DNA from: Mycobacterium sp.
GTDB lineage: Bacteria; Actinomycetota; Actinomycetes; Mycobacteriales; Mycobacteriaceae
Length of the DNA: 64,000 nucleotides
Assembly (NCBI GenBank): GCA_020438865.1
Contig: JAGQTU010000014.1
Span: 1 to 64,000, forward strand
Reading direction: 5' to 3'
Shown here piece after piece: positions 1 through 64,000 of the stretch. Positions within the stretch are counted from its first letter, which is position 1. Each line of letters opens with the position of its first letter. A program made the position numbers and the translations under genes. The notes below the pieces were generated by a model. It was not told the origin of the DNA. It did not search any database and saw only the letters and a program-made list of their open reading frames with translations.

Positions 1-2564
1 TGGCCGGGCGCGCCGCGTCGGCCACCTGGTCGCTGGCCGGTGAGTTCGCCGGCGAGATGCGCGCCAGCCTGGCCGACCCGATCACCCCGATCCTGGCCAC
101 CGGCGCGGTGGCCAGCGCCATCCTGGGCTCGCCGCTGGATGCCGCGCTGGTCGGCGGCGTGCTGCTGGCCAACGCCGCACTGTCCTCCGAGCAGCAGCTG
201 CATGCCGAGCGGGTGCTGCGTCGGCTGCTGGCGGTGCAGGACCCGCTGGCCCGCCGGCGGGTCGGTCCGCTGGCCGGGGGCGCCACCGAGGACGTCCCGG
301 CCGCCGCGCTGCGCCCCGGCGACCTGATCGAGATCCACGCCGGTGAGGTGGTGCCCGCCGATGCCCGCCTCATCGAGGCCGCCAACGTCGAGGTCGACGA
401 GTCCACCCTGACCGGCGAGTCGCTGCCGGTGCCCAAGGCGACGGACCCGACGCCGGGCGCGCCGCTGGCCGAGCGTTCCGGCATGGTCTACGCGGGCACC
501 ACGATGGTGGCGGGCACCGCGCTGGCGGTGGTGACCACCGTCGGGCGCGGCACCGAGATGCACCGCGCGATGGCGCTGGCGCCGACGAAGGGCCGCGAGA
601 TCGGGCTGCAGCGTCAACTGGCCCGGATCACCAGCCGGGCCCTGCCGTGGAGCCTGGCCGGCGGCGCCGCCGTCGGCCTGTTCTCGGTGCTGCGCGGCAC
701 CCCACTGCGCGAGGCGGTCGGCAGCGCGGTGGCCCTGACGGTGGCGGCGGTCCCCGAGGGCCTGCCGCTGGTGGCCACGCTGGCCCAACTCTCGGCGGCC
801 CGGCGACTGTCCGGCGAGCACGTGCTGATCCGCAACGCCAACTCGGTGGAGGCGCTGGCCCGGCTCAACGTCGTGTGCTTCGACAAGACAGGAACGCTGT
901 CCGAGAACCGGCTTCAGGTCAAACAGGTACAGCCGATTCGCGGCCGGCACCGCGACGACGTCGTCACGGCCGCGCTCGCCACGGTGTTCGCCCGCAACGG
1001 CCGGGCCGACCACGCCACCGACGACGCGATCCGCCGCGCCGCCGGCGACGCCGAAGCCCCGCAGCGCGACGCCTACCTGCCGTTCCAGTCCGGCCGGCCG
1101 TTCGCCGCCGCGCTGGTCGGCGAGCGGCTGATGATCAAGGGCGCACCCGAGGTGCTCTCGGCGGCGCTGAACGGCAACCGCGACCGGCTGGCACCGGCGG
1201 TCGCGCGGCTGGCCGCCAAGGGGCTGCGGGTGCTGGCGGTCGCCGAGCGCACGCTGACCGCCCGCCAGGCGGCCGAGGCGGCGGCCGACCCGGCCGCGAT
1301 GGAGCGGTTGTGCGGCACCGGGCTGAACCCGATCGGACTCCTCGGCCTGGCCGACACCCCGCGCGATGCCGCCGCCCCGCTGCTCGCCGAACTGGACAAC
1401 CGGGGCATCGGGGTGCGGTTGCTCACCGGCGACCATCCGGTGACCGCCGCCGTCATCGCCAATGACCTGGGCCTCGCGGTCACCGAGGAGCAGGTGATCA
1501 CCGGCGGCGAATGGGAGTCGATGTCGATCGACGAGCGGGAGGCGGCCGTCGTCGAGCGACTGGTGTTCGCCCGGATGTCACCGGAGCACAAGGTCGATGT
1601 GGTGCAGACCCTGGAGCGCATCGGGCTGGTGACCGCGATGGTCGGCGACGGCGCCAATGACGCGGCGGCGATCCGGGCGGCCAGCGTCGGCATCGGCGTC
1701 GCCGCTCCGGGCAGCGACCCGGCCCGCACCGCCGCGGACGTAATGCTGCTCGACGGCCGGATCGAGGCCCTGGTCGACGCCCTCGACGAGGGTGAGCAGT
1801 TGTGGCGCCGGGTGCAGTCGGCGGTGTCGATGCTGCTCGGCGGCAACGCCGGCGAGGTGGCGTTCGCGCTGATCACCAGCCTGGCGACCGGGCGTTCGGT
1901 GCTCAACGCCCGGCAGATGCTGCTGGTCAACATGCTCACCGATGCGCTGCCCGCCGCCGCGCTGGCGGTCAGCAACCAGGACGGCACCGAGGCGCTGGAC
2001 CGTGACGAGTCGGCGATGTGGCGCGCGATCGCGATCCGCGGCACGGCCACCACCACCGGCGCGACCCTGGCCTGGCTGATGGGCCGGCTGACCGGAACCC
2101 AGCGCCGGGCGGCGACGATCGCGCTGATCGGCCTGGTGTCCACCCAGCTGGCCCAGACCCTGGCGGATTCCCATGGGCCACTGGTGGTTTCGACGGCGGC
2201 GGGATCGTTCCTGGTGCTGGCCGGGGTGATCAGCACGCCGGGGCTGAGCCAGATCTTCGGCTGCACCCCGGTGGATCCGCTCGGCTGGGGTCAGGCCTTC
2301 CTGGCCACCGCGATCGCCGCCTCGCTGTCGGCGCTGGCGCCCGCGGTGCTCGAGCGGGTGGGTTCGAAGCTCTACGAGCTCGTCGGGTCAGTCGTCGACG
2401 ACGACGATGCCGGCCTGGACCAGCAGGGCGTAGATCTCTCGGACCGGGGGCGTCAGCAGCCGGACACCGACCATGACGAGGGCGTCGGGCCCGCTGATGC
2501 GCAGAGCTTGGTTCACGACTTCAGGACAGCGAAGCCACGTAACCTGAATGGGTCGCGAAAGTGA
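1..2564 (+). CDS. ctpI: P-type cation-transporting ATPase, CtpI-like (5' partial)
   Basis: The reading frame is open from the window edge, so the N-terminal part lies upstream; about 853 codons are visible. Seen: the actuator-loop TGES motif near base 411, the phosphorylation motif CFDKTGT with the aspartate codon at 882-884, the hinge motif GDGAND near base 1650, and hydrophobic segments on both sides. This is a membrane ATPase that would move a cation at the expense of ATP. Family CtpI proteins in mycobacteria are very long (about 1,600 residues as I recall), consistent with roughly half being missing here. The last ~55 residues after the final membrane segment are acidic, then basic and low in hydrophobicity, and lie antisense to a possible small ORF. 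Substrate cannot be told from the sequence. Confidence 0.85.
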   Translation, partial: AGRAASATWSLAGEFAGEMRASLADPITPILATGAVASAILGSPLDAALVGGVLLANAALSSEQQLHAERVLRRLLAVQDPLARRRVGPLAGGATEDVPAAALRPGDLIEIHAGEVVPADARLIEAANVEVDESTLTGESLPVPKATDPTPGAPLAERSGMVYAGTTMVAGTALAVVTTVGRGTEMHRAMALAPTKGREIGLQRQLARITSRALPWSLAGGAAVGLFSVLRGTPLREAVGSAVALTVAAVPEGLPLVATLAQLSAARRLSGEHVLIRNANSVEALARLNVVCFDKTGTLSENRLQVKQVQPIRGRHRDDVVTAALATVFARNGRADHATDDAIRRAAGDAEAPQRDAYLPFQSGRPFAAALVGERLMIKGAPEVLSAALNGNRDRLAPAVARLAAKGLRVLAVAERTLTARQAAEAAADPAAMERLCGTGLNPIGLLGLADTPRDAAAPLLAELDNRGIGVRLLTGDHPVTAAVIANDLGLAVTEEQVITGGEWESMSIDEREAAVVERLVFARMSPEHKVDVVQTLERIGLVTAMVGDGANDAAAIRAASVGIGVAAPGSDPARTAADVMLLDGRIEALVDALDEGEQLWRRVQSAVSMLLGGNAGEVAFALITSLATGRSVLNARQMLLVNMLTDALPAAALAVSNQDGTEALDRDESAMWRAIAIRGTATTTGATLAWLMGRLTGTQRRAATIALIGLVSTQLAQTLADSHGPLVVSTAAGSFLVLAGVISTPGLSQIFGCTPVDPLGWGQAFLATAIAASLSALAPAVLERVGSKLYELVGSVVDDDDAGLDQQGVDLSDRGRQQPDTDHDEGVGPADAQSLVHDFRTAKPRNLNGSRK
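2388..2516 (-). CDS. possible small antisense protein overlapping the ctpI 3' end
   Basis: A 42-codon reading frame from GTG at 2516 to TGA at 2388 lies opposite the ctpI tail. Its codons have the strong G/C third-position bias expected of coding sequence, and the product is a compact hydrophobic sequence ending in a valine run and DD. The overlapping ctpI tail is by contrast hydrophilic and low-complexity. I see no convincing ribosome binding site and do not recognise the product. It may be only a shadow. Confidence 0.25.
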   Translation of the reverse strand: MNQALRISGPDALVMVGVRLLTPPVREIYALLVQAGIVVVDD

Positions 2565-2577
2565 ATAGGACACGAAC

Positions 2578-2997
2578 ATGTTCGCAATGACCAGGTCGCT
2601 GGTGTCGGCGCAGCGGGAGGCCTCCCGGCGGGTCGCGGCGGCTCAGCGCTTCGCCGTCCGGTTGCCGCTGGTCGGCACCGTGCACGTGCCCCCGCCCGAC
2701 CAGCTGGCGTTCTACGGCGTGCTGGGTGGGCTGGCGGTGCTGGAACTGATCGACTGGCCGGTGGCGCTGGCCATGGGGCTGGGATCGGCGCTGGTCGCCC
2801 GGCATTTCTCGGAGCTCGAGGAACGCGAGGAGGAGCACCGGGCGGCGCCGATCGCGCCCGTCACCCCGATCAAGGCCGTCGCACCGGCGCCCGCGAAGAA
2901 GGCCCCGGCCAAGAAGGCGCCGGCGAAGAAGGCGGTCAAGAAGGCCGCGAAGAAGGCGCCGGCGAAGAAAGCCCCCGCCAAACGGGGCCGCAGCTAG
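2578..2997 (+). CDS. small membrane-associated protein with Lys/Ala/Pro repeat tail
   Basis: Encodes 139 residues. A basic N-terminus (about 1-35) is followed by a hydrophobic stretch (about 41-75) that could form one or two membrane segments, a short Glu-rich hinge (about 80-90), and a C-terminal tail (about 100-139) of repeated PAKKA units ending in KRGRS. Such tails resemble the DNA- and RNA-binding tail of mycobacterial HupB, so the protein might tether nucleic acid or acidic polymer near the membrane; this is inference only. An AGGA-type ribosome binding site precedes the ATG, and the start is 13 bp after the ctpI stop, so it probably belongs to the same transcript. I do not recognise a named family. 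Confidence 0.75.
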   Translation: MFAMTRSLVSAQREASRRVAAAQRFAVRLPLVGTVHVPPPDQLAFYGVLGGLAVLELIDWPVALAMGLGSALVARHFSELEEREEEHRAAPIAPVTPIKAVAPAPAKKAPAKKAPAKKAVKKAAKKAPAKKAPAKRGRS

Positions 2998-3024
2998 AAA
3001 ATATAGCCTCTAGGGTCCATATCT

Positions 3025-3039
3025 CCGGAACTATTCCGG
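3025..3039. repeat. short inverted repeat around the lrp stop codon
   Basis: CCGGAA and TTCCGG form perfect 6-bp arms separated by CTA. That spacer is the stop codon of the minus-strand regulator gene. The site lies in an unusually AT-rich strip between convergent genes and could help end transcription, but it lacks a U-tract. Confidence 0.35.
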
Positions 3040-3504
3040 TACATAAACGCGATCGCTGTAAAATGTGTTTAGAATGATCGTGCTTCGAGTGCGCACATTC
3101 GCGGCGGTGCGGATCTGCTGCAGCAGCGTTTCCAAGTCCCGCGGCGACTCGACGCGCACGAACAGGATGTAGCTCTCCTCGCCGGCCACCGAGTAGCACG
3201 CCTCGATTTCGGCGATGTGTTCCAGGCGAGTGGGCGCATCATCGGGTTGCGACGGATCGAGAGGGGTGATCGCCACGAACGCCGACAGCATCTGCCCGAA
3301 CGCCTCCGGGTCCACCCGCGCGGTGTACCCGGTCACCACCCCGCGCGACTCCAGCCTGCGCACCCGCGACTGCACCGCCGACACCGACAGCCCGGTGGTG
3401 GCGGCCAGGTGGGCCAGCGTGGCCCGGCCGTTGGCGACGAGCTCGTGCACCAGCCTCCGGTCGATCTCGTCGAGATCGCGTGGGTGCTCCGCGGGGTCGG
3501 CCAT
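3031..3504 (-). CDS. lrpA: Lrp/AsnC-family transcriptional regulator (LrpA-like)
   Basis: 157 residues, the usual Lrp length. The N-terminal helix-turn-helix (about 10-60) includes the TTGLSVSAVQSRVRRLESRG segment, followed by an effector-binding RAM domain (about 70-150). Family members form octameric, amino-acid-responsive DNA-binding proteins. It is divergent from the oxoadipate dioxygenase-pcd operon with only 30 bp between start codons. In M. tuberculosis the orthologous position (Rv3291c) regulates the lysine-induced lat gene. Here lat is not adjacent, so the likely target is the divergent lysine/aminoadipate operon and its own promoter. ATG at 3504 gives the conserved N-terminal length. 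Confidence 0.88.
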   Translation of the reverse strand: MADPAEHPRDLDEIDRRLVHELVANGRATLAHLAATTGLSVSAVQSRVRRLESRGVVTGYTARVDPEAFGQMLSAFVAITPLDPSQPDDAPTRLEHIAEIEACYSVAGEESYILFVRVESPRDLETLLQQIRTAANVRTRSTIILNTFYSDRVYVPE

Positions 3505-3534
3505 GGCCGCACACTATCCCAGCCGGGGTGCGCG

Positions 3535-4779
3535 ATGACTGCGCCACAAGTCGAGATCTGGGAACTGCGCGCCCGATTCGCCGCGGCGCTCTCGGCGATG
3601 TACGGCGCCGAGGTGCCCGCCTACACCACCCTGGTCGAGGTCAGCGAGGCGGTGAATCGCGACCATGTGGCGGCGCACCCGCACGCCGAGCGGCTGGGCT
3701 CGCTGGCCCGCGTCACCGCGGAGCGCCACGGCGCGATCCGGGTCGGCACCCCGGGCGAATTGACCGATGTCGCAGACCTGTTCGCCGCGTTCGGCATGTA
3801 CCCGGTCGGCTTCTACGACCTGCGCGAGGCGGCCTCACCGGTCCCGGTGGTGTCCACCGCGTTCCGCCCGGTCGACGCCGCGGAGTTGGCCCGCAACCCG
3901 TTTCGGATCTTCACCTCGATGCTGGCCAGTCGCGACAGCCGGTTCTTCGACACCGATCTGCGTGCGCGGGTGGACCGCTTCCTGCAGTCCCGCACCCTGT
4001 TCGACCCCGCCCTGATCGACACCGCGCGCGATATCGCCACCCGGGGCGGCTGTACGCGCGAGCAGGCCGAGCGGTTCGTTGCCGACGCGGTGGGCGCCTT
4101 CGCGCTGTCCCACGAACCCGTCGACCGCGCCTGGTATGCCGAGCTGACCGCGGTCTCGGGGGTGGCCGCCGACATCGCCGGCGTGCCGACCACGCACATC
4201 AACCACCTGACCCCCCGGGTGCTCGACATCGACGACCTGTACCGCCGGATGACCGAACGCGGGATCAAGATGATCGACGCCATCCAGGGCCCCCCGCGCA
4301 CCGACGGACCCGATGTCCTGTTGCGGCAGACGTCCTTTCGCGCGCTCGCCGAGCCGCGCCGGTTCCGTGAGGCCGACGGCTCGGTCACCGAGGGCACCCT
4401 GCGGGTGCGGTTCGGCGAGGTCGAGGCCCGTGGCGTGGCACTGACCGTCAAGGGCCGCGAACGCTACGACGCGGCGATGGCCGCGCCCGATCCGGCCGCG
4501 GTGTGGCACGACTTCTTTCCCGCCACCGACGAGGAGTTGGCAGCCCAGGGGCTGGCCTACTACCACGGCGGCGACCCCGCAGCGCCCGTGGTCTACGAGG
4601 ACTTCCTGCCCGCCTCGGCGGCGGGGATCTTCCGCTCCAACCTCGACACCGACAGCGAAGCGACCACACTGGACGACGAGTCCGGCTACACCCTGGACTG
4701 GATGGCGGGCACCATCGGCCATCACATCCACGACCCCTACGAACTGTACGAAGCAACCGCCCAGGAGCCGCCCGCATGA
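3535..4779 (+). CDS. 2-oxoadipate dioxygenase/decarboxylase (DUF1338, HglS/YdcJ family)
   Basis: 414 residues. The family converts 2-oxoadipate to D-2-hydroxyglutarate with O2 and Fe(II), closing bacterial lysine catabolism via 2-aminoadipate. Candidate metal ligands are visible as His65 (in RHGAIR), His221 or His224 (in THINHLTPR) and Glu295 (in RFGEVEARG), matching the spacing of the His-His-Glu site known for Pseudomonas HglS; Arg69 is the probable substrate-binding arginine. The open frame continues upstream to 3217, but the ATG at 3535 lies just past the divergent lrp start and gives the family N-terminus. Its stop overlaps the pcd start (ATGA), so the two are translationally coupled. 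Equivalent to Rv3292 by position. Confidence 0.85.
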   Translation: MTAPQVEIWELRARFAAALSAMYGAEVPAYTTLVEVSEAVNRDHVAAHPHAERLGSLARVTAERHGAIRVGTPGELTDVADLFAAFGMYPVGFYDLREAASPVPVVSTAFRPVDAAELARNPFRIFTSMLASRDSRFFDTDLRARVDRFLQSRTLFDPALIDTARDIATRGGCTREQAERFVADAVGAFALSHEPVDRAWYAELTAVSGVAADIAGVPTTHINHLTPRVLDIDDLYRRMTERGIKMIDAIQGPPRTDGPDVLLRQTSFRALAEPRRFREADGSVTEGTLRVRFGEVEARGVALTVKGRERYDAAMAAPDPAAVWHDFFPATDEELAAQGLAYYHGGDPAAPVVYEDFLPASAAGIFRSNLDTDSEATTLDDESGYTLDWMAGTIGHHIHDPYELYEATAQEPPA

Positions 4780-6329
4780 GCACCGCCGCCGCCACCGCCC
4801 TGCCCACCCGCGCCGAACTGCAGGACCGGGTCCGGCGCGCCCTCGACGCCGTCGGCGCACGCGTCGAGCTGGCCGAGCCGGGCGTGCACGGCCAGCAGGC
4901 GAGCACGCCGCTGACCGGTGAGATCCTGTTCACCGTCGCCGAGACCACCACCGCGCAGACCGCCGCCGCGATCACCGAAGCGGCGCAGGCGTTTTCACAG
5001 TGGCGCCGCACCCCGGCCCCGGTGCGCGGCCAACTCGTGGCCCGGCTCGGCGAGCTGCTGCGCGTCCACAAGGCCGATCTGGCCGACCTGGTCACGATCG
5101 AGGCGGGCAAGATCACCTCCGAGGCCCTCGGCGAGGTCCAGGAGATGATCGACATCTGCGACTTCGCCGTCGGGCTGTCCCGCCAGCTGTACGGCCGCAC
5201 CATCGCCTCGGAGCGGCCCGGACACCGGCTGATGGAGACCTGGCACCCGCTGGGCGTGGTGGGCGTCATCACCGCGTTCAACTTCCCGGTCGCCGTCTGG
5301 GCGTGGAACTCCGCGGTCGCGCTCGTGTGCGGCGACACCGTGGTGTGGAAGCCCTCGGAGCTGACCCCGCTGACCGCGGTCGCCTGCCAGGCGCTGATCG
5401 AACGCGCCGCCTCCGACGTCGGTGCGCCGGCCTCGGTGAGCCGGCTTGTGCTGGGCGGCCGCGAGGTGGGCGAGCTGCTGGTCGACGACCCGCGGGTCGC
5501 GCTGGTGTCGGCCACCGGGTCGGTGCGGATGGGTCGGGAGGTCGGCCCGCGGGTGGCCGAGCGGTTCGGCCGGGTGCTGCTGGAGCTGGGCGGCAACAAC
5601 GCCGCGGTGGTCACGCCGTCGGCCGACCTCGACCTGGCCGTGCGCGGCATCGTGTTCTCGGCCGCCGGCACCGCCGGCCAACGCTGCACCACGCTGCGCC
5701 GGCTGATCGTGCACTCGTCGGTCGCCGACGCGCTGGTGCAGCGCATCGTCGCCGCCTATCGCACCTTACCGATCGGTGACCCGGCCGCCGAGGGGACGCT
5801 GGTCGGCCCGCTGATCCACGAGACGGCCTACCGCGACATGGTCGGCGCGCTGGAACAGGCCCGCGCCGACGGCGGCGAGGTCATCGGCGGCGAACGGCAC
5901 GACATCGGCGGCGAGGGGGCCACCGAGGCCTTCTACGTCGCACCGGCGGTGGTGCGGATGCCCGCGCAGACCGACGTCGTGCACACCGAGACGTTCGCGC
6001 CGATCCTCTACGTGCTGACCTACGAGACGCTCGACGAGGCAATAGCATTGAACAATGCTGTGCCACAGGGTCTTTCGTCGGCCATCTTCACCACCGACGT
6101 CCGCGAAGCGGAGCGGTTCCTGGCCGCGGACGGCTCGGACTGCGGGATCGCCAACGTCAACATCGGCACGTCGGGCGCGGAGATCGGCGGGGCGTTCGGC
6201 GGCGAGAAGCAGACCGGCGGCGGGCGCGAATCGGGCTCGGACTCGTGGAAGGCCTACATGCGCCGGGCGACCAACACGGTGAACTACTCCTCGGAGTTAC
6301 CGCTGGCCCAGGGCGTGCACTTCGGCTAG
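4776..6329 (+). CDS. pcd: 2-aminoadipate-6-semialdehyde (piperideine-6-carboxylate) dehydrogenase
   Basis: 517 residues of the aldehyde dehydrogenase superfamily. Catalytic Glu270 (in LLELGGNN) and nucleophile Cys304 (in GQRCTTLRR) have the standard 34-residue spacing. The Rossmann-type cofactor segment with ITAFNFP and WKPSELTP is present. The enzyme oxidises aminoadipate semialdehyde, in equilibrium with piperideine-6-carboxylate, to 2-aminoadipate using NAD+. Start ATG at 4776 overlaps the upstream stop. The upstream oxoadipate dioxygenase supports a lysine-degradation role. The 3' end overlaps the convergent SnoaL-like gene by 33 bp. Counterpart of Rv3293. Confidence 0.9.
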   Translation: MSTAAATALPTRAELQDRVRRALDAVGARVELAEPGVHGQQASTPLTGEILFTVAETTTAQTAAAITEAAQAFSQWRRTPAPVRGQLVARLGELLRVHKADLADLVTIEAGKITSEALGEVQEMIDICDFAVGLSRQLYGRTIASERPGHRLMETWHPLGVVGVITAFNFPVAVWAWNSAVALVCGDTVVWKPSELTPLTAVACQALIERAASDVGAPASVSRLVLGGREVGELLVDDPRVALVSATGSVRMGREVGPRVAERFGRVLLELGGNNAAVVTPSADLDLAVRGIVFSAAGTAGQRCTTLRRLIVHSSVADALVQRIVAAYRTLPIGDPAAEGTLVGPLIHETAYRDMVGALEQARADGGEVIGGERHDIGGEGATEAFYVAPAVVRMPAQTDVVHTETFAPILYVLTYETLDEAIALNNAVPQGLSSAIFTTDVREAERFLAADGSDCGIANVNIGTSGAEIGGAFGGEKQTGGGRESGSDSWKAYMRRATNTVNYSSELPLAQGVHFG

Positions 6330-6755
6330 CAACTCGCCGCGGCCGATCTGGTTGACCAGCGTGGCGGCGTCGAAGTAGATCCGCTCGTTGGTGATCCTGT
6401 CACCGGAGAACGAGAACACCGCGATGACCGGCACCCGGAACGCCTTGCCGGTGGGCGGCATGCCGTAGAACTCACCGAGATTGGTGCCCAGCAGGTCGAA
6501 CTCCACGATCACCGCGTCGTCGGTGACGTGGAAGCGCGCGTTCTCGTGCCGCTGGTCGGGAAACGCGGTGCGGGTGGTCAGGTAGTAGCCCATCACCTCG
6601 TCGTCACCGTCGAAAACCTGCCCGGTGGGCACGATCTCGTAGCGCGGGTGGCCGTTGAACGTCGCCAGCGTGCGGTCGAACTCCTTGGTCACCTCGGTGG
6701 CCATGTGTTCGGTGATGACCTCGAGCCGGCTCCGGCGCAGTTCCTCGGTGATCAT
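6297..6755 (-). CDS. SnoaL/NTF2-like ester cyclase-type protein
   Basis: 152 residues with the SnoaL/NTF2 cone fold signature: an N-terminal helix, the segment GHPRYEIVPTGQVFDG, and a C-terminal strand pair FSGDRITNERIYFD. Family members include polyketide cyclases, isomerases and small binding proteins; the substrate here is unknown. The ATG at 6755 overlaps the stop of the upstream glycosyltransferase (ATGA), so the two are co-translated and this protein may act on the same lipid or polyketide acceptor. The 3' end overlaps pcd tail-to-tail. Confidence 0.75.
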   Translation of the reverse strand: MITEELRRSRLEVITEHMATEVTKEFDRTLATFNGHPRYEIVPTGQVFDGDDEVMGYYLTTRTAFPDQRHENARFHVTDDAVIVEFDLLGTNLGEFYGMPPTGKAFRVPVIAVFSFSGDRITNERIYFDAATLVNQIGRGELLAEVHALGQR

Positions 6756-8002
6756 CTGCTCAGCGTCGCAGATTCGCTCGGCAATAGCTGCTGCTCGATC
6801 AGATCCGCCCCGTGCGCCACGCCACCGGTGGCGGCCAGGCCGTCGGCCACCCGGCGTGCCCCGTCGGTCATCGTCATGGCCTCGAAGACCTCGGCGCGCA
6901 GCCGTTGCGGGGTGAGTTTGGCCGCGGGCAGGCGGGTTCCGCAGCGCGCCACCGCCACCCGCATCGCCACCTCGTGCTGGTCGCGGCCGAAGGGCACCAC
7001 GCAGACCGGCACCGAGCGGTCCAGCGCCCGCAGGGTGGCGCCCATGCCGCCGTGGGTGATCGCGCACACCGCCCGGTCGAGCACCGGACCGTGCGGAACG
7101 AACTGGCGCACGGTGGCATTCGGCGGCACCTCCACACCGTCGGGCACGCCGGCCGGGAACGTCGCGACCACGTGCACCGGCTCATCGGCGAGCGCGCGCA
7201 GCGCGGTGAGCCCCAGCCGGGCGTCGTCCTGCCGGATCGACGAGGTGGTGACGAGCACGATCGGGTCGTCGATCCGCGCCAGCCAGTCCGGAACCTTCGC
7301 GGCCTGCGGATCGCCGGTGCACGCACCGATCAGGTGCACCCGGGGGCCCCAGCCGGAATGGGGGTACTCGAACGGTTCGGCCCCGACGACGAGCATCATG
7401 GGCGCCCGACGCAGGAACTCGTCCACCGATCCGACCGCCGGGGCGCCCACCCTCGCCCGGATCGCGTTGATGCGCCCCAACATCGGCCGGTCCATCACGG
7501 CGGAGACCACCGAGCGCACCCCGAGGTCGCGGATCACGCCGATCGGTCCGGTCCGCGGCCGCATGCCCGGGCCGACCGGCGGCAGCCCGGGTGACCGCAG
7601 GAACGGCGTGAACGGCGAGAACACCGCCCACGGGAGGTCTCCGGCGTCGGCGGCCGACATCGCACCCCAGCAGTTGGCGTCGATGATTAGTGCGTCGGGC
7701 CGTACCTCCGCGATGGCGGCCGCCAGGTCGCCCACCTCGAACTCGGCACGCCGGCACAGCACGTCGATCGTCATTCGCAGCACGCCGAACACGGTGCGCG
7801 CCGTCCAGTCCCGGCTGTGGATCGCCTCGATCGCGGGATCGACGGCCGCGGTCCGGAAGCCCATCGCGGTGCCCGCGTCCACCTGCGTCGCCATCGTTCG
7901 CAGGTGGATGTCGTGGCCGCGGCCGGCCAGCTCGCGCAGCAGCGAGCTCACCGGCAGCAGGTGGCCCAGTGCCGGTGCGCCGTAGGCGAGGATCGTGGCC
8001 AT
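6752..8002 (-). CDS. MGT/UGT-type glycosyltransferase (GT1 fold)
   Basis: 416 residues. It begins MATILAYGAPALGHLLPVS, the typical N-terminal acceptor domain of macrolide/glycolipid glycosyltransferases, and carries the C-terminal nucleotide-sugar signature THGGMGATLRAL followed by VPFGRDQHEVA. Such enzymes glycosylate small hydrophobic acceptors, for example glycopeptidolipid or polyketide aglycones in mycobacteria. ATG at 8002 is preferred over ATG at 8014 because a GGACAAG element precedes it and the sequence then starts at the first beta strand. It is co-oriented with the deacetylase upstream and coupled to the SnoaL-like gene downstream. Acceptor and sugar are not predictable. Confidence 0.82.
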   Translation of the reverse strand: MATILAYGAPALGHLLPVSSLLRELAGRGHDIHLRTMATQVDAGTAMGFRTAAVDPAIEAIHSRDWTARTVFGVLRMTIDVLCRRAEFEVGDLAAAIAEVRPDALIIDANCWGAMSAADAGDLPWAVFSPFTPFLRSPGLPPVGPGMRPRTGPIGVIRDLGVRSVVSAVMDRPMLGRINAIRARVGAPAVGSVDEFLRRAPMMLVVGAEPFEYPHSGWGPRVHLIGACTGDPQAAKVPDWLARIDDPIVLVTTSSIRQDDARLGLTALRALADEPVHVVATFPAGVPDGVEVPPNATVRQFVPHGPVLDRAVCAITHGGMGATLRALDRSVPVCVVPFGRDQHEVAMRVAVARCGTRLPAAKLTPQRLRAEVFEAMTMTDGARRVADGLAATGGVAHGADLIEQQLLPSESATLSR

Positions 8003-8032
8003 CTTGTCCAGCATTATCGCCGATCGCCGGCG

Positions 8033-9013
8033 TCAGCCCGATACACCCGAGACCAGCAGGCGGAAGCGCGCCGGGGACAGATCGCTGCCGATACCGATGC
8101 GCGGCAACGCCAGCGGATCCGACGACCCGTCGGCGAACCCGTGCGTCGTCGACAGCGCCCAACGCACTCCCCGGCGGCGCAGCGCCGCCTTCGCGCGGTC
8201 GTCGAAATCCTGCGCACGGCCGTTGGGGTATGCGAAAATCACAGGTGCACAACCGGTCTCACGCTCCAGGATCGCGCACGACTCGGATACCTCGCGCTCG
8301 ACCTTGTCGTCGGAACACCGCGACAGGATCGGATGCGTCGAGGTGTGCGGATACAGGGCCACCTCGGCGGCCCGGGTCAGCTCGTGGGCCTCATCCCAGG
8401 AGAGCAGCCGGAACGGCCCCGGCTCCGTCACGTCGGCCCCCAGCGCCGCCAGCAGGGTCTCGAGCCGGTCGGCGCGCTCGGCATCGGGAAGTTCCTTGAG
8501 CCGGTGCACGGCGGCCGCATAGGCGGCGCCGCGCTGTGCGTCGTCACCGAGCGGGTGGCGGCCGAGGTCGAGAACCGTCAGATCCGCCTCGGGCAGTTCG
8601 GTTCGGGCGAACGCCAGCCACAGCCGGTCGGGCCACAGGGTCTCGGCGCTGCCCATCGGCCCGGTGGCCAGGAAGACCGCCGCCGGCAGCCCCAGATCCC
8701 GCAGAATCGGCGCCGCCTGTGTCAGCAGGTTCTGCGTTCCGTCGTCGAACGTGATGACCGCCGCGTGATCGGGAAGGGTGCCGCGCCGCAGTCGATCCAG
8801 CGCCTCCTCCAGTGGCAGCACCGAGAACACGCGCCGGACGTAGTCCAGTTGGCGGCGCAGGGTGGCGGCGTCCAGCACATGCCAGCACGGCGGGGACAGC
8901 GGCTCGGGCTCGACACCGTGGAACATCAGGATGGCGAGCCGGCGGCGGTTTTGCCGGCGACCCAATTTGGACAGGCCGGCCGCGCAGAGTAGCTGGGCCG
9001 CAAGCTCCTTCAC
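8033..9013 (-). CDS. polysaccharide deacetylase (NodB-like, carbohydrate esterase 4)
   Basis: 326 residues. The NodB core shows the catalytic and metal aspartates D90-D91 in ITFDDGTQN and the metal-binding HxxxH as H223 and H227 in YPHTSTHPIL. The usual glycine-tyrosine after FDDG is replaced by TQN, so activity may be altered. Family enzymes remove acetyl groups from N-acetylated glycans. GTG at 9013 is chosen because an AAGGAG site lies 6-7 bases upstream; the in-frame GTG at 9034 has none. There is no obvious signal peptide, unusual for a wall enzyme, so it may act on a cytoplasmic glycolipid intermediate together with the flanking glycosyltransferases. Confidence 0.82.
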   Translation of the reverse strand: MKELAAQLLCAAGLSKLGRRQNRRRLAILMFHGVEPEPLSPPCWHVLDAATLRRQLDYVRRVFSVLPLEEALDRLRRGTLPDHAAVITFDDGTQNLLTQAAPILRDLGLPAAVFLATGPMGSAETLWPDRLWLAFARTELPEADLTVLDLGRHPLGDDAQRGAAYAAAVHRLKELPDAERADRLETLLAALGADVTEPGPFRLLSWDEAHELTRAAEVALYPHTSTHPILSRCSDDKVEREVSESCAILERETGCAPVIFAYPNGRAQDFDDRAKAALRRRGVRWALSTTHGFADGSSDPLALPRIGIGSDLSPARFRLLVSGVSG

Positions 9014-9076
9014 GATGGCTCCTTCAGGTGCCACAGGTTTGCTGGACTCTTCTCGGCGTGAAAACCAACCGAAAGT

Positions 9077-9098
9077 TTGTTACGTTGGCAAGTAACAA
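9077..9098. promoter_or_regulatory. 22-bp palindrome between divergent deacetylase and GT4 genes
   Basis: TTGTTAC and GTAACAA are perfect 7-bp arms around an 8-bp spacer. The site is in the AT-rich gap of about 130 bp between the divergent starts at 9013 and 9145, so one dimeric regulator bound here could control both directions. No regulator gene adjoins it. Confidence 0.5.
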
Positions 9099-9144
9099 TA
9101 TCCCCTTCCCGTAGTTCAAGCGAAAACAAGGAAGTTCGCCGCAA

Positions 9145-10371
9145 ATGACGGTCACTCGCGAAACCGCGCCACCGACCGAGACGCGCGTACTCATGGTGTT
9201 GGACTCCTTCAACTTCGGCGGTGCCGAGAACCTGATCGCCGAGCTGGGGCGGTTCAGACCGGCCGGACTCGAGCTGTCGGTGGCCAGTCTGGCACCCGAG
9301 AACGATGGCCGCACCGCGATGCTTGACCGGCTCGCCGCGGCCGGCCTGCGCCCCCGATTCCTGTCGGTACGCCGGCTGCTGGACCCGGCCGGCTTCGTTC
9401 GGCTCGTCCGGACGCTGCGGCACGCCCAGGCCGACGTCATACACGCGCATCTGGGCTACTGCGCAATCCTCGTGACGCTGGCCGCGCGACTGGCCGGTAA
9501 GCCGGTCGTCACCACCCTGCACGTGAGCCCGCAGGATGACGCGACCTTCGGCGAGTTCATCAAGGAACGGCTCGCGGTGCGCATCCCGTCCCGGCTCGGG
9601 CGGCTGGTGCTCGTCTCGCACCACCTCTACCACCGGTACGCCGAGCGGCACGGGCCCGCCCGTGACACCTGGCGGGTGATCCCCAACGCCATCGACGTCG
9701 AGCGCTACACGCCGGCTCGCGGATCCGCAGGCAGCGACCGCCCGGTGTGGGCCGTCGTCGCCGCCCTGCGGCCCAAGAAGAACCACCTCGATCTGATCCG
9801 GGCCTGGACCGAGGTCGCCGCCGTGCATCCCGGCGCCACCCTGCTGGTGGTCGGCGACGGGCCGTGCCGCGCCGAGCTCGAAAGGGCCGTCGCCGAGGCC
9901 GGCCTCACGCGCTCGGTGCAGTTCCTGGGCAGCCGCACCGACGTGTGCGAGATCCTGCAGGGCGTTGACGGGGTGGTCTCGGCGTCCGTCGACGAGGCGC
10001 TGCCGACCGCGCTCATCGAGGCCGCCGCCTGCGGCGTGCCCATCGTGGCGGCCGACGCGGGCGGTACCCGCGAGATCGTGCTGGACGGTGTCACCGGCCG
10101 CCTGGTCCCACTGCACGACGTGCCGGCGCTCACCGGGGCCCTGCTGGAGGTGATGGGCGACCCGGTCCGGGCGGCCGGTTACGGCAGGGCGGCCCGGGCC
10201 CTGGCCGAGCAGACCTACGCCATGCCGGCCTGGGCGAACCAGTTGCGCGGGCTCTACCGCGAAGTGATCGATGCGCCTAGCCGAAGAAGGCGCGGACATC
10301 GTCGGCGAACAGTTCCGGCTGTTCGAACGCCGCGAAATGCCCGCCCCGAGGCATGTCGGTCCAGTGCGTGA
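9145..10371 (+). CDS. GT4-family glycosyltransferase
   Basis: 408 residues with a GT-B fold. The N-terminal domain starts VLMVLDSFNFGGAENLIAEL (acceptor side), and the C-terminal nucleotide-sugar domain carries the EX7E motif at Glu284 and Glu292 (EALPTALIE) followed by AADAGGTREIV. Such retaining enzymes add mannose, glucose or similar sugars to lipid or polysaccharide acceptors. It is divergent from the deacetylase and shares the palindromic promoter region. The recognisable domain ends near residue 375; the last ~33 residues are Arg-rich and lie over the 3' end of the convergent epoxide hydrolase gene (95-bp overlap), so this tail is probably a read-on into its complement. Confidence 0.85.
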   Translation: MTVTRETAPPTETRVLMVLDSFNFGGAENLIAELGRFRPAGLELSVASLAPENDGRTAMLDRLAAAGLRPRFLSVRRLLDPAGFVRLVRTLRHAQADVIHAHLGYCAILVTLAARLAGKPVVTTLHVSPQDDATFGEFIKERLAVRIPSRLGRLVLVSHHLYHRYAERHGPARDTWRVIPNAIDVERYTPARGSAGSDRPVWAVVAALRPKKNHLDLIRAWTEVAAVHPGATLLVVGDGPCRAELERAVAEAGLTRSVQFLGSRTDVCEILQGVDGVVSASVDEALPTALIEAAACGVPIVAADAGGTREIVLDGVTGRLVPLHDVPALTGALLEVMGDPVRAAGYGRAARALAEQTYAMPAWANQLRGLYREVIDAPSRRRRGHRRRTVPAVRTPRNARPEACRSSA

Positions 10372-11371
10372 TGTGGTAGCGGGACTCACACCAACTCCGC
10401 GGTGACGGCACGATCTCCTTGGGGAACGCCGCCACGCCGGTCGGCGCCTGCACCGGGCCGGCCTCGAGCATCTTCTTGAAGCTCTCCCAGTAGAGCCGGG
10501 CCGATGAGGTGGCCGACGCGGTGGCCCAGTACAGCATCACGTTGTCGAGCATCTCGTCGCGGGTCAGCACGTTCTCGGGATGGCCGTCGCAGTCGGTCCA
10601 GGCCCAGAACTTCTCCACGATCCAGGCCAGCTGTCCCACCGGGGAATCGGTCAGGCCGTACCCGAGCGTCTGCGGCCGGGTGGCCTGCTCCTCGGAATAG
10701 CCGGTCCCCCACTGCACATGGTGGGCGATCGCCGCCATCGCCGCGGCCTCCTCGGCGGTGGGGTTCTGTGCGCTCTCCGGCGTCGGGAAGCCCAGCGGCA
10801 TGTTGATGTGAATCGACTTGCAGCCCCGGCCGTTTCGGCCCATCTGGGCGGTGACGGCCGAGCCCCAGTCGCCGCCCTGGGCACCGTAGCTCTCGTAGCC
10901 GAGCCGGGCCATCAGCGTCGCCCAGGCGTCGGCGACCTTCTCGACCGACCATCCCGTGCGGCTGGGCTTACCGGAGAATCCGTAACCGGGCAGCGACGGG
11001 CACACCACGTGGAAGTCGGCCGCCAGCGGTTCGATCACCTTGTGGAACTCCACGATCGATCCGGGCCAGCCGTGGGTGATGATCAGCGGGAACGCGTTCG
11101 GGTTCGACGAGCGCTGGTGGATGAAATGGATGTCCAGCCCGTCGATCTCGGTGACGAACTGGTCGAACCGGTTCAGGGCGGCCTCGCGGGCCCGCCAGTC
11201 GTACTCGTCGGCCCAGTAGCCGGCCAGCTCGCGGGTGTACGCCAGGGGGATGCCCTGGCTCCAGTCGTCGACGCACTCGCGCTCCGGCCAGCGGGTCCGG
11301 GTCAGCCGGTCCCGCAGGTCGGTCAGGACGGGGTCGGGAACCGCGATGCGGTAGGGACGAACCTCGGTCAT
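10277..11371 (-). CDS. epoxide hydrolase with EHN N-terminal domain
   Basis: 364 residues. An N-terminal EHN domain (about 1-110, including the WSQGIPLAYTRELAGYWAD segment) precedes an alpha/beta hydrolase fold. Visible catalytic features are the oxyanion HGWPG at 100-104, nucleophile Asp168 in GGDWGS, lid tyrosine near 294, and His345 in GGHFAAFEQPE. It hydrates epoxides to vicinal diols, using an aspartyl ester intermediate in the cytoplasm. ATG at 11371 has a normal family length. It stands alone between the GT4 gene (convergent overlap) and a small exported protein gene. Confidence 0.88.
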   Translation of the reverse strand: MTEVRPYRIAVPDPVLTDLRDRLTRTRWPERECVDDWSQGIPLAYTRELAGYWADEYDWRAREAALNRFDQFVTEIDGLDIHFIHQRSSNPNAFPLIITHGWPGSIVEFHKVIEPLAADFHVVCPSLPGYGFSGKPSRTGWSVEKVADAWATLMARLGYESYGAQGGDWGSAVTAQMGRNGRGCKSIHINMPLGFPTPESAQNPTAEEAAAMAAIAHHVQWGTGYSEEQATRPQTLGYGLTDSPVGQLAWIVEKFWAWTDCDGHPENVLTRDEMLDNVMLYWATASATSSARLYWESFKKMLEAGPVQAPTGVAAFPKEIVPSPRSWCESRYHITHWTDMPRGGHFAAFEQPELFADDVRAFFG

Positions 11372-11397
11372 GGATCGAGGCTAGGCCAGGCGCCCGC

Positions 11398-11676
11398 CTA
11401 CCAGCCGAACATCCCCCACATGGGTTCGTCGGCTTCCTCGCCCATGATGCCGAGGTCGTTCGGGGTGGCGGTCAACTGGGAGTTGCCCGGACTGGCGCAG
11501 TCGGTCTCCTGGCCACCGATGACGGCGCTGCCGCCCATGGTCTCGCAGCCGGGCAGCAGGGGGTTACCGGCACCGCCGCCGCCGTACTCGTCGGCCGCGG
11601 CGAGCGGGGCGGTCGCCAGCGCCGCCACGGCTCCGGCGGTCGCCGCGAACATGGCCAGTGCGTGTCGCTTCTGCAT
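11398..11676 (-). CDS. small exported protein, two-cysteine mycobacterial type
   Basis: 92 residues. A Sec signal peptide (basic MQKRH, hydrophobic 8-28, cleavage likely after APLAAA) is followed by a Gly-rich segment and the element CETMGGSAVIGGQETDCASP, with two cysteines likely forming a disulfide. It ends in MWGMFGW. This type of small secreted protein is common in mycobacteria but I know no function. ATG at 11676 is preferred to an in-frame TTG at 11679. It is divergent from the hemophore-like gene across a 93-bp promoter holding two palindromes. Confidence 0.7.
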   Translation of the reverse strand: MQKRHALAMFAATAGAVAALATAPLAAADEYGGGGAGNPLLPGCETMGGSAVIGGQETDCASPGNSQLTATPNDLGIMGEEADEPMWGMFGW

Positions 11677-11705
11677 CAACGTGCCCTTCGTCCGTGGGGT
11701 GACTG

Positions 11706-11718
11706 GGTTATCGTAACC
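11706..11718. promoter_or_regulatory. inverted repeat GGTTA-TCG-TAACC in divergent promoter
   Basis: Perfect 5-bp arms around 3 bp, located between two divergent genes for exported proteins and 5 bp from a second, longer palindrome. Probably part of an operator. Confidence 0.4.
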
Positions 11719-11723
11719 GGGGA

Positions 11724-11741
11724 ACTTACGACAACGTAAGT
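11724..11741. promoter_or_regulatory. 18-bp palindrome ACTTACG-ACAA-CGTAAGT
   Basis: Perfect 7-bp arms around ACAA, about 30 bp upstream of the hemophore-like start at 11770 and 50 bp from the opposite start. Size and symmetry fit a TetR-type operator. No regulator gene lies next to it. Confidence 0.5.
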
Positions 11742-11769
11742 CGTTGCAGCCTCGAACGTCAGGAGTCCC

Positions 11770-12138
11770 ATGTCAACCGCTACGCATGCCGCCCGCCGTG
11801 CCGCGGCGGCAGTCCTCGGCGCCGGTGCCGTCCTGCTCGCGGGCGCCGCGACGGCCGCCGCCGATCCCGCCCCCGGCTGCGGCGCCGCCGACATCACCGC
11901 CGTCGAGGGTCAGGTCGCCACGGGCATGAGCGCCTACTTCTTCACCCATCCGGATGTGAACGCGTTCTTCAGCAGCGTGCAGGGCCTGCCGAAGGCCGAT
12001 GCGTTCGCAAAGACGAAGGCCTATCTGGCGGCCAATCCGCAGGTGCAGGACGAGATCAACGCCATCCGCGGGCCGGTGTTCGACCTGCGCAATCGGTGCG
12101 GAATCCCGACCAACAACCTGATTCGCGGGGTGCTGTAG
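11770..12138 (+). CDS. hemophore-related exported protein (Rv0203-like family)
   Basis: 122 residues. The signal peptide (1-31) ends ATAAA, giving a mature helical protein with Cys37 near its start and Cys110 near its end, the disulfide layout of the mycobacterial hemophore family. Internal helices include TGMSAYFFTHPDVNAFFSSV. Family members such as Rv0203 bind heme outside the cell, but this residue set does not prove heme binding. AGGAG at 11761-11765 precedes the ATG. It lies directly upstream of a ferredoxin-reductase-P450 operon on the same strand, separated by 46 bp with a separate promoter. Confidence 0.75.
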   Translation: MSTATHAARRAAAAVLGAGAVLLAGAATAAADPAPGCGAADITAVEGQVATGMSAYFFTHPDVNAFFSSVQGLPKADAFAKTKAYLAANPQVQDEINAIRGPVFDLRNRCGIPTNNLIRGVL

Positions 12139-12170
12139 CCGTACCGCCGCGGACGGCCACCGACTCGCAT

Positions 12171-12176
12171 TAGTCT
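12171..12176 (+). promoter_or_regulatory. -10 element TAGTCT for the ferredoxin-P450 operon
   Basis: A TANNNT hexamer ends 8 nt before the ATG at 12185 with no ribosome binding site between, so the mRNA is probably leaderless. Confidence 0.55.
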
Positions 12177-12184
12177 CAGCGCTC

Positions 12185-12400
12185 ATGCGCGTGGTCGTCG
12201 ATCTGAACAAGTGCCAGGGGTACGCGCAGTGCGTCCCCCTGGCTCCCGAGGTGCTCCGGCTCGTCGGTGAAGAGGCACTGGCCTACGACCCGAACCCCGA
12301 CGAGTCCCAACGACAGCAGGTGTTGCGCGCGGTCGCCTCCTGCCCGGTGCAGGCCATCATCCTGGAACTGGACCCGCCCGCGGACCGGGACACCCTGTGA
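12185..12400 (+). CDS. 3Fe-4S ferredoxin (P450-associated)
   Basis: 71 residues. Cluster ligands Cys10 and Cys16 (CQGYAQC) and Cys53-Pro54 fit the C-x5-C...CP pattern of mycobacterial 3Fe-4S ferredoxins. The variable fourth-ligand position is tyrosine (Tyr13). It passes electrons from a reductase to cytochrome P450. Its stop overlaps the reductase start (GTGA), and the P450 follows, so all three form one transcriptional and probably functional unit. Confidence 0.92.
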   Translation: MRVVVDLNKCQGYAQCVPLAPEVLRLVGEEALAYDPNPDESQRQQVLRAVASCPVQAIILELDPPADRDTL

Positions 12401-13794
12401 ACGGGACCTACCGGCTCGACGAGGTCGTCGCCAAGTTCCGCGCCGAGGGCCGGATCGCCATCGTCGGCGCCTCGCTGGCGGGCCTGCGCGCGGCGGAGGC
12501 GTTGCGGGACAAGGGCTTCGAAGGCTCCCTGACCATCATCGGCGACGAGCCGCACGAACCGTACGACCGTCCGCCGCTGTCCAAACAGGTGCTCAAGGGC
12601 TGGGTGCCCGCCGATCACACCAAGCTGCCGCGGCTACGCCGGGTGGACGCCGACTGGAAACTCGGGGTGGCCGCGGTCGGCCTGGACCGCGCCAACCACA
12701 TCGTCAAACTCGGCAACGGGGAGGACGTCGAGTATGACCGGCTGCTGATCGCCACCGGCACCCGGGCGCGGCCGTGGCCCAACCCCGAGGAGGGCGCGCT
12801 GCAGGGTGTTTTCACGGTACGGACCGTGGAGGATGCCGCCGCCCTGGCCGCGGCGTTGCGGGCCGGCCCGAACCGGGTCCTGGTCGTGGGCTCCGGCTTC
12901 GTCGGCTCGGAGATCGCCTCGGTGTGCCGCGATCTGGACCTGGCCGTCACGGTGGCCGAGCGCGGCAAGGGCCCGCTGATGGGTGCGCTGGGCGGGGTGA
13001 TCAGTGAGATCGCCGCGGGCATGATGCGCGATGCCGGGGTCGACCTGCGCACCGGAGTCGCGGTGCAGGGCCTCGAGGGCGACGCGGGGCACGTCCGTCG
13101 GGCCCATCTCTCCGATGGCACCGTCCTCGAGGTCGACGTGGTGGTGGCCTCGCTCGGCTCGATCCGTAACGTGGAGTGGCTCGACGGCGCCGGCCTGGCC
13201 GCCGGGCAATGGGGGCTGGCCTGTGACGCCGGCTGCCGGGCCTTCGACATCAACGGTGTGGTGACCGACCACATCTTCGTCGCCGGTGACGTCGCGCGCG
13301 CCCCGCACGTGCTCTACGACTACGAGTTCCTGTCCCAGGAGCATTGGGACAACGCGGTTTTCGGCGCCCGGGTGGCGGCCAACAACATGCTGCACCTCGA
13401 GGTGGGCCGGCGTCCGCACCTGCCGCTGCCGTCGTTCTGGTCGGGGCAGTTCGGGGTGAACATCAAGAGCGTCGGGGTGTGCTCCTACGGCGACGAGATA
13501 GTCTTCACCCAGGGCTCGCCCGGCGATCGGCGCTTCGCCGCCGCGTACGGCAAGCGCGGCCGCATCGTCGGCGCGGTCACCTTCAACCACGGCAAGTGGC
13601 TGCCCTACTACGCCTCGCTGATCGAGAAGTCGGCGCCATTCCCACCCCCGCCGCCCGGCTACGACCGCCCGTCCGACGCCGAGGTGATGCCCGCGCGCTT
13701 CCCGGACCCGCGGGAGCCCTCGGGCAACCCGGACGTGGTGCTCACCGGACACGACCCCACCGACCGCAGCGCCGAGTTCCGGCCGCGCCCTTAA
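12397..13794 (+). CDS. NAD(P)H-ferredoxin reductase (FAD-dependent, P450 system)
   Basis: 465 residues. The FAD-binding GASLAG motif is near residue 24, the NAD(P)H-binding VVGSGFVGSE near 165-175, and the FAD ribityl-binding motif IFVAGDVA near 290. The C-terminal domain is of the putidaredoxin-reductase type, with a proline-rich extension (about residues 410-465) beyond the usual end. It would reduce the preceding 3Fe-4S ferredoxin. GTG at 12397 overlaps the ferredoxin stop. An AAGGAG site for the next gene overlaps its stop codon. Confidence 0.88.
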   Translation: MNGTYRLDEVVAKFRAEGRIAIVGASLAGLRAAEALRDKGFEGSLTIIGDEPHEPYDRPPLSKQVLKGWVPADHTKLPRLRRVDADWKLGVAAVGLDRANHIVKLGNGEDVEYDRLLIATGTRARPWPNPEEGALQGVFTVRTVEDAAALAAALRAGPNRVLVVGSGFVGSEIASVCRDLDLAVTVAERGKGPLMGALGGVISEIAAGMMRDAGVDLRTGVAVQGLEGDAGHVRRAHLSDGTVLEVDVVVASLGSIRNVEWLDGAGLAAGQWGLACDAGCRAFDINGVVTDHIFVAGDVARAPHVLYDYEFLSQEHWDNAVFGARVAANNMLHLEVGRRPHLPLPSFWSGQFGVNIKSVGVCSYGDEIVFTQGSPGDRRFAAAYGKRGRIVGAVTFNHGKWLPYYASLIEKSAPFPPPPPGYDRPSDAEVMPARFPDPREPSGNPDVVLTGHDPTDRSAEFRPRP

Positions 13795-13807
13795 GGAGAC
13801 GCACGTC

Positions 13808-15067
13808 ATGGACGCCGCAACCGCCTGGGCCGAGGCGATGAAGTTCGAGAATCGTCCCAACCCCTACCCGTACTACGAGGAACTGCGCAAGACCCCGGTG
13901 GCCAAGGTGTCGGAGAAGACCTACGTGGTCACCGGCTACCCGGAAGCCGTTGCGCTGGCACATGATCCACGGATCAGCTCCGACATCAGCCGCAGCCCGT
14001 CGGGAATGTTCGGCGAGAAGGAGGTGCACCTCGAACCGACGGAGGCCGCCCAGGGGCGCGATCTGAGCATGCTGGTCTCCGACCCGCCCGAGCACGACCG
14101 GATGCGCCGCCAGTTCATGCGGCATTTCGGCCCGCCGCACACCCCGGACCTGATCCCGAGCATGGGCGCCATGGTCGAAGACCTGGCCAATTCCCTGCTG
14201 GACAAGGTCGCAGCCCGCGGTGGCACCCGGATGGATGTGGTCGAGGACTTCTCCTATCCGATCCCGGTGTCGGTGATCTTCCGGGTGATGGGTGCGCCGA
14301 TCGCAGACGAACCGAAGTTCCACGGCTGGGTGACCGACTTCCTGCAGGGCGCCGATCTGGGGCCGGAGGCCGACACCGAGGCGGGCCGGGCGGCGGCGGC
14401 GAAGGCGGTGGCCAGCGCGGGCGAATTGGACGCCTACGTCCGCGATCTCGTGGCCCGCTTAGCCCGCGAACCGGGGCCCGGGCTGCTGTCGGCGGTGCTG
14501 CACGACGACGGCCCCGACGGCCCGGTGTCGATCGCGGAGGCGGAGTCCAACACCCAGCTGTTGCTGGTCGCCGGGCACGACTCGACGGTGAACACCCTCA
14601 GCAACTGCATCATGACGCTGCTGCGCAACCAGGGCTCCTGGGATCTGGTCCGGGACAACCCCGACCTGATCCCGCGCACGGTCGAGGAGGTGCAGCGGCT
14701 GCAGGGTGCGGTGCAGTTCTTCCCGAGCCGCTGGGCCACCGCGGACATCGAGATCGGCGGGACCCGGATCCCGGCCGGCTCGGCGGTCTTCCTGGTATGG
14801 GCGGCCGCCAACCGCGACCCGCGCCAGTTCGAGAACCCGGACCGGTTCGACCCGATGCGCACCGACAACGAGCACCTCGGCTTCGGCAGCGGCATCCACA
14901 CCTGCTTCGGCGGCCCGCTGGCCCGCCTGGAGATCAACATCGCCCTGGAGGTCTTCCTGCGCCGGGTGCGCTCCCCCCGGCTGGTGGTCGACCCGCCGCC
15001 GTACCGGCACAACCAGGTGTTCCGCGGGCCCCGGCACCTGTGGGTGGATTACGCCTCGATCGACTGA
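13808..15067 (+). CDS. cytochrome P450
   Basis: 419 residues. I-helix oxygen-activation motif AGHDS at 255-259, ExxR at Glu294-Arg297, and heme-thiolate loop FGSGIHTCFG with Cys366 are all present. It is a soluble class I bacterial P450, and its redox partners are encoded immediately upstream. AAGGAG at 13793-13798 precedes the ATG. Substrate is unknown; I cannot assign the CYP family. Mycobacterial P450s of this size often hydroxylate lipids, sterols or terpenoids. Confidence 0.93.
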   Translation: MDAATAWAEAMKFENRPNPYPYYEELRKTPVAKVSEKTYVVTGYPEAVALAHDPRISSDISRSPSGMFGEKEVHLEPTEAAQGRDLSMLVSDPPEHDRMRRQFMRHFGPPHTPDLIPSMGAMVEDLANSLLDKVAARGGTRMDVVEDFSYPIPVSVIFRVMGAPIADEPKFHGWVTDFLQGADLGPEADTEAGRAAAAKAVASAGELDAYVRDLVARLAREPGPGLLSAVLHDDGPDGPVSIAEAESNTQLLLVAGHDSTVNTLSNCIMTLLRNQGSWDLVRDNPDLIPRTVEEVQRLQGAVQFFPSRWATADIEIGGTRIPAGSAVFLVWAAANRDPRQFENPDRFDPMRTDNEHLGFGSGIHTCFGGPLARLEINIALEVFLRRVRSPRLVVDPPPYRHNQVFRGPRHLWVDYASID

Positions 15068-15096
15068 GTGTCGGTGCCGCCTGGCAGTCTGGACGG

Positions 15097-18000
15097 GTGA
15101 GCTCCCCCCAGGCGTTGGACCGGTTCAGTCCGCTGACCCGGAGCTGGTTCGCGGGCACCTTCGTGCAGCCGACCCCAGCGCAGGCCCAGGCCTGGTCAGC
15201 CATCGCCAACGGCGACAACACCCTGGTGATCGCCCCGACCGGGTCGGGCAAGACGCTGGCGGCGTTCCTGTGGGCGATCGACCGGTTGGCGCATGAGAAG
15301 CCGGAGACAAGAGGCACCCGGGTGCTGTACGTCTCGCCGCTCAAGGCCCTGGCCGTCGACGTCGAACGCAACCTGCGCACCCCGCTGACCGGCATCACCC
15401 GCATCGCCGAACGCGACGGCCTGCCGGTGCCGCAGATCAGCGTCGGCGTCCGCTCGGGTGACACTCCCCCGGCGCAGCGCCGCGAACTCATCACCCGGCC
15501 GCCGGACATCCTGATCACCACACCCGAGTCGTTGTTCTTGATGCTCACCTCGGCCGCCCGGGAAACCCTGGCCGGAGTGCAGACGGTGATCGTCGACGAG
15601 GTGCACGCCGTCGCGAGCACCAAGCGCGGGGCGCACCTGGCGGTGTCGCTGGAACGCCTCGACGCGCTGCTGGAGACCCCGGCGCAGCGGATCGGCCTGT
15701 CGGCGACGGTGCGCCCGCCCGAGGAGGTCGCGCGGTTTCTATCCGGGTCACGACCGACGACGATCGTGGCCCCGCCGGCGGCCAAGACGTTCGAGCTCAC
15801 CGTGCAGGTGCCGGTGCCGGACATGGCGAACCTGGAGAACAACTCGATCTGGCCGGATGTCGAGGCGCGCATCGTCGACCTGATCGAGGCGCACAACTCG
15901 ACCATCGTGTTTGCCAACTCCCGGCGGCTGGCCGAGCGACTGACCGCCAGGATCAACGAGATTCACGCCGAACGCGCCGGTATCGAGCTGGCCTCCCCGC
16001 CCAACCGGTCCGTGCCCGGCGGCCCGCCCGCCCACGTCATGGCCAGCGGCCAGACCTACGGCGCCGAACCGCTGCTGGCCCGCGCGCATCACGGTTCGGT
16101 GTCCAAGGAGCAACGCGCCGCGGTGGAGGACGACCTCAAGAGCGGGCGGCTCAAGGCCGTCGTAGCGACCTCCAGCCTGGAGCTCGGCATCGACATGGGG
16201 GCCGTCGATCTGGTGATCCAGGTGGAGGCCCCGCCGTCGGTGGCCAGCGGCCTGCAGCGCATCGGCCGCGCCGGCCACCAGGTGGGCGAGATCTCCCGCG
16301 GCGTGTTGTTCCCCAAACACCGCACCGACCTCATCGGCTGCGCAGTCAGTGTGCAGCGCATGCTGGCCGGCCAGATCGAGACCATGCGGGTGCCCGCCAA
16401 CCCGCTCGACGTGCTGGCCCAGCACACGGTGGCCGCATGTGCGCTGGAGCCGCTCAGCGCCGACGTCTGGTTCGACGTGGTCCGCCGCAGCGCGCCGTTC
16501 GCCACGCTGCCGCGCAGCGCGTTCGAGGCCACCCTGGATCTGCTGTCCGGCAAGTACCCGTCCACCGATTTCGCCGAACTGCGGCCCCGACTGGTCTACG
16601 ACCGGGACACCGGCACGCTGACCGCCCGCCCGGGCGCGCAGCGGCTGGCCGTCACCTCCGGCGGCGCCATCCCCGACCGCGGGATGTTCACCGTGTACCT
16701 GGCCAGCGAGTCCGAAAAGCCCTCGCGGGTAGGCGAACTCGACGAGGAGATGGTCTACGAGTCGCGGCCCGGCGATGTCATCTCCCTGGGCGCGACCAGT
16801 TGGCGTATCACCGAGATCACCCACGACCGGGTGCTGGTCGTCCCGGCTCCCGGGCAACCGGCGCGGCTGCCGTTCTGGCGCGGCGACGACGCGGGACGCC
16901 CGGCCGAACTGGGCCAGGCCGTGGGCAGGTTCACCGGCGAACTGGCCGGGATGGACCGAGATGCCTTCGAAAAGCGCTGTGCGGAACTGGGTTTCGCGGA
17001 CTACGCCGTCGACAACCTGTGGCAGCTGATCGACGACCAGCGCACCGCCACCAAGATCGTGCCCAGCGACACCACGCTGCTGGTCGAGCGCTTCCGCGAC
17101 GAGCTGGGCGACTGGCGGGTGGTGCTGCACTCGCCGTACGGGCTGAAGGTGCACGGCCCGCTGGCGCTGGCGGTGAGCCGCCGGCTGCTGGAGCGTTACG
17201 GCATCGACGAGAAGCCCACCGCCTCCGACGACGGCATCGTGGTGCGGTTACCCGACACCGAAGACAGTCCACCCGGCGCCGAGCTGTTCGTGTTCGCCCC
17301 CGACGAGATCGAGCCACTGGTCACCGGCGAGGTCGGCGGGTCGGCGTTGTTCGCCTCCCGGTTCCGCGAGTGCGCGGCGCGCGCCCTGCTGCTGCCCCGC
17401 CGCCATCCGGGCAAGCGCTCCCCGCTGTGGCACCAACGTCAGCGCGCCTCGCAACTGCTCGACGTGGCCCGCAGGTATCCGGATTTCCCGATCGTGCTGG
17501 AGACCGTGCGGGAGTGCCTGCAGGACGTCTACGACGTCCCGACGCTGACCGAGTTGATGGCGCGCATCGCGCAGCGCCGGGTGCGGGTGCTCGAGGTCGA
17601 GACGCAGACGCCGTCGCCGTTCGCGGCCTCGCTGCTGTTCGGCTACGTCGGGGCGTTCATGTACGAGGGCGACAGCCCGCTGGCCGAACGCCGCGCCGCG
17701 GCGCTCTCCCTGGACAGCACGCTGCTGGCCGAGCTGCTGGGGCGGGTCGAGCTGCGCGAACTGCTCGACACGGAGGTGATCGCCGCCACCGCCCGCCAGC
17801 TGCAGCACCTGTCCGAGGACCGCCGGGCCCGCGACGCCGAGGGGGTCGCCGACCTGCTGCGGCTGCTGGGGCCACTGACCGAGGAGGAGATCGCGCAGCG
17901 CTGCACCGCGGCGGATGTGGGTGGCTGGCTGGACGGTCTGCACGCCGCCAAACGCGTTCTGCCGGTGTCGTATGCGGGCCAGTCGTGGTGGGTGGGCATC

Positions 18001-19632
18001 GAGGACATCGGCCGGTTGCGCGACGCCGTCGGGGTCGCCGTTCCGGTCGGGGTGCCCGCCGGGTTCACCGAGGCGGTGCCCGACCCCCTGGGCGAGCTGC
18101 TGGGCCGCTATGCGCGCACCCGCGGGCCGTTCACGACCGCTCAGGCCGCCGCCCGATTCGGGCTCGGGCTGAGGGTGGCCGGTGACGTGCTGGGCCGCCT
18201 CGCGGTCGACGGCAGGCTGGTGCGCGGCGAGTTCGTCGACCTGCCCGAGGGTGGTGAGCAGTGGTGCGACGCCGAGGTGCTGCGCATCCTGCGGCGCCGC
18301 TCACTGGCCGCGCTGCGCGCGCAGGTGGAGCCGGTCAGCACCGCGGCCTACGCCCGTTTCCTGCCGGCCTGGCAGCAGATCGGCAGCTCCGCGGGCACCG
18401 GGGTGGACGGACTGGCCGCGGTCATCGACCAGCTCGCCGGGGTACCGGTGCCGGCGTCGGCGGTCGAGCCACTGGTTTTCGGGATGCGGGTGGCCGACTA
18501 CCAGCCCGCGATGCTCGACGAGCTGCTGGCCTCCGGCGAGGTCACCTGGTCGGGGGCCGGGTCGATCTCCGGCAGCGACGGCTGGATCGCGTTCCACCAC
18601 GCCGACACCGCGCCGCTGACGCTGGCGCCGCCGGCCCAGATCGAGTTCACCGACACCCACCGGGCCATCCTCGACGTGCTCGGTCACCCCGGTGACGCCC
18701 GCGGCGCGTTCTTCTTCCGCCAGCTGGCCGACGGCGCCGACGACACCGTGAAAGCCGCGCTGTGGGAACTGATCTGGGCCGGCTGGGTCACCGGCGACAC
18801 CTTCGCCCCGGTGCGCGCGCTGCTGGCCGGCGGGCGTCGTCCCGGGGCGCGGCGGCCCGCCGCTCCCGCGCACCGGCAGCGCCGCGCCCCGCGGCTCAGC
18901 CGGTACTCGGTGGCCCACGCGCAGGCCCGGCCCGCGGACCCGACGGTGGCCGGCCGGTGGTCGGCACTGCCCGCGCCGGAACCCGATTCGACTCTGCGGG
19001 CCCACTTCAGCGCCGAACTGCTGCTGAACCGCCACGGTGTGCTGACCAAGGGCGCGGTGGCAGCCGAGGGGGTGCCCGGCGGTTTCGCCACCCTGTACAA
19101 GGTGCTGACCGGATTCGAGGAGGCCGGTCGCTGCCAGCGCGGCTATTTCGTCGAGTCGCTGGGCGGCGCCCAGTTCGCCGTCGCGTCCACCGTCGACCGG
19201 CTGCGCACCTATCTCGACGGGGTCGACCCCGAGCGGCCGGACTACTCCGCGGTAGTGCTGGCGGCCGCCGATCCGGCCAACCCGTACGGCGCGGCGCTGC
19301 CCTGGCCCACCCGACCGGACGCCGATGCCGGCCACCGGCCCGGCCGCAAGGCGGGGGCGCTGGTGGTGCTGGTCGACGGCGAGCTGGTCTGGTTCTCCGA
19401 GCGCGGCGGCCGCTCGCTGCTGAACTTCAGCGTCGACCCCGAGGCACAGCGGGCCGCGGCCGGCGCGCTGGCCGGGCTGGTCGGCGCCGGGCGGGTGGGC
19501 GGCATCCTCGTCGAGAAGCTCGACGGTGTGCCGGTGCTGGAGGCCGCGGCGCACGGCGACCGGCGGGCCACCGCCGATGCCCTGATCGACGCGGGCTTCG
19601 TCCGCACGCCGCGCGGGCTGCGGATCCGCTAG
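15097..19632 (+). CDS. lhr: ATP-dependent DNA helicase Lhr
   Basis: 1511 residues, the size of mycobacterial Lhr. Superfamily 2 motifs are visible: Walker A APTGSGKT (Lys52), DEVH at 167-170, LSATV (motif III), ATSSLELGIDMG (V) and QRIGRAGHQ (VI), followed by the long winged-helix and C-terminal domains of the Lhr family. It translocates 3' to 5' on single-stranded DNA and unwinds RNA:DNA hybrids, serving DNA repair. GTG at 15097 is chosen; the frame is open further up but overlaps the P450. Its stop overlaps the convergent TetR stop by 4 bp. Counterpart of Rv3296. Confidence 0.95.
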   Translation: MSSPQALDRFSPLTRSWFAGTFVQPTPAQAQAWSAIANGDNTLVIAPTGSGKTLAAFLWAIDRLAHEKPETRGTRVLYVSPLKALAVDVERNLRTPLTGITRIAERDGLPVPQISVGVRSGDTPPAQRRELITRPPDILITTPESLFLMLTSAARETLAGVQTVIVDEVHAVASTKRGAHLAVSLERLDALLETPAQRIGLSATVRPPEEVARFLSGSRPTTIVAPPAAKTFELTVQVPVPDMANLENNSIWPDVEARIVDLIEAHNSTIVFANSRRLAERLTARINEIHAERAGIELASPPNRSVPGGPPAHVMASGQTYGAEPLLARAHHGSVSKEQRAAVEDDLKSGRLKAVVATSSLELGIDMGAVDLVIQVEAPPSVASGLQRIGRAGHQVGEISRGVLFPKHRTDLIGCAVSVQRMLAGQIETMRVPANPLDVLAQHTVAACALEPLSADVWFDVVRRSAPFATLPRSAFEATLDLLSGKYPSTDFAELRPRLVYDRDTGTLTARPGAQRLAVTSGGAIPDRGMFTVYLASESEKPSRVGELDEEMVYESRPGDVISLGATSWRITEITHDRVLVVPAPGQPARLPFWRGDDAGRPAELGQAVGRFTGELAGMDRDAFEKRCAELGFADYAVDNLWQLIDDQRTATKIVPSDTTLLVERFRDELGDWRVVLHSPYGLKVHGPLALAVSRRLLERYGIDEKPTASDDGIVVRLPDTEDSPPGAELFVFAPDEIEPLVTGEVGGSALFASRFRECAARALLLPRRHPGKRSPLWHQRQRASQLLDVARRYPDFPIVLETVRECLQDVYDVPTLTELMARIAQRRVRVLEVETQTPSPFAASLLFGYVGAFMYEGDSPLAERRAAALSLDSTLLAELLGRVELRELLDTEVIAATARQLQHLSEDRRARDAEGVADLLRLLGPLTEEEIAQRCTAADVGGWLDGLHAAKRVLPVSYAGQSWWVGIEDIGRLRDAVGVAVPVGVPAGFTEAVPDPLGELLGRYARTRGPFTTAQAAARFGLGLRVAGDVLGRLAVDGRLVRGEFVDLPEGGEQWCDAEVLRILRRRSLAALRAQVEPVSTAAYARFLPAWQQIGSSAGTGVDGLAAVIDQLAGVPVPASAVEPLVFGMRVADYQPAMLDELLASGEVTWSGAGSISGSDGWIAFHHADTAPLTLAPPAQIEFTDTHRAILDVLGHPGDARGAFFFRQLADGADDTVKAALWELIWAGWVTGDTFAPVRALLAGGRRPGARRPAAPAHRQRRAPRLSRYSVAHAQARPADPTVAGRWSALPAPEPDSTLRAHFSAELLLNRHGVLTKGAVAAEGVPGGFATLYKVLTGFEEAGRCQRGYFVESLGGAQFAVASTVDRLRTYLDGVDPERPDYSAVVLAAADPANPYGAALPWPTRPDADAGHRPGRKAGALVVLVDGELVWFSERGGRSLLNFSVDPEAQRAAAGALAGLVGAGRVGGILVEKLDGVPVLEAAAHGDRRATADALIDAGFVRTPRGLRIR

Positions 19633-20288
19633 CCGCTCAGCTCTCGGCGGCTCGAGTGCTGCTGCGCCATCCGGGCCGCGAACTGCTGGAAGTAGGGTTC
19701 GGACTCCGGGGTGGCGATCGCCCGCAGCAGCAGCTCCCAGACGCTGGCCAGCCCGGCGAAGATGTCCTGATCCAGCGCGACGGACAGGATCCGGTTGCCG
19801 ATGGTGAACGACCACAGCGTGCGGGCGACCTTGTCGGCGTCGATGTCGCCGCGCAGGTCGCCCTCGGCGATACCCCGGCTGACCGCGCCGGTGAGCACGT
19901 CGAACACCACGTCCTGGCGGCGTCGGTACGTCGCCGCGCCAGCGGCGCTGACCTGGGCCAACGACTGCCGCAGCTGGTCGGCCACCCGATTGAGGCGATC
20001 ACGTTCGTGCAGGGCCACCGCGACGAACGTCGAGCGGATCAGGTTCTCCACCGCCGGCGGTGCCGAGAGGATGCCGAGCATCGCATCGGTGAACTCAACC
20101 TCGGCCGCCTCGATGATGGCCGCGGCCACCGCCTCCTTGGTGGCGAAGTGGTAATAGAACGCACCCTTGGTCACATCGGCGCGATCGACGATGTCGTTCA
20201 GGTCGACGCTGCCGAAGCCGATCTCGTCGAAGACGTCGACCGCGGCGTCGACGATCCTCTGCTTGGTGACCTGGGCTCGAACCTGCAC
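19629..20288 (-). CDS. TetR-family regulator, ScbR/ArpA-like
   Basis: 219 residues. The N-terminal helix-turn-helix (about 8-55) contains [19 protein letters not shown], which resembles the gamma-butyrolactone receptor branch (ArpA/ScbR) of TetR proteins. The C-terminal ligand domain is all-helical. The same architecture and many identical residues recur in the second TetR at 36837. It is divergent from nei with a 65-bp gap, so it may control nei and itself; lhr runs convergently. GTG start at 20288. Position equals Rv3295. The ligand is unknown. Confidence 0.85.
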   Translation of the reverse strand: MQVRAQVTKQRIVDAAVDVFDEIGFGSVDLNDIVDRADVTKGAFYYHFATKEAVAAAIIEAAEVEFTDAMLGILSAPPAVENLIRSTFVAVALHERDRLNRVADQLRQSLAQVSAAGAATYRRRQDVVFDVLTGAVSRGIAEGDLRGDIDADKVARTLWSFTIGNRILSVALDQDIFAGLASVWELLLRAIATPESEPYFQQFAARMAQQHSSRRELSG

Positions 20289-20341
20289 GAATTCAAAGTA
20301 CGGCGGACCGCCGGTGAGCCCTAGTGACGAAAGGCCCTCAT

Positions 20342-20347
20342 TAGGCT
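20342..20347 (+). promoter_or_regulatory. -10 element TAGGCT of nei
   Basis: TANNNT hexamer ending 6 nt before the nei ATG at 20354 without a ribosome binding site; probable leaderless transcript. Confidence 0.6.
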
Positions 20348-20353
20348 GGCCTG

Positions 20354-21127
20354 ATGCCCGAAGGCGACACCGTCTTCCGCACCGCGGCCACCCTGCGCGA
20401 GGCCCTGGTGGGCACCACGCTCACCCGCTGCGACATCCGCGTGCCGCGCTACGCCACGGTCGACCTTTCCGGTCGGGTCGTCGACGAGGTGCTCAGCCGG
20501 GGCAAGCACCTGTTCATCCGCGTCGGCGACGCCAGCATCCACTCGCATCTGAAGATGGACGGCAGCTGGCGGGTCACCCGCGGCGGCAGACCCGCGCGGG
20601 CCGACCACACGGTCCGGATCATCCTGGAGACCGGCGACGTCCGGGCCGCCGGAGTCGATCTCGGCGTGCTCGAGGTGCTCGACCGCGCGCACGACCAGGA
20701 CGCGGTCGCCCACCTCGGGCCGGATCTACTCGGCGACGACTGGGATCCGCACCGTGCCGCGGCGAACCTGGCCGCCGACCCGGCCCGCCCGATCGCCGCC
20801 GCGCTGCTGGATCAGCGGGTGCTGGCGGGGGTGGGCAACGTGTACTGCAACGAGCTTTGTTTCGTGTTCGGCCGACTGCCCACCAGCGCGGTCAGCACCC
20901 TGCCCGACCCCCTGCGCGTCATGACCCGCACGCGAGAGATGTTGTGGGCCAACCGGTTACGGACCAACCGCACGACGACCGGCAACCGCAGGCCGGGTGA
21001 GGAACTGTGGGTGTACGGTCGCGCCGGCCGGCCCTGCCGGCGCTGCGGCACCCCGATCCGGCGTGCGGAGTCCTCCGACGCGACCGGGGAGCGGGTTACG
21101 TACTGGTGTCCGTCGTGCCAGCGCTAG
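20354..21127 (+). CDS. nei: DNA glycosylase/AP lyase, endonuclease VIII (Nei)
   Basis: 257 residues. The catalytic N-terminus MPEGDTVFR (Pro2 nucleophile, Glu3) and the C-terminal zinc finger ligands Cys228, Cys231, Cys252 and Cys255 are intact. The H2TH region is seen around [14 protein letters not shown]. It removes oxidised pyrimidines and cleaves the abasic site in base-excision repair. Lying next to lhr it forms a repair neighbourhood conserved in mycobacteria (Rv3297). Its 3' end overlaps the convergent gene by 32 bp. Confidence 0.95.
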
Positions 21128-21653
21128 CCGGCTCCGAGGGCGACGGCGCGATCTTCGCCATCTCCTCGGCCACCAGCGCGTCGAGGCTCTCGATCGACGT
21201 GCGGTCCATCCGGACCGCCCGGAAGTCGTCGGCCCGGTACAGCGTGGACTCCATCGGTCCCCGGCCGTTGGGGTAGACCAGGCAGATCACCACGCCGGTG
21301 CCCGCCTGCAAGGCCTCACCGACCTCACGCTTGAGGCCGGTGCGCACCTCGTGATCGGCGAACGAGGCAACCAACGCCCCCGCCGCCCCGCCGACCAGCA
21401 CCGCGAGGCCGAAGGGCGGCACGAACAGGCCGAACATCAGGCCCAACCCGGCACCCATCCCCGCCGCCACCCGGCCGTGCTTGTTGTGCGCCTCCACGAC
21501 GTGCGGCTGGCCGTCGGCGTCCTTGGTGACGAGGGCCGCCGCCTTCACCTCGAGCCCGTGCTTGACCCGCTTCTCGAGCTCGCGGAAGTCGGTCTTGGCG
21601 GAGTCGAGGTTGCGGTACGCGGCGATCAGGATCAGTTCGTGGTCGTCATCCAT
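21096..21653 (-). CDS. DUF1269-like membrane protein
   Basis: 185 residues starting [20 protein letters not shown] central Gly-rich hydrophobic stretch (about residues 65-105, including [20 protein letters not shown]) is typical of DUF1269 proteins. Flanking soluble parts contain [20 protein letters not shown]. Function in the family is unknown; several members are stress-induced. ATG at 21653 is preferred because the upstream extension to 21716 does not resemble the family N-terminus. It overlaps nei tail-to-tail. Confidence 0.7.
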
Positions 21654-21743
21654 GCCAGCATCGTGACCCAGATCACTGTGTGCGGCTAGGGGCCTTAAGT
21701 CACAGCCGAAGGGCATAGATACCCCAGCGGTACCCGGCGCCGC

Positions 21744-22124
21744 TCAGCCGGCGAGCCACTGCGACGTCGCGACCAGGTCACCCTGCTCGAGTGCGGCGGC
21801 CCGATGCTCGTGCACCTTCTGATACGCCGGGTCGCGCACCATGTCGACGAACGCCTGGGGCGACGGATACTCCACCACCAGGATGGCGTCCCACCACGGC
21901 CGCGCCCCGTCGCCGATGACGTTGTGCGGGTTGGCGCCGGCGTAGCGGACCTTGCCGCCCACCCGGTCCAGGTGCGGTTGGACCTCACGCGAGTAGGTCA
22001 GGTAGTGCGCGAGTCCCTCACCGGGGTGGAACTTCAGCAGGTTGATCATCACCACCGGGGCGTCGGGGGGCAGGTTGTCGAACGCCTGCAGGTTGACGGG
22101 ACGGTCGTCGACGGGGTTGGACAT
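21744..22124 (-). CDS. DUF1330/EthD-like small protein
   Basis: 126 residues with a dimeric alpha/beta ferredoxin-like fold signature: VVMINLLKFHPGEGLAHYLTY, then WWDAILVVEYPSPQAFVDMV, and a C-terminal ending SQWLAG. Proteins of this kind are often associated with catabolic or secondary-metabolism genes, but no activity can be assigned. A clear AGGAG lies 5 bases before the ATG at 22124. It sits 16 bp downstream of the rluA stop and probably shares its transcript. Confidence 0.75.
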   Translation of the reverse strand: MSNPVDDRPVNLQAFDNLPPDAPVVMINLLKFHPGEGLAHYLTYSREVQPHLDRVGGKVRYAGANPHNVIGDGARPWWDAILVVEYPSPQAFVDMVRDPAYQKVHEHRAAALEQGDLVATSQWLAG

Positions 22125-22140
22125 CAGGTCTCCTGGTCGG

Positions 22141-23010
22141 TCAGTGCGGATCGTCGGCGAGGCCGCGACTCGAGACGAAGCTACGCGATTCGCCGGTGAG
22201 CGGGTCGTCGAATTCCAACCGGTGGGCCACCAGTCGCAATGGAGCGGTGAAGTCGTCCGCGGCGACGTCGATCACGTCGGGGTACAGCGGGTCGTTGTCG
22301 ATGGGCAGGCCCAGTGCGGCCATGTGTACCCGCAATTGGTGGGTGCGCCCGGTGTGGGGGGTGAGCCGGTAGACGCCGTCGCCGAGCGCCTCCACCAGTG
22401 TTTCGGCATTCGGCTCGCCCGGTTCTTCGAAGGCCTGTAACTGGCTGCGCCGCTTGATGATCCGGCTCCGAACCACGGTGGGCAGATCGACGTCGGGTGT
22501 CGCCGAGGAGCGCGCCAGGTAGGTCTTGCGGGTCAGCCCGCGCGCGAACATCGTCTGGTAGGCGCCGCGCACCTCGCGGCGCGTGGTGAACAGCAGCACG
22601 CCCGCGGTCAGCCGGTCCAGGCGGTGCGCCGGGCTGAGCTCGGGCAGCTCGAGTTCCCGGCGCAGCCGCACCAGCGCGGTCTGGGCGACGTGCCCGCCGC
22701 GCGGCATGGTCGCCAGGAAGTGCGGCTTGTCCACCACGACGATGTTCTCGTCGCGGTGCAGCACCGGGACGGGGTAGGGCACCACCACCTCGTCGGGCAG
22801 CTCCCGATACAGGTAGACGTGGCTCCCGGGCGGCAACACGGTGGCCGCGGTGATCACGACGCCGCCGGCGTCGACCACCTCACCGGCCAGCACCCTGGCC
22901 GCGGCGGCCTCGCCGAACCGGTCGGCGAGCTCGACCAGGACCGCACCGCCGCGCAGGCGCACCCGGGCCGGGCCGAGGCCGTCCCTCGGCGGGAGGGGCG
23001 GCGGCCTCAA
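22141..23010 (-). CDS. RluA-family rRNA/tRNA pseudouridine synthase
   Basis: About 289 residues. The catalytic aspartate motif AHRLDRLTAGVLL is present, followed by HTGRTHQLRVHMAALG, both hallmarks of RluA-type enzymes that isomerise uridine to pseudouridine in RNA. An S4-like N-terminal part precedes the catalytic domain. No ATG fits the conserved N-terminus; the TTG at 23010, overlapping the glpD2 stop as TTGA, gives an N-terminus beginning RPPPLPPRDGLGPAR and implies coupling to glpD2. A GTG about 50 bases further in is an alternative. Counterpart of Rv3300c. Confidence 0.82.
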   Translation of the reverse strand: MRPPPLPPRDGLGPARVRLRGGAVLVELADRFGEAAAARVLAGEVVDAGGVVITAATVLPPGSHVYLYRELPDEVVVPYPVPVLHRDENIVVVDKPHFLATMPRGGHVAQTALVRLRRELELPELSPAHRLDRLTAGVLLFTTRREVRGAYQTMFARGLTRKTYLARSSATPDVDLPTVVRSRIIKRRSQLQAFEEPGEPNAETLVEALGDGVYRLTPHTGRTHQLRVHMAALGLPIDNDPLYPDVIDVAADDFTAPLRLVAHRLEFDDPLTGESRSFVSSRGLADDPH

Positions 23011-24752
23011 ACGAGCGGCACCGGTTCGAGGATCTCGGCGCGGGCCTCCGGGGCGGCCGCCCGCAACGCATCGGCCGACGCGTCGTCGGGCTGGGTCTGG
23101 GACAGCACCTCGGCCTCCACCCGGGCCAGGTAGGTCGCCACCTCGCGGTCGACGTCGGCCGGGCTCCAGTTCAGGATCGGCGCGACGGTCTCGGCCACCT
23201 CGCGGGCACAGTCGACCCCGCGGTGCGGGTACTCGATCGAGATCCGCATCCGCCGGGACAGGATGTCCTCCAGGTGCAGCGCGCCCTCGGCCGCGGCGGC
23301 GTAGGCGGCCTCGACCCTGAGATACACCGGCGCCTCGGTGATCGGCTCGAGCAGCTCGGGGCGGTCGACCGCCAGCTGCAACACCTCGTCGATCAGCGAG
23401 CCGTAGCGGTCGAGCAGGTGGCGCACCCGGTAGGGGTGCAGGTCGTAGCGGGCCCCGACGCTCTGGGTCTGGTTGACCAGCGCGAAGTAGCCGTCGGCGC
23501 CCATCAGCGGCACCTTCTCGGTGATCGACGGCGCCACCCGGGTGGGGATGGACTCCGCGGCCGCGTCGACGGCGTCCGCGGCCATCACCCGGTAGGTGGT
23601 GTACTTGCCGCCCGCGATCGCCACCAGGCCCGGCGAGGGCACCGCGACCGCGTGCTCGCGGGACAGCTTCGAGGTCTCCTCGCTCTCGCCGGCGAGCAAC
23701 GGCCGCAGCCCGGCGTACACGCCGTCGATGTCGTCGTGGGTCAACGGGGTGGCCAGCACGGTGTTGACCGTGTTGAGGATGTAGTCGATGTCGACCTTGG
23801 TGGCCGCGGGGTGGGCCAGGTCCAGGTTCCAGTCGGTATCGGTGGTGCCGATGATCCAGTGCGTGCCCCACGGGATCACGAACAGCACCGACTTCTCGGT
23901 GCGCAGGATGATGGCGACCTCGCTGACGATCCGGTCCCGGGGCACCACGATGTGCACCCCCTTGGAGGCGCGCACCCGGAACCGGCCCCGTTCGCGCGAC
24001 AGCGCCTGGATCTCGTCGGTCCAGACCCCGGTCGCGTTGATCACGACGTGGCCGTGCACCTCGGTGACCGCACCGTCCTCGGAGTCGCGGATCGCCACGC
24101 CGACCACCCGGTCGCCCTCGCGCAGCAGCGACACCACCTGGGTGGAGGTCCGCACGACCGCGCCGTAGTGGGCCGCGGTGCGCGCGACCATCATGGTGTG
24201 CCGGGCGTCGTCGACCACGGTGTCGTAGTAGCGGATGCCGCCGATCAGCGAACTGCGCTTGAGGCCGGGCGCCAGCCGCAACGCACCCGACTTCGTCAGA
24301 TGCCGTTGCGGCGGAACGGATTTCGCGCCACCCAGCTGGTCGTAGAGGAAGATCCCCGCCGCGATGTACGGCCGCTCCCAGACCCGCTTGGTCAGCGGGA
24401 ACAGGAACGGCAGCGGCTTGACCAGGTGCGGCGCCAGCGTGGTCAGCGACAGTTCGCGTTCGTGCAGCGCCTCGCGCACCAGGCCGAACTCCAGCTGCTC
24501 GAGGTAGCGCAGGCCGCCGTGGAACATCTTCGAGCTGCGGCTGGAGGTTCCCGACGCGAAGTCACGCGCCTCCACCAGCGCCACCTTGAGCCCGCGGGTG
24601 GCGGCGTCGAGCGCACATCCGGCGCCCACCACACCGCCGCCGATGACCACGACGTCGAACTGCTCGCTGCCCAGCCGCTCCCAGGCCGCGGCGCGCTGCG
24701 CCGGTCCGAGAAAGGTCTGGCCGTTGCCCGCTCCGCGGATCGGGTCGCTCAC
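23007..24752 (-). CDS. glpD2: glycerol-3-phosphate dehydrogenase (FAD-dependent)
   Basis: 581 residues. The N-terminal FAD motif FDVVVIGGGVVGAGCALD and the GlpD signature GTSSRSSKMFHGGLRYLEQ are present, with a C-terminal helical DAO domain. It oxidises glycerol-3-phosphate to dihydroxyacetone phosphate at the membrane and feeds electrons to menaquinone. GTG at 24752 is chosen: AGGAG at 24761-24765 lies 8 bases ahead, whereas the GTG at 24761 overlaps that site. The product then starts VSDPIRG, like the mycobacterial orthologue. It is followed by rluA in an overlapping pair and preceded by lpdA on the same strand. Confidence 0.92.
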   Translation of the reverse strand: MSDPIRGAGNGQTFLGPAQRAAAWERLGSEQFDVVVIGGGVVGAGCALDAATRGLKVALVEARDFASGTSSRSSKMFHGGLRYLEQLEFGLVREALHERELSLTTLAPHLVKPLPFLFPLTKRVWERPYIAAGIFLYDQLGGAKSVPPQRHLTKSGALRLAPGLKRSSLIGGIRYYDTVVDDARHTMMVARTAAHYGAVVRTSTQVVSLLREGDRVVGVAIRDSEDGAVTEVHGHVVINATGVWTDEIQALSRERGRFRVRASKGVHIVVPRDRIVSEVAIILRTEKSVLFVIPWGTHWIIGTTDTDWNLDLAHPAATKVDIDYILNTVNTVLATPLTHDDIDGVYAGLRPLLAGESEETSKLSREHAVAVPSPGLVAIAGGKYTTYRVMAADAVDAAAESIPTRVAPSITEKVPLMGADGYFALVNQTQSVGARYDLHPYRVRHLLDRYGSLIDEVLQLAVDRPELLEPITEAPVYLRVEAAYAAAAEGALHLEDILSRRMRISIEYPHRGVDCAREVAETVAPILNWSPADVDREVATYLARVEAEVLSQTQPDDASADALRAAAPEARAEILEPVPLV

Positions 24753-24793
24753 TGCCACCACTCCTGAGGGTTACTCGTCGGTAGAGACCCAGG

Positions 24794-26221
24794 CTAGTCG
24801 AGATCGTCGTGGGCCATCAGGCGGCGGGCGGCCTCGACGACCGATCCGGACAACGACGGGTAGACCGAGAGGGTCTGCGCCAGTTCGGTCACCGACGCCC
24901 GGGTCTGCACGGCCAGCGCGATCGGCAGGATCAGCTCGGAGGCGATCGGGGCCACCACGACGCCGCCGATCACCATGCCGGAGGCCGGCCGGCAGAAGAT
25001 CTTGACGAAGCCGCGGCGCAGCAGCGACATCTTCGCGCGAGCGTTGGTGGTCAGCGGCAGCATGATGGTGCGCGCGGGCACGGTGCCGTCGTCGATGGCG
25101 GTCTGCGGCACGCCGACGGCCGCGATCTCGGGGCGGGTGAACGTGGCGGAGGCGACGGTGCGCAGCCGGATCGGCGCCACCCCCTCGCCGAGGGCGTGGT
25201 ACATCGCGATGCGGCCCTGCATGGCCGCGACCGAGGCCAGCGGCAGCAGGCCGGTGCAGTCGCCGGCGGCGTAGATGCCCGCCGCCGAGGTGCGCGAGAC
25301 CCGGTCCACCGGAATGTAGTTGCCGGGGCCGAGTTCGACGCCGACCCGTTCGAGCCCCAGCCCGCTGGTGTTGGGCACCGAGCCGACGGTCATCAGGGCG
25401 TGGCTGCCCTCGACGGTGCGCCCGTCGGCCATCGTCACCCGGACCCCGGCCGATGCTCCCGAGCCGGTGCGGACCACGGAGTCGGCGCGGGCGTTCTTGA
25501 CCAGGGTCACCCCGCGCTCGGAGAACACCTCCTCCAGCACGGCGGCGGCGTCGCTGTCCTCGTGCGGCAGGATCTGGTCGCGGCTGGCCACCACGGTCAC
25601 GTTGACACCGAGTTCGGTGTAGGCGTTGCAGAACTCCGCGCCGGTCACGCCGGAGCCGACGATCACCAGGTGCTCGGGCAGGTCGGTGAGGTCGTAGAGC
25701 TGGCGCCAGGTCAGGATCCGCTCGCCGTCGGGCACCGCATTGGGCAGCACCCGGGGGCTGGCCCCGGTGGCGATCAGCACCACGTCGGCCTTCAGCACGC
25801 CCTCGCGGCCGTCGTGGGTGGTGACCCGCACCCGGTGGTGGGCCATGCCGGGCACGCTGTCGATCAGCTCACCGCGGCCCGCCACCACGTTGACCTTCTC
25901 GCGCAGCAGCTGGCTGCCGATGTCGGCGGACTGCGAGCGGGCCAGCGTCTTGACCCGGTTGTTGATCTGCGGCAGCGAGATCTTGGCGTCTTCGATGCCG
26001 ATGTCGAAGCCCAGCCCGGAGGCGCGCCGCAGTTCGGTGCGCACGCCGGTGGAGGCGATGAACGTCTTGGACGGCACACAGTCGAACAGCACGCACGCCC
26101 CGCCGATGCCGTCGGAGTCCACCACGGTGACCTCGGTGACGTCCCTGCCGCGGCCGGCGGCGACGAGCGCGGCCTCGTAGCCCGCGGGTCCCCCGCCGAT
26201 GATCACGATCCGCGTCACCAC
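24794..26221 (-). CDS. lpdA: flavoprotein disulfide-reductase family protein LpdA
   Basis: 475 residues. FAD motif VIIGGGPAGYEAALVA, NAD(P)H motif VIVGSGVTGAEF and AGDCTGLLPLASVAAMQGR place it in the lipoamide dehydrogenase superfamily. Near the N-terminus GGACVLFDCVPSK carries both Cys43 and Cys48 in the canonical C-x4-C arrangement. The C-terminus ends VYPSLSGSVVEAARRL, without the His-Glu pair needed for lipoamide dehydrogenase activity. The M. tuberculosis orthologue Rv3303c is described as a quinone reductase, so a redox or quinone role is likelier than dehydrogenase-complex work. The GTG pair at 26221/26218 starts the protein; a TAGTGT hexamer upstream suggests a leaderless message. Confidence 0.9.
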   Translation of the reverse strand: MVTRIVIIGGGPAGYEAALVAAGRGRDVTEVTVVDSDGIGGACVLFDCVPSKTFIASTGVRTELRRASGLGFDIGIEDAKISLPQINNRVKTLARSQSADIGSQLLREKVNVVAGRGELIDSVPGMAHHRVRVTTHDGREGVLKADVVLIATGASPRVLPNAVPDGERILTWRQLYDLTDLPEHLVIVGSGVTGAEFCNAYTELGVNVTVVASRDQILPHEDSDAAAVLEEVFSERGVTLVKNARADSVVRTGSGASAGVRVTMADGRTVEGSHALMTVGSVPNTSGLGLERVGVELGPGNYIPVDRVSRTSAAGIYAAGDCTGLLPLASVAAMQGRIAMYHALGEGVAPIRLRTVASATFTRPEIAAVGVPQTAIDDGTVPARTIMLPLTTNARAKMSLLRRGFVKIFCRPASGMVIGGVVVAPIASELILPIALAVQTRASVTELAQTLSVYPSLSGSVVEAARRLMAHDDLD

Positions 26222-26228
26222 GGGAGCC

Positions 26229-26234
26229 ACACTA
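26229..26234 (-). promoter_or_regulatory. -10 element TAGTGT of lpdA
   Basis: On the minus strand a TANNNT hexamer ends 7 nt before the GTG at 26221, with no ribosome binding site; probable leaderless lpdA mRNA. Confidence 0.5.
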
Positions 26235-26308
26235 GACCCCGGGTCGCTGCGCTCCTGCCCGCCGGATCCAATCACCCGAGTCGCTGCGCCCTCCCGTCGT
26301 CGAACCTC

Positions 26309-26314
26309 TAGGCT
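26309..26314 (+). promoter_or_regulatory. -10 element TAGGCT of the Rv3304-like gene
   Basis: TANNNT hexamer ending 7 nt before the GTG at 26322, no ribosome binding site; probable leaderless transcript. Confidence 0.55.
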
Positions 26315-26321
26315 TTGCTCC

Positions 26322-26801
26322 GTGCCGATCTACGCCGCCTACGGATCCAACATGCATCCGGAGCAGATGCTGGAGCGCGCACCGCATTCGCCGATGGCCG
26401 GAACCGGCTGGCTGCACGGCTGGCGGCTGACCTTCGCCGGTGAGGACATCGGTTGGGAGGGCGCGCTGGCCACCCTGGTCGAGGACCCCGATTCCAGCGT
26501 CTTCGTCGTGCTCTACGACATGACACCCGCCGACGAGGAGACCCTGGACCGCTGGGAAGGCTCCGAGCTGGGCTTCCACAAGAAGATCCGCTGCCGCATC
26601 GACCGCGAATCCTCGGACACCACAACCGATCCCGTGCTGGCCTGGCTGTACGTCGTGGACGCGTGGGAGGGCGGGCTGCCCTCGGCCCGCTACCTCGGGG
26701 TGATGGCCGACGCCGCCGAGATAGCCGGCGCGCCGCCGGAGTACGTGCACGACATCCGCACCCGCCCGTCACGCAACATCGGTCCGGGCCACGGCGGCTA
26801 G
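26322..26801 (+). CDS. gamma-glutamylcyclotransferase-like protein (Rv3304-like)
   Basis: 159 residues. The N-terminus VPIYAAYGSNMHPEQM carries the YGSN loop typical of the gamma-glutamylcyclotransferase fold, and a conserved acidic centre (DEETLDRWEGSELGFH) follows. Fold members cleave gamma-glutamyl or similar amides, but the true substrate in mycobacteria is unknown. GTG at 26322 gives the same length as the M. tuberculosis neighbour Rv3304 and sits directly behind a leaderless-type promoter. It is divergent from lpdA, which starts 100 bp away. Confidence 0.78.
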   Translation: MPIYAAYGSNMHPEQMLERAPHSPMAGTGWLHGWRLTFAGEDIGWEGALATLVEDPDSSVFVVLYDMTPADEETLDRWEGSELGFHKKIRCRIDRESSDTTTDPVLAWLYVVDAWEGGLPSARYLGVMADAAEIAGAPPEYVHDIRTRPSRNIGPGHGG

Positions 26802-26808
26802 CCGCCAC

Positions 26809-26849
26809 CTTCTGTCGCGAGCGTGCGTGTCGGCATAGCGACGCGCCGC
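26809..26849. repeat. left inverted repeat flanking the AbiEi/DUF559 gene
   Basis: Begins 8 bp after the Rv3304-like stop. It contains CTTCT, the 16-mer CGCGAGCGTGCGTGTC, GCGAC and CGCCGC in the same order and spacing as the reverse complement of the repeat at 27838-27876, apart from a 2-nt insertion and four mismatches. Its placement just outside the AbiEi/DUF559 gene suggests the end of a discrete inserted unit. Confidence 0.75.
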
Positions 26850-26872
26850 TGAAGCGTGCACTTCGCGCACAA

Positions 26873-27758
26873 TCACACAGCGGCTGTGCGATCTAGATGG
26901 GCGCGGATCCGCGCGACCAGCGCCTGCGGCCGACGTCGCACATCGTCGGCGATCACCGGCACGACGGTCCAACCGAGGTCTTGCAGCGCGGCCAGCTCGT
27001 TGCGGTCGTGTCGCAGCGCTTCGGCGCCGGCGTGCCATTCGTCGCTGTCATACTCGGCAGCGACTTTGTGCTTCGGCCAGGCAAAGTCGAGCCTGCGCAG
27101 CCTGCCCCTGGCGTCGACGACCTCATGCTGCAGAACCGGCCTGGGCAGTCCGCCGTCGATCATCACCAGGCGACACTCGCTCTCCATCGGCGACTCGGCC
27201 CTGGCATCGGCGAGCGGAAGGAGTTCACGCACCTTCACGATGCCACGGCGGCCCTGCTGCGCGAGCGCGGCACGAGTCAACTCGGCCGAAGCGCAGCACC
27301 CTGAACGGAGCGGCATCGAGCACGGCGAGTGCCCGCGGACGGCGAAGCGTGCGAGCCACCTCGATGGCCGTCCAGGCCGGCGCCGTGGCCGGCCGACCGG
27401 AAACCATGATCATCGGCGCGCCGTCGCGGCGGTGCACGATCAGATCCTCGGCGGGCCGCAGTTGGTGTCCGGTTGGATTCAGCACATGCAAGTCGGTGTT
27501 GGCCTCGGTGTCGAAGCCGTAGACGCGGGCGGCGGTCGCAAGGCAGATCGCCACCACCTCACCGCATGCCAAGTCAAGACCCTTGAGTCTCGTGGCCGGA
27601 TCCGCAACACCGCGGCTGTATACCCCTCGCCAGATGCGCTCCACGGCAGCGCATTCCAGCAAGATCTCAAGGTGCCGCCGACTCACAACCGCCAGCATCT
27701 GCCCGGTCGTGGCCACCCCACCCTGCTTGTCGAAAAGTGCAACAAGCTCAGCATTCAT
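26873..27758 (-). pseudogene. frameshifted AbiEi-type antitoxin/DUF559 endonuclease-like gene
   Basis: Two adjoining reading frames make one protein of about 295 residues. The upstream part (ATG 27758, MNAELVALFDKQGGVATTGQ) is the winged-helix AbiEi antitoxin-like domain plus middle region through ARTLRRPRALAVLDAA. The downstream part, one frame over, continues PLRSGC...RRGIVKVRELLP and holds the DUF559/Vsr-like PD-(D/E)xK fold: PMESECRLV, LDFAWP, AAEYDSDEWH. The frames meet at base 27311, where the expected GCG-CTC codons are reduced to G-CTC, a net loss of 2 nt. Both halves otherwise look intact, so the lesion is recent, an assembly error, or a recoding site. A palindrome sits at the stop, and inverted repeats bracket the gene. 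Confidence 0.78.
26876..26888. repeat. palindrome CACAGC-G-GCTGTG at the 3' end of the AbiEi/DUF559 gene
   Basis: Perfect 6-bp arms around one base, covering the last codons of the minus-strand gene. With a nearby CGCACA/TGTGCG pair it could form an RNA hairpin. Confidence 0.35.
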
Positions 27759-27810
27759 TCTCGGCATCGTGCAGGGTGGGCACGCCGCGGAAAAGTCACC
27801 CTTGTGGGCA

Positions 27811-27870
27811 GCGAGCGTGCCCCGAATGCCCAGTCCCGCGGCGTGTCGCTGTACAGACACGCACGCTCGC
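27811..27870. repeat. long hairpin with 10-bp arms upstream of the AbiEi/DUF559 gene
   Basis: GCGAGCGTGC at 27811-27820 is exactly complementary to GCACGCTCGC at 27861-27870. The same decamer occurs a third time at 26817-26826 in the left repeat. The hairpin lies in the 132-bp gap between galE and the AbiEi/DUF559 gene. Confidence 0.5.
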
Positions 27871-27876
27871 GAGAAG
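27838..27876. repeat. right inverted repeat flanking the AbiEi/DUF559 gene
   Basis: Reverse-complement partner of the repeat at 26809-26849; the core 16-mer is identical. It ends 14 bp before the galE stop codon. The inner part GTGTCGCTGTACAGACAC is itself almost palindromic. Confidence 0.75.
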
Positions 27877-27890
27877 GAAGGGGTAGCGGG

Positions 27891-28850
27891 CTAGGCCCGC
27901 GAGCGGGTGAACTCCCAAGCGTCGGCGACGATCTCGTCGATGGAGGTGTGCCGCGGCCGCCAGCCCAGTTCGGTGATCGCCTTCTCGCTGGATGCGATGA
28001 GCACGGCCGGGTCGCCCGCGCGGCGTTCGACGTCGCGCGCGGCGATGGGCCCGCCGGTGACCCGCTCGCAGCAGGCGATCACCTCCCGCACCGAGAAGCC
28101 GGTGCCATTGCCGAGGTTGTAGATCCCGTGCGCGCCGGGCTGCGCGGTGGCCAGCGCCAGCACATGCGCGTCCGCCAGGTCGCGGACATGGATGTAGTCG
28201 CGGATGCAGGTGCCGTCCGGGGTCGGCCAATCGTCGCCGAACACCGAGATCTCCTCGCGCAGCCCGAGGGCCACCTGCAGCACCAGCGGGATGAGATGGG
28301 TCTCGGTGGCGTGCCGCTCGCCGAGCCCGGCGTAGGCGCCGGCGACGTTGAAGTAGCGCAGGCTGGTCGCGGCCAGGCCGTGCGCGGCGGCGTAGGACGT
28401 GATCGCGTTGTCGATCGCCAGTTTGGTGGCCCCGTAGGCGTTCGTCGGCCGGGTGGGCGCATCCTCGGTGATCGGCACCGACTCCGGCTCGCCGTAGGTG
28501 GCCGCGGTCGAGGAGAACACCAGCCGGGGGGTGCCGGAGACCCGGATGGCCTCGAGCAACTGCAGGGTCTTGACCACGTTGCCGAACCAGTACAGCTCCG
28601 GGGCCACCACCGACTCGCCGACCAGTGACTTGGCCGCGAAATGCAGCACCCCGTCGAACGATCCGCCGCCGAGCAACCCCGGTGCGGCGGCCACCATGTC
28701 GTCGTGGACGAAGCGCGCCCCGGCGGGCACGGCATCGGCGTTGCCGGTCGACAGGTCGTCGACGACGACCACCTCGTGCCCCTCCTCGAGAAGAACCTGC
28801 GCGCAGACGCTGCCGACGTAACCGGCACCCCCGGTGACCAGAAGTTTCAT
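27891..28850 (-). CDS. galE: UDP-glucose 4-epimerase
   Basis: 319 residues of the extended short-chain dehydrogenase family. Seen: NAD-binding TGGAGYVGS at 6-14, catalytic serine/threonine in FSSTAATYG (about 112-120), and the Tyr139-x3-Lys143 pair in NAYGATK. The enzyme interconverts UDP-glucose and UDP-galactose, supplying galactan precursor for the mycobacterial wall. The ATG at 28850 follows an AGGAAG site by 7 bases. It begins 11 bp after the amiA1 stop and reads in the same direction. In M. tuberculosis galE is not at this locus, so it appears inserted here together with the AbiEi/DUF559 unit. Confidence 0.9.
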
Positions 28851-28861
28851 CAGAATTCTTC

Positions 28862-30031
28862 CTAGAACTCGGCAGCCTGTTCGACGATGTTGACCAGCAC
28901 CCGCACCCCGACGCCCAGCGCCCGCTCGTCGACGTCGAAGGTCGGCTGGTGCAGGTCGAGTTGCGGGCCGATGCCGCTCCACACGCCCAGGCGCGCCATC
29001 GCACCGGGAACGTCCTCGAGGTACCAGGAGAAGTCCTCCCCGCCGCCGGACTGCCGGGTGTCGGCCAGCGCCTCGGGCCCGATGGCCTCGATCGCATGGG
29101 TGACGATCTGGGTGCAGCGCTCCTCGTTGACCACCGGCGGCACGCCGCGCCGGTACTGCAGCGAGTGCTCGATGCCCAGCGGGGCCAGCAGGCCCGAAAC
29201 GATTTCGCGGACAACGTCTTCCATCACCAGCCAGGTGTCGCGGCTGGCGGTGCGGACGGTGCCGGCCAGGGTGCCGCTCTGCGGGATGGCGTTGGCGGCG
29301 ACACCGGCGTTGGCCGCGCCCCACACCATCACCGTGCTGTGCCGGGGGTCGATGCGGCGGGACAGCACCCCGGGCAGCCCGGTGATCAGCGTGCCCATGC
29401 CGTACACCAGGTCCGAGGTCAGATGTGGGCGCGAGGTGTGTCCGCCCGCCGAGTGCAGGGTGATCTCGATCGAGTCGGCAGCCGAGGTGATCGGTCCGGG
29501 GATGATCGCGACCCGGCCCACCGACAGCCGGGGGTCGCAGTGCAGCGCGAAGATCCGCGACACCCCGAGCAGCGCGCCCGCGGAGATCGCGTCGATCGCG
29601 CCGCCGGGCATCAACTCCTCGGCGGCCTGGAAGATCAGCCGCACCCCGACCGGCAGTTCGGGCGCCGCGGCCAGCGCCGACGCCGCACCGAGCAGCATCG
29701 CGGTGTGCGCGTCGTGCCCGCAGGCGTGCGCCACGTTCGGCACCGTGGAGGCGTACGGCGCCCCGGTGCGATCCGCCATCGGCAGCGCGTCCATGTCGGC
29801 ACGCAACGCGATGCGCGGCGCATGCTCGGGACCGAAGTCGCAGGTCAATCCGGTGCCGCCGGGCAGCACCTTCGGGTTCAGCCCCGCCTCGACGAGCCGG
29901 TCGGCGACGAACTGGGTGGTGGCGAACTCCTGGCGGCCCAACTCGGGGTGGCGGTGGATGTGCCGGCGCCACTCGACGAGGTCGTCGTAGTGGGCGGCCA
30001 GCCAGGATTCGGCGGTGTCGGCCATGCTCAT
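28862..30031 (-). CDS. amiA1: M20-family amidohydrolase/peptidase AmiA1
   Basis: 389 residues. Metal-binding and catalytic motifs of the M20D amidohydrolases are present: [28 protein letters not shown], and [10 protein letters not shown]. Relatives hydrolyse N-acyl or aminoacyl amides. ATG at 30031 is selected because it overlaps the stop of the preceding mini-ORF (ATGA); an ATG two codons in (30025) is possible. Paired with amiB1 upstream, as in Rv3305c-Rv3306c; in heteromeric relatives such paired subunits work together. Confidence 0.87.
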
Positions 30032-30066
30032 GCGCGATCCGCCTCCGCTTCTCGCTCGACGCTCAT
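30028..30066 (-). CDS. mini-ORF 2, 12 codons, in the MIRU-like array
   Basis: Encodes [12 protein letters not shown]. Its ATG overlaps the stop of mini-ORF 1 and its TGA overlaps the amiA1 ATG. It is probably translated only as a coupling element. Confidence 0.45.
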
Positions 30067-30101
30067 GCGCGATCCGCCTCCGCTTCTCGCTCGACGCTCA
30101 T
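30063..30101 (-). CDS. mini-ORF 1, 12 codons, in the MIRU-like array
   Basis: Encodes [12 protein letters not shown], identical to mini-ORF 2. Its ATG overlaps the amiB1 stop (ATGA) and its TGA overlaps the mini-ORF 2 ATG. Probably a translational-coupling element with no peptide function. Confidence 0.45.
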   Translation of the reverse strand: MSVEREAEADRA

Positions 30102-31276
30102 GCGCGATCCGCCTTCGCCGCCAGCACCCGATCCCGCTCGGTGGGCGACTCGGCCAGCGCAACGACGGTGCGCGCCAACATGATCGAACCCTCGACGACG
30201 GCCGCATCCGCGCTGGGGCCGACGGCGGCCGCGGTGAAGGCGGGCTGGTGGATGACCGCTCCCCCGGCGTCGATGCCGACGACGGGATGGATGCCGGGCA
30301 GCAGCTGCGTGACGTTGCCCATGTCGGTACTGCCCAGCGGCACGCCGGCCTCGACGTCGGCGGGCACCGGAACGCGGCCCATCCGCACCATCTCGGCGCG
30401 GAACACCTCGGCCAGCCACCGGTCGGGGGCCAGCTCGGCGTAGGCCGGCGCCGCCTCGACGATCTCGTATGCGCAGCCGGTGGCCACCGCACCGGCCTCG
30501 AAGCAGCCGCGCATCCTGTCCTCCAGCGCCCGGCGCGACGCGCTGTCTCCTGCCCGCATCGTGTACTGCAGCCGCGCGCGGCCCGGGATGACGTTGGTGG
30601 CCGAGCCGCCCTCGGTGACGATTCCGTGGGTCATCTGCCCGGGCGCCAGCTGCTGGCGCAGCAGCCCGATCGCCACCTGGGCGACGGTCACCGCGTCGGC
30701 GGCGTTGATGCCGAGGTACGGCGCGACGGCGGCGTGCGACTCGCGGCCGGTGTAGGTGACCGTCACCTCCGAGAGCGCCAGCGAGCGCGCGGCCGCGATG
30801 TCGATCGGCCCGGGGTGCAGCATCACCGCGGCGGCGACGTCGTCGAACACCCCGGCCTCGATCAGCAGGGCCTTGCCGCCGCCGGACTCCTCGGCCGGGG
30901 TGCCGATGAGCGCGACGGTCAGCCCGAGGTCGTCGGCGACGTCGGCCAGCGCCAGCGCGGTGCCGACGGCCGAGGCGGCGATGATGTTGTGCCCGCAGGC
31001 GTGCCCGATGCCCGGCAGCGCGTCGTACTCGGCGCAGATGCCGATCACCAGCGGGCCCGACCCGTAGTCGGCGCGGAAGGCGGTGGGCAGCCCGCCGGGA
31101 GCCGCGGTGACCGCGAAACCCCGCTCGGCGGCCAGCGCCTGGGTCTTGGCGCAGCTGCGGTGCTCGTCGAAGGCCAGTTCCGGTTCGGCGTGAATCGAGT
31201 GCGACAGTTCGATCAGATCACCACGACGGGCCGCGACGACGTCCTCGACGCGGGTCGACGGGGTGATCGTTGGCAT
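30098..31276 (-). CDS. amiB1: M20-family amidohydrolase/peptidase AmiB1
   Basis: 392 residues. M20 motifs are present: [17 protein letters not shown] and [18 protein letters not shown], plus a dimerisation domain. It hydrolyses an unknown amide; AbgB-like and N-acyl amino acid hydrolases are its nearest kin. ATG at 31276 yields the conserved start [14 protein letters not shown]. The last residues, KADRA, are encoded by the partial repeat copy, so the repeat array has shaped the C-terminus. It is divergent from deoD across 53 bp. Counterpart of Rv3306c. Confidence 0.87.
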
Positions 31277-31315
31277 CCCCGCAGTATCGCACCCACCGCG
31301 TCCCGATTCCCGGGC

Positions 31316-31321
31316 TAGGCT
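31316..31321 (+). promoter_or_regulatory. -10 element TAGGCT of deoD
   Basis: TANNNT hexamer ending 8 nt before the GTG at 31330 with no ribosome binding site; probable leaderless transcript. Confidence 0.6.
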
Positions 31322-31329
31322 CCCTGGCT

Positions 31330-32115
31330 GTGGGTCCAGACGCCGAGCACGCGGCATCCGTCATCGCCGAGCGCACCGGCGTGGCGCACCACGATGTGGC
31401 CGTGATCCTCGGTTCGGGCTGGGCGCCGGCCGCCGAGGCGCTGGGCACACCGGCCGCCGACATCCCGATGTCCGGGCTGCCCGGCTTCATCCCGCCGTCG
31501 GCCCTCGGCCACCGCGGCCGGGTGCTGTCGGTGCCGATCGGGTCGCACAACGTGCTGGTCCTCCTGGGCCGCATCCACCCGTACGAGGGCCACGAACTGT
31601 GCGACGTCGTGCACCCGGTGCGCACCGCGCGGGCCGCGGGCGCGCAGGTGGTGGTGCTCACCAACGCCGCGGGTGGTCTGCGCCCGGAGTATCGGGTCGG
31701 CCAGCCGGTGCTGATCAGCGACCACCTGAACCTGACCGCCCGCTCGCCGCTGACCGGCGCCCAGTTCGTCGACCTGGTCGACGCGTACTCGCCGCGGCTG
31801 CGGGCCCTGGCCCGGGAGGTGGACCCGGGACTGACCGAGGGGGTCTACGCCGGGTTGCCCGGACCGCACTACGAGACCCCGGCGGAGATCCGGATGCTGC
31901 GCACCCTGGGGGCGGACCTGGTCGGGATGTCGACGGTGCACGAGACCATCACCGCGCGGGCGGTCGGGGCGGAGGTGCTGGCACTGTCGCTGGTGACCAA
32001 CCTGGCCGCCGGGATGACGGGCGCGCCGCTCAGTCACGCCGAGGTGCTGGCCGCCGGCCGGGCGTCGGCCACCGCGATGGGCACGCTGCTGGGCGCGGTG
32101 CTGGCCCGGCTCTGA
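31330..32115 (+). CDS. deoD: purine nucleoside phosphorylase
   Basis: 261 residues of the trimeric PNP family. Motifs: [14 protein letters not shown] (phosphate loop), [39 protein letters not shown] and the base-binding VGMSTVHET. It splits purine nucleosides (inosine, guanosine and deoxy forms) with phosphate. GTG at 31330 is chosen because it lies 8 nt downstream of a TAGGCT hexamer; the open frame continues up to 31270 but would overlap amiB1. Followed closely by pmmB, whose product may use the released pentose phosphate or hexose phosphate. Counterpart of Rv3307. Confidence 0.92.
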
Positions 32116-32142
32116 GGACAAGCCCCCGATGCGGACCGCCCG

Positions 32143-33741
32143 GTGACCCCCGAGGAGTGGATCGCCCACGACCCGGATCCGGTCACCGCCGCCGAGTTGG
32201 CCGCCTGCGACCCCGCCGAACTGGCCGCGCGGTTCGCCCATCCGCTGGCATTCGGCACCGCGGGCCTGCGCGGCCCGGTGCGCGGCGGTCCGGATGCGAT
32301 GAACGTCGCGGTGGTGCTGAGGGCCACCTGGGCGGTGGCCCGCGTGCTGCACGACCGCGGACTGGGCGGTGCCACGGTGGTGGTCGGCCGTGACGCCCGG
32401 CACGGCTCGGAGGCCTTCGCCACCGCTGCGGCCGAAGTGTTTGCCGCCCACGACTTTCGGGTGATCGCACTGCCCCACCCGGCGCCGACGCCAGTGGTCG
32501 CGTTCGCGGTGCGCCGCACCGGTGCGGCGGCGGGCGTGCAGATCACCGCCTCACACAATCCGGCCCGGGACAACGGCTACAAGGTGTACGTCGACGGCGG
32601 CCTGCAGATCGTCTCGCCCACCGACCGGGAGATCGAGGCGGCGATCGCCGGCGCGCCCCCCGCCGATGAGATCGCCCGCCAGACCGTCGAACCGACGGAC
32701 ACCTCCCTGCTCGACGCCTACGTCCACCGCGCCGCAGCGATGCGGCGCGGACACGATCCGGTGCGGGTGGCCCTGACCGCGATGCACGGCGTCGGCGGCG
32801 AACTCGGGCTGCGCACACTGGAGGCGGCCGGGTTCGACGACGTGCACGTGGTGGCAAGCCAATTCGAGCCGGACCCCGATTTCCCGACGGTGGCGTTCCC
32901 CAACCCGGAGGAGCCCGGCGCCACCGACGCGCTGCTGCGCACCGCCGAGCGGGTGGGGGCCGGCATCGCGATCGCCCTGGACCCCGACGCCGACCGCTGC
33001 GCGGTCGGCATTCCCACCGATACCGGCTGGCGGATGCTGTCCGGGGACGAAACCGGCTGGCTGCTCGGTGATTTCATTCTGTCCCGGCTCGGGCAACCGG
33101 AGGCCGCCGGCGCGGTGGTGGCAAGCAGCGTGGTGTCCTCTCAGCTGCTCGCCGCGATCGCGGCCGATCACGGCGCCCGGCACGTGCAGACCCTCACCGG
33201 CTTCAAGTGGCTGGCCCGCGCCGACGACGGCATCCCCGGAGCCCGCCTGGTTTACGCCTACGAGGAGGCCATCGGCCACTGTGTCGACCCGGAGGCAGTG
33301 CGTGACAAGGACGGCATCAGCGCCGCCGTGCTGGCCTGCGACCTGGTGAGTGGGCTTGGCGCCCGGGGTAGTTCGGTGTCGGCGGCGCTGGACGAGTTGG
33401 CCCGCAGGCACGGTGTACACACCACCGCCGCGGTCTCCCGCGCCGCCGCCACCCCCGACGAAGCCGCCGCGATGATGGCGCGGCTGCGTGACCACCCGCC
33501 GCGGGAACTGGCCGGCATCCCCGTCACCGTCACCGACCTGCTGCAGCGCACCGACGCCGTGATCCTGGCCGGCGGCGACGACGGGGCGTCGGTCCGGATG
33601 GTGGTGCGCCCGTCGGGCACCGAACCGAAGGTCAAGTGCTACACCGAGGTTCGGCTGTCGCCCGACCCCGACCTGGCGGGGGCGCGGTCGCGGGCCACGG
33701 CGCTGCAGTCCCGCCTGCTCGCCGCGGCGCGCGGCTGGTAG
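32143..33741 (+). CDS. pmmB: phosphomannomutase/phosphopentomutase-type enzyme PmmB
   Basis: 532 residues. The alpha-D-phosphohexomutase signature is complete: phosphoserine loop TASHNP with Ser137, metal loop DPDADRCAVG, sugar-binding EEAIGHCVDP and phosphate-binding RPSGTEPKVK. It moves phosphate between C1 and C6 (or C5) of sugar phosphates. Its place behind deoD and near deoA favours a role in ribose-1-phosphate/deoxyribose-1-phosphate conversion during nucleoside salvage, though it is usually annotated as phosphomannomutase. GTG start at 32143. Its stop abuts the convergent upp stop with no spacer. Confidence 0.9.
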   Translation: MTPEEWIAHDPDPVTAAELAACDPAELAARFAHPLAFGTAGLRGPVRGGPDAMNVAVVLRATWAVARVLHDRGLGGATVVVGRDARHGSEAFATAAAEVFAAHDFRVIALPHPAPTPVVAFAVRRTGAAAGVQITASHNPARDNGYKVYVDGGLQIVSPTDREIEAAIAGAPPADEIARQTVEPTDTSLLDAYVHRAAAMRRGHDPVRVALTAMHGVGGELGLRTLEAAGFDDVHVVASQFEPDPDFPTVAFPNPEEPGATDALLRTAERVGAGIAIALDPDADRCAVGIPTDTGWRMLSGDETGWLLGDFILSRLGQPEAAGAVVASSVVSSQLLAAIAADHGARHVQTLTGFKWLARADDGIPGARLVYAYEEAIGHCVDPEAVRDKDGISAAVLACDLVSGLGARGSSVSAALDELARRHGVHTTAAVSRAAATPDEAAAMMARLRDHPPRELAGIPVTVTDLLQRTDAVILAGGDDGASVRMVVRPSGTEPKVKCYTEVRLSPDPDLAGARSRATALQSRLLAAARGW

Positions 33742-34365
33742 TCAGCGCGGCCCGAACTGCCGGTCACCGGCGTCGCCGAGGCCGGGCACGATGTAGGCGA
33801 CCTCGTTGAGCCCGTCGTCGACGGTCGCGGTGAACAGCCGGGCCTCCGGGGCGGCCTTCTCCAGCGCCGCGATGCCCTCGGGGGCGCACACCACGCAGAC
33901 GGCGGTGATGTCCCGGGCGCCGCGGTCGTGCAGCAGCTCGATGGTGTAGACCATCGAACCGCCGGTCGCCAGCATCGGGTCGAGCACCAGCACCGGCTGG
34001 GTGCTGAGATCGTCGGGCAGCGACGCCAGGTACGGCGTCGGCCGGTGGGTGGTCTCGTCGCGGGCCACGCCGACGAAGCCCACCCGGGCCTCCGGGATGA
34101 GCGCCTGGGCCTGATCGACCATGCCCAGCCCGGCCCGCAGCACCGGAACCAGCAGCGGCGGGTTGGCCAGCCGCGAGCCGGTGGTCTCGGTCAGCGGGGT
34201 GCGCACCGGGACGGTCTCGCGGGGCGCGCGCCGGGTCGCCTCGTAGACCAGCATGTGCGTCAGCTCGCGCAGCGCCGCCCGAAACCCGGCGTTGTCGGTG
34301 CGCTCATCGCGCAGGGTGGTCAACCGGGCGGCGACCAGCGGGTGGTCGACGACGCACACGTCCAT
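33742..34365 (-). CDS. upp: uracil phosphoribosyltransferase
   Basis: 207 residues. The PRPP-binding loop [14 protein letters not shown] and the uracil-binding C-terminal segment [19 protein letters not shown] are both present. It converts uracil and PRPP to UMP. ATG at 34365 gives the standard N-terminus [16 protein letters not shown]. Converges on pmmB with adjoining stop codons. Counterpart of Rv3309c and a natural partner of the deoA and cdd products encoded downstream. Confidence 0.94.
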
Positions 34366-34396
34366 GCGCAGGAACTGTAGTGGCCGCCGGCCGGGC

Positions 34397-34963
34397 CTAC
34401 CGCGGTGAATCGCAGCCGAGCGTGGCGGCCTTGGCCAGCGCGAAGAACTGGTAGGCGTAGGTCTCCGCCCAGCGCGCCGCCGAGTAGTCGTAGCTGCGGG
34501 GCACCGGCCGCATGGTCACGGTGCCGGCAAAGCACTGGCCGAAGATGTAGCGGGCTCGCACCATGTGGTAGTTCCACGACACCACGATCACGTGTGACCA
34601 GTTGTTCTGCTTGGCCAGCCGGGCCGCGAACATCGCCTCACCGCGGGTGGTGAACGGATCCGGGCGGAAACAGATGACGGTGATGGTCGCGGTGCCCGCG
34701 GCGCATGCCCGCGCGAACTCCGGGTCGCCGCCGCCGTAGGAATTGGACAGCACCACGGTGTCGGCGTAGCCCTGCCGGGCCAGGTCCAGGCCGTAGGCCA
34801 GCCGGCCGTCCTTCTCGCCGCCGAGGACGACGATCGCATCGGCTCTGGTCAGGGGGTCGCCCTGCGGACGGGTGAACATCAGGTAGCCGGCCACGGCCAG
34901 CACCACCGCGGTGGCGAGCATCGCGGTCAGGGCGAGCATCGACGCCGAACGCACTCTGGCCAC
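34397..34963 (-). CDS. YdcF/DUF218-family membrane-anchored protein
   Basis: 188 residues. One N-terminal membrane segment (about 9-30) is followed by a DUF218 domain: [22 protein letters not shown], then [10 protein letters not shown] and [17 protein letters not shown]. Homologues such as SanA and ElyC act in envelope maintenance, but the chemistry is unresolved. It sits between upp and the Rv3311-like gene, where M. tuberculosis has the secreted phosphatase gene sapM; no sapM-like sequence is visible here. GTG at 34963 is used; ATG at 34939 is possible. Confidence 0.78.
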
Positions 34964-34993
34964 GGGGGGAGGCTACCGGCCAGACTGCGTCGT

Positions 34994-34999
34994 TAGGCT
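34994..34999 (+). promoter_or_regulatory. -10 element TAGGCT of the Rv3311-like gene
   Basis: TANNNT hexamer ending 7 nt before the ATG at 35007, no ribosome binding site; probable leaderless transcript. Confidence 0.6.
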
Positions 35000-35006
35000 G
35001 TCCGGC

Positions 35007-36275
35007 ATGGCAGCTGAGCTCGTTCCGGTCCGTCTCGGTATCACCGCTGGTGATCTGTACACCCTGTGGGCGCCCCGCTGGCGCGATTCCGGCGACGAGT
35101 GGGAGGCGTTCCTCGGCAAGGACGAGGACCTGTTCGCCTTCGAATCGGTCGCCGACCTCGCCGCCTTCGTCCGCACCGACAGCGACAACGACCTGACCGA
35201 TCATCCGGGCTGGGCCCGGCTCAAGACCGCCAACGCGCACACGCTCGAGCCCACCGAGAAGCGTCGGGCCGACCTCATCGCGGTCGAGGAGTTGCTCGCC
35301 GAGAAGCCCACCGAGGAATCCATCGCCCAGCTCGCGAACACGCTGGCCGTGGTGTCGTCGATCGGGACGGTGTGCGAGCTGCCCGCGGTCACCCGCTTCT
35401 TCAACGGCAACCCGAGCCTGGGCCTGGTGGCCGGCGGCATGGAGCAGTTCGCCGGCCGGGCCGGGCAGAAGCGGTGGAACGGCATCGCCGAGATCGTGGC
35501 CCGCAGCTGGGACGACGTGGTCGCCGCGATCGACGAGGTGGTCACCACCCCCGAGGTCGACGAGCGGGCCGCCAAGCTGGCGGCCGAGGAGCTCGAGGAG
35601 CCCTACGAGCCCGACGACGAGGACGTTTCGGACGACCTGGACGAGGCCGACGAGGACGAGGCTGACGAGTCCGGGGACGACGAGGACGTGGTCGCGGCCC
35701 CGGCCGGCCCCGTGGTGCTCGGCGGCGACGCCGACTTCTGGGAGCAGGTCGGCATCGACCCGGTCCGGATCATGGCCAGCTCGGGCACGCTGTACACCTT
35801 GCGCTGCTACTTCGACGACCGGCCGATCTTCCTCGGCCGCAACGGCCGGATCAGCGTCTTCAGCTCCGAGCGGGCGCTGGCTCGTTACCTTGCCGACGAG
35901 CACGACCACGACCTGTCGGACCTGAGCACCTACGACGACATCCGCACCGCCGCCACCGACGGCTCGCTACGGGTCGAGGTCACCGAGGACAACATCTACG
36001 TGCTGACCGGCCTGGCCGATGACATCGCCGACGGACCCGACGCCGTGGACCGCGATCAGCTCGAGCTGGCCGTCGAGTTCATCCGCGACGTCGGTGACTA
36101 CTCGGAGGACGAGACCGTGGACCGGTTGCTGTCGGGCGATCGGCCACTGGGCAAGCTGGTCGAGCACGTCCTCGACCCGGACTCCGCCGGCCGGCCCGGG
36201 AAGCCGTACACCGCGGCGGCCAAGGAATGGGAAGAGCTCGAGAGGTTCGTGGAGTCACGGCTGCGCCCCGAGTAG
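35007..36275 (+). CDS. conserved mycobacterial protein (Rv3311-like) with acidic linker
   Basis: 422 residues. Two globular parts share similar short motifs (ITAGDLYTLWAPRW...FLGKDEDLFAF and MASSGTLYTLRCYF...FLGRNGRISVF), suggesting an internal duplication. They are joined by a very acidic stretch (about residues 195-230) rich in Asp and Glu. No catalytic motif is recognised and no membrane segment is evident. ATG at 35007 lies behind a leaderless-type -10 element. Its last seven codons are copied 52 bp downstream. Function unknown; conserved in gene order across mycobacteria. Confidence 0.82.
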   Translation: MAAELVPVRLGITAGDLYTLWAPRWRDSGDEWEAFLGKDEDLFAFESVADLAAFVRTDSDNDLTDHPGWARLKTANAHTLEPTEKRRADLIAVEELLAEKPTEESIAQLANTLAVVSSIGTVCELPAVTRFFNGNPSLGLVAGGMEQFAGRAGQKRWNGIAEIVARSWDDVVAAIDEVVTTPEVDERAAKLAAEELEEPYEPDDEDVSDDLDEADEDEADESGDDEDVVAAPAGPVVLGGDADFWEQVGIDPVRIMASSGTLYTLRCYFDDRPIFLGRNGRISVFSSERALARYLADEHDHDLSDLSTYDDIRTAATDGSLRVEVTEDNIYVLTGLADDIADGPDAVDRDQLELAVEFIRDVGDYSEDETVDRLLSGDRPLGKLVEHVLDPDSAGRPGKPYTAAAKEWEELERFVESRLRPE

Positions 36276-36327
36276 GGGCGCCGACGGGACGACATCAGGT
36301 CACGTGTCACGGCTGCGCCCCGAGTAG
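36254..36327. repeat. duplicated 22-bp 3' end of the Rv3311-like gene
   Basis: The 22 bp at 36254-36275 (final codons for SRLRPE plus stop) recur perfectly at 36306-36327, offset by 52 bp. The copy lies between the gene and the next minus-strand stop at 36329. It looks like a local tandem duplication followed by loss of the rest of one unit. Confidence 0.8.
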
Positions 36328-36328
36328 C

Positions 36329-36697
36329 TCACCTGACCCGGGTCCAGGGCTGACAGTTGATCGACTCGAAGGCCTTCACCGACGGGTTGATGTTGGCGTA
36401 CATCGGCCCCATCGAAATATTCGTCTCGACGACGTGATCCTTGTTGGCATCGGGTGTGCTGTAGGTGAACCACAGGCACATCGAATCCTCGGTCGGCACA
36501 TCGTTGATCCACACCCCCCACGTCGATCCGGTACCGGAAGTGCGGTAGAGGCCGGGCGAAATGTCAGGGCCGACAACGAAAAACCCGCTACCCGGGATGG
36601 GATCCAACGGATCGGCGGCCCCCGGTGGCGCCACGGTGACGGCTGCCGCCGCGACCAGCACCGCGAACAAGGCGCTCCGCAACCGCATTGAATTCAT
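36329..36697 (-). CDS. exported protein of unknown function
   Basis: 122 residues. Signal peptide about 1-30 (basic start, hydrophobic run, AAAVTVAPPGAADP), then a mature domain with GFFVVGPDISPGLYRTSG and two cysteines (near positions 74 and 115). The phrase VGPDISPGLYR recurs in several mycobacterial and actinobacterial secreted proteins of unknown role. ATG at 36697 or 36688. It occupies the relative position of Mtp/Rv3312A in M. tuberculosis but shows no resemblance to that pilin. Confidence 0.7.
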   Translation of the reverse strand: MNSMRLRSALFAVLVAAAAVTVAPPGAADPLDPIPGSGFFVVGPDISPGLYRTSGTGSTWGVWINDVPTEDSMCLWFTYSTPDANKDHVVETNISMGPMYANINPSVKAFESINCQPWTRVR

Positions 36698-36836
36698 ACC
36701 GCAGCGTATGCCGGGGTGCCGAATCTGTCAGCGCCTCACCCAATGTGGAATAAAGAGGGAACAAAGTTGCAGAAGTGCATTGATCCCGCATACTTGGCTA
36801 TCCGCCGAATGAGAAGCGGCTGACGGGGAGCTAGCG

Positions 36837-37499
36837 ATGACGGTGCAGGCCAGGGCTGAGGCCACCCGGCAGACGATCATCCTTGCCGCTGTCGAACTGT
36901 TCGACACCGTCGGCTATGGCAGCACGACAATGGGTCACATCATCGACCGCGCCGGAATCACCAAGGGCGCGTTTTACTACCACTTCCCGACCAAGGAGTC
37001 CGTGGCCGCCGCGATCATCGAAGACGCCGACACCGTGATCGAGGTCTCCACCGCCAGCGCCTTCGGCTCCCCCTCCGCGCCGATGCTGGAGTGCCTGATT
37101 CGCACCAGCTTCATCAGCGCCGACGTCACCCGGAACAACGCGTTGGTTCGGGTCGGGAACCTGCTGCGGCAGGCCCTCAACCAGATCAGCCCGTCCGGTG
37201 CGGCGCCCTACCTGGTGTGGCGCAAGGTCGTCATAGCCATGGTGCGAAGGGCCGCAGCGGAAGGGGACGTGCAGGACGGCATCGACGTCGAGGCCCTCGG
37301 ACACGCCATCTGGTCCAGCCTCGTCGGCACCGCCCTGCTATCCGGCGCCACCGGAGAGGACCCGATACCGCGGCTCGCCCAGGTCTGGGAGATCACGCTG
37401 CGCGGCGTCGTGCCCGCCGAGTCGCTCCCCTACTTCAACGCATTCGTGACCCGCACCGCCCAGCAGTACCGGCGCTCTCAGCCGATCAGCACGGCATAG
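36837..37499 (+). CDS. TetR-family regulator, ScbR/ArpA-like paralogue
   Basis: 220 residues, with helix-turn-helix [20 protein letters not shown]. It matches the TetR at 19629-20288 along the whole length, including the C-terminal motif [10 protein letters not shown]...[13 protein letters not shown], so the two are paralogues. GGGGAG at 36825-36830 lies 6 bases before the ATG. It converges on add with a 22-bp overlap and is divergent from the exported-protein gene across about 140 bp. Targets and ligand unknown; no paralogue of a butyrolactone synthase is visible in the window. Confidence 0.83.
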
Positions 37500-38566
37500 C
37501 GCGGCTTGATCACTTCGTCGATGATGGCCAGCCGCTCGTCGAAGTGCAGGAACGCCGATTTCATGGCGTTGATGGTGAACCGCTCCAGATCGCTCCACCC
37601 GTAGCCGAACGCCTCGACGAGGCGGGACATCTCCTCGGTCATGGTGGTATCGCTCATCAGCCGGTTGTCGGTGTTGACCGTGACGCGGAATCGCAACCGG
37701 GCCAGCAGGTCGAAGGGATGGCTCGCGATGCTCTGCACCGCACCGGTCTGCACGTTCGAGCTCGGGCACAGCTCCAGCGGAATTCGCTTGTCCCGCAGGA
37801 TCGCCGCCAGCCGGCCCAGCCGCGCGGTGCCGTCCGGACCGACCTCGATATCGTCGACGATGCGCACACCATGGCCGAGACGGTCGGCTCCGCAGAATGC
37901 CAGGGCCTCCTGGATGGAGGGCAGCCCGAAGGCCTCGCCGGCGTGAATGGTGAAGCGGGCGTTGTTACTTCGCATGTATTCGAACGCGTCGAGATGCCGG
38001 GTCGGTGGATAACCGGCCTCGGCCCCGGCGATGTCGAAACCGACGACGCCCTTGTCGCGGAACCGGATCGCCAGTTCGGCGATCTCACGGGAACGGGCCG
38101 CGTGACGCATCGCGGTGACCAGGCAGCGCACCGTGATCCGATGCCCTTCCGCGGCGGCCGATTTCTCGCCATCGGCGAAGCCGGCCAGCACCGCGTCCAC
38201 TACGTCGTCGAGTGACAGACCGCCGTCCATGTGCAGTTCGGGTGCGAACCGTACTTCGGCGTAGACCACGTTGTCGGCGGCCAGGTCCTGCACGCATTCC
38301 TCCGCCACCCGGTGCAGGGCGTCGGGGGTCTGCATGACGGCGACGGTGTGCGCGAACGGCTCGAGGTAGCGCACCAGGGACCCGCTGTGGGCGGCGGTAC
38401 GGAACCAGGCCGCCAACTCCGTCTCGTCGGTGGTCGGCAGCCCGTCGTAGCCGACCTGCCCGGCGATGTCGAGCACGGTGGCCGGCCGCAGGCCGCCGTC
38501 GAGGTGGTCGTGCAGCAGGGCCTTGGGGGCGCGGCTGATCATCTCCGGGGTCAGCGGGGTGGTCAT
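37478..38566 (-). CDS. add: adenosine deaminase
   Basis: 362 residues. Zinc and catalytic motifs are intact: [12 protein letters not shown] (His19 and His21), [17 protein letters not shown], and [11 protein letters not shown]. It deaminates adenosine and deoxyadenosine to inosine forms, which feed deoD. ATG at 38566 shares one base with the deoA stop (TGATG), so cdd, deoA and add form one coupled operon. Counterpart of Rv3313c. Confidence 0.94.
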
Positions 38567-39882
38567 CAGCCGATCCGATCGATGATCAGCGGACGGACCG
38601 GGGGCGCGACGTCGGCAATGCTCCACCCGCCGTCGAGTTCGGCCAGCGCGGCCGGCACGCGCTCCGGGGTGTCGGTGTAGAGGGTGAACAGCGGCTCCCC
38701 GGTCACCACCGGCTCGCCGGGCTTGCGGTGGATGCGAACCCCGGCGCCCGACTGGACACGCTCGCCGGGGCGTGCCCGGCCCGCGCCGAGCCGCCACACC
38801 GTCAACCCCACCGCCATCGCGTCGATGTCCCCCATTGTGCCGCTTCGGGGGGCCGACACTGTCTCGGAATGGGCACCGATCGGCAGCGGTGCGTCCAGGT
38901 CGCCGCCCTGGGCCGCGACCAGCCGGCGGAAGCGGTCCATCGCGGTTCCGTCCCGCAGGGTCTGGGCCGGATCGCGGTCGTCGATCCCGGCGAGTTCCAG
39001 CAACTCGGCGGCCAGCCGGACGGTCAGCTCGACCACGTCGGCGGGACCGCCGCCGGCCAGCACCTCGAGGGACTCGGCGACCTCGAGCGCGTTGCCGACG
39101 GTCAGCCCGAGCGGGGTGTTCATGTCGGTGAGCACCGCCCGGGTGGCGACCCCCTGGCTGCGGCCCAACTCCACCATGGTGGCGGCCAGCTCCCTGGACT
39201 CGGCCTCCGTCTTCAGGAACGCCCCGCACCCGACCTTGACGTCGAGCACCAGCGCCTCGGCGCCCTCGGCGAGCTTCTTGCTCATCACCGAGCTGGCGAT
39301 CAGCGGCAGCGACTCCACCGTGCCGGTGACGTCGCGCAGCGCGTAGATCTTGCGGTCCGCGGGCGCCAGCTCGCCGGCGGCGAAGATCGCGGCGCCGATC
39401 TCGGCGAGCTGCCGGCGCACCTGCCCGATCGGCACCTCGGCGGAGAAGCCGGGGATCGACTCCAGCTTGTCCAGGGTGCCGCCGGTGTGGCCGAGCCCGC
39501 GCCCGGCCGCCTGGGGCACGGCCGCCCCGCAGGCGGCGAGCACCGGCACCAGGGGGATGGTGATCTTGTCGCCCACCCCGCCGGTGGAGTGCTTGTCCAC
39601 CATCGGCAGCCGTTCGCCGTCGCGGCGCAGATCGCCGAAGTCCAGTCGGCGACCGGAGCCGACCATCGCGGCGGTCCACCGCGCGATCTCCCCGCGGTCC
39701 ATGCCACGCAGGAAGATCGCCATCAACAGCGCCGACATCTGCTCGTCGGCCACCCGGCCGTGGGTGTAGGCGTCGATCACCCAGTCGATCGCCTCATCGG
39801 ACAACCGGCCGCCGTCCCGCTTGACCCGAATAACCGACGGAGCGTCGAAATGCCGCCGATCGTCGAATGTGAAGTGGGTCAC
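38566..39882 (-). CDS. deoA: thymidine/pyrimidine-nucleoside phosphorylase
   Basis: 438 residues. The family signature [15 protein letters not shown], the long [17 protein letters not shown] segment and [17 protein letters not shown] are present. It phosphorolyses thymidine, deoxyuridine or uridine to base and (deoxy)ribose-1-phosphate. GTG at 39882 overlaps the cdd stop (GTGA). Together with cdd and upp it forms a pyrimidine recovery route. Counterpart of Rv3314c. Confidence 0.94.
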
Positions 39883-40292
39883 GGCTTTTCCCGGCGCACC
39901 CGATCCAGATCGGCCGGCCCGAACGCCTCGGGCAGCAGCTCGTCGAGACGACGGGCGCCGTCGCCGTGGTCGATCAGCAACTCCGGCCCGCCGTGCTCGA
40001 GCAACAGTTGTCGGCAGCGGCCGCAGGGCATCAGCGCCGTCCCGGTGGCGTCCACGCAGGCCAGGGCGATCAGCCGGCCGCCGCCACCGGAGGCCAGCGC
40101 ACACACGACGGCGCACTCGGCGCACAGACCCAGGCCGTATGAGACATTCTCCACATTGCAGCCCACCACGATCCGGCCGTCGTCAACCAGTGCCGCCGCC
40201 CCGACCGGGAACCCTGAATAGGGGGCATAGGCGTGCTTGGAAGCGGCAATAGCCTTCTCCCGCAATGACTTCCAGTCAACAGCTGCGGTCAT
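39879..40292 (-). CDS. cdd: cytidine deaminase
   Basis: 137 residues, the small tetrameric type. The zinc site is CAECAVVCA with PCGRC, and the substrate-binding NVENVSYG precedes it. It converts cytidine and deoxycytidine to uridine forms, which deoA then splits. An AAGGA site precedes the ATG at 40292. First gene of the cdd-deoA-add operon and divergent from sdhC. Counterpart of Rv3315c. Confidence 0.95.
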   Translation of the reverse strand: MTAAVDWKSLREKAIAASKHAYAPYSGFPVGAAALVDDGRIVVGCNVENVSYGLGLCAECAVVCALASGGGGRLIALACVDATGTALMPCGRCRQLLLEHGGPELLIDHGDGARRLDELLPEAFGPADLDRVRREKP

Positions 40293-40382
40293 CGCGTCCT
40301 TGCCACCCCGTCTCTGAATGCATTCCGAACCGATCGCCGCGGCACCACCCGGTGGATTTGGGTCACCACAACGTAATTCTTC

Positions 40383-40400
40383 AACCCCGCGCGCGGGGTT
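40383..40400. promoter_or_regulatory. 18-bp perfect palindrome upstream of sdhC
   Basis: AACCCCGCGCGCGGGGTT reads the same on both strands, about 38 bp before the sdhC ATG and 90 bp from the cdd ATG in the divergent intergenic region. It could be an operator for succinate dehydrogenase control or a strong RNA hairpin in the sdh leader. Confidence 0.5.
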
Positions 40401-40437
40401 AGAGTCCAATAGTGACAGGCCCGATGTTGGAGGCGTG

Positions 40438-40857
40438 ATGAGTACCGCGTCAACCGTCCCGGCCCCCCGCGAGCAGTCATCGCGGCGCCGGCGCACTCTC
40501 TACCGCGGCGACCCCGGGATGTGGTCGTGGGTGTTGCACCGGATCACCGGTGCAACGGTCTTCTTCTTCCTGTTCGTGCACGTCCTGGACACCGCCCTGG
40601 TGCGGGTCAGCCCGCAGGCCTACAACGAGGTGGTCGAGACCTACAAGACGCCGATCATCGGGCTGATGGAGATCGGCCTGGTGGCCGCGCTGCTCTACCA
40701 CGCGCTCAACGGCGTGCGGGTTATCCTGGTCGACTTCTGGTGGCAGGGTCCCCGCTACCAGCGTCAGATGCTGTGGGCGGTCGCCGGGATCTGGCTGCTG
40801 GTCATGGTGCCCTCGCTCGTGGTGATCGGCATGCACATGGCGGAGCGGTTCCTGTGA
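40438..40857 (+). CDS. sdhC: succinate dehydrogenase cytochrome b556 subunit
   Basis: 139 residues with three membrane helices; HRITGATVFFFLFVHVLDTA contains the likely heme-ligand histidine. It anchors the dehydrogenase and helps pass electrons to menaquinone. A GGAGG site at 40429-40433 precedes the ATG; an in-frame GTG three bases earlier is too close to it. First gene of sdhCDAB, GTGA overlap with sdhD. Confidence 0.94.
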   Translation: MSTASTVPAPREQSSRRRRTLYRGDPGMWSWVLHRITGATVFFFLFVHVLDTALVRVSPQAYNEVVETYKTPIIGLMEIGLVAALLYHALNGVRVILVDFWWQGPRYQRQMLWAVAGIWLLVMVPSLVVIGMHMAERFL

Positions 40858-41315
40858 CCGCCCCGGACAGCCGGCTCGGCCCGCCGGCCCCCATCCTGGA
40901 ACGGAGCCACGACCGGCCGGCCGGCCTGGACAACCCGCGGTCACCGCGGCGGGCCGCCGCCATGCCGAACTTCGAGAAGTACGCCTGGCTGTTCATGCGC
41001 TTCTCCGGCGTGGTGCTGATCTTCCTGGCGCTCGGCCACCTGTTCATCGGGCTGATGTGGGACGGCGGCGTCTACAAGATCGACTTCAACTACGTCGCCC
41101 AGCGCTGGGCGTCCCCGTTCTGGCAGACCTGGGACCTCGTGCTGCTGTGGCTGGCCCAGTTGCACGGCGGCAACGGCATGCGCACGATCATCGCCGACTA
41201 CGCCCGCAAGGACTCCACCCGGTTCTGGCTGAACTCGCTGCTCGCCGTGTCGATGCTGCTGGTCCTGGTGGTGGGCACCTACGTGTTGCTGACCTTCGAT
41301 CCGAACATCTCGTAG
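40854..41315 (+). CDS. sdhD: succinate dehydrogenase membrane anchor subunit
   Basis: 153 residues. After a hydrophilic N-terminus (about 1-40), three membrane helices follow, including YAWLFMRFSGVVLIFLALGH with a probable heme-ligand histidine. GTG at 40854 overlaps the sdhC stop. Pairs with SdhC in the membrane; the catalytic subunits SdhA and SdhB are encoded downstream. Confidence 0.92.
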   Translation: MTAPDSRLGPPAPILERSHDRPAGLDNPRSPRRAAAMPNFEKYAWLFMRFSGVVLIFLALGHLFIGLMWDGGVYKIDFNYVAQRWASPFWQTWDLVLLWLAQLHGGNGMRTIIADYARKDSTRFWLNSLLAVSMLLVLVVGTYVLLTFDPNIS

Positions 41316-41323
41316 AGGCGACC

Positions 41324-43078
41324 ATGATCATCGAGCACAAGTACGACGTCGTCATCGTCGGTGCGGGCGGCGCCGGGATGCGCGCCGCGGTGGAGGCGGG
41401 CCCGCGGGTGCGCACCGCGGTGCTCACCAAGCTCTACCCGACCCGCAGCCACACCGGCGCGGCCCAGGGCGGCATGTGCGCGGCCCTGGCCAACGTCGAA
41501 GAGGACAACTGGGAGTGGCACACCTTCGACACCATCAAGGGCGGCGATTACCTCGCCGACCAGGACGCGGTCGAGATCATGTGCAAGGAGGCGATCACCG
41601 CCGTCCTCGATCTCGAGAAGATGGGGATGCCGTTCAACCGCACCCCCGAGGGCCGCATCGACCAACGGCGGTTCGGCGGGCACACCCGCGACCACGGCAA
41701 GGCCCCGGTGCGCCGGGCCTGTTACGCCGCCGACCGCACCGGCCACATGATCCTGCAGACGCTGTACCAAAACTGCGTCAAGCACGATGTCGAGTTTTTC
41801 AACGAGTTCTACGCCCTCGACCTGGTCCTGACCGAGACCCCCAGCGGGCCGGTGGCCACCGGCGTGGTCGCCTACGAGCTGGCGACGGGCGATATCCACG
41901 TTTTCCACGCCAAGGCCATCGTGCTGGCCACCGGCGGCTCGGGCCGGATGTACAAGACCACCTCCAACGCCCACACGCTCACCGGTGACGGGCTGGGGAT
42001 CGTCTTCCGCAAGGGACTTCCCCTGGAGGACATGGAGTTTCACCAGTTCCACCCGACCGGATTGGCCGGGCTCGGCATCCTGATCTCGGAGGCGGTCCGC
42101 GGCGAGGGCGGCCGACTGCTCAACGGCGAGGGCGAGCGGTTCATGGAGCGCTACGCGCCGACCATCGTCGACCTCGCACCGCGCGACATCGTCGCCCGCT
42201 CGATGGTCCTCGAGGTCCTCGAGGGCCGCGGCGCCGGCCCGCACAAGGACTACGTCTACATCGACGTGCGCCACCTCGGCGAGGACGTGCTGGAAGCCAA
42301 GCTGCCCGACATCACCGAGTTCGCCCGCACCTACCTGGGTGTGGACCCGGTCAAGGAACTGGTGCCGGTCTACCCCACCTGCCATTACGTGATGGGCGGC
42401 ATCCCGACGACGGTGATCGGGCAGGTGCTGCGCGACAACACCAACGTGGTGCCCGGGCTCTACGCCGCGGGCGAATGCGCCTGCGTGTCGGTGCACGGCG
42501 CCAACCGGCTGGGCACCAACTCGCTGCTGGACATCAACGTGTTCGGGCGCCGGGCCGGGCTGGCCGCCGCCTACTACGCCGCGGGCAACCCGCACCTCGA
42601 CATGCCGCCAAACCCGGCCGCCATGGTGACCGGCTGGGTCGCCGACATCCTCTCCGAGCACGGCAACGAGCGGGTCGCCGACATCCGCGGCGAGTTGCAG
42701 CAGTCGATGGACAACAACGCCGCGGTGTTCCGCACCGAGGAGACCCTCAAACAGGCGCTGACCGACATCCACGCCCTCAAGGAGCGCTACGCGCGAATCT
42801 CGGTGCACGACAAGGGCAAGCGCTACAACAGCGACCTGCTCGAAGCCATCGAGCTCGGCTTCCTGCTGGAGTTGGCCGAGGTGACCGTCGCCAGCGCGCT
42901 CAACCGCAAGGAATCCCGCGGCGGGCATGCCCGCGAGGACTACCCCAACCGCGATGACACCAACTACATGCGGCACACCATGGCCTACAAGGAGGGCACC
43001 AAGCTGTTGAGCGACGTGCGGCTGGACTACAAGCCCGTGGTGCAGACCCGCTACGAGCCGATGGAGCGGAAGTACTGA
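41324..43078 (+). CDS. sdhA: succinate dehydrogenase flavoprotein subunit
   Basis: 584 residues. FAD motif DVVIVGAGGAGMRAAVEA, covalent-flavin motif RSHTGAAQGG with His43, and active-site segments HQFHPTGL and RDIVARSM are present. It oxidises succinate to fumarate and hands electrons to SdhB. The ATG at 41324 is 8 bp after the sdhD stop and follows an AGAGGCG site. Counterpart of Rv3318. Confidence 0.96.
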   Translation: MIIEHKYDVVIVGAGGAGMRAAVEAGPRVRTAVLTKLYPTRSHTGAAQGGMCAALANVEEDNWEWHTFDTIKGGDYLADQDAVEIMCKEAITAVLDLEKMGMPFNRTPEGRIDQRRFGGHTRDHGKAPVRRACYAADRTGHMILQTLYQNCVKHDVEFFNEFYALDLVLTETPSGPVATGVVAYELATGDIHVFHAKAIVLATGGSGRMYKTTSNAHTLTGDGLGIVFRKGLPLEDMEFHQFHPTGLAGLGILISEAVRGEGGRLLNGEGERFMERYAPTIVDLAPRDIVARSMVLEVLEGRGAGPHKDYVYIDVRHLGEDVLEAKLPDITEFARTYLGVDPVKELVPVYPTCHYVMGGIPTTVIGQVLRDNTNVVPGLYAAGECACVSVHGANRLGTNSLLDINVFGRRAGLAAAYYAAGNPHLDMPPNPAAMVTGWVADILSEHGNERVADIRGELQQSMDNNAAVFRTEETLKQALTDIHALKERYARISVHDKGKRYNSDLLEAIELGFLLELAEVTVASALNRKESRGGHAREDYPNRDDTNYMRHTMAYKEGTKLLSDVRLDYKPVVQTRYEPMERKY

Positions 43079-43848
43079 TGACGATCGCGCCGGAAGTCAA
43101 AGAGCCCGACCTGCCGCCGATTCCCGACGGCGCGGTGATGGTGACGCTGAAGATCGCCCGCTTCAACCCCGAAGACCCCGACAGCGCGGGCTTCCAGAGC
43201 TTCCGGGTGCCCTGCCTACCGTCCGACCGGCTGCTGAACCTGCTGATCTACGTCAAAAGCTATCTCGACGGCACCCTGACGTTCCGGCGGTCCTGCGCGC
43301 ACGGCGTGTGCGGGTCGGATGCGATGCGTATCAACGGCGTCAACCGGTTGGCGTGCAAGGTCCTCATGCGCGATCTGCTGCCGAAGGGCGGCAAGCCGCT
43401 GACCGTCACCATCGAGCCGATCCGCGGGCTTCCCGTGGAGAAGGACCTCGTGGTGAACATGGAGCCGTTCTTCGACGCCTACCGGGCGGTGAAGCCGTAC
43501 CTGATCACCAGCGGCAATCCGCCAACCCGGGAACGCATTCAGAGCCCCACCGACCGCGCCCGCTACGACGACACCACCAAGTGCATCCTGTGCGCGTGCT
43601 GCACCACCAGCTGCCCGGTGTTCTGGAACGAGGGCAGCTACTTCGGCCCAGCCGCGATCGTCAACGCCCACCGGTTCATCTTCGACAGCCGCGACGAGGG
43701 CGCCGCCGAGCGCCTCGACATCCTCAACGAGGTCGACGGGGTGTGGCGCTGCCGCACCACGTTCAACTGCACCGAGGCCTGCCCCCGTGGCATCGAGGTG
43801 ACCAAGGCGATCCAGGAAGTCAAGCGCGCCTTGATGTTCGCACGCTGA
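43078..43848 (+). CDS. sdhB: succinate dehydrogenase iron-sulfur subunit
   Basis: 256 residues. N-terminal 2Fe-2S ligands in CAHGVCGSDAM, then 4Fe-4S and 3Fe-4S sites in CILCACCTTSCPVF and CRTTFNCTEACPRG. It conducts electrons from SdhA to the quinone site. The ATG at 43078 shares one base with the sdhA stop (TGATG). Last gene of the operon. Confidence 0.96.
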   Translation: MTIAPEVKEPDLPPIPDGAVMVTLKIARFNPEDPDSAGFQSFRVPCLPSDRLLNLLIYVKSYLDGTLTFRRSCAHGVCGSDAMRINGVNRLACKVLMRDLLPKGGKPLTVTIEPIRGLPVEKDLVVNMEPFFDAYRAVKPYLITSGNPPTRERIQSPTDRARYDDTTKCILCACCTTSCPVFWNEGSYFGPAAIVNAHRFIFDSRDEGAAERLDILNEVDGVWRCRTTFNCTEACPRGIEVTKAIQEVKRALMFAR

Positions 43849-43927
43849 TCGGCGGCGCCGGAGGGCGCGCGGGCAGTTCGCGGCCCGGTCGACTATGGTG
43901 CTCCTGGGGTCAGACGGGAGTTCGGGG

Positions 43928-45031
43928 ATGATGCTCGCGCGGATGCGGGCCGTAGTGGTCGTGCTGTTGATTGTGGCGGCCGTCGGTGGTCTGCCTGGAG
44001 TCGCTCCCTCGGCGAACGCGGAGCCGCGCAACGTCACCGTCGCCGTCTACGATCTCACACCGTTCGTCATGACACGTGCGCACACCAGGGCAGGCTTCAC
44101 TGTCGACCTACTGGACCAGATAGCCAAGCGCAACGGCTGGAGTCTCACCTACGTCGACGGCGGCGGCAGTGTGCGGGGTCTGCTGGATGCCGTATCCAAG
44201 GGGCGAGTCGACCTCGCCGCCACCAACATCTCGATTACCGCCGACCGGGAGAAGTACCTGGACTTCTCCCAGCCGATCCTCACCGCCGGACTTCAGATCG
44301 TCGTGCCCGCAGGCACCACCGAACGTACCCAACCGGGGCTCGTCGATTTCCTCAGACTCCTGTTCTCCAAGACGATGTTGTTCTGGCTCCTGGCCGCGGT
44401 GATCCTGACGATCGTTCCGGCGCATCTCATTTGGCTTCTGGAGCGTCGCGACAGCCAGGCGGTCGTGTCGAAGAAGTACTTTCCTGGAATCTTTCAGTCC
44501 TTCGAGTGGGGGCTGGGCATGCTGTCCAACGCCCCCGTCAACGAGCCGCACCGATGGCTGACCCGCACTCTCAGCGTCTTGTGGATGTTCGTCGCCATCG
44601 CGTTCGTCGCCTACTTCACGGCAATACTGACCTCAAACCTCACCGTGGAGAAGATCAACTCCAAGGTCAGCGCACCCGCAGACTTGATCGGCAAAAGGGT
44701 GTGCGCGGTGGCCAACACCACCTCGTCAACGGCTCTGAACAAGCTCGGTGTGGAATTCACCGCTGTTCCGAATATCGAGGATTGTTATCCGGGTCTGCGA
44801 AAGGGATCGTTCGACGCGATCGTCGACGATGCGCCGGTGCTGGAGTACTGGGTCACGCACGACGGTGCCGGATTCGCCGAACTCGCGGGACCGGTGTTCA
44901 AAGAAGAGGACTACGGGGCCGCATTTCCCCTGGGCAGCAAGCTGAGGAAGGAGTTCGACCAGGCCTTGCTGTCGATGCAGGAGGACGGCGATTACGGACT
45001 CCTCAAACAGAAGTGGTTCAGTAACCGCTAG
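43928..45031 (+). CDS. prokaryotic ionotropic glutamate-receptor-like channel protein
   Basis: 367 residues. After a signal peptide (about 1-31) the order is: ligand-binding half S1 (35-145) with LAATNISITADREKYLDFS, membrane helix (about 150-172), a re-entrant pore-like segment (about 184-205, YFPGIFQSFEWGLGMLS), a second helix (about 213-238) ending AYFTAILTSNLT, and ligand-binding half S2 (248-365). This is the GluR0 layout. Arg108 and Asp300/Asp301 sit where iGluRs bind the amino acid carboxylate and amine. The pore lacks the potassium filter TVGYG. ATG at 43928 has GGGAG 7 bases upstream. No ABC permease or ATPase is nearby, which argues against a transporter binding protein. Stop overlaps the convergent fadD. 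Confidence 0.82.
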   Translation: MMLARMRAVVVVLLIVAAVGGLPGVAPSANAEPRNVTVAVYDLTPFVMTRAHTRAGFTVDLLDQIAKRNGWSLTYVDGGGSVRGLLDAVSKGRVDLAATNISITADREKYLDFSQPILTAGLQIVVPAGTTERTQPGLVDFLRLLFSKTMLFWLLAAVILTIVPAHLIWLLERRDSQAVVSKKYFPGIFQSFEWGLGMLSNAPVNEPHRWLTRTLSVLWMFVAIAFVAYFTAILTSNLTVEKINSKVSAPADLIGKRVCAVANTTSSTALNKLGVEFTAVPNIEDCYPGLRKGSFDAIVDDAPVLEYWVTHDGAGFAELAGPVFKEEDYGAAFPLGSKLRKEFDQALLSMQEDGDYGLLKQKWFSNR

Positions 45032-46608
45032 TGACTGCGGCGTTGATAGCTCCGGTCGCGCGCGGCGCGCTCCCAGAGCACACCGTCGCCGGCGGTGACA
45101 CCGGCCGAGGCCAGCTCCCGCTTGAGGATCTTGTTGGTCGCGGTGTGCGGTAGGTCGTCATTGATCCGCACGTAGCGCGGCCACGCCTTCGGCGACAGGT
45201 CGGGCTGGGCGGCAAGGAACTCCTCGAACTCGCTGGGCGTCAACGTTTCGCCGGGCCGCAGGACGACTGCTGCCATCACCGCATCGCCCACGGTGTCGTC
45301 GGGAACCGCGTACACGGCCACCTGATTGAGCTTGGCAAGCCGCTGCAGGATCCGCTCGATCGGCGCGGCCGCCAGGTTCTCCCCGTCCACCCGCAACCAG
45401 TCGGCGGTCCGGCCGGCAAGGTAGATCCAGCCCTCGGCGTCGCGGTAGGCCAGATCACCGGTCCAGTACATTCCGCGCCGCAGCCGTTCGGCGGTGGCGT
45501 CCGGGTCGTTGTAGTAGCCCGAAAACGGCCCGGCCCCTTCGGTGTTCACCAGTTCGCCGACCGCGTCGTCGAAGTTGAGGAGAGCGCCGTGCTCGTCGAA
45601 CTCGGCGGTCGCGCATTCGGTCACGGTCTGCGGGTCGTAGATCGCCACTCCGGGCCAGCCCTTGCCGATCGAACCGGGCGGGGTGCCGTCCTCGCGCACC
45701 ACGACGACGGCGAACTCGCTGGAGCCGAAGCCGTCGACGATGCGGCAGCCGAACCGCCGGGAGAACTCGGCGATGTCACGGTCGGTGGCCTCGTTGCCGT
45801 ACAGCACCCGCAGTGGGTTGTCGGCGTCGTCGGGTTGCTCGGGGGTGGCCAGCGCGAGCGCCAACGGTTTGCCGACGTAGTTCATGAAAGTGGCGCCGTA
45901 GCCGCGGATGTCGGACAGCAGCCGCGACACCGAGAACTTCACCGGAACCATCGCCGCCTTCGCGGCGATCGCGACCGACCAGCCGGCGGCCACCCCGTTG
46001 GAGTGGAACAGCGGCATCGACAAGTAGCACACGTCGTCGTCGGTGATGTCGAGCTGGGCGGCCAGGCTCAGCCCGCACATCACACTCATCGCGTGCACGA
46101 ACGGGACCGCCTTGGGGTTACCGCTGGTGCCGGAGGTGAAGATCATCATGAACGGGTCGGTGCCGCCGACCTCCTTGTGCGGCACCAGCGGCGGGGCCGA
46201 CGCCACCGCCCGCGCATACTCGCCACCGCTGACGTCGAGCACGGTGACACCGGACAGATCCAGGCCGTCGAGCCGCGGCGCATGCTCGGCGTCGACGAGC
46301 AGCAGCTGGCAGTCCGAGCGGCGGACGTCGGCCAGCAGCCCCTCGCCGCGCCGGATGGTGTTGATGCCGCACAGCACGTAGCCTCCGAGGGCGGCGGCGG
46401 CCATCGAACGCGTGTAGGCCGGCGAGTTCGTTAGCAGGGCACCGACATGCAGCGGGCGATCGGGATCGGCCAGCCGGATCAGCGCCGCGGCTTCGGCGGC
46501 GGCCTCGGCCAGGTGTTCGCGCCACGTCCAGGTCCGCTCCGGGGAGAGCACCGCGACGGCATCGTCGTCCATCCGGGTGCGCAGCAGCGCCTGCAGGGTG
46601 TCGATCAT
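45028..46608 (-). CDS. fatty-acyl-CoA/AMP-binding synthetase (FadD)
   Basis: 526 residues. AMP-binding P-loop IFTSGTSGNPK (about 156-166), the GFGSSE acid-binding region, YWTGDLAYRDAEGW and the C-terminal catalytic lysine in TATNKILKREL are visible. It adenylates a carboxylic acid and loads CoA. Its ATG at 46608 overlaps the stop of the DUF35 gene, so it is the last gene of a seven-gene operon that would degrade the resulting CoA ester. The acid itself is unknown; it resembles FadD17-type enzymes used on steroid- or isoprenoid-derived acids. Confidence 0.85.
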   Translation of the reverse strand: MIDTLQALLRTRMDDDAVAVLSPERTWTWREHLAEAAAEAAALIRLADPDRPLHVGALLTNSPAYTRSMAAAALGGYVLCGINTIRRGEGLLADVRRSDCQLLLVDAEHAPRLDGLDLSGVTVLDVSGGEYARAVASAPPLVPHKEVGGTDPFMMIFTSGTSGNPKAVPFVHAMSVMCGLSLAAQLDITDDDVCYLSMPLFHSNGVAAGWSVAIAAKAAMVPVKFSVSRLLSDIRGYGATFMNYVGKPLALALATPEQPDDADNPLRVLYGNEATDRDIAEFSRRFGCRIVDGFGSSEFAVVVVREDGTPPGSIGKGWPGVAIYDPQTVTECATAEFDEHGALLNFDDAVGELVNTEGAGPFSGYYNDPDATAERLRRGMYWTGDLAYRDAEGWIYLAGRTADWLRVDGENLAAAPIERILQRLAKLNQVAVYAVPDDTVGDAVMAAVVLRPGETLTPSEFEEFLAAQPDLSPKAWPRYVRINDDLPHTATNKILKRELASAGVTAGDGVLWERAARDRSYQRRSH

Positions 46609-47027
46609 CGGGCCGGGCGGTATCGCAGCAGAGTTATCCCGGCGGCGGCAACGTCGCAGAACACCGGCTCCAGCCGCATGCCGATGCGGATGTCCTCGGG
46701 TTCGACGTCGACGAGTTCGGTGGAGAACCGCGGGCCGGCGTCCCACTGCACCACCGCGGGCAGTTGCGGCAGCGCATCCGCCCACGGCGGCCCGGTTGGC
46801 CGGCGCGCGACGGTGTAGGTGTACAGCGTTGCAGCGCCATCGATCTCGCGCCACTCCAGGTCGTCGGCCAGGGTGCCGGGGGCCAGGGTACGCGGATAGA
46901 ACACATAGCGGCCCGCGGACGGCGAGTACTGCACCAGGATGCGGTGCTGAGCCAGCCCGTCCCAGAACGGCTGCGACACCGGGGTGGGCTCGGGTATCGG
47001 CATCGGTATGGGCTCGGAAGCCGCCAT
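46605..47027 (-). CDS. DUF35 OB-fold protein (ChsH2-C-like) lacking zinc cysteines
   Basis: 140 residues: WDGLAQHRILVQYSPSAGRY helical/rubredoxin-like hook, then an OB fold (LYTYTVARRPTGPPW...IGMRLEPVF). DUF35 proteins bind thiolase-fold partners; in the cholesterol igr operon the DUF35 domain of ChsH2 partners the aldolase Ltp2. The usual four zinc-ribbon cysteines are absent here (positions filled by Tyr, Ser, Pro and Ala). TGATG overlap with the thiolase-like gene upstream and ATGA overlap with fadD downstream support a complex. Confidence 0.78.
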   Translation of the reverse strand: MAASEPIPMPIPEPTPVSQPFWDGLAQHRILVQYSPSAGRYVFYPRTLAPGTLADDLEWREIDGAATLYTYTVARRPTGPPWADALPQLPAVVQWDAGPRFSTELVDVEPEDIRIGMRLEPVFCDVAAAGITLLRYRPAR

Positions 47028-48226
47028 CAGTCCCCTCCCAGCACCAGGGCCACCTGTTCGCTCATGATGCCGCCGGTGCCGGCGACGAACGCGGTGTTGG
47101 CGTCGCGCACCTGCGCGGCTCCCGATCGCCCCATCAACTGCCGCGCGGCGTCGACGACATGGTGCATGCCGCCCGACATGCCGGCCTGCCCGTAGGACAG
47201 CTGACCGCCGGCGGTGTTGAGCGGGAAGTCGCCGCGGAAGGTCAGGTCGCGGTCCCTGATCCAGCTCATGCCGTGGCCCTTCGGGCAGAACCCGGCGTCC
47301 TCGAGGGTCATCAGCACGGTGATGGTGTAGCAGTCGTAGACCGACGCGATGTCGACGTCGGCCGGGCCCAGGCCGGCCATCTCGAACGCCCGCGCAGCCG
47401 ACCGGGCGATCGGGGTGACCAGCGGGTCATCGGCGTAGGTGAGGGTCTTGAACGAGATGTGTTCGCCGAAACCCTTGATCCACACCGGGCGGTGCCTGGC
47501 CCGCCGGGCCAGGTCGGCGTTGGCGATCAGCACACCGGTCCCGCCGTGTACCGGCATCACGGTCTCGAGCATGTGGATCGGGTCGGCGATCATCGGGCTG
47601 CCCAGCACGTCGGCCTCGGTGAGGGGCTGACCGTGGAAGACCGCGCCGGGGTGTGCGCAGGCGTTGGTGCGCTGATCCACCGCGATCTTGGCCAGTGCCG
47701 ACGGGTCGTAGCCGTACTGCGCGCCGTAGCGTTGCGCAATCTGGGCGAACGGGGCGTTCTGCCCGACGTTGCCGTACGGGATCTCGTACTCGGCCTGCGG
47801 CGAGCCGTAGTTGTTGCTGGACGCCCCATACCAATTGGGGGCCGGCGCGGGCCGGCGCGCCGATCGCGGCAGGGCCCGCGATCCGGGCAGCACCGCAAGC
47901 ACCGCGTCGCAGAGCCCGAGTTCGACGGCTACGGCTGCCCGCCAGACCATGGCCGCGGAGGTCGCGCCACCGAGATCCACCCGCTCACCGAAATCGATGG
48001 GCAGGCCCAGATACTCGGACAGGGTGGCCGGGACGAACATGTCCGACTCGGCCAGCCCGTGTGAGATGAGTCCGTTGACGACGCCGGCCGGCAAGCCCGC
48101 GTCATCGAGCACCATCCTGGCCAGCTGGGCGTACTGGTCGAGGGTGAACAGCTCGGGGCGGGTCGGCTTGCGCTCGGCGGGCAGCTCGGCGATTCCGACG
48201 ATCGCCGCCGAACCGGCCAGCCGCAT
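47027..48226 (-). CDS. thiolase-fold protein, probable Ltp2-like aldolase
   Basis: 399 residues of the SCP-x/lipid-transfer thiolase family. The nucleophile position reads GGATSA (88-90) with no cysteine, the GHP histidine region reads GGQLSYGQ with Tyr345, and the second cysteine motif reads GTGG. YDCYT at 297-301 matches a conserved Ltp2-type segment. This pattern is that of the side-chain-cleaving aldolase Ltp2 rather than a thiolase, so it likely performs a retro-aldol cleavage on a beta-hydroxyacyl-CoA. ATG at 48226 overlaps the MaoC stop (TGATG). DUF35 partner encoded next. Confidence 0.75.
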   Translation of the reverse strand: MRLAGSAAIVGIAELPAERKPTRPELFTLDQYAQLARMVLDDAGLPAGVVNGLISHGLAESDMFVPATLSEYLGLPIDFGERVDLGGATSAAMVWRAAVAVELGLCDAVLAVLPGSRALPRSARRPAPAPNWYGASSNNYGSPQAEYEIPYGNVGQNAPFAQIAQRYGAQYGYDPSALAKIAVDQRTNACAHPGAVFHGQPLTEADVLGSPMIADPIHMLETVMPVHGGTGVLIANADLARRARHRPVWIKGFGEHISFKTLTYADDPLVTPIARSAARAFEMAGLGPADVDIASVYDCYTITVLMTLEDAGFCPKGHGMSWIRDRDLTFRGDFPLNTAGGQLSYGQAGMSGGMHHVVDAARQLMGRSGAAQVRDANTAFVAGTGGIMSEQVALVLGGD

Positions 48227-48663
48227 CACGAAACCGTCTCGCGGCGCGGCAGTTCCACCGTCGCGGTGCCCGGCATCAGCACATCGTCGCCGCGGCGCCC
48301 GGCGATGTCCAGGTCGACCAGGCCGCGGCCGCCGTCGATCCGCTTGGCGATCACCGTGCCGCCGAACGTCAGCGGCTGTCCGGGATATGCGACGCCGCGG
48401 TTCTGCACCGAGTACTCGACGAGCCGGCCGCGGCCGCCGATCCAGTCGGTGATCGCCCGGGCCAGCAGCGCGGCCTGCAGCGGTCCGTGCACCAGGATGT
48501 CGTCGTAGCCCTCCACCTCCCGCGCCCACTGCTTGTCGTAGTGGATCCGGTGCCCGTTGTAGGTGGCGGCCGAGAAGAAGAACATCTGAGTCTCGTCGAC
48601 GGTGACGGTGAGCGGGGTCAGTTCGTCGCCGGTTTGGACATCGTCGTAGAACAGCTGGCTCAT
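48226..48663 (-). CDS. MaoC-like hydratase, subunit 1
   Basis: 145 residues with a single hot-dog fold. FFFSAATYNGHRIHYDKQW is the MaoC hydratase-type active-site segment with His at the expected place, and HGPLQAALLARAITDW the central helix. It would hydrate an enoyl-CoA. ATGA overlap with the second MaoC gene upstream suggests a heteromeric hydratase, as with ChsH1-ChsH2. Confidence 0.8.
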   Translation of the reverse strand: MSQLFYDDVQTGDELTPLTVTVDETQMFFFSAATYNGHRIHYDKQWAREVEGYDDILVHGPLQAALLARAITDWIGGRGRLVEYSVQNRGVAYPGQPLTFGGTVIAKRIDGGRGLVDLDIAGRRGDDVLMPGTATVELPRRETVS

Positions 48664-49157
48664 GGGCGCGCGATCATCGATGTGGTGGCCTCGGCCAGCA
48701 GGTCACGGTTCTGGTTGTGGTAGACGGTGTGCCAGGCGACGAGCACGAATCGGCCGGAGCGGCCCTCCTTTTCGACGATCGAGTCGATGGTGCGGACCAT
48801 CTCGACCTCGTCGCCATGGTAGGCGGGCAGGTGAAAGCGGAAGCTCTCGCCGCCGGCCATCCGGCGGGGGGCGCGCGGAAATGCCAGGCCGCCGGACACC
48901 GCACCGGATGAGCCGTCGAGGCGCAGCCCGGTCAGCGGGCTGATTCCGAGGATGGCGTACTGCAGGTACAGCGGCGGGCAGATGACGTCGCGGTATCCGT
49001 TGGCGCGGGCGTAGTCCGGGTCGAACCACAGCGGGTTGCCGTCGCCGACGGCCGCGGCCCAGCGTTGCCAGTCCCGGCGGAGCACCGCACCGGTGGCGGT
49101 CGCGGCGACCGTGCCGACGCGGGCGGCGCTGTCGGCGTCGATCAGGCTAAAGGTCAC
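48660..49157 (-). CDS. MaoC/FAS1-like dehydratase N-domain protein, subunit 2
   Basis: 165 residues. The segment GDGNPLWFDPDYARANGYRD is typical of the HadA-like N-terminal hot-dog subunit that lacks or modifies the catalytic pair. GTG at 49157 overlaps the stop of the acyl-CoA dehydrogenase gene (GTGA). Likely forms the partner of the neighbouring MaoC in an (R)- or (S)-specific enoyl-CoA hydratase for a bulky substrate. Confidence 0.78.
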   Translation of the reverse strand: MTFSLIDADSAARVGTVAATATGAVLRRDWQRWAAAVGDGNPLWFDPDYARANGYRDVICPPLYLQYAILGISPLTGLRLDGSSGAVSGGLAFPRAPRRMAGGESFRFHLPAYHGDEVEMVRTIDSIVEKEGRSGRFVLVAWHTVYHNQNRDLLAEATTSMIARP

Positions 49158-50260
49158 AGGCCGTCCTTGCGCCGCAGCCGATCGGTGACCGCCGCCCGGC
49201 TGATCTCGTCGTCGTCGAGCCAGGTGGCCGCGACGTCGGCTCCCCCGCCGAGCGTGGACAACACCCGGGCGCGTTCGGACCACAGGTGCAGATCGGTCTC
49301 GACGACGTAGCCCATCCCGCCGTGCAACTGGTGGGCGTCCAGCGTCGCCCACTTCGCGGCCGGGGCGGAATGCATGCGGGCGATGGCGGTTTCGCGGACG
49401 GCGACGTCCCCGCGGCCGATCCGGAAGACCGCCGCCTGGGCGGCCAGCCGCGCCGCGGTCAGGGCGATGTGCATGTCGGCCACGATGTGCTGGGCGGCCT
49501 GGAACGAGGCGATCGGCCTGCCGAACTGGTGCCGCATGGTGGTGTAGGCCACGGTGCGGTCCAGCACCGCCTCGCCGACCCCGACCAGGTCCAGCGAGCT
49601 CAGCGCGATGGCCGCATTGGCGGCGCGGCGCAACTGATCCCGGTCCAGCGGCCTGCCGTCGTTGAGCGCGTCATCCACCATCACCTCGTCGAACCGCACG
49701 CAGGCGGCGGCGTGGCCACCCATCAACGTCAGCGGCCGCACCGCCACCCCGGGGCCGCGCAGGTTGGCCACGAACCCGAAGGTTCGTCCGGAGGCGTCCA
49801 TGCCGGAGACCACCATCAGGTCCGCGGTCTCGGCGTCGTTGACGAAATCGGCTGTGCCGGTGAGCCGCCAGCTGCCGTCCGGCTCGCGATCGGCCCGCAG
49901 TGCGGGCGTGCAGTCGGCGGCGTCGTTGGCGTTCCACAGCGCCGTGGTCGCCGCGCAGCGCCCGGCGGCGAGATCCGGCAGCCACCGGTGCCGGGCGGCG
50001 TCGCCGCCGAGCATGTAGACGGCCTGGGCGGCGAACACCGTGCTGTAGGTGCGGAACGGGCACAACGCGCGGCCGCCCTCGCGGGCGAACACGCCGAGTT
50101 CGGCCAGGCTGCCGCCGGACCCGCCGAACTCCTCGGGGATGCCGAGTCCGAGGATGCCCGCGGCGCCCAGCGCATCCCAGGGGTCGGCGCCCCGGGCCGC
50201 GAGCAGCCCACGCAACATGGCGGCGAGGTCGCGGTCGTCCTGGGTGGCAACGAGTTTCAT
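49154..50260 (-). CDS. acyl-CoA dehydrogenase subunit (FadE)
   Basis: 368 residues. Mid-domain TALWNANDAADCTPAL and C-terminal FAD-binding QLHGGMGYVVETDLHLW mark an ACAD fold. The start ATG at 50260 follows the stop of the other FadE gene by one base. Adjacent FadE pairs in mycobacteria form alpha2beta2 heterotetramers used for steroid side-chain CoA thioesters; the same is likely here. FAD would be shared at the subunit interface. Confidence 0.85.
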   Translation of the reverse strand: MKLVATQDDRDLAAMLRGLLAARGADPWDALGAAGILGLGIPEEFGGSGGSLAELGVFAREGGRALCPFRTYSTVFAAQAVYMLGGDAARHRWLPDLAAGRCAATTALWNANDAADCTPALRADREPDGSWRLTGTADFVNDAETADLMVVSGMDASGRTFGFVANLRGPGVAVRPLTLMGGHAAACVRFDEVMVDDALNDGRPLDRDQLRRAANAAIALSSLDLVGVGEAVLDRTVAYTTMRHQFGRPIASFQAAQHIVADMHIALTAARLAAQAAVFRIGRGDVAVRETAIARMHSAPAAKWATLDAHQLHGGMGYVVETDLHLWSERARVLSTLGGGADVAATWLDDDEISRAAVTDRLRRKDGL

Positions 50261-50261
50261 C

Positions 50262-51443
50262 TCAGCGTCCGTAGCTGGGCATGCCGTGGCCGCGCTGGGC
50301 GATGACGTCGCGCAGCACCTCGTTGGTGCCGCCGCCGAACCGCATCAGCGGGGCGAACCGGTAGAGCTTCTCGAACCGGCCGCCGGCCCGGGCCTCCGGG
50401 TTACGATGCGCCAGCAGGCCTTCCGCCCCGAGCACGTCGATACCGAGGTCGGCGATGCGCTGACGCAGTTCGCTGCTGAACACCTTCTCGACGCTCACCT
50501 CCACGGTGGGGATCACCCCGTCGGCCAGCATCGAGGACGCCTCATGCCCCATCAGGCCCGCCACCTCGACGTCCGCCTCGGCCTGGGCCAGCCGGCGGCG
50601 GATGGCCGGGTTGTCCAGCGGCACACTGCCGTCCAGGCGCGGGGTGCGGGCCAGCACCTGCAACTCGTCCAGCGCCCGACGCAGGTCCCCGGCGTTGGTC
50701 AGCGCACCGCGCTCGAGGTCCAGCGCGCCGGTGATGTAGGACCAGCCGTGGTTCTCCTCGCCGATGAGGTTGGTGACCGGGACCCGGACATCATCGAAGA
50801 ACACCTCGTTGGTGCGGTAACCCGACCAGGCAATCAGCGGCCGTATCCGCACCCCCGGGCTGTCCACCGGGACAACGATCACCGAGATGCCCCGGTGTCG
50901 CGGTGCATCGGGATCGGTTCGCACACAGAGCCATTCGTGCGTGGAGCGTTGGGCGCCGCTGTTCCAGATCTTGGATCCGTTGATCACCCACTCGTCGCCA
51001 TCGCGGACCGCTCGGGTCCGCAGCGACGCCAGGTCGGTGCCGGCGTCGGGTTCGGAATAGCCCAGCGCACACGTCATCTCGCCGCGGGCGATGGCGGGTA
51101 GGAACTCCTGCTTGTTCTGCTCGGTGCCATGCCGCATGATCATCGGCGCGATCGATGTGACGGTCAGGTCGGGCCCCGGCACACCCCAGTACTCGAACTC
51201 CGACATCAACAGGTGCAGGTGCACCGCCCCGAGGCCGAGCCCGCCGTACTCCGCGGGCCAGTTCAGTCCGAACCAGCCCTTGGCGCCGAGTTTGCGCCGG
51301 AAGGCCGCGACCTCCCCGCCGGGGTGCTCCAGGTTGTGTTCGGCGACCTCGACGCGCAGCGCCTCGGTGACGTTCTCCCGGAGGAACTCGCGCACCTCGT
51401 CCAACCACGCCAGTTGGTCGGTATCGAGGTCGAAATCCACCAC
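50262..51443 (-). CDS. acyl-CoA dehydrogenase subunit (FadE)
   Basis: 393 residues. The N-terminal helical domain includes WFGLNWPAEYGGLGLGAVH, the middle domain LGYSEPDAGTDLASLRTRA and INGSKIWNSGAQ, and the C-terminus MRFGGGTNEVLRDVIA. It introduces a 2,3-double bond in a CoA ester and donates electrons to ETF. First gene of the operon. GTG at 51443 (or 51440) lies six bases past a TetR-like operator. It pairs with the next FadE. Confidence 0.87.
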   Translation of the reverse strand: MVDFDLDTDQLAWLDEVREFLRENVTEALRVEVAEHNLEHPGGEVAAFRRKLGAKGWFGLNWPAEYGGLGLGAVHLHLLMSEFEYWGVPGPDLTVTSIAPMIMRHGTEQNKQEFLPAIARGEMTCALGYSEPDAGTDLASLRTRAVRDGDEWVINGSKIWNSGAQRSTHEWLCVRTDPDAPRHRGISVIVVPVDSPGVRIRPLIAWSGYRTNEVFFDDVRVPVTNLIGEENHGWSYITGALDLERGALTNAGDLRRALDELQVLARTPRLDGSVPLDNPAIRRRLAQAEADVEVAGLMGHEASSMLADGVIPTVEVSVEKVFSSELRQRIADLGIDVLGAEGLLAHRNPEARAGGRFEKLYRFAPLMRFGGGTNEVLRDVIAQRGHGMPSYGR

Positions 51444-51448
51444 CGAAC

Positions 51449-51466
51449 ACTAACCGGACGGTCAGT
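51449..51466. promoter_or_regulatory. TetR-type operator upstream of the fadE-fadD operon
   Basis: ACTAACCG-GA-CGGTCAGT: 8-bp arms with one mismatch around 2 bp, immediately upstream of the first FadE start and within the 87-bp divergent gap to the AhpD-like gene. A bound repressor would block the operon start directly. Confidence 0.55.
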
Positions 51467-51530
51467 GCGTCAAACCGAAATCAATCGCGACCAGGTGTCA
51501 CATTTCTGCGCCCGGGGGCATCTAGAGGGC

Positions 51531-52130
51531 ATGACTGAATCAAATCCGTCGACAACACGACTCGAACCCCTGACCCCGACCAAGGCCTCCCCGATGATCC
51601 GGCTGATGTACCGCTGGGCCAAACGCCGCTTCGGCGAGGTCCCCGAACCGATGGCCATCTACGCCCACCACCCGGCACTGCTGATGGCCAATTCCGTGCA
51701 CGAAGGCCTGCTGCAGCGCGCGTCGAAGACACTGCCGATCAGCGTCCGCGAACTCGCGGTGTACTGGACCGCCCGCACCGTGGGCTGCTCCTGGTGCGTC
51801 GACTTCGGCTCGATGCTCATGCGACTCGAGGGCCTGGATCTCGACCGGCTCAAGCACATCGACTCCTATGCCACCTCCCCGCTCTACACCGACGACGAGC
51901 GGGCGGCCATCGCCTACGCCAACGGCATGAGCACCGATCCGCACACCGTCACCCAGGAACAGGTCGACGACTTGCGCCGGCGCTTCGGCGCCGACGGCCT
52001 CATCGAGCTGACCTATCAGATCGGGATCGAGAACATGCGGGCCCGGATGAACTCGGCACTGGGCATCACCGAGCAGGGCTTCGGCTCCGGCGAGTCCTGC
52101 CGGGTGCCCTGGGCGGCCGAGGCTAACTGA
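51531..52130 (+). CDS. AhpD/carboxymuconolactone decarboxylase-like protein
   Basis: 199 residues. The CMD fold segment ISVRELAVYWTARTVGCSWC contains the redox pair Cys86-x2-Cys89, as in AhpD-type alkylhydroperoxidases, and the C-terminal helices are standard. It could act in thiol-dependent peroxide reduction or as a lactonase. Divergent from the fadE operon with a shared promoter region. ATG at 51531; the purine-rich AGAGGG lies unusually close upstream. Confidence 0.78.
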   Translation: MTESNPSTTRLEPLTPTKASPMIRLMYRWAKRRFGEVPEPMAIYAHHPALLMANSVHEGLLQRASKTLPISVRELAVYWTARTVGCSWCVDFGSMLMRLEGLDLDRLKHIDSYATSPLYTDDERAAIAYANGMSTDPHTVTQEQVDDLRRRFGADGLIELTYQIGIENMRARMNSALGITEQGFGSGESCRVPWAAEAN

Positions 52131-52326
52131 CGCAACCGAAAGTAATCGGCTCCCACAACGCGAATCCGTGATCCTGGGCCACTCTGACCACTGATTCCTT
52201 TACCCATGAATTCATCGGGCCACAATTCCGAAGTTAGCGCGCGCATCTGCCACTGAAACCGTAGTCTCGTCTCGTTCAAGAGCGGCCGCCCCCGGCCGTC
52301 CATACGGCGTTCAAGCAGGAGATGCC

Positions 52327-54057
52327 ATGGCCAAAGGTGAGCTGCAAGTCGAGCCCGGGTCCAACACCGTCGAGAGCAAGGGGCTCAAGGGCGGCGCTCT
52401 GGGCTTGTTGTCCAGCGTTGTCGTCGGGATGGCCTCCACGGCGCCCGCCTACTCCCTCGCGGCGACCCTGGGCCTGATCGTCGCGAGCGGCGGTGCGCTG
52501 CTGGCCGGCGTCAAGGCGCCCGCCATCATCCTGCTTTCGTTCATCCCGATGTACATGATCGCGGTGGCGTATCAGGAGTTGAACAAGGCAGAACCGGACT
52601 GCGGCACCACCTTCACCTGGGCATCCCGCGCCTTCGGACCACTCGTCGGCTGGATGGGCGGCTGGGGAATCATCGCCGCCGACGTCATCGTCATGGCGAA
52701 CCTCGCCCAGATCGCCGGCTCCTACTCGTTCACCTTCGTGGGCGGCCTGGGCTGGACGTCGGTGGCCGACCTCGCCAGCAGCACGCTGTGGTCGACGGTC
52801 GCGGGGGTCATATGGATCATCGTGATGACCTACATCTGTTATCGCGGCATCGAGGTGTCGGCCCGCATCCAGTACGGGCTACTCGCCATCGAGCTCGTGG
52901 TGCTTGTGGTCTTCTCGATCATCGCGCTGTTCAAGGTCTACACCCGTACCGCCGAGAGCTACTCGCTCATGCCGTCGATCTCGTGGTTCTGGCCGGCCGG
53001 CCTGGACTTCAGCACCGTCATCGCCCCGGCCGTCCTGACCGCGATCTTCATCTACTGGGGCTGGGACACCGCGGTGGCCTGCAATGAGGAGTCCGACGAT
53101 CCCGGCACCACGCCGGGCCGGGCGGCCGTGATCTCGACGTTCCTGCTGTTGGCCACCTACGCACTGGTCAGTGTCGCGGCCATCGCGTTCGCGGGAACCG
53201 GCACCGAGGGGATCGGGTTGGGCAATGAGGAGAACGCGGCGGACGCATTCGCGGCGATCGGGCCGGACCTGTTCGGCGACAGCTTGCTGGGCAAGATCGG
53301 TCTGATGCTGCTCGCGGCGTCGATCCTGACCTCGGCCTCGGCATCCACCCAGACCACTATCCTTCCGACGGCCCGCACCACGCTGTCCATGGGTGTTTAC
53401 AAGGCGCTGCCCGAGTCGTTTGCCAAGATCCACCGCAACTACCTGACCCCGACCACCTCGACCATCATGATGGGGTTGGTCTCGATCCTGTTCTATGTGC
53501 TGTTCACGCTTGTCAGCCCGAATCTGCTGTCGGCGCTGATCGGCTCGGTCGGCCTGATGATCGCCTTCTACTACGGCCTGACCGGCTTCGCCTGCGTGTG
53601 GTTCTACCGCAAGGACCTGACCAAGAATGCGCGCGATTTCATGATGCGCGGCGTGGTTCCACTCGGAGGCGGGCTGATCCTGCTCGTCGTCTTCGCCTAC
53701 GGCCTGATCCAGTACGCCAAGCCGGACTGGCTCACCGACGACGACGGCAACAACGTCACAATCCTTGGTTTCGGCGCGGTGGCCGTCGTCGGAATAGGGG
53801 CATTGGCGCTCGGCCTGGTGATGATGGTCATCTGGTGGCTCATGTCGCCGGACTTCTTCCGGGGCCGCACGCTGTCCCGGCGATCCAGCGCCGATCTGGT
53901 GCTGGCGCCGCCGACCGCGGTCGACCCGATGTTCGGGCTGCCCGACTCCGGCGACATGCCGACTGTCATCGCGCCGGACCTGTCGAACCTGCCGCCGGGC
54001 GAGACGGCCGTCAACCCCGAGACGGGCGAGGAGTTCACCAAGGAGCACCAGCCCTAG
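52327..54057 (+). CDS. APC-superfamily amino acid/amine permease
   Basis: 576 residues with about 12-14 membrane helices. It starts with a cytoplasmic tail, then GALGLLSSVVVGMASTAPAY, the consensus amphipathic first helix of APC transporters, and ends with a hydrophilic tail of about 60 residues containing NPETGEEFTKEHQP. It is a secondary uptake system for an amino acid or amine. AGGAG at 52316-52320 precedes the ATG. Neighbouring aldehyde dehydrogenase, AsnC regulator and aminotransferase suggest a polyamine or diamine substrate. The preceding 195-bp gap (52131-52326) holds a possible promoter, with a TAGTCT hexamer 5' of the ribosome binding site. Confidence 0.87.
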   Translation: MAKGELQVEPGSNTVESKGLKGGALGLLSSVVVGMASTAPAYSLAATLGLIVASGGALLAGVKAPAIILLSFIPMYMIAVAYQELNKAEPDCGTTFTWASRAFGPLVGWMGGWGIIAADVIVMANLAQIAGSYSFTFVGGLGWTSVADLASSTLWSTVAGVIWIIVMTYICYRGIEVSARIQYGLLAIELVVLVVFSIIALFKVYTRTAESYSLMPSISWFWPAGLDFSTVIAPAVLTAIFIYWGWDTAVACNEESDDPGTTPGRAAVISTFLLLATYALVSVAAIAFAGTGTEGIGLGNEENAADAFAAIGPDLFGDSLLGKIGLMLLAASILTSASASTQTTILPTARTTLSMGVYKALPESFAKIHRNYLTPTTSTIMMGLVSILFYVLFTLVSPNLLSALIGSVGLMIAFYYGLTGFACVWFYRKDLTKNARDFMMRGVVPLGGGLILLVVFAYGLIQYAKPDWLTDDDGNNVTILGFGAVAVVGIGALALGLVMMVIWWLMSPDFFRGRTLSRRSSADLVLAPPTAVDPMFGLPDSGDMPTVIAPDLSNLPPGETAVNPETGEEFTKEHQP

Positions 54058-54072
54058 GGCCTCAAGCCCTGG

Positions 54073-54106
54073 ACGCCGAGCGTGAAGTTGTCCTCACGCT
54101 CGGCGT
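54073..54106. terminator. bidirectional hairpin terminator between permease and aldehyde dehydrogenase
   Basis: A perfect 13-bp stem (54073-54085 with 54094-54106) and 8-nt loop lies between convergent genes, 15 bp after the permease stop. A mycobacterial-type terminator with little U-tract. Confidence 0.7.
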
Positions 54107-54108
54107 TC

Positions 54109-54130
54109 AGCGTGATAGTGGCTTCACGCT
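54109..54130. repeat. second hairpin resembling the terminator stem
   Basis: AGCGTGA and TCACGCT form 7-bp arms around 8 nt, repeating the core of the preceding terminator (GAGCGTGA...TCACGCTC) two bases later. Its right arm touches the aldehyde dehydrogenase stop codon. Confidence 0.55.
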
Positions 54131-55632
54131 CAGCGCAGCTTGAAGATGGTTCGGTGCCAGCCCTTTTCGGCCGCACCGGTGATGTCGCTCATCACGTGCT
54201 TGATGGTGAGGTACTCCTCGAAGGAGTAGTCGCTCATATCCTTGCCGAAGCCGGACGCGCCGACCCCGCCGTGCGGCATCTCGCTGATGATCGGGATGTG
54301 GTCGTTGATCCACACGCAGCCGGCGTTGATCTCCCGCGAGGCGCGCTGCGCCCGGTAGACGTCACGGGTCCACGCCGAGGCGGCCAGCCCGTAGTCGGTG
54401 TCGTTGGCCTGGCGCAGCGCATCGTCGTCGCCGTCGTGCGGGCGCGCGACCAACACCGGGCCGAAGATCTCGTCCCGGTAGACCTCGGAGTCCTCCGTGA
54501 CGTCGGCGATCAGGGTCGGCTGGAAGAACGACCCGGGCAGGTCCGGAACCTTGCCGCCGGCCACGATGCGACCGCCCTGCTTGGGTGCGTCGGCCACCAT
54601 GGTGGCGACCCGGTCGCGGTGCATCACCGAGATCAGCGGCCCCATGTCGGTGTCGGGATCCTGCGGGTCGCCGACGACGACCTTGCCCATCAGATCGGCC
54701 ACCCCGGCGACGAAGTCGTCGTAGAGGTTGCGCGCGACGATGGCCCGGGTCGCGGCGGTGCAGTCCTGGCCGGAGTTGATCAGCGAGCCGGCCACCGCGC
54801 CGTGCACGGCGGCGTCGAGGTCGGCATCGTCGAACACCACGAACGGTGCCTTGCCGCCGAGTTCGAGTTGGGTGCGGTGGCCGTGGACCGCCGCGGCCGC
54901 CATCACCCGCCGGCCCACCGCGGTGGAGCCGGTGAAGGTGACGACGTCGACGTCCGGGTGGCCGGCCAGGGCGGTGCCGACGTCGATACCGGAGCCGGTG
55001 ACGACGTTGAACACCCCGTCGGGCAGGCCGGCCTCGGTGGCCAGCCGGGCCAACGTGAGGGTGGTCAGCGGGGTCAGCTCGGCGGGCTTGATCACCACCG
55101 AACAGCCGGCGGCCAGCGCGGGGATCACCTTCCACACCGCCATCTGCAGCGGGTAGTTCCACGGCGTGATGGTGGCGACCACGCCGACCGCCTCCCGCCG
55201 GATCGACGAGGTGTGATCGCCGGAGTACTCCGCGGAGGCCTTGCCTTCCAGGTGGCGGGCCGCCCCGGCGAAGAAGGCGATGTTGTCGATGCTGCCGGGC
55301 ACGTCGAACTCGGTGGCCAGCCGCACCGGCTTGCCGGTCTGGGAGACCTCCTCGGCGATCAGCTGATCGGCGTTGGCCTCGACGAGTTCGGCCAGTTTGG
55401 CCAGTACCGCCGACCGTGCCGCGGGGGTGGCGGTCTTCCAGCCGGGCAGCGCGGCACGGGCGGAGGCCACCGCGGCGTCCACATCGGCCGCCGTCGCCAG
55501 CGCGAGTTCGGCCACGGTGTTTCCGTTGGCCGGATTGACCACCTGGTAGGGCGTGCCGCCGGTCGTCACCGGGGCACCATCGATCCAGCTACTGGGCACA
55601 ATTCTGGTCTGATCGGAGGTGAGTGCAGTCAC
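54130..55632 (-). CDS. aldehyde dehydrogenase, probably 4-aminobutyraldehyde type
   Basis: 500 residues. Glu257 (QLELGG) and nucleophile Cys291 (GQDCTAATRAIVA) have canonical spacing; ITPWNYPLQMA and FTGSTAVGR bind NAD. The GQDCTA motif and overall length are typical of gamma-aminobutyraldehyde dehydrogenases. It would oxidise the aldehyde made by the aminotransferase at 56267. GTG at 55632 is used because it lies 6 nt after a TACCGT hexamer (leaderless). Divergent from the AsnC regulator. Confidence 0.88.
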   Translation of the reverse strand: MTALTSDQTRIVPSSWIDGAPVTTGGTPYQVVNPANGNTVAELALATAADVDAAVASARAALPGWKTATPAARSAVLAKLAELVEANADQLIAEEVSQTGKPVRLATEFDVPGSIDNIAFFAGAARHLEGKASAEYSGDHTSSIRREAVGVVATITPWNYPLQMAVWKVIPALAAGCSVVIKPAELTPLTTLTLARLATEAGLPDGVFNVVTGSGIDVGTALAGHPDVDVVTFTGSTAVGRRVMAAAAVHGHRTQLELGGKAPFVVFDDADLDAAVHGAVAGSLINSGQDCTAATRAIVARNLYDDFVAGVADLMGKVVVGDPQDPDTDMGPLISVMHRDRVATMVADAPKQGGRIVAGGKVPDLPGSFFQPTLIADVTEDSEVYRDEIFGPVLVARPHDGDDDALRQANDTDYGLAASAWTRDVYRAQRASREINAGCVWINDHIPIISEMPHGGVGASGFGKDMSDYSFEEYLTIKHVMSDITGAAEKGWHRTIFKLR

Positions 55633-55638
55633 ACGGTC

Positions 55639-55644
55639 ACGGTA
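55639..55644 (-). promoter_or_regulatory. -10 element TACCGT of the aldehyde dehydrogenase gene
   Basis: Minus-strand TANNNT hexamer ending 6 nt before the GTG at 55632, without a ribosome binding site; probable leaderless transcript. Confidence 0.45.
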
Positions 55645-55714
55645 GCCGACGACAACCCGCCCTGCTACGCATTCCTGCAGTTTGGACGGGCGTTGACGAC
55701 CAATCTCATCGATC

Positions 55715-55733
55715 CCGTTGCCTAAAACAACGG
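55715..55733. promoter_or_regulatory. palindrome CCGTTG-N7-CAACGG in the AsnC/ALDH divergent promoter
   Basis: Perfect 6-bp arms around the AT-rich spacer CCTAAAA, 16 bp upstream of the AsnC start. Form and AT centre suit an Lrp/AsnC binding site, so autoregulation and control of the divergent dehydrogenase are plausible. Confidence 0.5.
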
Positions 55734-55748
55734 ATTCCGTGCACAATC

Positions 55749-56270
55749 ATGGGCATGCGCGACTCGGGAGTGCCGGCCAGCCGGTTCCCCGTCCGCGCTG
55801 TCGGGTCCAGTGCGGGCGCACCGTTCCAACTCGACGAGATGTCCAAGGCCATCATCGAAAAGCTTCAGCAGGATGGTCGGCGATCTTACGCCGGGATCGG
55901 GAAGGCCGTCGGCCTGTCCGAGGCGGCGGTGCGCCAGCGGGTGCAACGACTCGTCGACTCCGGCGTGATGCAGATCGTCGCGGTGACCGATCCGATGCAG
56001 CTCGGATTCGCCCGCCAGGCGATGATCGGCATCCGCTGCACCGGCGACACCACCAAGGTCGCCGAGAAGCTGGCGCAGATCGACGCCGTGGACTACGTCG
56101 TGCTCACCGCGGGCACCTTCGACGCCATCGTCGAAGTCGTGTGTGAGGACGACGCCGAGCTGCTGGAACTGCTCAACACCGAGATCCGCGCGGTACCCGG
56201 CGTCACGGCAACGGAGACGCTGGTCTACCTGAAACTCGTTAAACAACAATACAATTGGGGAACCCGATGA
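55749..56270 (+). CDS. Lrp/AsnC-family regulator of the amine-catabolic genes
   Basis: 173 residues. A short extra N-terminus (about 1-25) precedes the helix-turn-helix (IIEKLQQDGRRSYAGIGKAV, LSEAAVRQRVQRLVDSGV) and the RAM effector domain (about 80-165). The gene overlaps the aminotransferase start (ATGA), is divergent from the aldehyde dehydrogenase, and has a palindrome in its promoter. Effector is probably the amine or its amino acid product. ATG at 55749 or 55755. Confidence 0.87.
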   Translation: MGMRDSGVPASRFPVRAVGSSAGAPFQLDEMSKAIIEKLQQDGRRSYAGIGKAVGLSEAAVRQRVQRLVDSGVMQIVAVTDPMQLGFARQAMIGIRCTGDTTKVAEKLAQIDAVDYVVLTAGTFDAIVEVVCEDDAELLELLNTEIRAVPGVTATETLVYLKLVKQQYNWGTR

Positions 56271-57673
56271 CAACGACCGCCAGCCAGAACCTGACCGCCG
56301 AACTCGGCGCAAAGGCAGACCGGCACCTGTGGGGTCACTTCGCCCGGCACGGGGAGGGCAACACTCCGCCGATCATCACCCGCGGCGACGGCGTCTACAT
56401 CTACGACAGCAACGGCAAGCGCTACATCGACGGCCTGTCCGGCCTGTTCGTGGTGCAGGTGGGCCACGGCCGCGAGGAGATCGCCGACGCGATCAAGAAG
56501 CAGGCCCAGACCCTGGAGTTCTTCCCGCTGTGGTCCTATGCCACCCCGCCCGCCATCGAACTGGCCGAGCGGCTGGCCGGCTACGCACCCGGCGACCTGA
56601 ACCGGGTCTTCTTCACCACCGGCGGCGGCGACGCCGTCGAGTCGGCGTGGAAGCTGGCCAAGCAGTACTACAAGCTGACCGGCAAACCCGGCAAGTACAA
56701 GGTGATCTCCCGCAGCATCGCCTATCACGGCACCCCGCACGGCGCGCTGGCCATCACCGGCCTGCCGACCTTCAAGCAACCGTTCGAGCCGATCACCCCC
56801 GGCGGCTTCCGGGTGCCGAACACCAACTTCTACCGCGCGCCCGAGGGCCACGACACCGACATCAAGGAGTTCGGTCAGTGGGCGGCCAACCGGATCGCCG
56901 AGGCCATCGAGATGGAGGGCCCGGACTCCGTCGCCGCGGTGTTCCTCGAGCCGGTGCAGAACGCCGGCGGCTGCTTCCCGCCGCCGCCCGGATACTTCGA
57001 GCGGGTCCGCGAGATCTGCGACGAGTACGACGTGCTGCTGGTGTCCGACGAGACGATCTGTGCGTTCGGCCGGATCGGATCGATGTTCGCCTGCAACGAC
57101 TTCAACTACGTGCCCGACATCATCACCTGCGCCAAGGGCCTGACGTCCGGCTACGCGCCGCTCGGTGCGATGATCGCCTCCGACCGGCTGTTCGAGCCGT
57201 TCAACAACACCGACCACATCTTCGCGCACGGCTACACCTGGGGCGGGCATCCGGTCTCGGCCGCCGCCGCGCTGGCCAACCTCGACGTCTTCGAGCGCGA
57301 GAAGCTCAACGACCACGTCAAGACCACCGCGCCGGCGTTCCGGGCCACCCTGGAGAAGCTGCTCGACCTGCCGATCGTCGGTGACGTCCGCGGCGAGGGC
57401 TTCTTCTACGGCATCGAGCTCGTCAAGGACAAGGCCACCAAGGAGATCCTCGACGACGAGCTCTCCGAGTGGCTGCTGCGCAGCTTCCTGTCCACCGAGT
57501 TGTTCGAGGCCGGGCTGTACTGCCGGGCCGACGACCGCGGCGACTCGGTGGTGCAGCTGGCCCCGCCGCTGATCAGCGACCAGGCCCTGTTCGACGAGAT
57601 CGAGCAGATTCTGCGCGGAATCTTCACACAGGCCTGGGACCACCTGCAGACTCGTGGGAATGCCTGGAAGTAA
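56267..57673 (+). CDS. class III aminotransferase, putrescine/diamine:pyruvate type
   Basis: 468 residues of the fold type I PLP family. Lys290 in ITCAKGLTSG forms the Schiff base and Asp261 in VSDETICAFGR binds the pyridine nitrogen. YIDGLSGLFVVQVGHGR and ISRSIAYHGTPHGALAITG match SpuC/omega-aminotransferases. It would transaminate a diamine such as putrescine, passing the aldehyde to the dehydrogenase at 54130. ATG at 56267 overlaps the AsnC stop. Similar to Rv3329 by sequence and by position near dacB1. It is not a Lat orthologue by context. Confidence 0.87.
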   Translation: MTTTASQNLTAELGAKADRHLWGHFARHGEGNTPPIITRGDGVYIYDSNGKRYIDGLSGLFVVQVGHGREEIADAIKKQAQTLEFFPLWSYATPPAIELAERLAGYAPGDLNRVFFTTGGGDAVESAWKLAKQYYKLTGKPGKYKVISRSIAYHGTPHGALAITGLPTFKQPFEPITPGGFRVPNTNFYRAPEGHDTDIKEFGQWAANRIAEAIEMEGPDSVAAVFLEPVQNAGGCFPPPPGYFERVREICDEYDVLLVSDETICAFGRIGSMFACNDFNYVPDIITCAKGLTSGYAPLGAMIASDRLFEPFNNTDHIFAHGYTWGGHPVSAAAALANLDVFEREKLNDHVKTTAPAFRATLEKLLDLPIVGDVRGEGFFYGIELVKDKATKEILDDELSEWLLRSFLSTELFEAGLYCRADDRGDSVVQLAPPLISDQALFDEIEQILRGIFTQAWDHLQTRGNAWK

Positions 57674-58658
57674 GCCATCCGTCGACCCGGTCCGGTGGCA
57701 GCCGCCACCGATCGAGCCGCTGCCCGAGTTCGGACCGGTGGAACTGACCGTCGTCCCACTGCCGGGTGACCAGCCCGAGGACATCGTCGTCGACGCCGAC
57801 GGCGCGCTGTGGACCGGTCTGGTCGACGGCCGCATCGTGCGGATCGACCCGGACACCGCCGCGACGACGGTGGTCGGCCACGCCCGGGGTCGCCCGCTGG
57901 GCATGACAGTGGCCGCCGACGGCCGGCTGCTGATCTGCCTCAGCCCCGGCGGGCTGGTGGCGATGGACCGCGGCACCGGCGAGATCGACGTGCTCGTCGA
58001 TTCGGTGGGTGGGCGGCGCCTGCAGTTCTGCTCGAACGTCGTCGAATTGCCGGACGGCACAATCTATTTCACCGAGTCGACGGCGAAGTGGACCTACCAG
58101 CATTTCAAGGGCGGGGTGCTGGAGGCGCGCGGCGACGGCGGGTTGTTCCGCCGCGACCCGGACGGCACCGTCACCCCGGTGCTCGACCACCTCTACTTCG
58201 CCAACGGGCTCACCCCGACCGCCGACGGGTCGGCCCTGGTGTTCGCCGAGACGCAGGCCCGCCGGCTGTCCAAGTACTGGCTCACCGGGCCGAAGGCCGG
58301 AACCGTCACACCGCTGGCGGTGAACATGTCCGGCATGCCGGACAACCTCTCGACCGGGACCGACGGCCGGATCTGGTGCGCGATGGTCTCGCCGGCCAAC
58401 GCCGCCGCGGACTGGCTGGCGCCGCGCTCGCCGCTGCTGCGCAAGCTGCTGTGGCTGCTGCCCGAGCGGCTGCAGCCGCAGATCGAACCCGTCGTGTGGG
58501 CGGTGGCCTTCGACCCCGACACCGGCGCCGCGGTGGCCGGCGTGCGGATGACCCGCCCGGACTTCGGAATGGTGACCGGCCTGGTCGAGACCGGCGGGCG
58601 GCTCTGGCTGGCCACCATCGGGTTCCCGGCCGTCGCGCACTGCCCGCTGCCACGTTAA
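57660..58658 (+). CDS. SMP-30/strictosidine-synthase-like beta-propeller protein
   Basis: 332 residues. Repeated propeller blades are visible ([70 protein letters not shown]). Family members are lactonases or strictosidine-synthase-like enzymes that need a divalent metal. The gene overlaps the aminotransferase 3' end by 14 bp, so it is co-transcribed. ATG at 57660 or GTG at 57654. No signal peptide is seen. Its role in amine breakdown is unclear. Confidence 0.78.
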
Positions 58659-58720
58659 CAATTGCATCAATAACCACACCAGTAACAGCGCGGCTCCCCG
58701 GTTTCGCCCCGCCGATCCCC

Positions 58721-58726
58721 TATTCT
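58721..58726 (+). promoter_or_regulatory. -10 element TATTCT of dacB1
   Basis: TANNNT hexamer ending 8 nt before the ATG at 58735 with no ribosome binding site; probable leaderless transcript. Confidence 0.55.
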
Positions 58727-58734
58727 GCGATTCG

Positions 58735-59973
58735 ATGGCCCCCTCGAGAACCCTGGCGCGGTTGGCTGCCGTGGCCGCGTCGCTGTGCATGATCGGTGCA
58801 CCGGCGATCGCCTCGGCCGAGCCCAATGCCGCACCGGACCCCAACAGCTGCCCGTACCGGGTGTCCACCCCGCCGGCGGTGGACTCGTCCGAGGTGCCCA
58901 CCGCCGGTGACCCGCCCCAGCCGCTGCCGGTGCCCACCAAGCCGGTCGGCGGGGATGCCCTGAGCGGGTGCGGCGTCATCGTGGCCGCCGGTACCCCGGC
59001 GCTGCCCAACGACGTGTCGGCCGAGGCCTGGCTGGTGGCCGACCTCGACTCCGGGGACGTCATCGCCGCCAAGGACCCGCACGGCAGGCACCGGCCCGCC
59101 AGCATCGTCAAGGTGCTGCTGGCGATGCAGGTCATCAACGAACTGCCGCTGAACAAGATCGTCGTGGGCACCCAGGAGGACGCCAACGCCGAGGGCACCC
59201 GGGTCGGCGTCGACGAGGGCGGCCGCTACACCGTCAACGACCTGCTGCACGGGCTGCTCATGCACTCCGGCAACGACGCCGCGCACGCGCTGGCCATGCA
59301 ACTCGGCGGCATGGACGTGGCGATGCAGAAGATCAACGCGCTGGCCAACAAGCTGGGCGGCCGCGACACCCGGGTCGCCACCCCGTCCGGGCTGGACGGG
59401 CCGGGCATGAGCACCTCGGCCTACGACATGGGTCTGTTCTACCGGTACGCCTGGGCCAATCCGACGTTCGCCAGCATCGTCGCCACCCAGAAGTACGACT
59501 TCCCCGGCCATCCGGCCAAGCCAGGTGACGAGGGCGACCACCCCGGCTATCAACTCGAGAACGACAACCAGCTGCTCTACAACTATCCGGGCGCGCTGGG
59601 CGGCAAGACCGGCTACACCGACGACGCCGGCCAGACCTTCGTCGGCGCGGCCAACCACGACGGGCGCCGGCTGGTGGCGATCCTGTTGAAGGGGTCCCGA
59701 CAGCCGATCGCGCCGTGGGAGCAGGCCGCGCACCTACTGGACTACGGTTACGCCACCTCGGCGGGCACGAAGATCGGTGACCTGATTGATCCCGACCCGT
59801 CGTTGCTGCCGCCCAAGCCCGATGCCGACGCCGTGCGGGCGGCCTCGCCGCTGATCGCGGCGGCCGACGCGCTGCCGGTGCGCATCGGGGTCGCGGTGAT
59901 CGGCACCATCATCGTGTTCATGTTGATCATGGGCGCGCGCTCGATCAACCGCCGCACCGTCCGCGGCGGGTAG
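58735..59973 (+). CDS. dacB1: D-alanyl-D-alanine carboxypeptidase (penicillin-binding protein)
   Basis: 412 residues. Signal peptide about 1-28, a proline-rich linker to about 95, then a low-molecular-weight PBP domain with SxxK at Ser123-Lys126 (SIVK), SGN at 178-180 and KTG at 291-293. A membrane helix near 374-395 and a short basic tail anchor it. It trims the terminal D-Ala from peptidoglycan stem peptides outside the membrane. Counterpart of Rv3330. Confidence 0.94.
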
Positions 59974-59981
59974 GCCGGCGG

Positions 59982-60623
59982 CTACGACTTGGCAGCTGCC
60001 TCGTACTTGGTGATTTGAGCCTTGAGGAGGTTGATCACCTCGTCGGCGTCGGCGGTTAACCCGGCACCGCCGACCTTGACGATCACAGGCCCATCGACCG
60101 CAAAGAACGAAAACAGGTCGGCGCCATTGGCGGTCATCTTGACTCCGACCGCACCGTTACCGACCCCTGGGGCGGACATCGGCGCGTAAGTGATTTGGGA
60201 ACCGTTCCACGTCTCGCCGGTGCAGGTCGCCAGCGCATCGGTCAGGGACTTCAACGCTGCCTTCGCCTGATCGGCGTCGGCATACTGACGCAACTCGACT
60301 CTGCGAAACTCAGGGGACAGCCCGCCGCCGTTGGTGAAGGCACGCTCCACATCGATCTTCTCCTGGAAGGCCGGCTTGTAGTCGCAAAAGGTCTTGTCGG
60401 GCCCCTCCGGCTCCGGCGGATCCTGGCTGTAGCCGGGCGGAAGTTCCGGCACGGCGAGGAGCGCCTCGGTGAGTTCCTGCTCGGACAGGAGCGGCAGGGC
60501 GGGGGCGGCAATCGCGGCCGCGCCCGTTGAATAGGTCGCCGTTCCGCTCGGATCCGTTGCGCCGCCGTCGCGGCAACCTGCCGCCAGCAGGCTCAGCGCG
60601 AGAGTCACCAGGGTCCGTCGCAC
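59982..60623 (-). CDS. lipoprotein with PknH-sensor-like domain
   Basis: 213 residues. Lipobox LAAGC with Cys17, a short Ser/Thr/Ala linker, then a domain (about 45-210) with CDYKP, ATCTGETWNGSQITY and VGVKMTANGADLFSFF, similar to the PknH extracellular sensor-like lipoproteins (LpqQ/LppH type). Two to three extracytoplasmic cysteines could form disulfides. GTG at 60623. Its stop converges on dacB1 with 8 bp between. Function unknown. Confidence 0.75.
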   Translation of the reverse strand: MRRTLVTLALSLLAAGCRDGGATDPSGTATYSTGAAAIAAPALPLLSEQELTEALLAVPELPPGYSQDPPEPEGPDKTFCDYKPAFQEKIDVERAFTNGGGLSPEFRRVELRQYADADQAKAALKSLTDALATCTGETWNGSQITYAPMSAPGVGNGAVGVKMTANGADLFSFFAVDGPVIVKVGGAGLTADADEVINLLKAQITKYEAAAKS

Positions 60624-60715
60624 CGGGCGCTCCTTTCACTGGTCCACCCGATGCAACCTACCTGAATCAGCAGGCGCCCGCCGAAGGCCTGCGTCCAGCC
60701 TCGTGCGAGGTGACC

Positions 60716-61741
60716 CTACCGGCCGCCCCGCCACAACCGCGAAAGCCCAAGCGCGCCAACCGCGCCCGCCACGAACGCGGTCACAAGCCCACCCGCCCGC
60801 GACCCGTCGTCGGGCCCGACACGGGGGGTGATGACCGCCGGCGGCGGCGCGGCGACCGGCTCGGGTCGCAGGTTGTCCGCCGACGTCGCGGCCCATGCGG
60901 TGGCGAACAACAGCAGGCGGGCGGTGATGTAGGCGAACACCATCAGGCCGAACACCGGCCCGAACGTCGCGCCGGCCGGGCCGTGCAGGACCGAGCGCAG
61001 GTAGATCGACCCCACCTGCTTGAAGATCTCGAAGCCGACCGCGGCCAGCAGTCCGGCCCGGACGCTGCTGCGGAAGCTGATCGACTCCCGTGGCAGCCGG
61101 GCGATCACCCAGGTGAACGCCAGCCAGGACACCAGCCACGACATCACCAGCGAGACCACCCGCAGCGTCGCGTTCAGACCCGGGGAGTCGTGCACCCCGA
61201 CCAACTCCAGCACCCGGCCCATCAGGCTCGGGGCGGACAGCGCGGTGAGCACGATGGTCACCAGGATCGCGAAGAACGCCGACACCAGGGCGACGAGGTC
61301 GGACAACTTGGTGCGGACGAAACCCTTCGGCTCGTCGCGCTGCAACCACATCTGGCTGAGCGCCTCGCGCATGTTCGCCATCCAGCCCAGCCCGACCCAC
61401 GCCGCGGTGGCCAGGCCGATGATGCCGACCGAGGTGCGCGACTGGATCGCCGTGTCCATCAGGTTGACCACCTGGGTGCCCAGGGTCCCCGAGAAGCTGG
61501 CCTTGATCCGGTTCTCGATCTCGGCCAACAGCTGCGGTCGGCTGGCCAGCACGAAACCCGTTGCGGCGAAGCCGACCATCAGCAACGGGAACAACGCGAA
61601 GATCGTGAAATAGGTGATGCCGGCGGCGTAGAAGTCACCCTTGGCGCGCTGGTAGCGCTCCTGGGCGCGCATGACGTGGTCGAACCACCCGAACCGGGCG
61701 CGCAACCGGTCGATGAAGCCGGGTTCGGCCGGTTCGGTCAT
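60716..61741 (-). CDS. YihY/BrkB-family membrane protein
   Basis: 341 residues, about six membrane helices, with the family motif KGDFYAAGITYFTIFALFPL and a late GPVFGLMVFAYITARLLLFATAW. A proline/alanine-rich tail carries one more hydrophobic stretch (about 312-328). YihY proteins are multi-pass membrane proteins of uncertain function, formerly misassigned as RNase BN. It lies downstream of trpS in the same direction with 22 bp between, as in Rv3335c-Rv3336c. Confidence 0.88.
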   Translation of the reverse strand: MTEPAEPGFIDRLRARFGWFDHVMRAQERYQRAKGDFYAAGITYFTIFALFPLLMVGFAATGFVLASRPQLLAEIENRIKASFSGTLGTQVVNLMDTAIQSRTSVGIIGLATAAWVGLGWMANMREALSQMWLQRDEPKGFVRTKLSDLVALVSAFFAILVTIVLTALSAPSLMGRVLELVGVHDSPGLNATLRVVSLVMSWLVSWLAFTWVIARLPRESISFRSSVRAGLLAAVGFEIFKQVGSIYLRSVLHGPAGATFGPVFGLMVFAYITARLLLFATAWAATSADNLRPEPVAAPPPAVITPRVGPDDGSRAGGLVTAFVAGAVGALGLSRLWRGGR

Positions 61742-61763
61742 GCCAGCTCCTCCGGGTCACGGG

Positions 61764-62786
<1,023 letters not shown>

Positions 62787-62814
62787 TCAATCCTGTCACG
62801 AGGGGTTTCGGGGC

Positions 62815-62820
62815 TAGCAT
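62815..62820 (+). promoter_or_regulatory. -10 element TAGCAT of the lipoprotein hydrolase gene
   Basis: TANNNT hexamer ending 8 nt before the GTG at 62829 without a ribosome binding site; probable leaderless transcript. Confidence 0.5.
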
Positions 62821-62828
62821 CCTGCTTC

Positions 62829-63893
62829 GTGCGACGAATCCTGGCCGCCCCGGCGGTGGCGATAGCGGCGGTGATGACGGTGACCATGCTGGCCGGCTGC
62901 GGGGGGAACTCCGACGGCGGCGAGAAGCGCTCGGCCTCCCAGGCGGTGGTGATCGTCTCCGGCGGTGACGCGACCAGTCCGTACACCTCCAAGGACGAGG
63001 CCTGCGCCACCGGCCTGGCCGCGGGCAACACCGACACCGCGCTGCGCGAGTTCCTGCTCAAGCAGGGCTACACCGTGTTCACCTCGCCGGCGATGGCCGG
63101 GCGCGGGCAGGTGGTCGACCAGACCGGCTTCGGCTCGTTCGGGGTCTGCCCGGTCACGCTGCCGGAGAACATGACCGTGAACTCCACCGGCAGCATCGAC
63201 ACCGCGGGCGAGCACCTGGCCCGGTTCCTGAACTGGCTGCACACCGAAAAGGGCATCACCGAGGTCGATTTCGTCGCCCATTCCATGGGCGGGCTGTACT
63301 CCCGCGCCGCCATCCGGGTGCTCGCCACCACCAACGCCCCGGTGAAGGTGCGCTCGCTGACCACCATCGGCACGCCGTGGCAGGGGTCCTATCTGTCCGA
63401 CTTCGCCAACGGCATCGTGCCGCTGAGCGACTGCCTCGGCGACAAATTCTGCGAATCGGCCATGAACACGTTCAAGGGCCGGGTGCTGCAGCTGATGGCC
63501 GGCTCGGGCCGCGAGGTCAACCAGGCGTTCCTGATGGGCCAGAACGGCTGGAACCAGTTCCAGTCCGGTGTGCTGGACAAGATCCCGGTGGTGCTGATCG
63601 GCGGCAAGAAGTTCACCGCCCCCGCCGGGCAGGCGAACCCGGCGGTGTGGCCGAACGACGGCCTGGTGGCCCTGCAGAGTGCGCTGGCCAAGGACATCGG
63701 CGACCCGGTGCTGGCGCACCGGCGCTGCTTCACCTTCGACGACACCCACAGCATCTTCGTCTCGAACGCCGCCGGCCTGGACTGGGAAACCGCCCTGACC
63801 TGGGACCCCGCCGTTCTCGACGTGGTGCACAAGGCCATCGAGGACGCGCCCAGGGCCCTCGCCGGCGCGAACCGGGAAGGCTGCCCGTCATAA
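62829..63893 (+). CDS. lipoprotein alpha/beta hydrolase (triacylglycerol-lipase-like)
   Basis: 354 residues. Lipobox LAGC with Cys24, then an alpha/beta hydrolase with nucleophile Ser152 in FVAHSMGGLYS; aspartate and histidine candidates occur late in the chain (about residue 300, DDTHSIF). Several cysteines (near 59, 107, 205, 212 and 352) would be oxidised outside the cell. It likely cleaves lipid esters in the envelope. A paralogue starts right after it. GTG at 62829. Confidence 0.83.
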   Translation: MRRILAAPAVAIAAVMTVTMLAGCGGNSDGGEKRSASQAVVIVSGGDATSPYTSKDEACATGLAAGNTDTALREFLLKQGYTVFTSPAMAGRGQVVDQTGFGSFGVCPVTLPENMTVNSTGSIDTAGEHLARFLNWLHTEKGITEVDFVAHSMGGLYSRAAIRVLATTNAPVKVRSLTTIGTPWQGSYLSDFANGIVPLSDCLGDKFCESAMNTFKGRVLQLMAGSGREVNQAFLMGQNGWNQFQSGVLDKIPVVLIGGKKFTAPAGQANPAVWPNDGLVALQSALAKDIGDPVLAHRRCFTFDDTHSIFVSNAAGLDWETALTWDPAVLDVVHKAIEDAPRALAGANREGCPS

Positions 63894-64000
63894 CCCGCAG
63901 GCTGCTCGCGGCGGCCGCCGTCATGCTGCTGCTCGCCGGTTGCGGCTCGGGGACCACCGGCAACCGCGCGACGTCCACCGCCGTGGTGATCGTCTCGGGG
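63890..64000 (+). CDS. second lipoprotein hydrolase (3' truncated by window), no standard start codon
   Basis: The frame from about 63890 encodes TRRLLAAAAVMLLLAGCGSG with a lipobox (LAGC, Cys codon 63941-63943), then RATSTAVVIVSG, matching SASQAVVIVSGG of the preceding protein, so this is a tandem paralogue cut by the window edge. The expected ATGA junction with the upstream stop reads ATAA: the upstream gene still ends (TAA), but the start would be ATA at 63890. GGAAGG lies 9 bases ahead. The next ATG in frame (63923) would remove most of the signal peptide. Either ATA is used or expression is weak. Confidence 0.6.
   Translation, partial: MTRRLLAAAAVMLLLAGCGSGTTGNRATSTAVVIVSG

What the first reader, a model, noticed from the sequence alone, without database searches (positions are those of the whole stretch)
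26809..27876. AbiEi/DUF559 gene enclosed by ~40-bp inverted repeats: candidate mobile or selfish unit
A single gene joining an AbiEi-type antitoxin-like winged helix to a Vsr/DUF559 endonuclease-like domain occupies an intergenic slot whose ends are an inverted repeat (35 of 39 aligned positions equal, core 16-mer identical). The unit starts 8 bp after one stop codon and ends 14 bp before another, exactly between genes that are neighbours in M. tuberculosis. A nuclease-like gene within terminal repeats and no transposase suggests a non-autonomous or homing-like element not matching a known class.
Basis: partly seen in the sequence, partly recalled or inferred. Interest (0 to 1): 0.75.

Follow-up and report, generated by a model that had tools for sequence, protein, structure and literature searches.

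The report
Nuclease gene framed by mobile palindromes
In this mycobacterium a damaged DNA-cutting-enzyme gene sits between two copies of a short palindromic repeat; in relatives the gene is nearly always framed by its own matching repeat type, which is also scattered through the genome, pointing to an unrecognised system in which an unusual enzyme may spread or maintain small mobile DNA palindromes.

Summary
The inverted repeat is real. Each end is a ~60-bp imperfect palindrome whose core occurs 10 times in this genome (0 reversed controls). Of 80 named relatives of the enclosed AbiEi/DUF559 gene, found by protein similarity alone, 78 carry an inverted palindrome pair around it; of 149 neighbouring ORFs none scores 20 or more, against 75 of 78 units. 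Repeat type tracks the protein tree (13 changes, shuffled mean 33.5), the two arms match each other, the outer stem shows compensatory changes, and genomes with a gene type are richer in the matching repeat, with exceptions. Relatives have empty sites for the unit and for a solo palindrome. Inverted doublets resembling REPINs exist in relatives. The enzyme is AbiEi-like plus a Vsr/I-Bth0305I-like nuclease, not a Y1/HUH transposase. Best reading: a REPtron-like system built on an unrelated nuclease. Layout and co-variation are shown; that the nuclease moves the palindromes is inferred. The window copy is decayed. Ten searches of one open-access library showed no precedent.

The parts
26816..26876 (+). 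Left palindromic repeat (A type), starting 14 bp after the stop codon of the Rv3304-like gene; its closing arm is degraded
   Evidence: the DNA fold is no better than shuffles, z 0.01
27811..27871 (-). Right palindromic repeat (A type), inverted, ending 19 bp before the stop codon of the galE-like gene
   Evidence: DNA fold z -1.68
27309..27758 (-). N-terminal half (AbiEi-like) of the broken nuclease gene
   Evidence: Profile A2 match E 3.0e-71, profile positions 1-150; ORF 27225-27860; no Pfam match of that ORF on its own at E 0.01
26873..27316 (-). C-terminal half (Vsr-like MTES_1575/DUF559 nuclease) in another frame
   Evidence: PF18741 E 6.5e-7, under its curated cut-off; profile A2 match 26879-27313 E 9.7e-68, positions 150-294
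26323..26801 (+). Flanking Rv3304-like gene (name recalled); its stop codon abuts the unit
   Evidence: same neighbour in 43 of 80 named relatives
27891..28850 (-). Flanking galE-like gene (name recalled), convergent with the Rv3304-like gene
   Evidence: a homologue lies on the other flank of the unit in L192, L214, L216, L217

Best explanation
The window holds a decayed copy of a two-part system of Mycobacterium and its order: a gene for an AbiEi-like DNA-binding domain fused to a Vsr/I-Bth0305I-type nuclease, bounded by two inverted ~60-bp palindromes of a family that is also dispersed in the genome as solo copies and, in relatives, as inverted doublets. SHOWN: the gene-palindrome layout; its conservation; co-variation of repeat type and protein; stem-preserving changes; presence/absence of units and palindromes at fixed sites; dispersed copies more numerous where the matching gene type exists. 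INFERRED: the AbiEi-like domain recognises the palindrome (the lineage-specific middle base pairs of the stem being the specificity), the nuclease nicks or cuts it when it is extruded or single-stranded, and the released palindrome or doublet is copied or joined into a new site, usually just after a stop codon, by host replication or repair. The gene thus plays for these palindromes the part that the RAYT transposase is thought to play for REPs and REPINs, with an unrelated enzyme.
Against: No movement was observed and no target-site duplication seen. 11 of 45 genomes without a detected A or B gene, and 11 of 37 with only a weaker gene (the window's own, whose A gene is broken, among them), have >=3 A repeats; 14 of 78 without a B gene have >=10 B hits, so gene and repeats are not strictly coupled. 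One arm type (GC, 3 rows) does not cluster on the tree. Own-unit arms rank only 2nd to 6th of 41 genomes as match to that genome's dispersed copies. In the window's genome the 8 exact copies outside the unit are solo, none a doublet. The correlations are across related genomes and not corrected for ancestry. The query alignment was built from four units found as pairs, so the named sample is drawn around such units. The unit is mostly inherited in place. Outside the genus, 5 of 40 loci lack a pair, some of the 35 positives may be GC-rich flank similarity, and 200-kb samples of two genomes gave one cognate palindrome each. No enzyme activity has been tested.
Confidence: 0.62

Rival explanations
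1. Autoregulation: the AbiEi-like domain binds the flanking palindromes as operators; dispersed copies are further binding sites or chance amplification by unrelated processes.
Against: One palindrome lies at the 3' end, with the stop codon at its inner end in 53 of 69 units; dispersed copies with presence/absence and doublets are not explained; the nuclease-type residues are conserved.
Confidence: 0.14
2. Homing-type selfish gene: the nuclease cuts empty alleles and the unit is copied in by recombination; palindromes are by-products that protect or border it.
Against: Homing needs a recognition site in the empty allele, but the flanks differ (galE or amiA1, glyS, others) while the repeats stay alike; dispersed gene-free palindromes are unexplained.
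Confidence: 0.1
3. The palindromes are 3'-end terminators or RNA-stabilising hairpins kept by host selection; the gene lies between two of them by position alone.
For: 28 of 32 dispersed arms lie within 60 bp after a sense stop codon against 80 of 500 random positions; strong hairpins in doublets.
Against: Other genes are not bounded this way (0 of 149 with score >=20); repeat type tracks the nuclease; the argG-argH site differs between species in palindrome family or is empty; no Rfam match at gathering score in the window and seven loci.
Confidence: 0.08
4. Ordinary DDE or Y1 insertion sequences elsewhere in the genome move the palindromes as MITEs, and the nuclease gene is cargo.
For: Inverted pairs about 0.75-1.1 kb apart around other genes occur (4 of 8 such pairs looked at; L239).
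Against: One gene family sits inside in 78 of 80 relatives found by protein, and co-variation is with that gene. Presence of a Y1 or DDE element sharing these ends was not tested.
Confidence: 0.06

Closest known systems
REP/REPIN-RAYT systems (REPtrons), PMC2817692 and PMC3116915 (passages seen)
   Same: Gene bounded by two inverted palindromic repeats, repeats dispersed between genes, inverted doublets forming hairpins, repeat-enzyme co-evolution, enzyme presence linked to repeat abundance, orthologous enzyme genes that keep their place
   Different: Enzyme is an AbiEi-like plus Vsr-like nuclease, not a Y1 HUH transposase; palindromes ~60 bp with no GTAG tag in the consensus; actinobacterial hosts; lower copy number (0-51 A 13-mer copies; 0-146 B 14-mer hits, about two per palindrome)
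TIRtrons and GTAG/CGTC-tagged palindromes, PMC3733652 (passages seen)
   Same: Enzyme gene between inverted repeats that can also be dispersed; [quoted passage not shown]
   Different: TIRYT enzymes are tyrosine transposases; 'mycobact' and 'actinobacteria' occur 0 times in that text
I-Bth0305I / Vsr-type nucleases (PDB 3r3p, 1cw0)
   Different: Known members act in intron homing or mismatch repair (recalled), not tied to palindromic repeats
AbiEi antitoxins and Rv2827c (PDB 6y8q, 1zel)
   Different: Here fused to a nuclease and bounded by dispersed palindromes

Membership tests
REPtron (REP-RAYT) | Enzyme gene bounded by two inverted palindromic repeats | tested here: met
   78 of 80 named relatives
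REPtron (REP-RAYT) | Repeats dispersed in intergenic space | tested here: met
   28 of 32 arms examined lie just after a stop codon
REPtron (REP-RAYT) | Inverted doublets forming hairpins (REPINs) | tested here: met
   12 of 20 pairs, fetched because paired, are 121-450 bp doublets; two folded. Not seen in the window's own genome for A repeats
REPtron (REP-RAYT) | Repeat and enzyme co-evolve; abundance linked to enzyme | tested here: met
   with exceptions, and ancestry not corrected
REPtron (REP-RAYT) | Enzyme is a Y1 HUH transposase (PF01797) | tested here: not met
   Pfam at E 0.01: PF18741 52 of 52, DUF559 30 of 52, AbiEi_4 16 of 52, no PF01797; Vsr-type fold
REPtron (REP-RAYT) | GTAG tetranucleotide at one end | tested here: not met
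   Absent from the arm consensus
Insertion sequence with DDE transposase | Transposase gene between terminal inverted repeats | tested here: not met
   The enclosed gene matches nuclease and AbiEi models, no transposase model
Insertion sequence with DDE transposase | Target-site duplication | tested here: inconclusive
   Empty and filled sites are too diverged to define the junctions
Homing endonuclease element | Nuclease of a homing fold | tested here: met
Homing endonuclease element | Cuts the empty allele at its insertion site | not testable with these tools
   Needs biochemistry
AbiE toxin-antitoxin | AbiEi antitoxin paired with an AbiEii toxin gene | tested here: inconclusive
   Neighbours are Rv3304-like and galE- or amiA1-like genes; no search for AbiEii was made

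The most novel reading that the evidence does not exclude
A second, independently invented enzymatic route for REP-type palindromes: an AbiEi-fused Vsr-fold nuclease that recognises, cuts and disseminates its own cognate palindromes across the order of the window's genome, with several co-existing gene-palindrome types per genome competing for the same intergenic sites.
Probability: 0.5. Interest if true: 0.92.

Novelty: new variant of a known kind. Interest (0 to 1): 0.82.

Why it matters
In the papers seen here REP palindromes go with Y1 transposases, and one REP class apparently lacks a dedicated enzyme (PMC3733652). Here an uncharacterised gene family (AbiEi + DUF559/MTES_1575), which matches defence-library models, turns out to be bounded by and to vary together with palindromes. 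That gives the family a concrete substrate to test, offers an explanation for many intergenic hairpins of mycobacteria and relatives, and would be a case of convergent evolution of REP-type mobility with an unrelated nuclease.

Tried and rejected
A simple two-ended transposon unique to this site was rejected: 8 of 10 exact core copies in the genome are elsewhere. 'Only a chance pair of dispersed repeats' was my own reading; overturned it. Plasmid or phage carriage: 2 of 72,556 plasmid records and 1 of 50,697 phage records have weak matches, 31-35% identity. Known RNA family: none at gathering score in the window and seven loci. Sequence searches for the repeats in papers: 54 papers hold at least one of three typed stretches, 15 of them listed, none of those 15 on bacterial repeats by title and abstract start; with the mycobacter term 15 papers, judged by the listing only. 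DUF559 with inverted repeat and Mycobacterium, or with inverted repeat and transposase: 0 papers; with palindrom: 2, unrelated by the listing. Target-site duplication: tried by eye, not resolvable. A first count of stop codons in the right arm (69 of 78) used a loose pattern and was replaced (53 of 69). Not tested: presence of Y1 transposases in these genomes; copy numbers of the AC, CTCA and other arm types. The paralogue test in the window's genome was incomplete: one other DUF559 gene (C331) showed a pair of another type; C344, C220 and C47 (at a contig end) showed none above shuffles; C297, C24 and C14 were not properly read by that script; C14 was settled. The plain Foldseek search was never accepted, so only the VIA second look was obtained; it lists no HUH fold, which by its own note excludes nothing.

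Full report
WHAT IS THERE. The window carries two inverted copies of one repeat, at about 26816-26876 and 27811-27871, around the two halves of an AbiEi/DUF559-type gene. One search gives 56-nt arms, 77% complementary. The gene is interrupted: its N-terminal part (27309-27758) and C-terminal part (26879-27313) lie in different frames, each with a very strong match to the intact family (E 3.0e-71 and 9.7e-68). I read the two parts separately and did not join them. The closing arm of the left palindrome is also degraded; its fold is no better than shuffles (z 0.01). So the window copy looks like a decayed member, or its break is a sequencing error.

THE REPEAT IS A DISPERSED PALINDROME. The 14-mer core occurs 10 times in the genome and its reversed control 0 times. 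A relaxed pattern finds 10 places, one of them new; together 11 copies were read out. Copies have an outer stem GAGCGTGCG...CGCACGCTC and an inner stretch CGACACGCCG, with changes. In 148 genomes of the genus, 97 have the 13-mer, with up to 51 copies. Among the places listed there (a capped list), inverted pairs stood out, about 110-450 bp and about 0.75-1.1 kb apart. I fetched 20 of them because they were paired: 12 are doublets of 121-450 bp, and of the 8 longer ones 4 enclose the same AbiEi/DUF559 gene while 4 enclose other genes.

THE GENE IS REGULARLY BOUNDED BY THE REPEAT. To remove that selection I searched by protein alone, though with queries taken from those four units. First sample: 80 loci from the ranked hits, plus the 4 above. 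Of 73 A-type genes, 47 have both canonical arms within 2 mismatches, 9 have one and 17 none (43, 9 and 17 of 69 without the 4 picked ones). The left arm lies at -150 to -140 in 27 of the 47, and the right arm ends at +54 to +62 in 37 of the 47. Of the 26 without both canonical arms, 24 show a diverged or different palindrome pair at about the same places, L078 and L136 none; the 11 B-type genes show pairs of yet another type (read by eye; its cross-locus null is not clean, because other loci hold related repeats). Examples are GAGCGACCGTGTC, GAGCGCTCA and, for B, GAGCAGACGCAGAATCGCAC. Second sample: 80 named loci, the best 80 of 177 found in the genome collection. In 78 of 80 the upstream 300 bp and downstream 220 bp hold an inverted pair scoring above the best of 80 shuffles. 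Of the two misses, L158 has only 78 bp of contig after the gene; L185 is a true miss. Neighbouring ORFs in the same loci serve as control (the longest ORF on each side, not checked as genes): 149 tested, 10 above their own shuffles, none with score >=20, against 76 and 75 of 78 units. The two samples overlap in genomes and are not independent.

GENE AND REPEAT ARE BUILT TOGETHER. The base at the inner end of the arm is G in 53 of 58 left arms and A in 50 of 58 right arms. In 53 of 69 units with an anchored right arm the gene's stop codon, each time TGA, lies at the inner end of that arm. The outer stem changes on both sides: 93.9% of cells paired and 52 double changes, at most 8 when the partner strand is slid by 1-2 columns; among filled columns the strongest co-varying pairs are 7-53 and, after a crossed pair of the same four columns, 8-52. 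The two arms of one unit share their type in 49 of 52. On a tree of 91 proteins the repeat types need 13 changes against 33.5 when shuffled; the B and CTCA types each need one, the three GC rows do not cluster. Eight rows had no type and were not counted.

GENE TYPE GOES WITH REPEAT NUMBER. A-type 13-mer: median 6.5 in 66 genomes with an A gene (E <=1e-99), 0 in 37 with only a weaker, B-like gene, 0 in 45 with neither at 1e-50. The two copies in a unit itself are included. B-type 14-mer: median 18.5 hits in 70 genomes with a B gene (E below 1e-100), 2 in 78 without (a palindrome can count twice). Exceptions: 11 of 45 no-gene and 11 of 37 weaker-gene genomes with >=3 A copies (the window's genome is one of the latter, its A gene being broken), and 14 of 78 no-B genomes with >=10 B hits. 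Six A-gene genomes lack the A 13-mer (G045, G062, G066, G122, G125, G146). Genes of four of them were fetched (G045, G122, G125, G146) and carry other arm types (L129, L072 and L099, L096, L098); G062 and G066 were not fetched. Relatedness is not corrected. The window's genome itself has a B gene at C14 between two B palindromes and 42 B hits within 1 mismatch (0 controls), many of them as +/- pairs 44 bp apart.

MOBILITY. The 80 named units fall into 18 groups sharing both flanks: 37, 21, 4, 4 and 14 singles, some of them cut contigs. Two loci dominate: next to the Rv3304-like gene (43 of 80), as in the window, and next to glyS (name recalled). So descent in place is the rule. At the glyS locus, of 23 units looked at, glyS lies upstream in 7, downstream in 5 and was not placed by my motif in 11; the five (L148, L149, L154, L160, L171) form one clade of the tree, so the unit was probably turned round once. 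Empty sites: of 30 Rv3304 loci (the best 30 of 144 genomes with a match), 12 hold the gene; 13 have no room for it (seven with 0-19 bp to amiA1, one of which holds what looks like a relic of the repeat end, and six where, by eye, galE abuts Rv3304); one has repeat ends with another ORF (L239); one has a 180-bp gap; three have another neighbour. A solo palindrome of the window's genome lies between argG and argH (names recalled). In the 30 best-matching loci, the window's genome included, that gap is 69-101 bp in 29 and 27 bp in one; by eye they hold palindromes of at least four distinct types, including A, AC-type and B. In 20 loci fetched because the match was split or one-sided, it is -5 to 22 bp. 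Dispersed arms resemble each other more within a genome than between genomes (9.42 against 6.13, 0 of 1000 label shuffles as high), although the unit of the same genome ranks only 2nd to 6th of 41 in the five genomes tested. 28 of 32 dispersed arms follow a sense stop codon within 60 bp, against 80 of 500 random positions.

BREADTH. Of 298 genomes of the order, 149 match the profile at E <=1e-30, in 30 of 76 genera, the window's genus included. I fetched 40 loci from other families: 35 have an inverted pair above 100 shuffles, 5 do not. Many look like clear palindromes, and the inner stretch CGACACGCCG recurs by eye in several families; a few positives may be GC-rich flank similarity. In 200 kb sampled from each of two such genomes I found one dispersed palindrome of the matching kind each.

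HOW IT PROBABLY WORKS. [quoted passage not shown] PMC3116915 proposes inverted REP doublets (REPINs) as the mobile unit (passages). These traits are met here; two are not, the enzyme, which is a Vsr-fold nuclease instead of a Y1 HUH transposase, and the GTAG tag. I therefore propose that the AbiEi-like part reads the palindrome and the nuclease part cuts it in its folded form, releasing palindromes or doublets that re-enter elsewhere. Recognition, cutting and transfer are inferred; layout, conservation, co-variation and presence/absence are shown. Operator binding, homing, and terminator hairpins are the main rivals.

LITERATURE. Ten searches of one open-access library listed no account of DUF559 genes bounded by palindromes; subscription papers and preprints were not searched, and long hit lists were seen only in part.

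Noticed in passing
L383-L412, argG-argH gap: One short intergenic site holds palindromes of several unrelated families in different species (A, AC-type, B, a GAGTGTGAAT-like type, a CCCAAACGAAC-like type), as if they compete for it; the enzymes of the last two are unknown.
   Followed up: partly
L044, L045, L048, L050 and L239: Inverted repeat pairs about 0.75-1.1 kb apart enclose other genes (from my reading of the translations: DUF1326-like, carboxymuconolactone decarboxylase + DoxX-like, SDR, VanY-like, and an unidentified ORF in L239) instead of the nuclease.
   Followed up: no
L029 (G000:C331): A more distant DUF559 paralogue of the window's genome has its own inverted pair of yet another type, CGAGCGTGAAG...CTTCACGCTCG (score 23, shuffles up to 16.4).
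   Followed up: no
L148, L149, L154, L160, L171: The unit is turned round relative to glyS in one clade, as expected from recombination between its inverted ends.
   Followed up: partly
Arms in L143-L222 and in L343-L368: An inner stretch CGACACGCCG is shared by palindromes of otherwise different sequence, even across families; it may be a common recognition or cutting site.
   Followed up: no
window 27891-28850: A galE-like gene lies between the unit and the amiA1-like gene; relatives without the unit have either Rv3304-galE or Rv3304-amiA1 directly adjacent, so galE itself is variable here.
   Followed up: no
L237, between Rv3304 and amiA1: An otherwise empty site holds CCGTGCACGCTCGCGG, which looks like a relic of the repeat's end, suggesting loss of a unit.
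   Followed up: no
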